Source: an uncultured Clostridia bacterium
GTDB taxonomy: Bacteria; Bacillota; Clostridia; Christensenellales; Aristaeellaceae
Assembly (NCBI GenBank): GCA_946615495.1
Contig: CAMOHY010000002.1
Coordinates: 1-32,871 of the forward strand
DNA: 32,871 nucleotides
Direction of reading: 5' to 3'
Shown: one piece after another, positions 1 through 32,871 of the stretch
Layout of the letters: the number at the start of each line of letters is the position of its first letter
How positions within the stretch are numbered: position 1 is the stretch's first letter
Notes under the pieces: generated by a model
Told to the model about the DNA's origin: nothing
What the model saw: the letters and a program-made list of their open reading frames with translations, nothing else
The model's database searches: none
Position numbers and translations under genes: made by a program

Positions 1-952
1 TGCCAAAATAGGGCGCCACCTTGCTGGGCTCCATCACCACTTCGCCCAGCAGCAGGGTGCCGGGACACACGATTTCGCACACCATGCGCATCATGCGGAC
101 CAGCGTGTGCACCTGCTTTAAATTCCGGCAGGAGGTGCCCAAGGCCTTCCAAATGTAGGGCACCGCGTCCAGGCGGATCACGTCCACGCCCCGGTTGCAC
201 AAATGGAGCATGTTTTCCGTCATATCGTTGAACACCACAGGATTGGCGTAATTCAGGTCCCACTGGTAGGGATAAAAGGTGGTCATGACCACCTTTTTCG
301 CCTCTTCGCACCAGGTGAAATTGCCCGGCGCGGTGGTGGGAAACACCTGGGGCATGGTCTGCTCATAGGCGTTGGGAATATCCCAGCTGTCATAAAAGAA
401 ATAGCGCTGCTGATACTCCGCCTCCCCCGCGCGGGCCCGGCGGGCCCATTCATGGTCCTCGCTGGTATGGTTCATCACAAAATCCAGGCAAAGGGCGATG
501 TTTCTTTGGTGGCACTGGGCGGCCAGGGCGTACAGGTCCTCCATCGTGCCCAATTCCGGCTGCACCCGGCCAAAATTGCTCACCGCGTAGCCGCCGTCGC
601 TGCGGCCGGCGGGGCTTTCCAGCAGGGGCATGAGGTGCAGGTAATTGACCCCGCAGTCCGCGATATAATCCAACTTTTCCTGCACGCCTTTTAAGGTGCC
701 CGCAAAGGCGTTCACATACATCAGCATGCCCACCAGCTCATGGCCCTTGTACCAGTCGGGATAGGTTTCCCGCTCCCGGTCCAGCGCCTTTAGGTCCTCT
801 GCCCGCTCCTGCCACAGGCGGTAGAGCATGCCGGTAAAATATTCATAAGCGCGCATATCGTTATGGTACAGCTCGCAGTACAGCCATTTCAGCTCGTCGG
901 CGTGGCGGCGGAAGCGGTTTTCAAATTCCGGGTTCCAGGGGGCCTGGCTCAT
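1..952 (-). CDS. Amylosucrase-like GH13 enzyme, C-terminal part cut off by the window edge
   Basis: The first 317 residues are present; the gene runs off the left edge. Amylosucrases (GH13 subfamily 4) use sucrose to build alpha-1,4-glucan and release fructose. Visible GH13 motifs are DFVMNHTS (region I), VDVIRLDAVPYIWK, whose Asp after RL is the expected nucleophile, and LLGEVV, whose Glu is the expected acid/base. The long helical N-terminus before the barrel (about residues 1-85, rich in Arg, Glu and Trp) and the VPYIWK wording match amylosucrase better than ordinary amylases. There is no signal peptide, so a cytoplasmic enzyme is expected. The ATG at 952 has GGGAGGG about seven bases upstream. 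A related GH13 sucrose phosphorylase or hydrolase is the alternative, because the specificity-determining C-terminal half is not visible. Confidence 0.85.
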   Translation of the reverse strand, partial: MSQAPWNPEFENRFRRHADELKWLYCELYHNDMRAYEYFTGMLYRLWQERAEDLKALDRERETYPDWYKGHELVGMLMYVNAFAGTLKGVQEKLDYIADCGVNYLHLMPLLESPAGRSDGGYAVSNFGRVQPELGTMEDLYALAAQCHQRNIALCLDFVMNHTSEDHEWARRARAGEAEYQQRYFFYDSWDIPNAYEQTMPQVFPTTAPGNFTWCEEAKKVVMTTFYPYQWDLNYANPVVFNDMTENMLHLCNRGVDVIRLDAVPYIWKALGTSCRNLKQVHTLVRMMRMVCEIVCPGTLLLGEVVMEPSKVAPYFG

Positions 953-1022
953 AGGATTCCCTCCCATATCGTTTTTTCGGCTGTGTGAAAAAAAAGAAAC
1001 GCCCTTCACGGTTCTGATTTCG

Positions 1023-1051
1023 ATTATAGCATTCCCAAAGAAAAAAAGCAA
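1023..1051 (-). promoter_or_regulatory. Promoter of the amylosucrase-like gene
   Basis: On the minus strand, TTGCTT (1046-1051) and a perfect TATAAT (1023-1028) are separated by 17 bases. The -10 is preceded by TGC, an extended -10. The start codon lies about 70 bases downstream, so the gene appears to be transcribed on its own. Confidence 0.75.
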
Positions 1052-1068
1052 TCAACCGGTGACAACGC

Positions 1069-1128
1069 AAAAAAGCCCGGAGCTTTGACGGAAATATCCT
1101 TTGTTTCCGCCCGCGTCCGGGATTTTTT
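1069..1128 (-). terminator. Probable intrinsic terminator after the small membrane protein gene
   Basis: An outer arm of CCCGG/CCGGG (1076-1080 with 1117-1121) is flanked by A and T runs on both sides, and a second stem CGGAAA/TTTCCG (1089-1094 with 1104-1109) sits inside. Read leftward, the structure ends in a run of six T. It lies 16 bases past the stop of the 37-residue ORF and just upstream of the amylosucrase promoter. Confidence 0.6.
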
Positions 1129-1143
1129 TCTCTGCTTTGCCAA

Positions 1144-1257
1144 TCAGAAAAGGCCCAGAGCAGCCACCAGGGTAGACCCGATCATCAGCAGCGCCAGCAC
1201 CACGCAAATGACCCGAATCCAGAACTTTTTCCTCTCCTGCTGTTTCTTGGTAGACAT
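1144..1257 (-). CDS. 37-residue single-pass membrane protein
   Basis: This short gene encodes a Lys/Arg-rich N-terminus (MSTKKQQERKKFW) followed by one hydrophobic segment from about residue 14 to the end (VICVVLALLMIGSTLVAALG). A strong GGAGGAGG lies seven bases before the ATG, and a terminator follows the stop, which together argue that it is real. The layout resembles tiny Bacillota membrane proteins of the DUF4044 or Prli42 kind, but the sequence is too short to assign. It starts 26 bases after the TSCPD gene and is probably transcribed with it. Function unknown. Confidence 0.65.
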   Translation of the reverse strand: MSTKKQQERKKFWIRVICVVLALLMIGSTLVAALGLF

Positions 1258-1283
1258 TTTTCTTCCTCCTCCATATTGCGCGC

Positions 1284-1532
1284 TTACGCCTGCTGCGCCT
1301 GATAGGCCTCGATGGCGTGGGACAATTGATCCGGGCAGGACGTGTTGCCCCGGCAGGGAATGCCCCGCAGCAGTTCCTTCACCTCATCCGCTTTCCTTCC
1401 CACCACCATTTTAGCCAGGCCCTGGGTGTTGCCCCGGCAGCCGTTATGGATGGTGCAGGCGGTAATGATGCCGTTTTCGATTTCCAAATCGATCTGGGTA
1501 GAGCAGGTGCCCTTGGTCTTATACTGAAACAT
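1284..1532 (-). CDS. TSCPD domain protein
   Basis: An 82-residue protein that consists almost entirely of a TSCPD domain, named for the motif seen here as NTSCPDQLSHAI near the C-terminus. Cysteines occur at CSTQ, CTIHNGC, PCRGN and SCPD. The same fold is found as a C-terminal piece of class II ribonucleotide reductases and as small stand-alone proteins of the TIGR03905 type in Clostridia, whose role is not established. Metal or redox binding by the cysteines is inference. The frame stays open further upstream, but the ATG at 1532 is chosen because GAAGGAGGAAG lies just before it and the family is this length. A promoter sits inside the end of the upstream acetyltransferase gene. Confidence 0.85.
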   Translation of the reverse strand: MFQYKTKGTCSTQIDLEIENGIITACTIHNGCRGNTQGLAKMVVGRKADEVKELLRGIPCRGNTSCPDQLSHAIEAYQAQQA

Positions 1533-1559
1533 TTCCTTTTCTTCCTCCTTCAAGGCCGC

Positions 1560-1581
1560 GCGGCGCCCGGCATGGCGCCGC
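1560..1581 (-). other. GC-rich hairpin in the TSCPD leader
   Basis: GCGGCGCC (1560-1567) pairs perfectly with GGCGCCGC (1574-1581) around a six-base loop. It lies in the roughly 100-base leader between the predicted promoter and the ribosome binding site. A role in expression is possible but not shown. Confidence 0.35.
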
Positions 1582-1641
1582 CCTTTCCGCAAATCAAGGC
1601 GCCCTCCGCGTTTTCCTCCGCCTCCGCGGCGGAACGGACCC

Positions 1642-1671
1642 ATTATATCACAGCCGGGGGTCCTCCCGCAA
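1642..1671 (-). promoter_or_regulatory. Promoter for the TSCPD and small membrane protein genes
   Basis: Minus-strand TTGCGG (1666-1671) and TATAAT (1642-1647) are 18 bases apart, with TG one base before the -10 (extended -10). The -35 lies inside the last codons of the upstream GNAT gene, and its stop codon touches the -10. Confidence 0.6.
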
Positions 1672-2214
1672 GATGGCATACAGGGCCACATCCACATACC
1701 GGCCCTTATTTTTTATTCTTTTGCGCAGCGTGCCCTCATACTGCATGCCCACATGGGCCATCACCCGGCCGGAGGCGGGATTATCCACCTCGTGCTGGGC
1801 CTCGATGCGGTTTAGGCGCAGCCGTTCAAACCCAAAGGCCACCACCTGGCGCAGCGCCTCGGTCATGATGCCCCGGTTCCAGTAATCCCGGCTCAGGCTG
1901 TAGCCCACCTCGGCGCTCTGATGGTCCAGGTTCACCCACATGAAGCCGATGGTGCCGATCATCCGCCCCGAATCCTTGAGGGTAATGGCAAAGGAGCTGG
2001 GCTGGCCCCGCCGGTACTGGCGCAGGGCCCCGCGCAGGAACTGGCGGGATTCGCCCAGGCTCCGGTGCGTATCCCACAGCACATGGCGGCTCACCTCCGG
2101 GTCCTGGGCGTAGGCGAACAGGTCCCGCGCGTCGCTCATGCGCATGGGGCGGAGAATGAGCCGCTCCGTTTCCAAAGTGGGCAGATGGGAAAAAATTCCC
2201 TGAAAAAACAGCAT
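1648..2214 (-). CDS. GNAT acetyltransferase, RimJ/RimL type
   Basis: A 188-residue protein with the RimJ/RimL-like N-terminus LETERLILRPMRMSDARDL. The acetyl-CoA region is around YSLSRDYWNRGIMTEALRQV, followed by FGFERLRLNRIEAQHEVDN and GMQYEGTLRKRI. These enzymes transfer acetyl from acetyl-CoA to N-terminal or small-molecule amines; the substrate here is unknown. The upstream AAGGA is somewhat distant (about 14 bases) from the ATG at 2214, so the exact start is less sure than the identity. The 49-residue membrane protein gene ends 24 bases upstream. Confidence 0.85.
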   Translation of the reverse strand: MLFFQGIFSHLPTLETERLILRPMRMSDARDLFAYAQDPEVSRHVLWDTHRSLGESRQFLRGALRQYRRGQPSSFAITLKDSGRMIGTIGFMWVNLDHQSAEVGYSLSRDYWNRGIMTEALRQVVAFGFERLRLNRIEAQHEVDNPASGRVMAHVGMQYEGTLRKRIKNKGRYVDVALYAILREDPRL

Positions 2215-2238
2215 AATGATCGTTACTGTCCTTTTTTG

Positions 2239-2388
2239 TTATGCTTGCGTAAAGAAAGGCGCCATTTCGTTCCGGCCGGCATCCTGGTGCGGCCCGAAAA
2301 TGAGCAGCGCCGTGCCCAGGGCCAGCATGAGAATAAAAAGTAATAGAATGAGCCGGTATACCGGATGTTTTTCTTTTTTCGCGCTCAT
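2239..2388 (-). CDS. 49-residue membrane protein
   Basis: A short ORF with a charged start (MSAKKEKHPVYR), one hydrophobic helix (about residues 12-32, LILLLFILMLALGTALLIFG) and a polar tail ending in APFFTQA. AAGGAGGG lies six bases before the ATG at 2388; a longer in-frame reading from 2460 has no such signal. The charge pattern suggests the N-terminus stays inside. It resembles the 37-residue ORF at 1144-1257 in layout only. No family recognised. Confidence 0.6.
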   Translation of the reverse strand: MSAKKEKHPVYRLILLLFILMLALGTALLIFGPHQDAGRNEMAPFFTQA

Positions 2389-2548
2389 TTTTCCCTCCTT
2401 TTGCCGCGGACTCATTCCGCCGGCAGCTGGGAAATCATCTGGCCCACCCTGGCCAGGCACCGGAACAGACGGAAGGGGCCTTCAGCAGCGCTTTTTCCAT
2501 TGCGGCGAAGCCTCCTTCATGGATATCAAACGGGCAATGAACGAAACA

Positions 2549-3349
2549 TCACAAGTCAATGCCGGGCAGCGCCGTCACCGTGCGCACAAAAGCGCCGTTC
2601 AGGCGGCGCATCAGGGCCACCTGAGGCACGTTCCGGCGGAAAATGTGGGTATACATGGTGTTCACGCCCCGCTCCCGCAGCAAAGCGGAGGCGGCCCCGA
2701 TCAAGTTTTTGGCCATGCCCTGGCGGCGGTAATCGGACCGGGTATAGATCATGAGCAGCGTGGCCGAGCTGCCCGCGCCGGTGAGCACCGCTTCGCACAC
2801 GGGCTGGCCGCCCCGGTAAAAGCCCAGGGCCATAAAGTGCTGCTGCTGCTGCCAAAGCTGCAAATAATCCCGCGTGATGGGCTGAATGCGCTGGGCGTTT
2901 ATCCGGTTCAAAAAAGCGTTCTGGCTGGCCTCATCCTGCAAGGGAACGGAGGCAAAGGTCATGCCCATAGGGGCCTGGGGCACGCCGGGCGGGGGCAGGA
3001 AGCGAAACATATCCTCCCCGTCGTCGTTGCGCAGGCCGCAGGATTCGTAAAAGCGCAGCATTTCCAGGTTTTCCGGCGGCACCTGGGCGTACAGCCGGGC
3101 GGGCAGCTCCGGCGTCTGCGCCCGCAATTGCTCCGCCCGCGCCAGCAGCGCGCCGAACATCAGCGCGCGGGCCGTGGGCTGGCAATCGATCTGCAAAAAC
3201 AGATGGTTGGGCCGCTCCGGATACAATTGGCCCTGAAAAAACTGCATCACATAGCCGGTGCCCAGCTGAATCTGCTGATCGTTGGACACGAAAAACACAT
3301 TTTCGGGCGCAATGCCCTGAAACGCTGCTTGCGGATGGGTGATTCGCAT
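2549..3349 (-). CDS. GNAT family protein, apparently two GNAT domains
   Basis: A 266-residue protein. The C-terminal half is a clear GNAT domain with an acetyl-CoA loop in YTRSDYRRQGMAKNLIGAAS, preceded by a beta strand in SSATLLM. The N-terminal half also has GNAT-like features, including FLQIDCQPTARALMFGALL and a LEMLRFYESCGL segment typical of the end of such a domain. It therefore appears to be a tandem protein in which the first copy has lost the R-x-x-G-x-G/A loop. An AAGGGGAAAT signal precedes the ATG at 3349. It lies 64 bases after the GuaA-like gene. Substrate unknown. Confidence 0.8.
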   Translation of the reverse strand: MRITHPQAAFQGIAPENVFFVSNDQQIQLGTGYVMQFFQGQLYPERPNHLFLQIDCQPTARALMFGALLARAEQLRAQTPELPARLYAQVPPENLEMLRFYESCGLRNDDGEDMFRFLPPPGVPQAPMGMTFASVPLQDEASQNAFLNRINAQRIQPITRDYLQLWQQQQHFMALGFYRGGQPVCEAVLTGAGSSATLLMIYTRSDYRRQGMAKNLIGAASALLRERGVNTMYTHIFRRNVPQVALMRRLNGAFVRTVTALPGIDL

Positions 3350-3413
3350 ATATTTCCCCTTGCTTCAGTCGTGTTATGAATACCGGTATTCGTCCCCTCA
3401 AAGCGGCTGCCGC

Positions 3414-4862
3414 TTATTGCCATTCCACCTTGGCGTAATTGCTGCTGGGCGTTAAATCGTACACCACCCGGCACACGTTCTTCTGGTCCCTGAGAATCAG
3501 GTCCACCACGTTTTCCATGGCGTCGTAGGGCAGGCGGGCGGCGTAGGCCTGGCTGCGCTCGCTGGCGTGCACCGCCCGCAGGATGACGACGGATTTTTCC
3601 TCATCCCCCGGCAGCGGCAAAAGCAGGGCAAAATACTGCCACAGGCGCTTCACCGCCGGCGTATGCTGCATTTCCGTGCGGAACACGGCGTCCGCCGCCC
3701 GCAGGGTTTCCAGCCTTTCCTCCGTTACTTCGCCCAGGATGCGCAGGGCCAGGCCGCTGCCAGGGAAAGGCTGGCGGGAGATCAGATCGGACGGCAATCC
3801 CAAATAATCCCCGATTCGCCGGATTTCATCCTTGAACAGCTCCCGCACCGGCTCAATCACCGGGGCGCCGCCCAGGGCGGGCTGGGTGGCGCTGTTGCCG
3901 AACATCACGTCGTTATAGGTCGTGCCCCGGATGAGCGCGCTGATGGGCCCGATTTTTTCTTCCTCTTCCCGCAGAATCCGGCGGATAAGGCTGCCAATGA
4001 CCCGCCGCTTTTCCTCCGCGTCCCGCACGCCCCGCAGGGCTTCAAGAAACCGGGCCTGAGCGTCCACCCGGATAATATCCATGCCGATGGAATCCCGGTA
4101 GAAGGCGATAAAATCGTCCCCCTCCCGCTCCCGCAGCAATCCGGTATCCACAAATATACATTTGAGCTGGCTTCCCAGCGCCTTGAAGGCCAGCAGGGCG
4201 CTGACGCCGCTGTCCAGCCCGCCCGTCATGGCGCATACGGCCCGGCCGCCGCCCACCACCCGGCGGATTTCCTCCACCGCGCGGGTGACAAAGGCGTCGT
4301 CGTCCCACCAGGCGGTGCAGCCGCATATATTCAAGGCAAAATTCCGCAGTATCTGGGAGCCGTCCGGGTCGTTTTGCTCCAGCTGCAATTGAACGCCAAA
4401 AAGCGGCAGGCTGTCGTGGGCAAAGCCGATCACCGCGTCCTGGGCGCTGCACAGCGCGTCCACATGCTCCGGCAGGTGGAATTCCCGCACGCAGGCCAGC
4501 ATTCTTTCCCCGTCATCAATGCCCTCCAGCAAGGGGGACTGCCGGTAGGAAACGGGCATGACCGCGCTTTGGAACACGATGTCCCCCGCGCTGCCGGACA
4601 AAAGGCTCAGCATCAGCCCCGCCGCGTCGCCCAGCGCCAGCACGGGCATGCCGGACTGAAGGATGCGCTCATCCAGCCCGGAGGGATTCCTGCCCTCCGC
4701 GCCTCCGGCCAGCAGCAGGCCCAAAGGCTCCTGCGCCTGAACCTCCTCCAGGGAAGTCTGGCCCGGAACGATTTTACACAGCACGCGCTCAGAACGCAGC
4801 TTGCGCGTCACAGCCCGGCTGGCCGCATCGTCAAAATTCAGCACCAGTACCATATCGCGCAC
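3414..4862 (-). CDS. GMP synthase-like protein with an inactive amidotransferase domain
   Basis: A 482-residue protein with GuaA order: glutamine amidotransferase fold (about 1-185), ATP pyrophosphatase (about 186-370) and dimerisation domain (371-482). The ATP loop is kept as TGGLDSGV (213-220), followed by CIFVDTGLLRERE, and RQPFPGSGLALRILGEVTEE and LPYD are also conserved. The glutaminase site is lost: the nucleophile elbow GxCxG reads ALGDA (Cys to Gly78 in my alignment), and FHPE reads LQLE (159-162). The usual YPD and SHHNVGGLP segments are replaced by YND and ATQPALGGAP, and the C-terminal KPPATIEWE by SSNYAKVEWQ. A GTG at 4862 is chosen because GGAAGGAG lies about ten bases before it; an ATG at 4853 is the alternative. 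It may use free ammonia, another substrate, or be non-enzymatic. Confidence 0.85.
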   Translation of the reverse strand: MRDMVLVLNFDDAASRAVTRKLRSERVLCKIVPGQTSLEEVQAQEPLGLLLAGGAEGRNPSGLDERILQSGMPVLALGDAAGLMLSLLSGSAGDIVFQSAVMPVSYRQSPLLEGIDDGERMLACVREFHLPEHVDALCSAQDAVIGFAHDSLPLFGVQLQLEQNDPDGSQILRNFALNICGCTAWWDDDAFVTRAVEEIRRVVGGGRAVCAMTGGLDSGVSALLAFKALGSQLKCIFVDTGLLREREGDDFIAFYRDSIGMDIIRVDAQARFLEALRGVRDAEEKRRVIGSLIRRILREEEEKIGPISALIRGTTYNDVMFGNSATQPALGGAPVIEPVRELFKDEIRRIGDYLGLPSDLISRQPFPGSGLALRILGEVTEERLETLRAADAVFRTEMQHTPAVKRLWQYFALLLPLPGDEEKSVVILRAVHASERSQAYAARLPYDAMENVVDLILRDQKNVCRVVYDLTPSSNYAKVEWQ

Positions 4863-4931
4863 CGACAGTCAACTCCTTCCCAGCGGAATATCCATTTACT
4901 ATTCGACGGGCAGCGGAAAAAATCCTGCATA

Positions 4932-4948
4932 GGCGCTTTGGAAGCGCC
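4932..4948 (-). other. Hairpin between the CHAP and GuaA-like genes
   Basis: GGCGCTT (4932-4938) and AAGCGCC (4942-4948) form a perfect seven-base stem with a three-base loop. Read leftward, a run of six T follows nine bases later, so it may be a weak terminator or attenuator after the CHAP gene. Confidence 0.35.
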
Positions 4949-4956
4949 AAAACCGC

Positions 4957-5910
4957 TCAATTTTCCTGTGCTTCTCTTTCCCGCGCTTCTTCTATCATAC
5001 GCCGCAGGGCCTGGCGTGTTTCCAGGTTGGCGATGCCGTTTTGCGCAATGCCAAAGCGGCGCTGCACCGTCTTGACGCACTCGGTGGTGATGGCCCCGTA
5101 CTTGCCGGTGGTATACCTTTCCTCCAGCAGCCCGGCCTGCACCAATTCCCTTTGCAGTTCCACCACCTTGGGCCCTTCATGGCCGAATTTCAGGGTGATA
5201 TCCGCCAGGTCATACACGGTGCCGTAGCCCAGAATGCGCCAGTAATCCAGGGCGTAGCTGTTGCGCTCCACGCTCTGGGGCGCGGGCTTGGTCACGTTGT
5301 TGCCTTCAATGACGTGCACGCGCACCTTGCCCTGTTCATCGTATGCGCAGTATTCCACCATGGCCACGTGGCTGGTGTCGCCGCTGGAATTGTCGGTCAA
5401 AAACACCCAATCGCCCGGCTGGGGGATATAGCTGTTTTTTTCCACCGCCTGGCCGCTTTCCTTCCACCATTGGCTGCCGTAGCCCGGCACCACGCCGATG
5501 CGGGCCACATAGCGCCCCTGGGAAAGAAACCAATCCCGGCCCACGTTGGTGCCGCTGTAATTGGGGTACACGCGGTTCAGCAGCCGGATGCCGTGCTGCT
5601 TATCCACTTGGTTCACGCACCAGCACTGAAACTCCGCGCACCATTCCGCGGTGGGATAGCCCGCCCAGGTGCCGTATTTGGTCACGCCGCTTCTTTCCTC
5701 CGTGTAGCCGATTTCCTGCCGGGCCGTATCCAGCAGCCACAGCACATAATCCGGCACGGCGTACCGCGGCAGAATCAGGGTTTCCCCCTCCTCCAGCGAA
5801 ACGCCCGCTTCATAGGCGGAAAAGCTTTTCCCTTCCTCCGCCCGCGCCAGGGCGGGCAAAAGCAGCGCCAGGCAAAGGGCCAGCGCCGTCCATTTCTGTT
5901 TCCGTTCCAT
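4957..5910 (-). CDS. Secreted CHAP-domain peptidoglycan hydrolase with a peptidoglycan-binding domain
   Basis: A 317-residue protein with a signal peptide (MERKQKWTALALCLALLLPA, likely cut after LARA). A CHAP domain spans about residues 55-230, with the expected Cys91 in EWCAEFQCWC, His181 in TSHVAMVE and Asn204/205 in IEGNN; GDWVFLTD precedes the His strand. A peptidoglycan-binding (PGBD) domain covers about 240-305, with KVVELQRELVQAGLL and YGAITTECVKTVQRRFG. Such proteins cut the stem or cross-bridge peptides of the cell wall, or the amide to muramic acid. The ATG at 5910 is chosen because GGAGGGG lies about ten bases before it; a GTG at 5919 would be too close. It directly follows the giant surface protein gene (104 bases) and may help place that protein through the wall. 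Confidence 0.88.
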   Translation of the reverse strand: MERKQKWTALALCLALLLPALARAEEGKSFSAYEAGVSLEEGETLILPRYAVPDYVLWLLDTARQEIGYTEERSGVTKYGTWAGYPTAEWCAEFQCWCVNQVDKQHGIRLLNRVYPNYSGTNVGRDWFLSQGRYVARIGVVPGYGSQWWKESGQAVEKNSYIPQPGDWVFLTDNSSGDTSHVAMVEYCAYDEQGKVRVHVIEGNNVTKPAPQSVERNSYALDYWRILGYGTVYDLADITLKFGHEGPKVVELQRELVQAGLLEERYTTGKYGAITTECVKTVQRRFGIAQNGIANLETRQALRRMIEEAREREAQEN

Positions 5911-5946
5911 GGGTAACACCCCTCCAGTGCAGATAGGAAAACCGTT

Positions 5947-5989
5947 CCCCGCGTAGAAGCGGGGGCCGGAAAACTGGCTTCCAGCCCCC
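5947..5989 (-). other. Two mutually exclusive hairpins between the surface protein and CHAP genes
   Basis: CCCCGC (5947-5952) can pair with GCGGGG (5959-5964), or GGGGGC (5961-5966) can pair with GCCCCC (5984-5989). The arms overlap, so only one stem can form. This resembles an attenuator, but there is no clean T run. Confidence 0.35.
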
Positions 5990-6014
5990 GAAAGGGATTT
6001 GGGTTATGCCGGCG

Positions 6015-9000
6015 TCAGGCGTTGCCGCCCTCGCCGTTATCGTCATAAAGGTCCTTGTTCCGTTCCGTGCGGCGCACGCGCTTGCGCGCAGGAGCCTGGG
6101 GAGCCTCCGGCTCCGCCGGGAAATCCTCCAGGTCCAGCTTGGCTACCTTGATATTCAGGTTGAGCCGCTGGGCGTTGGGGTCCACGGGCGCGGGCTTGAA
6201 GGCCTGGGTATCGCTGGCCAGGGCGTCCATATCCTCCTTGGTCATTCCATTGAACAGCGATTGATTGCCGTACACCTGGGTCTGCTGCAAGGGCTGATAG
6301 ACGTTATTCTGCCGCCGGGGCTGATAGGCCTGGGTTTCCTGCCGCACAGGCTGGAAGGCCTGGGTTTCGCCCGCGCCGGGCTGAGCCTGCGGGGGTTGCT
6401 GGGCAGGCTGCGCAGTCCTGGGCCGGTACACGCCGGTGTTTTGGATGTTTGCGGCGGCGGTGGGCCGGGGCGACGCGCCCTGGGGCGGCATGAACGGCGC
6501 GGACTGGTTGGGATAGGACGCGCGGTTCACGCCCTGATTGGGATTATTCTGAGCCGCCCGCATATGAGGCTGCTGCGCCGCCGCGCTGCGGGCCTGACGC
6601 GCCTGCTGGGCGCGCTGGGCCTGACGCCGCTTTTCGGTTTGCTTGCGCACGGTGTAAGCGTAGTAAGCGCCGCCGCCGCCCAGCACGGCCAATCCCAGCA
6701 GCACCCACGGCCAGGGCGAGCCGCCCTGCTGCACGTTGGTTTCCGGCTGAACGGGATTATCCTGGGGCCCCACGGGAGCAATTTCCGGGGTGGGGCTGGG
6801 GGTCGCAGTCGGAACGGGCGTTTCGGTGGGCAGGCGTTCCGGGTCGGGCGTAGGCGTTACGAAGGGATTAAAGGGCTCGTAGGACGCGCTGAGCGCCGGG
6901 TTTTGCCACACCGTCTGGTTGTAATCCTCCACCGGCTGAATCTGGCTGCTGGTAGCGCCGGAGGAGGTGTTGTTGCTGTTTGCGTTTAAGTACTCGCTGC
7001 TCTGCAGGAAGGTGGAAAGCTCGCCCAGCGGCAGCACACGGAAGTAATCGCTGCGGATATAGCCTTCGTTGCCGCCCTGGCTCACATGGTACCAGGTGCC
7101 CTCGTCGTTGGTGACGGTGCCCAGCACCAGGGCGAACGCGTAATTATCCAGCAGGCGGATGGCGTTGTCCTTTTTCGTGGTAGGCTCGGACCGCAGGTTC
7201 ACCCGGCCGCTGTTGCTCTGCACATGGCCGTAGCTGCTCAGGCTTTCCTGGGTCAAGGGTTCGGGCGTGGGGGCGGGAGAGGGCGTAGGCGTGCCGCCCA
7301 TCAGGCTTTCTTCGTAGGCGGCCACCTCCTCCTGGCTCATCATGCGCAGCTGGTCCTGGCGGATATAGCCCCACATGCCGTTATACTGCACCAAATGCCA
7401 GGCCGCGTTGCCCGCGTACTGCTGGCCGCGCACATTGGCCACGGCCATATAGGGAAGCAGCATGATGATTTCGCCGTTGGTATCCGGGAAATTGCGCATG
7501 GGCACGCCTTCGCCCAAGGTCATAGCGTAGCCCTCGGCCTGCTCCGGCACGGCGGTGGCGGTGGCAGCCGGCGTGGTCTGAATCTGCTCCAGATAGGGCC
7601 GGGCCTCCTCGCTGGTGATGGACTGGATGGAGGATTGCAGGATAAAGCCCAAATTGCCGCTGCTCACGGACTGAACGAAGGCCCAGGGCACATTGTCCAC
7701 ATAGGTCTGGCTCTGCACGAAAAGCAGGGAATCGGGAGGCAGCATTTCCAAAATGGTATCGTCGGTCTGGCTCACGCCGGTGCGCAAGGCCGCCTGGCCG
7801 CTGGTGAGGGCATAGCCCTTATAGGGCAGGGGCGTTTCGGTGGGCGCCTCGGTGGGAATCAGGGTGGGTTCGGCGGTGGGCTCCTGGGTGGGCTCCTGCG
7901 TAGGTTCCGCAGTGGGCTCCTGGGTGGGCTCCTGGGTGGGTTCCGCAGTGGGCGCCTGGGTGGCGGCGGGCTGCTGGGTGGGCATGGGCGAGGAAAGCTG
8001 CGCCTGAATTTCTTCGCTTTCCGCTTCGCTGGCCACCTCCACGTAATCGGCCATCAGGAAGCCGTCGGTGCCGCTGACGCGGACGGAGTACCACTTTTCG
8101 CCGTTGATGGTCTGGGAGGAGAAAACCCATACGCGGGTGTTCTTCTTCAATTCGGAAATTCTCTCCCCGCTGCGGTCCGCGCTCCTGCGGAAATTCACCG
8201 CCGCGGTGGTCTTGGCCCAGCGGTCAATGGGCGCGCCGTCGGGAATGGCGGTGGGCGCTGCCGTGGGCTCCTGGGTGGGGGCCATGGTGTAGCCGAACAG
8301 GGCGGCCAATTCCGCTTCATTCAGGAAGCGCACCACGGATTCGTTCATGTAGCCCATCACGCCGTTGATCTCCACGGCGTACCATACCTTGCCGTCGCTG
8401 ACCAGCTGGCCCAGGGCGTGGCCCAGGTCGCCGCTGTTGGCCATGCCCACGATGTTGTCCTCCGCCGTGGTGGGGGTGGAGCGCACGCGCACGCCGGTGC
8501 CGGTGGGATAGAAATAGGCGTCCAGGGCCGTTTCAAAGGTAGGAGGCTGGGGAGCGGGGGTGGCGGTGGCCAGGGATACATACCGGAACACCACGGTATC
8601 CGGGGTCAGCTGGCCGTTTTCATTCAGGAACACATTGGCGCTTCCGCTGCCCTCCAGGGTATAGTTTTCTTCCAGGTTATCGGGCCGGGCGTCGATGGTG
8701 TTGCTGCCCACATAGCACAAATACTGCTGGGGAGAGGCCACCTCCCGCCCGGTTTGGGCGTCCTGATAGAGAACGGTTACATAGCCGTTCACTTCGTTGC
8801 GGAATTTGAACACCACTTCGGCGGGCTCGGCGTTGCCGTTGCTGTCCACCGTCACATCCACTTCCGCCTCGGAGGCCAATTCATATCCCAGGGTAGAATC
8901 CACCTGGTCCCAATCCAGCCGCACGGTGTTCTTCTGGCCCTCCACGCAGGTGGCCGTATAGGAATAGAAAGCTTCGCCGTCCGGATTCACATATTTTACG

Positions 9001-11768
9001 TTGACCAGCGCCACCTTGGGCGCGGGCGCTTCGGGGGCGTAGCGGTAGGTGAACACGGCATCCACGGGGAAAGCGCCGAATTCATCCACGTGCACGCTCA
9101 CGCTGTCCGGGCCGGTGAGCTGCCAATCCGCCTGCAAATCGGCAGGATCGGGGAAAATTACGCTGTCGCCCGGCTCGCACCACACCTGGGTGGGAGAGGC
9201 CACGTCGTTGCCCTCCTGGTCCACATATTTCACGTTGACCAGCGCCGGCTGGATCACCGGGGCTTCGGTGGGCGCTTCGGTGGGTTCCTGGGTGGGTTCC
9301 TCCGTCGGTTCTTCCGTCGGCTCCTGCGTGGGCTCCTCCGTCGGTTCTTCCGTCGGCTCCTGGGTAGGCTCCTCCGTCGGCGCTTCGGCAGACTGCGTGT
9401 AACGGTACAGGAACACGATCTCCGTCACGTCGCAGTGGCCCGCGGCGTCCACGAATACCTCCACCGTAGGTTCGCTGACCAGCACGTAATTTTCCAGCAG
9501 GTCATAGGGCTCGGCGCTGACGGAGGTGGTCACCCCCGCCTCCGCCCGGATGGAGCCGGCGGTGGCCACGTCCATGCCGCTTTCCTCATCCAAATAGCGG
9601 ATGGGCAGCGTTACCGGACCGGCGATGCGGTATTCATAAACAAAGGTAATTTCGCTGGGATGGGCGCCGTCGGCGTCCACCGTCACATCCTGGAAGGCGG
9701 GGCTGCCCTCGATCAGAACGTAGTTTTCCGGCAGGTCCTGAGGCTGGGGGAAGACCACGAAGCTGCCCCCCTCCAGGGTCTGCTGGGTATCGGCGGCCAA
9801 AGCGCTGCCCTGGGCGTCGGTGTAGTGCACGGTCACGGCGGCGGGCTTCACCCTGCGGTTGTACACGAAGGTGACTTCGCTGACGCTGCCGCCGTCCAGG
9901 CTCACGGTCAAGGGATAGGAAACGGGCTGGGAAAGCTCATAATCCTCCGCGGAAATGGGGGCGTTGGGCAAAATCTCATGGTCCCCTTCCCCAAAGGTCT
10001 GCACGGTGTCGGCGGCGATGGTTTCGCCCCGCTCGTCCACGTAATGAATGGTCACATCCACCGGCTGCACCAGCCGCTGGTAGGTAAAGGTGATTTCGGC
10101 GGGGTTGGCCCCGTTCACATCCACGATCACGGCCACGGCGCCCTCGGAGGTGAGCGCGTACTCATCCTGGGGAATCAAGTCCTCCGGCCCCACCTGGCGG
10201 ATGCCGGGCTCCACGGTAACGAAGGAATCGGGCGCGATGGACGTGCCCGTTTCATCCACATAATGCAGCGTCACCACGGCGGCCTTGGCCACCCGCTGAT
10301 AGGTGAAGGTAACCTCCGCGGGGGACGCGCCTTCGGCGGTGACATACACTTCATAAGAGGAAGGCCCGGTGATGAGGTATTCATCCGGCGCGATGGCCGC
10401 GGCGGGATACACAATGTTGGAGCCGGGCTGGGCGATAAACGCCGTGTCCTGGGCCAGGGGCGCGCCGTTTTCATCCACGTAGTGCAGCGGAATTTCCACC
10501 GGCAGCACCTGGAGCTTATACAGGAAGGTGATTTCGCTGGGCACAGCGCCGTCCAGCGTCACGTTCACGGGCAGGGAATCCGGCCCGTCCAGGGCGTAGC
10601 GGTCAATGGTTTCGGCATACAGGGTATGGGCGCCGCCCTCCAGGGTGAGCTGGGCGTCGGGCAAAAGGGAAGCGCCGTTTTCGTCCACATAGTGCACCGT
10701 CACAGTGGCCGGAGGCACATAGCGGGTATAGGTAAAGGTGATTTCGCTGGGCGCAGCGCCGTTTTCATCCACGGTGACCAGAACGGTGGTGCTGCCCGAA
10801 GCGGTATACTGGTCAATATTGGCGGCGCTGACGGGATGTTCGCCCGCGTCAAAGGTATAAATCACATCGTTAAGCAGCGGCAGGCCGTTTTCATCCACAT
10901 AGTGCACCGTCACGTTGGCGGAGGAAACCAGGCGGGAATACACAAAGGTCACTTCATTGGGCAGGGCCCCGGAGGCGTCCACGATGATCTGATATTCCTC
11001 CATGCCCTGCAGGGTGTAGCCCTCCAGCGCCGGGGCGCTGACGGTGGAAGCGCCCTCCTGGAAGGAAAGCACCTGGTCCGCCATCAGGGGGATACCGTTT
11101 ACATCCGTGTAATGCACCGTCACATCGGCGGAAACCTGGGCCCGGAGATAGGCAAAGGTGATATCGCTGGGGAAAGCGCCGGAGGCGTCCACGGTAACGG
11201 AAAAAGCGCCGGGGCTGAACAGCTCATAGCCGGGAATTTGCTCCGCGGAAACGGTGTGCACGCCCTCCTCCAGGGTGAGCACCCGGTCCTCCAGCAGCAT
11301 TTGGCCGTATTCATCGGTATAATGCACCGTCACCTGAGCGGGCTGGGGCGCGGCGTCCTGCAAGGGAGAGTAAGACAAATACAGGTAATAAACGCCCTGG
11401 TATTCCCCATTGGCGTTAAAAGCGTGAATTTCCACGGGCACAGCGTTCAGGCTGCCCATAGCGTCCTGAACATTCGCAAGGGTTTCCCCCTGGCCGGGCA
11501 TAAAGCTGCTCAGGCCGCCGGTCAGGTCGCTGATATTCAGGGTCAGGCCGTCCAGCGGCGCGTCTAAGGGCAGGGTGATCCAAAAGCGGTTTTCGCCCAT
11601 ATCGGCGGATACGGGCACGGCCATATCGCTCAGGCGCACATTGCCCACGCCGTCCGTCCACTGCACAGAAATACTCATATCCTGCGCGCTGGCAGCCAGC
11701 GCGCCTACTGGCAGCATCAGCCAGGAAAGAACCAGGAGCCAGGCAACAAAGCGGTTGATTCCCTTCAT
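6015..11768 (-). CDS. Giant surface protein: MucBP-like repeats, SH3-like repeats, one membrane segment, cytoplasmic tail
   Basis: A 1,917-residue protein. After a signal peptide (MKGINRFVAWLLVLSWLMLP, likely cut after ALA) and an N-terminal beta domain, nine MucBP-like repeats of about 70 residues cover roughly 145-795. Each opens like VTVHYVDENG and ends like PSEITFTY. An EPT-rich linker (about 796-840) leads to three more repeats (about 842-1065). Five SH3-like repeats follow (about 1075-1580), separated by a second EPT linker (about 1258-1308); VNLRSEPT, WYHVS and GYIRSDYF are typical SH3b wording. A membrane helix lies at about 1684-1706, then a positive stop (RKQTEKRRQAQR) and a 211-residue Gln/Pro-rich tail. 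There is no LPXTG anchor. MucBP repeats suggest host glycoprotein or fibre contact, and SH3b repeats suggest wall binding. The ATG at 11768 has GGAGG before it; longer readings start inside the promoter. Confidence 0.9.
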   Translation of the reverse strand: MKGINRFVAWLLVLSWLMLPVGALAASAQDMSISVQWTDGVGNVRLSDMAVPVSADMGENRFWITLPLDAPLDGLTLNISDLTGGLSSFMPGQGETLANVQDAMGSLNAVPVEIHAFNANGEYQGVYYLYLSYSPLQDAAPQPAQVTVHYTDEYGQMLLEDRVLTLEEGVHTVSAEQIPGYELFSPGAFSVTVDASGAFPSDITFAYLRAQVSADVTVHYTDVNGIPLMADQVLSFQEGASTVSAPALEGYTLQGMEEYQIIVDASGALPNEVTFVYSRLVSSANVTVHYVDENGLPLLNDVIYTFDAGEHPVSAANIDQYTASGSTTVLVTVDENGAAPSEITFTYTRYVPPATVTVHYVDENGASLLPDAQLTLEGGAHTLYAETIDRYALDGPDSLPVNVTLDGAVPSEITFLYKLQVLPVEIPLHYVDENGAPLAQDTAFIAQPGSNIVYPAAAIAPDEYLITGPSSYEVYVTAEGASPAEVTFTYQRVAKAAVVTLHYVDETGTSIAPDSFVTVEPGIRQVGPEDLIPQDEYALTSEGAVAVIVDVNGANPAEITFTYQRLVQPVDVTIHYVDERGETIAADTVQTFGEGDHEILPNAPISAEDYELSQPVSYPLTVSLDGGSVSEVTFVYNRRVKPAAVTVHYTDAQGSALAADTQQTLEGGSFVVFPQPQDLPENYVLIEGSPAFQDVTVDADGAHPSEITFVYEYRIAGPVTLPIRYLDEESGMDVATAGSIRAEAGVTTSVSAEPYDLLENYVLVSEPTVEVFVDAAGHCDVTEIVFLYRYTQSAEAPTEEPTQEPTEEPTEEPTQEPTEEPTEEPTQEPTEAPTEAPVIQPALVNVKYVDQEGNDVASPTQVWCEPGDSVIFPDPADLQADWQLTGPDSVSVHVDEFGAFPVDAVFTYRYAPEAPAPKVALVNVKYVNPDGEAFYSYTATCVEGQKNTVRLDWDQVDSTLGYELASEAEVDVTVDSNGNAEPAEVVFKFRNEVNGYVTVLYQDAQTGREVASPQQYLCYVGSNTIDARPDNLEENYTLEGSGSANVFLNENGQLTPDTVVFRYVSLATATPAPQPPTFETALDAYFYPTGTGVRVRSTPTTAEDNIVGMANSGDLGHALGQLVSDGKVWYAVEINGVMGYMNESVVRFLNEAELAALFGYTMAPTQEPTAAPTAIPDGAPIDRWAKTTAAVNFRRSADRSGERISELKKNTRVWVFSSQTINGEKWYSVRVSGTDGFLMADYVEVASEAESEEIQAQLSSPMPTQQPAATQAPTAEPTQEPTQEPTAEPTQEPTQEPTAEPTLIPTEAPTETPLPYKGYALTSGQAALRTGVSQTDDTILEMLPPDSLLFVQSQTYVDNVPWAFVQSVSSGNLGFILQSSIQSITSEEARPYLEQIQTTPAATATAVPEQAEGYAMTLGEGVPMRNFPDTNGEIIMLLPYMAVANVRGQQYAGNAAWHLVQYNGMWGYIRQDQLRMMSQEEVAAYEESLMGGTPTPSPAPTPEPLTQESLSSYGHVQSNSGRVNLRSEPTTKKDNAIRLLDNYAFALVLGTVTNDEGTWYHVSQGGNEGYIRSDYFRVLPLGELSTFLQSSEYLNANSNNTSSGATSSQIQPVEDYNQTVWQNPALSASYEPFNPFVTPTPDPERLPTETPVPTATPSPTPEIAPVGPQDNPVQPETNVQQGGSPWPWVLLGLAVLGGGGAYYAYTVRKQTEKRRQAQRAQQARQARSAAAQQPHMRAAQNNPNQGVNRASYPNQSAPFMPPQGASPRPTAAANIQNTGVYRPRTAQPAQQPPQAQPGAGETQAFQPVRQETQAYQPRRQNNVYQPLQQTQVYGNQSLFNGMTKEDMDALASDTQAFKPAPVDPNAQRLNLNIKVAKLDLEDFPAEPEAPQAPARKRVRRTERNKDLYDDNGEGGNA
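7838..7969 (-). repeat. Imperfect short tandem repeats coding for an EPT/APT linker
   Basis: A run of near-identical 12-base units (plus strand: gtgggctcct, gtgggttccg) encodes PTQEPTAEPT-type repeats between the second and third SH3-like domains. Such a tract can expand or contract by slippage. Confidence 0.8.
9262..9384 (-). repeat. Imperfect short tandem repeats coding for an EPT linker
   Basis: Twelve-base units (plus strand variants of tccgtcggttct and gggtgggttcc) encode EEPTQEPTEEPT-type repeats between MucBP-like repeats nine and ten. They are coding and in frame, with no unique spacers, so this is not a CRISPR array. Confidence 0.8.
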
Positions 11769-11820
11769 AAATAACGATGCCTCCTTCGGAATCCATCGAA
11801 TAATGGTGAAAACTATTTCA

Positions 11821-11849
11821 ATTGTATTACAAAACTTTAACAATGTCAA
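11821..11849 (-). promoter_or_regulatory. Strong promoter of the surface protein gene
   Basis: On the minus strand a perfect TTGACA (11844-11849) and TACAAT (11821-11826) are 17 bases apart. The surrounding sequence is AT-rich in a GC-rich region. The start codon lies about 50 bases downstream, behind GGAGG. Confidence 0.85.
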
Positions 11850-11976
11850 TGCTTCCCCTTATGAAATCCCTGGATTCCGCGGATATTTCCGACAATTCGC
11901 CAGCAGGAGCGGGCAGGATTTGCGGAATGAACGAAGAATATACAGTTCGTTGAAACAGCGCAGGGAGGAATGAACC

Positions 11977-12600
11977 ATGAAAGACGAAGCATTGCGGGAG
12001 CGTTTTTTATCCAGCGAGGAAATTTACCCCGGAAAGATCATTCGGGTGGAAAAATGGCAGGTGGAGCTGCCCAACGGGGAAAAGGCCCTGCGGGAAGTGG
12101 TGCGCCATAACGGCGCTTCCGCCATTGTGCCGGTGGACGGTGAAGGCCAGGTGACGCTGGTAAGGCAGCACCGGGTGGCCATTGACCGCTGCACCTGGGA
12201 AATTCCCGCGGGCAAGCTGGATTCCCCGGCGGAGGACCCCTTCAGCGCCGCCCAGCGCGAGCTGGAGGAAGAAACGGGTCTCCAGGCCGCCCATTGGCAA
12301 AAGCTCACCTGTATTTACACCACCCCCGGCTTCTGCAACGAGCAGATTTCCATTTATCTGGCCACCGGCCTGAGCCAGCACCCCGCCCACCCCGACGCGG
12401 ACGAATTCCTGTTTTTGACCAAGATGCCCTTGCGCCGGGCGGTGGAAATGTGCATGGCGGGCGAAATCCGCGATGGCAAAACGGTGATCGGCCTGCTGAT
12501 GGCCAACCAGGCCCTGCACGCTCAGGAAGCGCCGTTTTTGAACGCCGCTGCATCCATACAACGCTTTACTGGCACTTCTTCTTCCCGCGAGGCAAAATAA
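11977..12600 (+). CDS. Nudix hydrolase, ADP-ribose pyrophosphatase type
   Basis: A 207-residue protein with a Nudix box at about residues 74-97: G in PAGKLD, then E, seven residues and RELEEETGL. One extra residue separates the box Gly from the first Glu, giving GKLDSPAED. The N-terminal strand REVVRHNGASAIVPV and VTLVRQHRVAI match the ADP-ribose pyrophosphatase group, which splits ADP-ribose into AMP and ribose 5-phosphate. YTTPGFCNEQISIYLA is also typical of that group. GGGAGGA lies just before the ATG. The gene diverges from the surface protein gene; no clear promoter of its own was found in the 208-base gap. It ends at a strong terminator. The last 25 or so residues are polar and poorly conserved. 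Confidence 0.88.
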   Translation: MKDEALRERFLSSEEIYPGKIIRVEKWQVELPNGEKALREVVRHNGASAIVPVDGEGQVTLVRQHRVAIDRCTWEIPAGKLDSPAEDPFSAAQRELEEETGLQAAHWQKLTCIYTTPGFCNEQISIYLATGLSQHPAHPDADEFLFLTKMPLRRAVEMCMAGEIRDGKTVIGLLMANQALHAQEAPFLNAAASIQRFTGTSSSREAK

Positions 12601-12618
12601 TTTTCCGCTTTTCCGGAT

Positions 12619-12662
12619 AAAAAAAGGGTTTCTGCGCTCTTTGCGTACGGAAACCCTTTTTT
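12619..12662. terminator. Bidirectional intrinsic terminator
   Basis: AAAAAAGGGTTTC and GAAACCCTTTTTT form a perfect stem around a 17-base loop, with A and T runs on opposite sides. It lies between the convergent Nudix and rsmI genes and can stop transcription from both. Confidence 0.92.
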
Positions 12663-12676
12663 ATACCTTTTTGTAT

Positions 12677-13531
12677 TTATATGTTTATATATTCTTTTAC
12701 CTTCAGCGACGCCGCGTAAACGGCGTTTTTCTTTTCGCCCTGGGCGGTTAAGCGGGCCACGGCGTCCCGCATGGACCAGCCCTGCAAAAGCAGATCAAAC
12801 AGCCGGGCCTCCAGGGACGCGTTGACGGCGGGCTTTTCCTCCGGCAGCGACACCGCCCGCAAATCCGCCACCACACAGTATTCGCCTTTTTCGCTTTTTT
12901 CGTTGGCCTCCAGGGCGGCAAGAACGGCTTCCGGCGTGCCCCGCAGGGTCAATTCATGCAGCTTGGTCAAATCGCAGCTGACGGACAGCGCTGCCCCCGG
13001 CAGCGCGTCCCGGATGGCGGCCACCAGGGCCTTTACCCGGTGGGGCGATTCATGGAACACCGCGCCCTCGGATTTTCGGCCAATATCCATTAGTTTTTCT
13101 TTCAATTCCGTATTCCCGCGGGGCAGAAAGCCGTAAAAGGTAAAGGAAGAAAAATCGAATCCGCTCACCGCCACCGCCGCGGCAAAGGCCGTTGGCCCGG
13201 CCACCGCCAGCACCTCAATGCCCTTTTCCGCCGCCGCGCGCACCAATTCCGTGCCGGGGTCGGAAATGGCGGGCATGCCCGCGTCCGTCACCACCGCCAC
13301 GTCCATATCCTCCGTTAGCATGCGTTCCACAATTTCCGCCGCCCGTCCCCGCTCGTTGTGCTGGTGGCAGGAGACCAGCGGCGTATCGATGCCGAAATGG
13401 GTAGTCAGCTTCCGGGTCACGCGGGTATCCTCCGCCGCGATGAGGGAAACGCTTTTCAAGGTTTCAACCGCCCGCGGGCTCATATCGCCCAGGTTGCCGA
13501 TGGGCGTCGCCACCACATACAGCCTGCTCAT
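12677..13531 (-). CDS. rsmI: 16S rRNA (cytidine-1402-2'-O)-methyltransferase
   Basis: A 284-residue protein with the RsmI/tetrapyrrole methylase pattern: LYVVATPIGNLGDMSPRA at the N-terminus, AAEDTRVTRKLTTHF, then VVTDAGMPAISDPG. It uses S-adenosylmethionine to put a 2'-O-methyl group on C1402 in the ribosomal P site. The ATG at 13531 overlaps the rsmH stop as ATGA, and AAAGGA lies eleven bases before it; an in-frame ATG at 13543 has a worse-placed signal. The overlap points to translational coupling with rsmH, whose product methylates the same nucleotide. Confidence 0.93.
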   Translation of the reverse strand: MSRLYVVATPIGNLGDMSPRAVETLKSVSLIAAEDTRVTRKLTTHFGIDTPLVSCHQHNERGRAAEIVERMLTEDMDVAVVTDAGMPAISDPGTELVRAAAEKGIEVLAVAGPTAFAAAVAVSGFDFSSFTFYGFLPRGNTELKEKLMDIGRKSEGAVFHESPHRVKALVAAIRDALPGAALSVSCDLTKLHELTLRGTPEAVLAALEANEKSEKGEYCVVADLRAVSLPEEKPAVNASLEARLFDLLLQGWSMRDAVARLTAQGEKKNAVYAASLKVKEYINI

Positions 13532-14460
13532 AGCTTGGCCCATCCTTTCTCAAACACCCTTAGCGTGGCGCTGTGGGCGCGGGGATTTTCCTCCAATTCT
13601 TCCTTGCCCGCCTTGATGGCGCCGCCCACGGCCCGGCCCACGGGCTTTTTGCCGCAGACGCAGATGGGCGCCTTGGGGGGGCAGGTGCAGGGGTTCTGCA
13701 TTTTCCGGAAGGCCAGCTTCACGATGCGGTCCTCCGCGGAATGGAAGGTGATAACGCACAGCCGCCCGCCGGGCACAAGCAAATCCACCCAATCGTTCAG
13801 CGCTTTTTCCAAGGGAGCCAATTCATCGTTCACCGCGATGCGCACGGCCTGGAAGGTGCGCCGGGCGGGGTGGCCCTCCTCCTTCCGGCGCACGGCCTTG
13901 GGAATGGCCGCGTCCACCACGGCCACCAGGTCCTGGGTGGTGCGAAGCGGCTTTTCCCGCCGCTTTTCCACCAAAATCTGGGCAATGCGGGCGGCCCATT
14001 TTTCATCGCCCCAATCCCGCAGGGCCTGGCAGAAATCGCGCTCGGAAACGGTGTTCACGTAGTCCGCCGCGGTCATGCCCTGGCTTGCGTCCATACGCAT
14101 ATCCAAGGGCGCGTCCTCATGGTAGGAAAAGCCGCGCTCCGGGGTGTCGATCTGGTAGGAGGACACGCCCAGGTCCAGCAAGCCGCCATTCAGCCTGATA
14201 TCCGGCAGCAGCGCCTTTACATCGTGAAAATTGCCGTGCACCGCATGAAAGCCGGGATAGCCGCCCAGCCGCTCCTGGGCCGCGGCGATGGCGGCCCCGT
14301 CCCGGTCGATGCCGTACAGCGCGCCCTCCCCCATCGCCCGCAGAATCGCTTCGCTGTGGCCGCCGCCGCCCAGAGTGCCGTCGGCAAACACCTGGCCGGG
14401 CTGGGGCTGCAAATATTCAAGCACCTCCCGCAGCAGCACGGGAATATGATGAAACGCCAT
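13528..14460 (-). CDS. rsmH: 16S rRNA (cytosine-1402-N4)-methyltransferase
   Basis: A 310-residue protein. MAFHHIPVLLREVLEYL, the S-adenosylmethionine loop DGTLGGGGHSEAIL, LDLGVSSYQID and GRLCVITFHSAEDRIVK are RsmH (MraW) signatures. A Cys-rich segment CTCPPKAPICVCGKK near the C-terminus is common in the family. It methylates N4 of C1402. The ATG at 14460 follows GCAGGTG; a TTG at 14481 was rejected because the family begins at the chosen Met. In many bacteria rsmH lies in the division and cell-wall cluster after mraZ. Here it stands outside that context, coupled to rsmI. Confidence 0.94.
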   Translation of the reverse strand: MAFHHIPVLLREVLEYLQPQPGQVFADGTLGGGGHSEAILRAMGEGALYGIDRDGAAIAAAQERLGGYPGFHAVHGNFHDVKALLPDIRLNGGLLDLGVSSYQIDTPERGFSYHEDAPLDMRMDASQGMTAADYVNTVSERDFCQALRDWGDEKWAARIAQILVEKRREKPLRTTQDLVAVVDAAIPKAVRRKEEGHPARRTFQAVRIAVNDELAPLEKALNDWVDLLVPGGRLCVITFHSAEDRIVKLAFRKMQNPCTCPPKAPICVCGKKPVGRAVGGAIKAGKEELEENPRAHSATLRVFEKGWAKL

Positions 14461-14510
14461 GAACCGCACCTGCCAAAACAAAAATAATTGAAGAAAGCTT
14501 CTTCCCTTCC

Positions 14511-14539
14511 ATTATAGAGCAAAAGAAATGCCGCCGCAA
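14511..14539 (-). promoter_or_regulatory. Promoter of rsmH-rsmI
   Basis: Minus-strand TTGCGG (14534-14539) and a perfect TATAAT (14511-14516) are 17 bases apart, about 50 bases before the rsmH start. The -35 lies within the hairpin at 14533-14557. Confidence 0.65.
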
Positions 14540-14557
14540 GGATTTCTTTTTTGCGGC
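14533..14557 (-). terminator. Possible weak terminator after the GNAT gene
   Basis: GCCGCAA (14533-14539) pairs with TTGCGGC (14551-14557). Read leftward it lies 28 bases past the GNAT stop and is followed by ATTTCTTTT. It overlaps the rsmH -35. Confidence 0.4.
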
Positions 14558-14585
14558 AGGCAAACACGGCTTTTTCTTTTTCTCT

Positions 14586-15065
14586 TTACAGCAAATGATA
14601 ATACGGGCATATGTTTTCGTAATGCCCGTCCTTCATGCGGAAGCCGCCGGGAATGGTGCCCAGCTGGCGGAAGCCCAGCCGTTCGTACAGGTGCCGGGCG
14701 TGAACGTTGCTTTCCACCACGGCGTTGAACTGCAGGATAGCAAAGCCCAATTCCCGGCCTTTTTTCAGGCAGTCCTTCACCAGCATTTCCCCGATATGCC
14801 TGCCCCGGCGGGCGGAGGCCACGGCGTAGCTGGCGTTGCAGATATGGCCGCAGCGGCCCACGTTGTTGGGATGAAGAATATACAGGCCGCAAACAGCGCC
14901 TTCCTCCTCCGCGACGCCGGTATAGCTTTGGGCGGCGAAAAAGTCCGCGCCGGTTTCACGCGTCAAAAATTCTTCCTGAGGGAAGGCCACGCCCTCTTCC
15001 ACCACTTCGTTCCAAATGGCGGTCATGGCGTCCAAATCCGCCTCCCGATACTTTCTTACGATCAC
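14586..15065 (-). CDS. GNAT acetyltransferase
   Basis: A 159-residue single-domain GNAT protein. It opens with IVRKYREADLDAMTAIWNEV and has ASYAVASARRGRHIGEMLVKD as the acetyl-CoA loop. VVESNVHARHLYERLGFRQLG forms the C-terminal part, and GTIPGGFRMKDG resembles phosphinothricin-type and related N-acetyltransferases. The actual substrate is unknown. The GTG start at 15065 overlaps the upstream SGNH gene stop as GTGA, with GGAGAGGAGGGG upstream, so the pair is probably coupled. Confidence 0.85.
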   Translation of the reverse strand: MIVRKYREADLDAMTAIWNEVVEEGVAFPQEEFLTRETGADFFAAQSYTGVAEEEGAVCGLYILHPNNVGRCGHICNASYAVASARRGRHIGEMLVKDCLKKGRELGFAILQFNAVVESNVHARHLYERLGFRQLGTIPGGFRMKDGHYENICPYYHLL

Positions 15066-15712
15066 GCCGTCCCCTCCTCTCCTTCCTGTAAATACTGCCT
15101 GATGAGCGGATAGATGGCGCGATAGCCTTCTTCCTTGATGTGCATCCCTTCGATGGTGTATTCCGCCTTCAATCTGCCCTGTTCATCCTTGAGCGGCGCG
15201 TTCACATCAATGAACCGCGCGCCCTTTTCCGCCGCCAGCTTTTCCACCGCCCCGTTGGCGCGGTTGATTTTTTCGTTGGTGCGTATTTTCAGGCAGGGCT
15301 TCATTTCCTCCGCCGCCGCCTCATAATTGATGGGATAATAGGCCATCAAATAAATGCGGCAACGGGGATTTTTTTCCTTCACCCGGTCCAGTATCTGCCC
15401 GTAAAGCGCCATGATATCCTCAATCGGGGTCTGGGCGCTGCTCAGGTCGTTGGTGCCGATATTGATAAACAGCCGGGAGGGGGCCAGGGCCAGAATGCAG
15501 GTTTCAATATTGTCCATCAGCTCCTGGGTGATAAAGCCGCCCACGCCGCGATTGTACACGGTGACGCCCAAGCCGTCCTCCGCCACAAATTTTTCGATGG
15601 GGAACATTTCCATCAGCGACGACCCCGCAAACACTGTTTGGCCCGGCTGGCAAGCCTTGTTCATTTCCGCGTACCGCTTGATTTTCTCTTCTTTCGTCAT
15701 GCACACGTTCAC
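15062..15712 (-). CDS. SGNH/GDSL-family hydrolase
   Basis: A 216-residue protein with the four SGNH blocks: FAGSSLMEMFPI (Ser nucleophile, block I), NRGVGGF (Gly, block II), INIGTNDL (Asn, block III) and EGMHIKEEGY (catalytic His, block V). Members are esterases, lipases or carbohydrate deacetylases. There is no signal peptide, so a cytoplasmic substrate is likely; deacetylation of an imported sugar or lipid fragment is only a guess. A GTG at 15712 follows AAGGGGAAAA; a GTG at 15706 or ATG at 15700 is possible. It lies downstream of the cupin gene across a GC-rich hairpin. Confidence 0.85.
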   Translation of the reverse strand: MNVCMTKEEKIKRYAEMNKACQPGQTVFAGSSLMEMFPIEKFVAEDGLGVTVYNRGVGGFITQELMDNIETCILALAPSRLFINIGTNDLSSAQTPIEDIMALYGQILDRVKEKNPRCRIYLMAYYPINYEAAAEEMKPCLKIRTNEKINRANGAVEKLAAEKGARFIDVNAPLKDEQGRLKAEYTIEGMHIKEEGYRAIYPLIRQYLQEGEEGTA

Positions 15713-15737
15713 TTTTCCCCTTTTCTTCCGCGGTTAA

Positions 15738-15773
15738 GCCGGCGGCGCGTCCACCCAGGGGCACGCCGCCGGC
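15738..15773. other. Very GC-rich hairpin between the cupin and SGNH genes
   Basis: GCCGGCGGCG (15738-15747) pairs perfectly with CGCCGCCGGC (15764-15773). No T run follows in the direction of the genes, so it is more likely an RNA processing or stability element than a simple terminator. Confidence 0.45.
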
Positions 15774-15782
15774 GGCTTTTCG

Positions 15783-16115
15783 TTACTGTATGAAATCCTT
15801 GCGCATGGGGGTAAAGGTATCCAGAAGGACGCCCGCCTCCAGGCAAACCGTGCCGTGGGGCAAATCAGGCGGCACCACAATGGAGTCCCCCGGCCCCAAT
15901 TCCACCGGCTCTCCCTCCACCGTGTACTGGAATTTGCCGGAAAGCACATAGGTGCACTGGGTGTGGGGATGGGTGTGCACAGCGCCCACCGCGCCCTTTT
16001 CAAACACTACCTCCACCGTCATCAAATCCTCGCTGTAGGCCAGCACCCGGCGCTGCACGCCGCCGCCCAGGTCCTTCAAGGGCTTTTCCGCCCGGATCGC
16101 TACGTGACCCTTCAT
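15783..16115 (-). CDS. Small cupin-domain protein
   Basis: A 110-residue single cupin domain. Motif 1 is HTHPHTQCTYVLSGKF, with three His as likely metal ligands; motif 2 is GDSIVVPPDLPHG. Such proteins are often metal-dependent isomerases, dioxygenases or sugar-binding helpers; no reaction can be assigned. The ATG at 16115 lies about ten bases after AGGAGG; an ATG at 16124 would touch it. It is the first intact gene after the truncated PfkB kinase. Confidence 0.82.
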   Translation of the reverse strand: MKGHVAIRAEKPLKDLGGGVQRRVLAYSEDLMTVEVVFEKGAVGAVHTHPHTQCTYVLSGKFQYTVEGEPVELGPGDSIVVPPDLPHGTVCLEAGVLLDTFTPMRKDFIQ

Positions 16116-16140
16116 AGCTGTCATTCCTCCTGTTCTTCTT

Positions 16141-16299
16141 TTATACGCATAAAACCATATGAGCAGCAACACCGAAAATCTTTTCCACGCGGCGTCTTTC
16201 CCTTCGGGAGCCGCCGGCCACGCGCTTCTCCCGGCCTCCCAAGTCCGTATTGATGTCCAAGGAAAGCTGACCGACGATCATGATATCCACATTTTTCAT
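16141..16299 (-). pseudogene. Truncated PfkB-family sugar kinase
   Basis: The first 30 or so residues (MKNVDIMIVGQLSLDIN, then EKRVAGGS) match the start of PfkB/ribokinase-type kinases, whose N-terminal strand ends in a GGS/GGA substrate motif. After GGS the frame turns into Arg-rich sequence and stops at residue 52, where a functional kinase needs about 300 residues. AGGAGG lies eight bases before the ATG, so the start of a once-working gene is kept. The rest appears deleted, bringing the cupin gene next to it. A genuine 52-residue peptide is a less likely reading. Confidence 0.55.
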
Positions 16300-16330
16300 A
16301 CCGTTTTCCTCCTGTTTAAGGAAGCATTAT

Positions 16331-17545
16331 TCAACGGGCTTCATTGTTCTTTGCCACGCGCTGGGCCCAAATCAGCACCAGAGTGCCGGCCAAACTTAAA
16401 ACGGCCCAGGAAACGAACACCGCCGCCCAGCCGAACTGGTCCGACAGGAACCCGGCGAAGGCGCCGGAAAAGGAGCTGCCCACGTAGATCATGGCATCCA
16501 ACAGGCCCGCCGCCAAGGCTACCCGGTTGAGGGAGCTGTACTGCATGGGCATGATGGTGGTAAGCAGCGGGTTCAGGCCGTAGGTCATGGCGGAGATGCC
16601 CACCAGCACGATCACGAAGGGCCACAGGCTGCCAAGCGTCGCGGGCAGCGCCGCGCACAGCACGGTGCAAACGGCATACAGGATAATAGAGGAAAGATAG
16701 GAATTGTTTCCGCTGCGCTTATAGGCAGCTTGGCCCAGGCGGATGCCCAGGAAGTTGACGGCGGGGATAATGAGGATGATGCCCACGGCGCTGCTCAGAT
16801 CAATGCCCTGGGTGTCCATCAGCAGCTTGGCGGCCCAATTGGTGATGCCGTCCCGCACGTAGCCGTTGGCAATACAGGTAATCAGCAGCAGGATCAAATT
16901 GGTGCGAAGCAGCAGATGGCTGATCGGGGCCTGCCTCTCGGAAGCTGCTCCTTCCATGGGCTGCGCATCATAATCCACCGGCATCCGCTTCATAAAAAGG
17001 ATGCAAGGAACGGCAATTCCCGCCGTGACCAAGCCGGACACCAGGAACGCGATCCGCCAGGAAAGCAGGCTGGTGAGCAGCCCCGACAGCGCCCAGGCGA
17101 TCAAGTAGCCAAAGATCAGGGTCAGGGACATAAAGAAGGCGGCGTGATCCCGCACCTTGTCCCTGAAATGCACAGCCAGAATGCGCACGATGGGGGTCCA
17201 GATCAGGGACTGCAAAAGCCCGTTCACGAACCACAGCGCCACCAGCAGCGGGAAATAGGGGCAGAAGGAGAACAGCACGTTCACCAGGGCGGACCCCAGC
17301 AGGCCAATGAGCATGAGCCGGGGCCCCGGCTGACGGTCCGCCAGCAGCCCGGACAATACCTGGCCCGCCGCATAGGGAATGGCAAAGAAGGTGGGCAGCA
17401 GGCCCACCTGGGCGGTGCTGACGGAAAAGGTTTTGGCGATGGCGTCCAGGGAGGGCGACAGATTGCAGCGGGAAATATACGCCGCCGTATACGCGAGGAA
17501 GCAGGCAATCAGCAGGGACAATTCGGTTTTGGTGTAGCGTTTCAT
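16331..17545 (-). CDS. MFS permease, organophosphate-antiporter-like
   Basis: A 404-residue protein with twelve predicted hydrophobic segments and a central hydrophilic loop (about residues 190-215). The N-terminal FLAYTAAYISRCNLSPSL, PYAAGQVLSGLLADR and WTPIVRILAVHFRDK resemble the OPA branch (GlpT/UhpT), which exchanges glycerol 3-phosphate or sugar phosphates for phosphate. The family call is moderate, while MFS membership is clear. It lies 36 bases downstream of a phosphodiesterase-like gene and near a glycerophosphodiesterase, which supports uptake of a phosphorylated compound. AAGGA lies about eleven bases before the ATG. Confidence 0.8.
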   Translation of the reverse strand: MKRYTKTELSLLIACFLAYTAAYISRCNLSPSLDAIAKTFSVSTAQVGLLPTFFAIPYAAGQVLSGLLADRQPGPRLMLIGLLGSALVNVLFSFCPYFPLLVALWFVNGLLQSLIWTPIVRILAVHFRDKVRDHAAFFMSLTLIFGYLIAWALSGLLTSLLSWRIAFLVSGLVTAGIAVPCILFMKRMPVDYDAQPMEGAASERQAPISHLLLRTNLILLLITCIANGYVRDGITNWAAKLLMDTQGIDLSSAVGIILIIPAVNFLGIRLGQAAYKRSGNNSYLSSIILYAVCTVLCAALPATLGSLWPFVIVLVGISAMTYGLNPLLTTIMPMQYSSLNRVALAAGLLDAMIYVGSSFSGAFAGFLSDQFGWAAVFVSWAVLSLAGTLVLIWAQRVAKNNEAR

Positions 17546-17581
17546 AGCGTTTGAATCCTTTTTTATTGGTAAAGGGAGGCT

Positions 17582-19117
17582 TTACTCCATATAATACACC
17601 TTCAGCTTTGCCATATCTTCGTCGCTGAGCGCCCTGCGGTACAGGCACACATCGTCCAGAACGCCGGGAAGCTGCTGGCCGGGGCCCTGCGCGTCGTCCC
17701 GGCCCAGGAAAAGCCGGGGAGTTTGCCCGTTCAAAAACAGCTGTTTTCCAGGAAGCTGCTGGCGGAGGAACGGCTCAAAATTCATGGAGAATCCTGTGGC
17801 GCCGGTTTCCGCATCATAGGATATTGCCAGGAACATCCACACCCCTTCCCGCTGGGGCGGCAGGCCGATTTCCATGTTTTTGGTTTTTTCCGCGTCCAGG
17901 GTTCTTACCGTCAGCACCAAGTGGTCTTCTCCCGTCGCTACCACATAGAGCCAGGACGCCGGATTTTCCGGGCAATGGACCCCCATAATGGGCATCCTGC
18001 CTTCCACCGCGTTCAGCTTGACCCATGCGGTAAGGGAAAAGCTTTCGCTTGCCGCCGGACAGGGCATGGACAGCGATCCATCGTCAAAGCGCATCCCGTG
18101 GCCCCGCACGCCGTCCACCAGGTACAATTTGCCCTGCTGTTCCGCGCCCTCCGGCAAAGCATCGATGCACTCAAAGGGCAGATAGAGCGCGGGCTCCAGC
18201 CCCGAAAGCTGCTGCAAAAAGCGTCCCGTTTCCGGCTTGGGCTGGGGCTCCTTGCGTTCCAAGGGAAGTCCCTGTGGCCGGGGCAGATTTTCCGGCACGT
18301 CGGCAAACAAGCCCCCAGGCACCCGGCTGTTCCAGGTATCGGGAATTTCCAGGCCCAGAGCATGCAGGATGGCCGGGGCGGTGTCCCGCACCAGCATATC
18401 ATGCAGCTCCACGTGCTGCGCGCCGCCGCCCGCGGCATAAAAGCACACATATTTTTCCGCGTCGCTGTCCCCGCCGTGGCTGCCCCGTCCATTGGCATCC
18501 GGCGGGGTGCCGCCGTGATCGGCTTCCACAATCATCATCGTGTCGTCCAGCCAGCCCCGTTTTTCTATGGCGGATACGATTTTGCCGATGTACTCGTCGT
18601 TTTTACTAATCATTGCCAGGTGTTCGGGCGTGCCGTAGCCGTGGGCGTGGCCCTCGTGATCCACGCTGTCAAAATGAAAATACATCAAAGTGAAATCATG
18701 ATGGTTGATATATTCGATGGCGGGCTCCACCAAGTCACAGTCCTTGGCGTGATATTTATAAACACCCAAGCCATCCTCGATGATGCCGAAGTTCACGTTG
18801 TTCCAGTCGCAAAAGGAGGCCAATTCCGCTTTGGGCCGATGCTCCCGGACCACCCGGAACACGGAGGGATAGGGCGAATCCACCGGATAGGGCTTTTTGC
18901 CCGTTGCCCAGTTGGTCAGCCCGTGGCGGCGGCAGTCCACGCCGTGCAGCATGCTGCCCCAGCACTCGGCGCTGATGGTGGGCATTTCCGTCAGGGTCCG
19001 GCGGCTGACGGCTCCCTTTTTGAAAATGCGGTCTATGTTGGGGGTAGGCGTCTGTTCAAAGAATGTGCCCGCCCCATCCACGCCAAACAATACAACCCGT
19101 TTCGCCCAAGCTTTCAT
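17582..19117 (-). CDS. Alkaline-phosphatase-superfamily phosphodiesterase with a LamG-like C-terminal domain
   Basis: A 511-residue protein. The first 290 residues are a type I phosphodiesterase/nucleotide pyrophosphatase-like domain. Asp14 in FGVDGAG, the nucleophile region MPTISAECWGSM (probably Ser49), Asp150/His154/His158 in HFDSVDHEGHAHG, Asp200-His201 in EADHGG and His214 fit two-metal binding. Residues from about 325 to 511 look like a LamG/concanavalin beta-sandwich: FSLTAWVKL, GVWMFLAISYDAETG, and a last strand VLDDVCLYRRALSDEDM. This domain is usual on secreted enzymes, but there is no signal peptide here. The likely substrate is a phosphodiester or phosphonate brought in from outside. 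GGAG lies ten bases before the ATG. Confidence 0.83.
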   Translation of the reverse strand: MKAWAKRVVLFGVDGAGTFFEQTPTPNIDRIFKKGAVSRRTLTEMPTISAECWGSMLHGVDCRRHGLTNWATGKKPYPVDSPYPSVFRVVREHRPKAELASFCDWNNVNFGIIEDGLGVYKYHAKDCDLVEPAIEYINHHDFTLMYFHFDSVDHEGHAHGYGTPEHLAMISKNDEYIGKIVSAIEKRGWLDDTMMIVEADHGGTPPDANGRGSHGGDSDAEKYVCFYAAGGGAQHVELHDMLVRDTAPAILHALGLEIPDTWNSRVPGGLFADVPENLPRPQGLPLERKEPQPKPETGRFLQQLSGLEPALYLPFECIDALPEGAEQQGKLYLVDGVRGHGMRFDDGSLSMPCPAASESFSLTAWVKLNAVEGRMPIMGVHCPENPASWLYVVATGEDHLVLTVRTLDAEKTKNMEIGLPPQREGVWMFLAISYDAETGATGFSMNFEPFLRQQLPGKQLFLNGQTPRLFLGRDDAQGPGQQLPGVLDDVCLYRRALSDEDMAKLKVYYME

Positions 19118-19153
19118 CGCTTCATATCTCCTGTCTTTCCATATTGAAACATT

Positions 19154-19858
19154 TCATTCCCGGCCCATTGCCTTTCGGATTCCAAGCGCCAGGGACGCGC
19201 TGCGGGTGGTGATATTCAAAAGGTCCTTTGCCATGAATTCCTTGAGCGGCGCTTCCTCGTTGAGCGTCCACAGGGACAGGGCCGCCTTCCGCTCGCGCAT
19301 TTTTTCAATCAATTCATCCGGCATATATTTATACGGGGCGTTCAGCGCTTCCGCTCCCAGCCCGCGAAGGCGGGCTGAGACCGCGTCCGCGTTTGCCAGC
19401 AAAAAGGCGGTTTGGCTCCATCGATCCGGCGGCTCTTTTTTCGACAAATCCCGCACCAATTCCTCCGAATTCAGAAAAATACGGCTGCGGCGGGCAATTT
19501 CCGGTTTTTCCGCCAGCAAAGCCGTATCCACCGAGCCGGAAAAAATCAGCTGGTCCGGCCCAATACCGCATTTTTCCGCCAGCTTCAGCGTGGGCAGCAG
19601 GGCCCCGTATTCCTTCAAATCGCAGTTGACGGCAATGCCGCTCTTTTGAATCAGCCCAAACGCGTCCTCCACCGGCGTCAAGCCGGAAAAAAGCGCCGGC
19701 AGATCGTGGGTAAGCCACAATCTGCCCTGCGCGTCCATACGAATATCGATTTCCACGCAGTCCGCCCCCAGGGCAACGCCCGTTTCGATGGACGCGATGG
19801 AGTTATCCGGCGTACCTTCGCAGCCGGAGTGGGCGGTAATCATGATCTTTCGGCTCAT
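19154..19858 (-). CDS. Glycerophosphodiester phosphodiesterase
   Basis: A 234-residue GDPD-family protein. The N-terminal ITAHSGCEGTPDNSIAS corresponds to the HRG-x-PENT motif, with Asp replacing the usual Glu in PDN. Next come the metal ligands in CVEIDIRMDAQGRLWLTHD (Glu, Asp, His), then NCDLKE. These enzymes release an alcohol and glycerol 3-phosphate from deacylated phospholipids. There is no signal peptide, so it acts in the cytoplasm. The ATG at 19858 has GGGAGGA just upstream. An in-frame extension to 20173 is open, but it belongs to a decayed permease gene and is not part of this protein. The 36-base spacing to the next gene suggests an operon. Confidence 0.85.
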   Translation of the reverse strand: MSRKIMITAHSGCEGTPDNSIASIETGVALGADCVEIDIRMDAQGRLWLTHDLPALFSGLTPVEDAFGLIQKSGIAVNCDLKEYGALLPTLKLAEKCGIGPDQLIFSGSVDTALLAEKPEIARRSRIFLNSEELVRDLSKKEPPDRWSQTAFLLANADAVSARLRGLGAEALNAPYKYMPDELIEKMRERKAALSLWTLNEEAPLKEFMAKDLLNITTRSASLALGIRKAMGRE

Positions 19859-19896
19859 GCGCTTTCCTCCCCTATCGATCGTTTTTTGGAATCTTT

Positions 19897-20185
19897 TTAT
19901 CCCTTGACAGCGCCGGTCATGGCGCTTTCCTCCACCTCCGGGGGTCTTCTGCTCCACGAAGGTTTTAATCAGAATCACGTAATAAGAGGAAATCAGGGAG
20001 GGCAGGATATACACCAGGAAGTTATTCAGCAGCCCGTAGAACCGGAAAATCAGGTGCGTGGGAATCATGCCGCCCGCCACATAGCCGGTAATAATCAGCA
20101 TGCGGTACAGGAATTTCCGGCGGGGCATTTCCTCCTTGGAAAAAAGATGCCCCAGCAGCATGCAGCACAGCACCGTGCCCGTTAC
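19897..20185 (-). pseudogene. Remnant of an LplC-type ABC sugar permease
   Basis: The minus strand reads like the middle of a second CUT1 permease: VTGTVLCCMLLGHLFSKEE, GGMIPTHLIFRFYGLL, NNFLVYILPSLISSYYVILI, KTFVEQ. At a run of five G on the plus strand (19940-19944) the frame shifts; the other frame continues with PEVEESAM, the stretch before the EAA loop. It then jumps to TGAVKG and a stop, which is the usual extreme C-terminus of this family. Compare IGSVKG in the intact permease ending at 25413. So there is one frameshift, about 100 residues deleted before the C-terminus, and no N-terminal half. The stop lies 38 bases before the glycerophosphodiesterase start. Confidence 0.7.
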
Positions 20186-20313
20186 CCGTTAGCGCGGCCC
20201 CACACCTGATCCTGCACGATCAGCATCCCTGACTTTTTGAGCTGCTTGCCCAATTCCTTGACGTCATAACACACCAGCCGGTTGTTGATATCCACATTTG
20301 TGCGGCGGTTAAA
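20186..20313 (-). pseudogene. Fragment of a VirB4-like conjugative transfer ATPase
   Basis: About 42 residues on the minus strand read FNRRTNVDINNRLVCYDVKE, then LGKQLKKSGMLIVQDQVWGR. This matches the region before the Walker B part of VirB4/TraE-like ATPases carried by integrative conjugative elements in Clostridia. There is no start codon; the matching sequence begins abruptly and ends at a junction with the permease remnant, with a stop at 20182-20184. Family assignment is from memory of the motif. Confidence 0.6.
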
Positions 20314-20444
20314 ATGTATCTTATGTGTGTGCTGGATAGACGGGACGTTTTACCATTTGAAGATGCAGCCTTTTTCATGCCGCTCCATTCCATCAGCGCT
20401 CATCGTTCAAATGCGCGGCAGGCGGGACGGTATTATTTTCAGGA

Positions 20445-21200
20445 TTAATTTAACTGATACTGCAGCGGCTGCAAAATATCCGCGATCAAACGCGCGTCGC
20501 GGATGATGGTTTCCGGGTCGAACCGGGGGGAGGGACCGGACACGCTGACCGCGGCGATGACCTGGCCGCTGGTGCTGAACACGGGCACCGCCACGCAGCG
20601 GATGCCGAATTCATGCTCCATGTTGTCCACGGCATAGCCGTTCTGGCGCACCTCCTCCATCTGCTGGCGCAGGGCGGCGGCGTCGGTGAGGGTGCAGCCG
20701 GTAAAGGCCCGCTTGGGCGCGGCCAGCACGGCCTCCATTTCTTCCGGCGGCAGGTGGGCCAGCATGGCTTTGCCCAGGCCCGTGCAGTACAAGGGGGCCC
20801 GCTCGCCCAAAATATTGCGGGTCTGCTGCTGCATGGAGGGGTAGGCAGCCTCGATATACAGCACCTCCCGCTCATCCAGGATGCCGAAATAGCACACCTC
20901 CTTGGTTTCGCGGGCGATGCGGGTGAGATAGGGCAGGAACATATCCCGCAGCCCATGGTGGCTGGACACGATGTAGGCCAGGTGCAGCACCTTGAGCCCC
21001 AGGGCGTACTTGCTGTTTTCCGGATTTTTGATGAGATACCCGCATCTTTGGAAGGTGCTCAGGATGTTGTACACCGTGCTTTTTTGAAGGCCCAGCATCC
21101 GGGATATTTCAGAAATGCCCAGTTCGGGCTTATCCACGGAAAAGCATTCCAGCACGGAAAGCGCCTTGGCCAGAGATTTTACTGTGCTGTTTTCCGTCAT
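20445..21200 (-). CDS. IclR-family transcription regulator
   Basis: A 251-residue protein. The N-terminal winged helix-turn-helix covers about residues 5-68 (SLAKALSVLECF, GISEISRMLGLQKSTVYNIL, YALGLKVL). The effector domain covers about 80-250 and holds APLYCTGLGKAMLAHLP, MEHEFGIRCVAVPVF and VIAAVSVSGP, the usual IclR ligand-site wording. IclR proteins usually act as dimers and change DNA binding when a small sugar or acid binds. The gene starts 36 bases after the aldolase gene on the same strand, so it is probably co-transcribed and self-regulated. GGAGGG precedes the ATG. The paired operator-like sites at 22199-22354 are the likely targets. Confidence 0.92.
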   Translation of the reverse strand: MTENSTVKSLAKALSVLECFSVDKPELGISEISRMLGLQKSTVYNILSTFQRCGYLIKNPENSKYALGLKVLHLAYIVSSHHGLRDMFLPYLTRIARETKEVCYFGILDEREVLYIEAAYPSMQQQTRNILGERAPLYCTGLGKAMLAHLPPEEMEAVLAAPKRAFTGCTLTDAAALRQQMEEVRQNGYAVDNMEHEFGIRCVAVPVFSTSGQVIAAVSVSGPSPRFDPETIIRDARLIADILQPLQYQLN

Positions 21201-21236
21201 GGGCTTTCCCTCCTCTGCCCGCGCGTTTGGCGGCCA

Positions 21237-22157
21237 TTATTTCAGCAGCGTTTCGCGCAGGAAATCCGCCGCCCGCTGCATCTGGCGCACCTCCTCCTGG
21301 AAGGTGGGCGTAAGCCCTTCGGCGGGCGACACGCGGGTGAACGGGCTGGTAAAGTTCTTTTCGATCTGCCACTGATGATACTTGGCGTTGGCGGGGTAAT
21401 ACTGCCGCTCAATCTGGGAAAACGCCGTCAAAAAGCCCTGGAGGGTTTCCGCCTTTTGGGAATCGGTATCCCAGCAGGCCGTAAGAGCGCGGTACAGGTC
21501 CATATGAAAATTCATCATCACGCCGGAAAAGCCCGCCGCCCCCGCCCGCAGGGAGGAAAGGAGGGTGGTGGTGTTGGCGTTGTACAGGCGGAAGGAGGTG
21601 CCGCGGAGCACGTCCAGCCGCTTTTGAATAAGCTCGATATCGCAGCAAGTGTCCTTCATGAAGGCGAAGCGCCCTGTTCCGGCGCACCATTCCAGCTCCT
21701 CCAAGGTTATAAGCCGCTTGAAGGGATAGGGGCATTCATAAAAGCCCAGGGGCATATCCTGGGGCGCCGCCTCCAGAATGCGCCGCACCATGGGCAGCAT
21801 GGAAGCCTGCTGCCGCCCGGCAGGCACCAGGCGGTTGGTAATCAGGATCAGGGCGTCCGGCCCGGCGGAGGCGATCTCCTTCAGCTCCGCAATCTGGTCC
21901 TCCGCGCCCCAGGCCGTATGGCCGGAAGCGATCACCGGCACATGGGCATGGCTTTTTACGAACCGCACCAGCTCCACCCGCTCCTTGAGGCTCAGGAAAA
22001 AAATTTCGCTGGATTGGCAGGCGGCAAAAAGCCCCTCCGCCCCGTTTTCCTCATACCAGGCGATCAGCCTTTCCAAAGAAGGATAATCGATTTCTCCCTC
22101 CTGGGTGAAGGGAGTAAGCATCACGGGCCAAAGCCCTTTTTCGCTGTGGGTGGACAT
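21237..22157 (-). CDS. DapA/N-acetylneuraminate lyase-family aldolase
   Basis: A 306-residue class I aldolase-like barrel. Lys168 in RFAFMKDT is the expected Schiff-base lysine and Tyr140 in PLGFYECPYPFK the partner tyrosine. The usual G-[ST]-T-G-E loop near residue 50 reads ACQSSE (46-51), as in a less studied branch of the family. That argues against a housekeeping DapA. Members cleave or form 2-keto acids such as N-acetylneuraminate or 2-keto-3-deoxy sugar acids. Given the neighbouring glycan enzymes, a catabolic 2-keto-3-deoxy acid or sialic acid aldolase is the likely role. The ATG at 22157 follows AAGGAG; a longer reading to 22217 overlaps the operator. Confidence 0.85.
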   Translation of the reverse strand: MSTHSEKGLWPVMLTPFTQEGEIDYPSLERLIAWYEENGAEGLFAACQSSEIFFLSLKERVELVRFVKSHAHVPVIASGHTAWGAEDQIAELKEIASAGPDALILITNRLVPAGRQQASMLPMVRRILEAAPQDMPLGFYECPYPFKRLITLEELEWCAGTGRFAFMKDTCCDIELIQKRLDVLRGTSFRLYNANTTTLLSSLRAGAAGFSGVMMNFHMDLYRALTACWDTDSQKAETLQGFLTAFSQIERQYYPANAKYHQWQIEKNFTSPFTRVSPAEGLTPTFQEEVRQMQRAADFLRETLLK

Positions 22158-22198
22158 GGAGCATATCTCCTTCCGGGATATCAAAATTTTTGAAAACC

Positions 22199-22215
22199 GT
22201 TCCGTAATACTGAAC
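22199..22215. promoter_or_regulatory. Operator-like GTTC-N9-GAAC element at the aldolase promoter
   Basis: GTTC (22199-22202) and GAAC (22212-22215) flank nine bases ending in ATACT. It lies just downstream of the leftward -10, over the expected transcription start. The same spaced element occurs at 22338-22354. Confidence 0.6.
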
Positions 22216-22222
22216 ACATTTT

Positions 22223-22251
22223 ATAATATGCCATTCTTCATCGTCTGTCAA
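22223..22251 (-). promoter_or_regulatory. Promoter of the aldolase-iclR operon
   Basis: Minus-strand TTGACA (22246-22251) and TATTAT (22223-22228) are 17 bases apart. It is followed directly by the operator-like element at 22199-22215. Confidence 0.75.
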
Positions 22252-22291
22252 TAGGATTTCATTTATTTTTTTGCAAAATTTTTTGCCGGTA

Positions 22292-22321
22292 TTGACAAAT
22301 CTATCCCATCCATGATACAAT
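22292..22321 (+). promoter_or_regulatory. Promoter of the rightward glycan operon
   Basis: Plus-strand TTGACA (22292-22297) and TACAAT (22316-22321) are 18 bases apart in AT-rich DNA. It leaves a leader of about 115 bases before the first gene at 22444. Confidence 0.8.
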
Positions 22322-22328
22322 AATTGCG

Positions 22329-22354
22329 ATGAACGTCGTTCATTTATACTGAAC
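22329..22354. promoter_or_regulatory. Operator-like palindrome plus GTTC-N9-GAAC element at the rightward promoter
   Basis: ATGAACGTCGTTCAT (22329-22343) is a perfect inverted repeat around one base, beginning eight bases after the -10. Its right half also forms GTTC-N9-GAAC with GAAC at 22351-22354, giving three half-sites. Binding here would block transcription start. Confidence 0.65.
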
Positions 22355-22443
22355 GATTGATTGGCCGTCGCTGCAAAACGATTCTTTACTAACATATAGA
22401 AGCAACCCGAATCTTCATTCTTGTTGAAAAAGGAGCGGCTGTT

Positions 22444-23493
22444 ATGCTTGCATTGAAATCTCACCGCCTGATTATGGACCAGGAAATCACCGTGGCCTGC
22501 CACGCCTCCACCGTGCTGCCGCTGGAAAACGGCCATGTGCTGGTGGCCTGGTTTGGCGGCAGCCACGAACACAACGACGATGTGAGCATTTATTTGGCGG
22601 AAAAGGACGAAAAGGGCTTTGGCGCGCCCCGGCTCATGGCCTCCACCCTGGAGCCCCATTGGAACCCCGTCCTTTATCAGCACGCCGGCGGCCGCATCCA
22701 GCTTTTCTACAAGGTGGGCCGGGAAATCCGGGATTGGCGCACCTACACGCGGGAATCTGACGACCTGGGCAGAACCTGGACGCCCACCGCGGAGCTGGTT
22801 CCCGGCGATGTGAGCGGCGGCCGGGGCCCCGTGCGCAATAAGCCTATCCAATTAAAGAATGGCCGCATCCTCGCTCCCGCCTCCATTGAGCGGGGGCTGT
22901 GGGTGTGCTTTATGGATATTTCCGACGACGGCGGCAGGACCTGGAAGCGCTCCAACATCATCGAGGCCCAGGGCACCCATCATTTGGACGAAGGCCTGAA
23001 ATACTGGCAGGAAAAAATGCTCCAGGCTAAGCAAGCAGGCGCGCCCATGGACCGCAGCCAGCTTCCCCCCGAATACCGCCATGGCCGGGGCGTGATTCAG
23101 CCCACGCTGTGGGAGGATGAGGAAGGGGTGCACGCCCTGCTGCGCAGCGGCGAAGGCTTCATTTACCGCACCGATTCCGCCGACCAAGGGGACACTTGGT
23201 GCGAAGCCTACCCCATCCAGGTGCCCAATAATAACAGCGGCATCGATTTAACGCGCCTGGAGGACGGCACCCTGCTGCTGGCCTACAACCCCATCGGCCA
23301 AAGCTTCGGCCTGCGTTCGCCCATTTCTCTGGCCGCGTCGCGGGACAATGGGCGCGCCTGGGAAAAGCTGTGCGACCTGGAAACGGAGCCGGGCGAATTT
23401 TCCTATCCCGCTATCGTGTCCCGCGGCGGGAAGATATTCCTTACCTATACCTGGAAGCGGAAAAACATCGCCTATTGGGAATTTGAATGGTGA
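22444..23493 (+). CDS. Sialidase-like (BNR/Asp-box) beta-propeller protein
   Basis: A 349-residue protein with four Asp boxes: SDDLGRTW, SDDGGRTW, SADQGDTW and SRDNGRAW, the mark of six-bladed sialidase-like propellers. ACHASTVLPLENGHVLVAWFGG, HWNPVLY and YKVGREI, GRGPVRNKPI and FSYPAIV match the BNR_2-type family often annotated as exo-alpha-sialidase. The N-terminal F/Y-R-I-P arginine motif of GH33 sialidases is not visible, so a true sialidase is doubtful. There is no signal peptide, so it acts inside the cell. It is the first gene of the operon, behind AAGGAG, and lies 26 bases before the first permease. Activity on another acidic-sugar end group is an alternative. Confidence 0.85.
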   Translation: MLALKSHRLIMDQEITVACHASTVLPLENGHVLVAWFGGSHEHNDDVSIYLAEKDEKGFGAPRLMASTLEPHWNPVLYQHAGGRIQLFYKVGREIRDWRTYTRESDDLGRTWTPTAELVPGDVSGGRGPVRNKPIQLKNGRILAPASIERGLWVCFMDISDDGGRTWKRSNIIEAQGTHHLDEGLKYWQEKMLQAKQAGAPMDRSQLPPEYRHGRGVIQPTLWEDEEGVHALLRSGEGFIYRTDSADQGDTWCEAYPIQVPNNNSGIDLTRLEDGTLLLAYNPIGQSFGLRSPISLAASRDNGRAWEKLCDLETEPGEFSYPAIVSRGGKIFLTYTWKRKNIAYWEFEW

Positions 23494-23519
23494 CAGGACG
23501 CAAGGAGAGGAGAAAAGCT

Positions 23520-24473
23520 ATGTCCACGGTCAAGAAAGCCGCTGTGAAAAGAGGCTCGCTGGGCGAACGCATCGTTCGGGCCATCCGGCGGGACAAGTGG
23601 CTGTTTCTCATCATGCTGCTGCCCACAGCCTACTACCTTTTGTTCTGCTATTATCCCATGTACGGCGTGGTGCTGGCGTTCAAGAATTTTAAGCCCAAGC
23701 TGGGCATCATCGGCAGCCCCTGGGCCAGCCAGAACGGCATGAAATATATCAACATGATTATTCGTGACCAATATTTCTGGCGGGTATTCTTTAACACCAT
23801 CATCCTGAACCTGCTCAACCTGGCCATCACCTTCCCCGCGCCCATCATCCTGGCGCTGCTGCTCAACGAGGTGGGCAGCAAATGGTACAAAAAAAGCGTG
23901 CAGACCATCACGTACCTGCCCCATTTTCTCTCCGCGGTGGTTATCGTGGGCATGCTCAACGACCTGTTCAATTCCACCGGCCTGGTGAACACCCTTATCA
24001 CCTCCATGGGCGGGGACAAGATTCCCTTCCTCACCTCGGCCAAGTGGTTCCGCCCGCTGTATATCGGCTCCAACCTGTGGCAGGGCGTGGGCTGGGATTC
24101 CATCATCTTCCTGGCCGCCCTGTCCAGCCTGGATATGGAATTGTACGAGGCCGCCCGCATCGACGGCGCCGGGCGCTGGAAGCAAACGCTGCATATCACC
24201 CTGCCCGGCATTCTGCCCACCATCGTCATCATGCTCATCCTGGCCATGGGCCGCATCATGAGCGTATCCTTCCAGAAAATCTGGCTGATGATGAACGGCG
24301 GCAACCAGCAGGTGGCGGATGTGATTTCCACCTACGTTTACCAGCGCGGCATCATCAATTCCGATTTCAGCTACGCCACGGGCGTGAACCTGTTCCAGTC
24401 CCTGGTTTCTCTCTTCTTTGTGCTCATTACCAACGCCATTTCCAAGCGGGCCACCGAAACGTCGCTGTGGTGA
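23520..24473 (+). CDS. ABC sugar permease, LplB type
   Basis: A 317-residue inner-membrane protein with about six membrane segments. It opens with a basic N-terminus and KWLFLIMLLPTAYYLLFCY, then PMYGVVLAFKNF, typical of LplB/YtcP-like CUT1 permeases. The cytoplasmic EAA loop reads YEAARIDGAGRWKQTLHITL and would dock the ATPase. It pairs with the next gene to form the channel. GGAGAGGAG lies just before the ATG at 23520; an earlier in-frame start at 23487 overlaps the previous gene. No ATPase gene is in the operon, so a shared MsmK-type ATPase from elsewhere is expected, as is common for these importers in Bacillota. Confidence 0.92.
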   Translation: MSTVKKAAVKRGSLGERIVRAIRRDKWLFLIMLLPTAYYLLFCYYPMYGVVLAFKNFKPKLGIIGSPWASQNGMKYINMIIRDQYFWRVFFNTIILNLLNLAITFPAPIILALLLNEVGSKWYKKSVQTITYLPHFLSAVVIVGMLNDLFNSTGLVNTLITSMGGDKIPFLTSAKWFRPLYIGSNLWQGVGWDSIIFLAALSSLDMELYEAARIDGAGRWKQTLHITLPGILPTIVIMLILAMGRIMSVSFQKIWLMMNGGNQQVADVISTYVYQRGIINSDFSYATGVNLFQSLVSLFFVLITNAISKRATETSLW

Positions 24474-24489
24474 GAGGAGGATGAACAAA

Positions 24490-25413
24490 ATGACAGCTCT
24501 TCCCCAGAAGCGCCCTTCGTCCCGCCCAACCGCCATTCGGGAGGGCGGAATCGCCAGAACGCTTTTCCAGGCGGTGAATTACTCCGTATTGTTCCTGCTC
24601 ATGCTCGTTACCCTGTATCCCTTGTATCTGACGGTTATCACCTCGCTGAGCAACGGCATGGACGTGATGCGCGGCGTGGTGCGCTGGCGCCCCGTAAACG
24701 CCACCCTGGCCACCTATAAGCAGATTTTCAAGGGCGACATCATGATCTATATGCGCAATTCCGTGTTTTACACGGTGGCGGGCACGCTGGTGAACATGGT
24801 GATGAGCTGCCTGTGCGCTTATCCCCTCACCCGGCGCACCTTCTGCGCCCGCAAGCTTTTTACCGCCATGGTAACGGTCACGCTGTTCTTTTCCGGCGGC
24901 ATGGTGCCCATGTACCTGACGGTGAAGCAGTTTGGCATGATGGATACCATCTGGGCCCTGATCCTGCCCGCCGCCATTTCCACCTATAATATGATTATCA
25001 TCCGCACCGCCTTTGCCTCCATTCCCGAATCGCTCATCGAATCGGCCCAGCTGGACGGCGCCAACGACCTGAAAATCCTATTCAGCATCGTCATTCCCCT
25101 GAGCAAAGCCACCCTGTCCACCATGGTGCTCTTTTACGCGGTGAGCCATTGGAATTCCTACTTTGACGCCATGATGTACATCCGCACCAAATCCCTTTAT
25201 CCGCTCCAGATTCACCTGCGCAACCTGCTGGTGGCGGGCGTGGCCAACGAGGATTTGGTGCAGGCCACGGGCACCGGCGAAGCCTTCGCCGTCACGGAAA
25301 GGACCATGCGGTCCGCCACCATCGTGGTATCCACCCTGCCCATCCTCATCGTGTATCCCTTCGTGCAGCGCTATTTCGTCACCGGGGTCATGATCGGCTC
25401 GGTCAAGGGATAA
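24490..25413 (+). CDS. ABC sugar permease, LplC type
   Basis: A 307-residue membrane protein, partner of the preceding permease. LYPLYLTVITSLSNGMDVM, YPLTRRTFCARKLFTAM, FFSGGMVPMYLTVKQFG and the C-terminal end VTGVMIGSVKG are characteristic. Its EAA loop reads LIESAQLDGANDLKILFSIV. The ATG at 24490 lies nine bases after GAGGAGG; an ATG at 24481 would touch that signal. The 16-base gap to the upstream gene shows co-transcription. It is a relative of the decayed permease at 19897-20185, although the two differ clearly in sequence. Confidence 0.92.
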   Translation: MTALPQKRPSSRPTAIREGGIARTLFQAVNYSVLFLLMLVTLYPLYLTVITSLSNGMDVMRGVVRWRPVNATLATYKQIFKGDIMIYMRNSVFYTVAGTLVNMVMSCLCAYPLTRRTFCARKLFTAMVTVTLFFSGGMVPMYLTVKQFGMMDTIWALILPAAISTYNMIIIRTAFASIPESLIESAQLDGANDLKILFSIVIPLSKATLSTMVLFYAVSHWNSYFDAMMYIRTKSLYPLQIHLRNLLVAGVANEDLVQATGTGEAFAVTERTMRSATIVVSTLPILIVYPFVQRYFVTGVMIGSVKG

Positions 25414-25484
25414 AGCCCCGCTTCCCATCCTGTATTTTTCCGCGTCAAGGCGCGGATAAATGATAACAAAAAGGAGGAACCCCC

Positions 25485-27050
25485 ATGAAAAAGGCCTTGT
25501 CTATGCTGCTTGTGCTGTGCATGCTGCTTGCGGCGCTTCCCACTGCGCTGGCGGAGAATCCCTCCACCTGGCTGTGCGATACGCTGACGGAAATCACCAT
25601 CATGCGCGGCGAAAACGCCATGCAGCCCATCAAAACCGATACCCTGAAATTGCAGACCATTGAAGAATTGCTCAATGTGAAGCTGGTTGTGGAAGCGCCT
25701 CCCGCCGCCAGCTACAACGACCAGAAGAGCACCCGCATCGCCTCCGACGATATGCCGGACATCATGCTGGTGAGCACCTCCGACGTGCGCACCTATGCCC
25801 GCGACGATATGTTCGTCAACCTGTCCGAGCATCGGGACGAATTGCCCCACCTCTTTGCCCTGCTGGACGCCAACGAAAGCCTGGGCATGCTCACCGTGGA
25901 CGGCGATTTCTACAGCGCTCCCACCCTGCAGCGGGATAACCCCGACCTGCGCCGCTCCGGCAGCCTGCTGAACTTCCGCACGGACCTGCTGGCAAAGTAC
26001 GGCCTGGAAGTGCCCGCCACCTTTGAGGATTTGTATCAGGCCATGAAGACTATCAAGGAAAACGAGCCCGACATGGTGGGCCTGACCTGCCGCAGCGGGA
26101 CCCGCAAGTTCATGGACCGCGTGGCGTATCCTCTGGGCGCCGGCTCCGCCATGTACTATGACGCCGATCAGGGCGGCAAGTGGGTTTACGGCCCCGCCAG
26201 CGAAAACTTCAAGCTGGTGCTGGAATACCTGAACAAGCTCTATTCCGAAGGCCTGCTGGACGCCGACTACGCCACCAACTCCAAGGATCAGTGGGCTGAA
26301 AAGCTGTCCAACGGCACCGCCATGGCTACCATTGACAACGATGGCGTGGTGCGCAATTACAACGCCGCCCTGGCCGCCGTTGATCCCTCCTTCAAGCTGG
26401 AAGTGATCCCCGTTCCCGTCAACGCCCTGGGCGAACAGCGCATTGAATTCTACGATAAGAACTGGACCGACCAGAACTGGGTCATCGCCACCTCCAGCGA
26501 CAAGATCGACCTGTGCCTCAAGTTCCTGGATTGGTGCTATTCCGACGAAGGCGCCCTGACCAACGGCTACGGCAAGGAAGGCGTGTCCTACGACCTCGTG
26601 GACGGCAATCCCATCGTGAAGCCCGAACTGCTGGAGCAGTACGCCGCCAACGCCGCCAACGCTTCCTATGATATCCAGACCGCGCTGGGCGTAGGCCTCA
26701 ACGACGTATCCCCCTATGTGGACGCCGGCTGCCAGTACCAGATGGAAATCTACCTGATGGGCGATGAGGAAGCCCAGGCCGCCTACCGCGAAATGGTGGC
26801 CGGTATCGCCACCATGCCCGGCACCCGCGAGCCCGTTATCACCCCGCCCCTCACCGAAGAGCAGACCGAACGCTACAACGAACTGCTGCTCGCCGTTGAA
26901 AACCTGGTCTACCAGGAAGTGGACAAGTACATCACCGGTGAAGAGCCCCTGGAAAATTACGATAAGGTGATCGAGGCCGCCAAGGCCGCCGGCGCCACCG
27001 AAATGGAAGAAATCTACAACGCTGCCTGGAACGCTGCCCTGGGCAAGTAA
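25485..27050 (+). CDS. Extracellular sugar-binding protein, LipO/family 1 type
   Basis: A 521-residue solute-binding protein. The signal peptide is MKKALSMLLVLCMLLAALPT followed by ALA, with a probable signal peptidase I cut before ENPST. The mature part has the LipO-type order: LKLQTIEELLNVKLVVEAPP, SDDMPDIMLV, NFRTDLLAKYGLEVPATFED, and LCLKFLDWCYSDEGALTNGYG. The only cysteine in the signal sequence (Cys12, in LVLC) is inside the hydrophobic core and does not fit a lipobox, so lipid anchoring is not evident. It captures the oligosaccharide for the two permeases. AAGGAGGA precedes the ATG. A perfect hairpin lies just after the stop. Confidence 0.92.
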   Translation: MKKALSMLLVLCMLLAALPTALAENPSTWLCDTLTEITIMRGENAMQPIKTDTLKLQTIEELLNVKLVVEAPPAASYNDQKSTRIASDDMPDIMLVSTSDVRTYARDDMFVNLSEHRDELPHLFALLDANESLGMLTVDGDFYSAPTLQRDNPDLRRSGSLLNFRTDLLAKYGLEVPATFEDLYQAMKTIKENEPDMVGLTCRSGTRKFMDRVAYPLGAGSAMYYDADQGGKWVYGPASENFKLVLEYLNKLYSEGLLDADYATNSKDQWAEKLSNGTAMATIDNDGVVRNYNAALAAVDPSFKLEVIPVPVNALGEQRIEFYDKNWTDQNWVIATSSDKIDLCLKFLDWCYSDEGALTNGYGKEGVSYDLVDGNPIVKPELLEQYAANAANASYDIQTALGVGLNDVSPYVDAGCQYQMEIYLMGDEEAQAAYREMVAGIATMPGTREPVITPPLTEEQTERYNELLLAVENLVYQEVDKYITGEEPLENYDKVIEAAKAAGATEMEEIYNAAWNAALGK

Positions 27051-27070
27051 GCCTCGCAGAATATATGAGG

Positions 27071-27098
27071 GGGCGGCTCTGCTTTCGCAGAGCCGCCC
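27071..27098 (+). other. Perfect hairpin after the binding-protein gene
   Basis: GGGCGGCTCTGC (27071-27082) pairs with GCAGAGCCGCCC (27087-27098) around TTTC. No T run follows. In ABC operons such a hairpin often protects the binding-protein mRNA from decay so that it is made in excess; partial termination is also possible. Confidence 0.6.
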
Positions 27099-27163
27099 GA
27101 CTGTCGGCAAACCCCAGGAAAGTATGAAAAGGCCGCAGCCCTTTCATCAACAATCCGCAGGAC

Positions 27164-27211
27164 CGGCTTTGCCATCGAAAGCCTGAAAGCAGCCTTTCGA
27201 TGGCAAAGCCG
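27164..27211 (+). other. 18-base-pair perfect hairpin in the leader of the GH106-like gene
   Basis: The arms at 27164-27181 and 27194-27211 (CGGCTTTGCCATCGAAAG and its exact complement) enclose a 12-base loop. The stem ends 19 bases before the GGAGG of the next gene and has no T run. It could limit ribosome access or mark a processing site. Confidence 0.65.
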
Positions 27212-27245
27212 TCTCCCATTTCAAGGAAACGGAGGTAACGCGTTT

Positions 27246-29750
27246 ATGGGTGAAAACCGTCATCTGCTGCCCTTCCTGTGGCTGCACGGGGAGGATGATG
27301 AAACGCTGCGCCGGGGCGTAAGGGAAATTGCCCAGTCCGGCTGCGGCGCGCTGTGCGCCGAATCCCGCACCCATCCGGATTTTCTGGGGCCCTCCTGGTG
27401 GCATGAAATGGGCGTGCTGCTGGACGCCTGCAAGGAATGGGGCATGAAATTTTATCTGCTGGACGACGTGCATTTTCCCTCCGGCACCGCCAACGGCGTG
27501 GCCGCCGGCACGCCCTGGCAGCGGATGATGATGAAGGAAACCCATGTGGACGTGAAGGGCCCCCGGAAGGGCGGGCGGCTGCTGGCGTGGCCCGATGGGA
27601 TGAAGGCCATGCCGGTGGCGGTGGTGGCCGGGCGCAAGCTTACAAGCGGCAACCGGGTGGAAAGCTTTGTGGACCTGGGCGGCTTTGCCGTTTCCGATTT
27701 GACGGACCTGACGGACCGGGTGCGGGACGGCCTGCTTGCCTGGGATGTGCCGGAGGGCGATTGGCGCGTTTTCCTGCTCACGGCGGAATACGTCAGCGAG
27801 CGCAACCCGCCCCAGCAGTTTTTAAATCCTCTTCTGCCCGACGCGGGCCGCCTGATGATTGAAACGGTGTACCAGCCCCACGCGGAGTTTTTCGGGGCCG
27901 AGGCGGGCAATACGTTTTTGGGCTTTTTCTCCGATGAGCCTGCCCTGCGGGCGGGCCGGGGCTCCCACGCCGTGCTGGGCGAATTTCCCCAATTGCCCAT
28001 TCCCTGGCGGCTGGATATGCCGGAAATTCTGTCGCAAAGGCTGGGGCAAAACGCCCGCGCCCTCCTGCCCGGCTTATGGTACGATATTGGGCGGGAAACG
28101 CACCGCGTCCGCTACGCCCTCATGGACACAGTGAGCGAGCTGTACGGCAAAAATTATTCCCAGCCCATCGGCGCCTGGTGCCGGGAGCGGGGCCTGGAAT
28201 ACATTGGCCATGTAATTGAGCAGAACAACGCCCACAGCCGCCTGGGCCAAGGCGCGGGCCACTTTTTCCGCGCCATCAGCGGGCAGACCATGGCGGGCAT
28301 GGACTTTGTGCTCCATGAGCTTAAACCGGAATTTTACGGCGGGCACCACGCCTGGCACTCCCAGGATTTTGAGGCGGAGGACGATTTTTTCCGCTTCATG
28401 CTGCCGCAGATGACCCTGTCCGCCGCCGCCCTGGACCCCAACAAGCGCGGCCGCGCCCTGTGCGAAATCTTCGGGGCCTACGGCTGGCAGGAGGACGTGG
28501 GCGAAATGCGGTATCTGGCCCATCTGCTTTTATCCAGGGGCATCAACTACTTTACGCCCCACGCCTTTTCCTTAAAGCCCGCCCCGGACCCGGATTCGCC
28601 CCCTCACTTTGGGGATATTCATCCGCTGGCGTTCTTTATCGCCCGGCTGTTTGGGCAAATGGAGCGCACGGCGGCCCTCATTGACGGCGGAAGCCACGCA
28701 GCCCCCGTGGGCGTGCTGTACTACGCCGAGGGCGAATGGGGCAGCGGCAGCGGCGTAATGAAGACCCAGCGCATCGTGCGCGCCTTGAACGAAAAGCAGA
28801 TGGAATGCGAAGTGGCGCCCATTGACCTGCTGGCGCCGGGGCGCTATGAGGCCCTGCTCATTCCCGCCTCCCCCCGGTGGCCCGAAAAGCTGTTTGAAAA
28901 GCTTTCGGCGCTTCGCGCCGGGGGCTGCCGCGTGGCCTTTGTGGACGCCCTTCCCTCCGGCTACTGCGACCGGGAAGGCGTGCCGCCCCAGGAATATGAG
29001 GTGGTGCCGCTGTCCGGCGCCGCCGCCTGGTGCGCTTCTATCGTGTCCCCGGCGGTTTCGCCGTTTTCGGACGCGCCGCTCATCCACGCCTATCCCTACG
29101 ATGGGCCAAAGGGCAGGCTGGTGCTGTTTTTTAACGAAAGCGACCGGGAAACGCTCTCCTTTTCCGGCCTGGTGCGGGGCGTTTCCTCCCCTGTGCTTTA
29201 CGATCCGGAGGCCGGCGACTGCTTCCTGCCGGAGGGAAAAGAAACGGCGGAGGGCTTTGCCCTCACCCTGACCCTGGACCCTGGGCAATTGCTAATTTTC
29301 TCCTCCCCCAACGCTTCCTGGCCCGCCGCCCGGCCCAAGGCCGCGCTCAAGCCGGGCGAAGCCCTGTCCCCCCGCTGGCGCGTTTCCTTCCCTCAGGACA
29401 GCGCCATGGCCGCCTTTGAAACGGACGCGCCCTTTGATTTAACCTCCCGCTGGCCCCGGTTTTCCGGCACTGCCCGGTATGAAGCGGAGGCGGACCTGCC
29501 CGCGGCGGAGGGGCTGTTGCTTGATCCCATGTACGGCGCGGTGCGCCTGTGGGTGGATGGAAGGGAAGCGGGCGTGCGCGTATCCCCGCCCTACCGTTTT
29601 CCCGTAACCATTCCCGCGGGGCGGCATCTGCTCCGCATCGAATGCACCAACGCCCCTGTTTTCCGCTGGCGGGACCCCTTGTCCGTTCACGGCTGGCTGC
29701 CGCCCACGGGCCTTACCGGCCCCATCCGCCTCATGCAAAGGGAGAAATGA
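27246..29750 (+). CDS. GH106-like glycoside hydrolase, probable alpha-L-rhamnosidase relative
   Basis: An 834-residue cytoplasmic protein (no signal peptide). The N-terminal barrel resembles GH106 and related families: LLPFLWLHGEDDETLRRGV, then GPSWWHEMGVLLDACKEWGM, KFYLLDDVHFPSGTANG, FLGFFSDEPALRAG, and GHVIEQNNAHSRLGQG. A middle part (about 485-690) holds a Rossmann-like segment with VGVLYYAEGEWG and ALLIPASPRWPEK. The C-terminus (about 715-834) looks like a galactose-binding sandwich, ending in GRHLLRIECTNAP. GH106 enzymes remove alpha-L-rhamnose, but I could not assign catalytic residues, and the protein is shorter than the 900-1,100 residues I recall for the family. The start follows GGAGG. 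The next gene begins three bases after the stop. Confidence 0.68.
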   Translation: MGENRHLLPFLWLHGEDDETLRRGVREIAQSGCGALCAESRTHPDFLGPSWWHEMGVLLDACKEWGMKFYLLDDVHFPSGTANGVAAGTPWQRMMMKETHVDVKGPRKGGRLLAWPDGMKAMPVAVVAGRKLTSGNRVESFVDLGGFAVSDLTDLTDRVRDGLLAWDVPEGDWRVFLLTAEYVSERNPPQQFLNPLLPDAGRLMIETVYQPHAEFFGAEAGNTFLGFFSDEPALRAGRGSHAVLGEFPQLPIPWRLDMPEILSQRLGQNARALLPGLWYDIGRETHRVRYALMDTVSELYGKNYSQPIGAWCRERGLEYIGHVIEQNNAHSRLGQGAGHFFRAISGQTMAGMDFVLHELKPEFYGGHHAWHSQDFEAEDDFFRFMLPQMTLSAAALDPNKRGRALCEIFGAYGWQEDVGEMRYLAHLLLSRGINYFTPHAFSLKPAPDPDSPPHFGDIHPLAFFIARLFGQMERTAALIDGGSHAAPVGVLYYAEGEWGSGSGVMKTQRIVRALNEKQMECEVAPIDLLAPGRYEALLIPASPRWPEKLFEKLSALRAGGCRVAFVDALPSGYCDREGVPPQEYEVVPLSGAAAWCASIVSPAVSPFSDAPLIHAYPYDGPKGRLVLFFNESDRETLSFSGLVRGVSSPVLYDPEAGDCFLPEGKETAEGFALTLTLDPGQLLIFSSPNASWPAARPKAALKPGEALSPRWRVSFPQDSAMAAFETDAPFDLTSRWPRFSGTARYEAEADLPAAEGLLLDPMYGAVRLWVDGREAGVRVSPPYRFPVTIPAGRHLLRIECTNAPVFRWRDPLSVHGWLPPTGLTGPIRLMQREK

Positions 29751-29753
29751 AGC

Positions 29754-31538
29754 ATGGAAGAAATCATTCGCGTCACCGACCGCCGCCGGGCGGACATTCG
29801 CTTTCAGGACGGCGCGCTGCCCCATCTGTGCGGCGTAAAAAGCTTCCAAATTATGCGGGCCAACCGGAAAATGCCGGAGGACGCCGAGGGCTTTGGCTGG
29901 ACCTATAACCACGCCGCCATGCTGTGCCACGCCTTCGGCCGCTTTTACTGCCAATTCCTTTCCAATCCGGTGAGCGAGCATGAAACGCCGGGCCACACCC
30001 TGCTGTGCGACAGCGAGGACGGAGCGCATTGGTCCCGTCCCCGCGTGCTGTTCCCGGAAATCGAAATCGACACCGCGCCTTATCTTGGCCCCCGCACGCC
30101 CCAGCTTCTGCCCCGGATGCTCACCGTGCCCCATCAGCGAATGGGCTTTTACATGGGGCGAAACGGCGTGCTGCTCACCCTGTCCTTTTACGGCCTGGTG
30201 CACGACCGGCATCAGAGCGCGCCCTGCGACGGCTGGGGCGTCGGCCGGGCAGCGCGCCGCATTTTCCCGGATGGCAGCCTGGGCGATATCTATTTCCTGC
30301 TCTATAATGAGCCCGCCGGCTTTACGGAAAAAAACGTGGACGCTTTCCCGCCCTATGAAAAAAGTCCGGACGGCGCCTTCGTGGACGCCTGCCGGGAGCT
30401 GCTTTCAAACGGCGCGGCCATGCGCCAAATGTACGAAGAGCAGCGGTTTGACAAAAAGCTGTTTCCCCGGCCCGGCGCCCAGGCCTTCTGCTTTTACACG
30501 GTGGAGGGGCAGCACATGGTGGGCGTTTACAAGCGAAGCCTGGCCTCCCTGTCCCACGACGGGGGCAAAACCTGGACCGACCCCGCCCCCCAGCCCTCCA
30601 TTCACACCATGACGGGCAAGGTGTGGGGCCAGCGCACCTCCGACGGGCGCTTTACCCTGATGTACAACCCCACCACCGACGGCCAGCACCGCTGGCCCAT
30701 CGCCGCCGTTACCGGGGAGGACGGGCATACCTTCTCCCATTTGTCCGCCGTCACCGGCGATATGAGCCCCCAGCGTTACGGCGGCATCGATAAAAACCTG
30801 GGCCCGCAGTACATGCGCGGCATTGCCGAGTGCAACCCCCAAACGCCGGATGGCGACGTATGGCTGGCCTACAGCAACAACAAAGAGGATATTTGGGTCA
30901 GCCGCATCCCGGTGCCGCTGAGTGCCGAGGGCTCGCGGGAGGGCAGCCTGGATTTGTCCTCCGGCTCCTTCCCCGCCGCGCTGGGCGTTTATTCTCCCGC
31001 CTGGGCCCCGGTGACGATGGAAAACGGCGCCGTAACGCTCCGGGACCGGGACCCCTACGACCGGGCCGCCGTCGAAGTGGGCGTGGGCCAGGCCGAAAGC
31101 GGCAGCGTACACGCCGCCCTGTCGGTGGACGCAGTGGCGGAATGCGGCAGCGTGACTCTGGAAATGCAGGACGACGCGGGCCGCACCCCCATTCAGCTCA
31201 TTTTCCGGCCGGACGGCAAAGTGTACCTGCGCAATGACGGCCGCATCGACCCCTGGCTTCCCTGGCGTTCCGGCGAAGTGATCCATCTGGACATTGCCTT
31301 CGACGCCGCGGCCTGCCGCACGGTTTTGACCCTGAACGGCGCAGAAAAAAAGCAGGCCTTTAACGCCAGCGTGAATGAAATCGCCCGGCTGCGCCTGCTC
31401 ACCAAGCAGCATATTCCCTGCCTTTCCACCCTGGATTCCTGCGGCAAATACGGCCAAAAGGATCAGGTGCTGCCCGGCTGCGAAGAAAAAACGGAAGAGA
31501 CCCGCGTCCGGCTGCTGGCGCTGTCCTGGAAAGGCTAA
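29754..31538 (+). CDS. Large beta-propeller protein with a C-terminal sandwich domain
   Basis: A 594-residue protein without a signal peptide. The first 400 residues look like a BNR-type propeller: one clear Asp box, LSHDGGKTWTDP, and one weak copy, CDSEDGAHWSRP. Motifs GFGWTYNHAAMLCHAFGRFY, YMGRNGVLLTLSFYG, GVGRAARRIFPDGSLGDIYF, MGFYMGRNG and GIAECNPQTPDGDVWLAYSN are distinctive, and I do not recognise a characterised family from them. Residues from about 415 resemble a LamG or GH32 C-terminal sandwich (LIFRPDGKVYLRNDGRIDPW). The ribosome site GGGAG overlaps the stop region of the previous gene, so translation is likely coupled. Sialidase-like propeller folds also occur in rhamnosidases and lyases acting on rhamnose-glucuronate caps; that link is inference. 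Confidence 0.65.
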   Translation: MEEIIRVTDRRRADIRFQDGALPHLCGVKSFQIMRANRKMPEDAEGFGWTYNHAAMLCHAFGRFYCQFLSNPVSEHETPGHTLLCDSEDGAHWSRPRVLFPEIEIDTAPYLGPRTPQLLPRMLTVPHQRMGFYMGRNGVLLTLSFYGLVHDRHQSAPCDGWGVGRAARRIFPDGSLGDIYFLLYNEPAGFTEKNVDAFPPYEKSPDGAFVDACRELLSNGAAMRQMYEEQRFDKKLFPRPGAQAFCFYTVEGQHMVGVYKRSLASLSHDGGKTWTDPAPQPSIHTMTGKVWGQRTSDGRFTLMYNPTTDGQHRWPIAAVTGEDGHTFSHLSAVTGDMSPQRYGGIDKNLGPQYMRGIAECNPQTPDGDVWLAYSNNKEDIWVSRIPVPLSAEGSREGSLDLSSGSFPAALGVYSPAWAPVTMENGAVTLRDRDPYDRAAVEVGVGQAESGSVHAALSVDAVAECGSVTLEMQDDAGRTPIQLIFRPDGKVYLRNDGRIDPWLPWRSGEVIHLDIAFDAAACRTVLTLNGAEKKQAFNASVNEIARLRLLTKQHIPCLSTLDSCGKYGQKDQVLPGCEEKTEETRVRLLALSWKG

Positions 31539-31595
31539 TACCAAGGCTGCCCATACTAATACTGTTACCGAATAAAAAAAGAATTTCTGGGAGAA

Positions 31596-32156
31596 TCAAT
31601 CATATAGAACCACGTATTGCTCCAACATGATTTCCCGAATGGCATCTTCTGCCTTCTTTCCGGTGTTGTTGTATATATGGCCTTGATTTTCCGGCATAGC
31701 TTCCAGTTTCTTTTTCAGGAACAGCGCCCTGCCGATCATATCAACATCGCCGCGTTTTCGTATGCGTTGTTCTATTTCATCTGCGTCGGCTGTCAGCACG
31801 ATATAATACAGAGACGCCTGATTTTTTTCTGCCAGTTCCCTGACGCGGACAAGCTCGTCTTCGATCACATAGTCGATCACGACATCCAGATGATCCTGAA
31901 GCGCTCTCTGGGCTGTGGCAATGATGCAGTCCCAGTTGAACCGCAGAATATCATCCCACAGAACCTGATTAGAAGCCTGTCCGTCCACAAAGAAGTCCCC
32001 TTTCTCTTCGGGTTCCACGAAACCTCTGTGGAAATCGTCCCCGTGGATGACATAAACTGTTTTGTGATCCTGCTCAACAAGATATCTGGCATAAGCATCC
32101 GCAAGTGTGGATTTTCCACTGCCGCACGGGCCGGAAATAAAGATGATTTTCGGCAT
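31596..32156 (-). CDS. P-loop kinase-like protein
   Basis: A 186-residue protein opening with PKIIFISGPCGSGKSTLADA, a Walker A motif, followed by VIHGDDFHRGF, as in uridine-kinase and gluconate-kinase-like proteins. VVIDYVIEDELVRVRELAEK and LYYIVLTADADEIEQRIRKR fit the middle strand and lid arginines of small-molecule kinases. Substrate unknown. The ATG at 32156 follows GTGAGG by eight bases; ATG codons further upstream (32177, 32204) lack a site. G+C is clearly lower than in genes to the left. It lies 66 bases after a GNAT gene and may be co-transcribed with it. It is convergent with the glycan operon. Confidence 0.8.
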   Translation of the reverse strand: MPKIIFISGPCGSGKSTLADAYARYLVEQDHKTVYVIHGDDFHRGFVEPEEKGDFFVDGQASNQVLWDDILRFNWDCIIATAQRALQDHLDVVIDYVIEDELVRVRELAEKNQASLYYIVLTADADEIEQRIRKRGDVDMIGRALFLKKKLEAMPENQGHIYNNTGKKAEDAIREIMLEQYVVLYD

Positions 32157-32222
32157 ACAGAGCAACCTCACATTCATCGTCCATTCGATAGAAAACAGTT
32201 CCATTCAGGCACAGAGAGGGGA

Positions 32223-32753
32223 TCACCTATACAGCTTTTTGGAAAAGAACAGGATCAGATCGTCATCAACGGTGCAAACCGTTTCGTATTGGACACATTG
32301 CTTGCCTTGATACCAGACGCCGGAACCGTCCGGAATATATCCTCGTTTGACGTACATCCGCTGCGCAGCGCCATAGCTGTCACACAGTCCAACGCCAAGG
32401 CAGACAGTATCCGCATACTGACTTGCGATCTGCTCCGCCACATCCATCAATCTGTTTCCTATACCTCTTCTCTGATATTTTTTCAACACGTTAAAATCAA
32501 CGATGATTGGCCAGCCCTTCTCCTTGAACGGGCCGTCATTCGCATGCAGATACACATATACATACCCCGCAAGGCATCCCTGGAATACAGCAGTCAGGGC
32601 AACGCATTTGCCCTCAGTCTGATCTTTCAGCCTCGTCCTATATCCAGAAATTTCAGGATGCCATCCCTGGGCTGTAAATTCATCTGTAAATACCTGGGCA
32701 TCCGCATCTTCCATATTACGGATGATTAGATTCTCATCTTCATAATAAACCAT
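32223..32753 (-). CDS. GNAT acetyltransferase
   Basis: A 176-residue protein with the acetyl-CoA loop in VLKKYQRRGIGNRLMDVAEQ and the later GLCDSYGAAQRMYVKRGYIP. The N-terminus is EDENLIIRNMEDADAQVFTD, and the segment GYVYVYLHANDGPFKEKGWP is unlike typical small GNATs. The substrate is unknown; similar proteins are often listed as possible resistance or toxin-neutralising enzymes, without proof here. GAGGAGGAAAAC precedes the ATG at 32753. The gene shares the low G+C of its neighbour at 31596. Confidence 0.85.
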   Translation of the reverse strand: MVYYEDENLIIRNMEDADAQVFTDEFTAQGWHPEISGYRTRLKDQTEGKCVALTAVFQGCLAGYVYVYLHANDGPFKEKGWPIIVDFNVLKKYQRRGIGNRLMDVAEQIASQYADTVCLGVGLCDSYGAAQRMYVKRGYIPDGSGVWYQGKQCVQYETVCTVDDDLILFFSKKLYR

Positions 32754-32782
32754 GGCGTTGTTTTCCTCCTCAGCAAAGGAAC

Positions 32783-32808
32783 CTGTTTGTCAAACAGATT
32801 TCATTTTA
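32783..32808 (-). promoter_or_regulatory. Possible promoter -10 with a palindromic operator
   Basis: CTGTTTGTCAAACAG (32783-32797) is a perfect inverted repeat around one base. On the minus strand it begins five bases after TAAAAT (32803-32808), a plausible -10 for the GNAT gene at 32223. The -35 (TTGTAT, 18 bases away) is weak. Confidence 0.45.
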
Positions 32809-32871
32809 TCCCAGTTTCCGGCACACATACAAAAGGTGATTGGTATGGCCAAGAAGCTCCCGTTTTTCTGA

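Follow-up and report, generated by a model that had tools for sequence, protein, structure and literature searches.

Architecture and setting of the surface-protein gene

The window analysed here is a stretch of 32,871 nucleotides from an uncultured Clostridia bacterium, and the gene of interest occupies positions 6015 to 11768 on the minus strand. It encodes a bitopic surface protein of 1917 amino acids with a signal peptide, MucBP-type repeats, SH3 units, Pro/Thr linkers, a transmembrane helix and a predicted cytoplasmic tail. The ATG start codon at 11768 is preceded by the Shine-Dalgarno sequence AAGGAGG and the stop codon ends at 6015; an alternative longer frame, with a TTG start at 11849, lacks a comparable ribosome site. 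Comparison with Pfam identified MucBP (E = 3e-34, 118 bits in all), SH3_3 (E = 1e-19, 70.7 bits) and the PT repeat. About 12 MucBP-like units can be distinguished by eye, three of which pass Pfam individually, together with about five SH3 units. A literature search on the protein returned nothing relevant.

The single transmembrane helix (residues 1684-1707; 6648 to 6719, minus strand) is followed by RKQTEKRR and then by a Gln/Pro/Arg-rich tail of 210 residues (1708-1917; 6018 to 6647, minus strand) that is predicted to be disordered. The tail is predicted to be cytoplasmic because of the positive charge that follows the helix, in accordance with the positive-inside rule. An AlphaFold model of a C-terminal piece of the protein contains an SH3-like unit and a helix (residues 178-222 of the piece), while the tail has pLDDT below 50 throughout and hence no predicted fold; since the underlying alignment is shallow, with four sequences only, disorder is supported rather than proven. 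The protein thus has one helix, a folded part outside and a part inside that is disordered by this measure of low pLDDT from a shallow alignment. An earlier, sequence-only reading of the gene had described a MucBP/SH3 protein with a single helix, RKQTEKRR and a tail lying inside the cell, anchored unusually in the membrane without LPXTG, and Pfam and the sequence agree with this description: no LPxT[GASN] sorting signal is present anywhere in the 1917 residues. The protein shares its MucBP repeats, long Pro/Thr spacers and extracellular part with the MucBP/LPXTG adhesins of lactobacilli and listeriae, but differs from them in lacking LPXTG and in having a long, conserved cytoplasmic tail. It is no ordinary MucBP adhesin, but a conserved wall-to-cytoplasm protein with an array of threonine-centred linear motifs.

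To our knowledge, signalling from the wall to the cytoplasm in Gram-positive bacteria is thinly understood, and most of the known links are PASTA kinases and MapZ-like proteins. MapZ (LocZ) of Streptococcus pneumoniae is a bitopic protein, associated with the wall on the outside, whose disordered cytoplasmic domain is phosphorylated on threonine by StkP (PMC7055233). The surface protein likewise is bitopic, with its wall side outside, one helix and a cytoplasmic part predicted to be disordered. In MapZ, however, the cytoplasmic part is N-terminal rather than C-terminal and carries two phosphosites, not a repeated motif. The likeness is one of architecture only: no sequence relation is claimed, and the surface protein is not known to bind FtsZ.

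Immediately downstream lies a gene for a secreted wall hydrolase with CHAP and PG_binding_1 domains (4957 to 5910, minus strand), which is syntenic with the surface-protein gene. All the contigs of genus g1 that were examined keep the order surface protein, CHAP hydrolase, GMP-synthase-like gene, GNAT gene, as do genera g5 and g7; in g34 the CHAP gene is likewise syntenic. Co-transcription with the CHAP gene is not assumed, because the gap of about 100 bases between the two genes contains a GC-rich hairpin. The GMP-synthase-like protein (window positions 3414-4862) scores below the GuaA cut-off (347 against 400), and its gene is syntenic with that of the surface protein across genera; it is possibly not the housekeeping enzyme. 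A location within a dcw cluster, suspected from an MraW-like neighbour, was rejected, the other neighbours being MFS, GDSL, GNAT and IclR genes. Further along the window, positions 25485-31538 encode a solute-binding protein, an 834-residue protein that has no clear family assignment, and a beta-propeller, similar to BT_1020, that bears a sialidase-like CBM; they have the appearance of a locus for a plant polysaccharide of the rhamnogalacturonan type. Those relatives that carry a name are 'Clostridia bacterium' assemblies of ruminant gut origin.

A threonine-centred motif array in the tail

The tail carries five copies of a short motif, centred on T1778 (QNTGVYRP; codon 6435 to 6437), T1802 (GETQAFQP; 6363 to 6365), T1812 (QETQAYQP; 6333 to 6335), T1830 (QQTQVYGN; 6279 to 6281) and T1854 (SDTQAFKP; 6207 to 6209), all on the minus strand. 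The last four had been placed exactly by the sequence-only reading; the copy at T1778, which it missed, has a similar counterpart at the same place in congeners. The protein with its tail is present in 25 of the 29 genomes of the genus, with 2-10 copies of the motif and drifting linkers. The array is more than chance. T-x-x-[FYW] was counted 111 times in 22 congeneric tails, where 14 would be expected and no more than 25 came up in any of 300 shuffles, and T-x-x-[FY]-x-P was counted 78 times against two. Threonine stands at position -3 for 111 of the 197 tail aromatics (14 expected), while adjacent spacings are near or below chance. The motif recurs in 21 of the 23 other genera of the family from which tails were fetched; in these tails T-x-x-[FYW] was found 137 times against 39, and with proline at +5 77 times against five.

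The [DE]TQ[AV][FY] 15-mer occurs four times in the genome's own assembly (2.46 Mb, 65% complete), three of them in the tail, and once in the reversed control; a DTQVY elsewhere in this genome lies within an unrelated enzyme. Of some 50 matches to T-Q-[AVTIM]-[FY]-x-P that were opened across the 29 genomes, those outside the tail were nearly all in non-coding or unrelated frames, and the motif was accordingly rejected as a genome-wide signal. One match fell in a cytoplasmic tail of PBP1A. The acidic cytoplasmic N-terminal tails of PBP1A contain PTQAFLP, ETQVW and ETQIW at three loci (L105, L149 and L164); among the PBP1A tails of 27 congeners the other 24 do not conserve this.

The consensus that emerges is Q-x-T-x-x-[FY]-x-P, with a core of Gln at -2, Thr at 0, an aromatic residue at +3 and Pro at +5, and often Gln, Arg or Lys at +4. 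The sequence-only reading had defined the sites as acidic-TQ motifs. That a threonine motif exists is borne out, but the definition is too narrow, because the acidic residue at -1 and the glutamine at +1 are common here and not conserved: an acidic residue stands at -1 in 33 of 111 genus copies (30%) and is rare in other genera, where Gly is dominant, and Gln stands at +1 in 58 of the 111. Given [FY][RKQ]P, the residue at -3 is Thr in 118 of 142 cases and Ser in four.

Comparison of orthologues reveals how the motif is maintained. In 26 ortholog pairs, drawn from 28 proteins and hence mutually non-independent, the contrast is nevertheless large: the rate of change over aligned cells is 5% for the motif Thr and 56% for linker Thr, 4% for Gln at -2 and 39% for linker Gln, and 9% against 27% for Pro, and in 25 of the 26 pairs the motif Thr is retained more often than the other threonines of the tail. 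Tyr and Phe interchange freely at the aromatic position, whereas replacement of the motif Thr by Ser was seen once in about 218 aligned cells, compared with 40 times in about 524 for other tail threonines. Shuffles, other genera and ortholog pairs all bear out the expectation that the motifs would be kept while the linkers drift. At the level of aligned sequences, these comparisons show that Thr rather than Ser is strongly selected for at the motif centre, and the motif is kept across more than 20 genera.

Might such an array nonetheless have arisen neutrally, as repeats expanded in a tail of low complexity that is rich in Gln and Pro? Tandem duplication has clearly lengthened some tails, as is visible from three near-identical ETQVFQPS units in L018 and six QGTQQFRPP in L188. 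The motif core nonetheless persists in differing repeat contexts: the same core is found in unrelated contexts in 21 of the 23 other genera, and between orthologues its residues are conserved several-fold better than residues of the same kind in the linkers. The ortholog-pair test rejects neutral expansion, an alignment artefact excepted, and we regard it as extremely unlikely. The conserved motif is probably the site of action of a cell-wall-sensing kinase or of a partner protein.

The second of these alternatives would be docking in which phosphorylation plays no part. Each Q-x-T-x-x-[FY]-x-P copy would bind the same pocket of a candidate cytoplasmic partner, such as a scaffold, cytoskeletal or wall-synthesis protein, the Thr being required for side-chain contacts and the array conferring avidity. 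Conservation of the aromatic residue and Pro besides Thr and Gln is consistent with this, as is the lack of conservation of the acidic residue at -1, and a copy number of 2-10 with drifting linkers is as expected for avidity. In some more distant genera, moreover, the array has decayed to NPYARP-like copies from which the Thr is lost, which also favours docking. Against it, the near-absolute preference for Thr over Ser is the imprint that a phosphothreonine reader or a Thr-preferring kinase would leave, although a structural Thr could leave the same one. Docking of this kind ranks second to the kinase reading and is a serious possibility, if on balance somewhat unlikely.

Candidate kinases and readers

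The genome itself encodes a PrkC-type kinase of 570 amino acids with Pkinase and PASTA domains, adjoining a PP2C phosphatase, as the sequence-only reading had suggested might be looked for. A Pkinase match was found in 60 of 60 family genomes; since it is present in every genome checked, its ubiquity is necessary but undiscriminating. Among PASTA-kinase substrates in Firmicutes the best established is IreB/ReoM, in which Thr7 is the site phosphorylated (PMC7286690). IreB in this genus has the N-terminus MSERFETTKLRPLPEG and the phosphosite region FETTKLRPLPEG, in which ET aligns with ETVRFR of the solved IreB homologue. Its ETTKLRP (E-T-x-x-L-R-P, and more generally E-T-x-x-hydrophobic-R-P) matches the consensus spacing of the tail, exemplified by ETQAFQP, in the Thr, the hydrophobic residue at +3 and the Pro at +5, which is a resemblance only; IreB/ReoM differs in being a small soluble regulator with one or two sites, and has no homology to the surface protein. 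PknA-dependent phosphothreonines in Mycobacterium tuberculosis are enriched for a hydrophobic residue at +3 and a basic one at +4 (PMC7164672), and the OdhI/GarA site VETTSVF, within the peptide VETTSVFRADFL, contains T-x-x-F (PMC8546545). The ETTS(VF) phospho-sites of GarA/OdhI are thus alike in the Thr and the aromatic at +3, but belong to a soluble protein with an intramolecular FHA switch, whereas the surface protein has no canonical FHA partner. Because the PrkC sites of Clostridioides difficile have no specific sequence signature (PMC9674922), a likeness of this kind is weak support for a kinase.

Phosphorylation of the tail threonines is compatible with the data and is what we infer in the first place. 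The most likely reading, tentatively held and perhaps not quite an even chance, is that the tail is a multi-site target of the PASTA kinase on an envelope protein that links wall and cytoplasm. On the outside, the MucBP and SH3 units would bind the wall or surface polymers, as their families suggest; the single helix crosses the membrane; and inside, the predicted disordered tail carries the tandem Q-x-T-x-x-[FY]-[RKQ]-P array and the Arg-rich end. The motif threonines would be phosphoacceptors of the PrkC-type kinase, so that the tail, with its several sites, would report the state of the wall in a dose-like manner, while the Arg-rich end may keep the protein close to the DivIVA/FtsW-PBP machinery of wall synthesis. 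Together with the neighbouring CHAP hydrolase, the protein could couple contact with the wall, or its remodelling, to cytoplasmic control of wall synthesis. Against this PASTA-kinase reading, no more than the above 30% of genus copies have the acidic residue that such sites typically carry, Gly mostly taking its place in other genera, and Thr is lost in the NPYARP-type copies of some genera. An elaboration of it, in which the tail would be a multivalent phosphothreonine switch of 2-10 kinase sites read by a non-canonical, non-FHA phosphothreonine-binding domain new to Clostridia, we consider unlikely.

The reader originally proposed was a FHA-domain protein. FHA domains of the GarA type recognise T-x-x-F, and a conserved Thr, not Ser, with a fixed residue at +3 is found here as it is in a FHA-domain ligand; the Thr specificity of the motif is in favour of such a reader, and so is the position of a FHA protein in an operon for FtsW and a PBP, with an Arg motif at its C-terminus in common with the surface protein. 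This FHA protein, the sole one in the assembly and in its congeners, has a membrane helix, a FHA domain and a tail ending in RRRRRERRE. The search for a FHA protein in the genome was thus successful, but the protein found lacks the Arg and Ser that bind phosphothreonine. An alignment of 23 sequences (this protein and 22 homologues) has no phosphate-contacting Arg behind the conserved Gly, where Ser or Ala mostly stands instead, and has Leu, Arg, Lys, Ala or similar residues in place of the Ser of V-S-R-x-H; in alignment with Dun1, IGRSRSCD...DISTFHAEF faces IGASRECD...GIARTHARF. In control sequences, namely FHA domains belonging to other clusters in other family genera, both residues are retained (IGRDEDND...VSRHHAEI). 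The best match of the FHA protein among solved structures is KIF13B, whose FHA domain binds independently of phosphorylation. Furthermore, the FHA profile found no match in five near-complete, motif-bearing genomes (G114, 97%; G061, 97%; G060, 92%; G024, 96%; G008, 91%), a search that would have detected a canonical domain, although a diverged one might conceivably fall below its threshold. No canonical FHA reader was found to co-occur with the motif tails. Because the phosphothreonine-binding residues are lost in the genus and near-complete motif-rich genomes have no FHA match, a FHA domain is rejected as the general reader of the motif; the FHA reading is very unlikely, being largely refuted as a general mechanism, and the PASTA kinase fits better.

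In some genera of the family (L068, L069 and L263-L289), several canonical FHA domains are clustered together with kinases and with frames about 1500-1600 amino acids long; these are possibly loci for type VII secretion.

The arginine-rich end and the wall-synthesis machinery

Near its C-terminus the tail bears the basic motif ARKRVRRTERNKDLYD (residues 1894-1909; 6042 to 6089, minus strand), an instance of R-R-x-R-R-[ST]-[DE]-R, which ends the tail in most of the family. One evidently spurious frame aside, only the surface protein and the FHA protein have this motif near the C-terminus among about 2,100 frames of the fetched loci, a limited sample. The gene for the FHA protein is followed by those for a FtsW/RodA-family protein and a class B PBP in an operon (L249:2703-6188, contig 15 of the same genome). 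The layout is like that of actinobacterial FHA-RodA-PBP clusters, but with the phosphothreonine-binding residues lost genus-wide. The surface protein, which is conserved and occurs in numerous genera of this large clostridial family of the gut, thus combines a Thr-specific array under clear selection with a second motif common to a wall-synthesis operon; it offers concrete sites in T1778, T1802, T1812, T1830 and T1854, and its motif copy number differs naturally from member to member of the family.

The Arg motif resembles the Arg-rich ligands of GpsB, which in PBPs have the forms SRxxR(R/K) and (S/R)RS(R/G)(K/S)xR (PMC6335420). It might accordingly be proposed that the tail is chiefly an anchor to the divisome or elongasome, its Arg motif binding a GpsB-like groove of DivIVA and its TxxF motifs another morphogenetic protein, and that the surface protein is a functional analogue of MapZ or of Bacillus subtilis YpbE. 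YpbE, a wall-binding partner of GpsB, is similarly a single-helix protein with an Arg-rich cytoplasmic motif, but has LysM instead of MucBP/SH3, and its motif is N-terminal and membrane-proximal. The presence of the Arg motif in the FHA protein encoded beside FtsW and the PBP would suit an anchor, as would the finding of DivIVA in 28 of 29 congeners with groove-type residues kept. However, known GpsB ligands are membrane-proximal, while the motif here lies about 185 residues from the helix, and Arg-rich ends bind lipids too. A tail serving chiefly as an anchor seems quite unlikely, and the putative link to DivIVA is a resemblance of motifs. The single DivIVA of the genome (L248:223-795, contig 86) has an N-domain closest to that of GpsB among PDB sequences and keeps EKEFKT..RGY..VDEFLD, with GpsB-like groove residues; with such a groove (RGY, VDEFLD) this one DivIVA may serve both roles.
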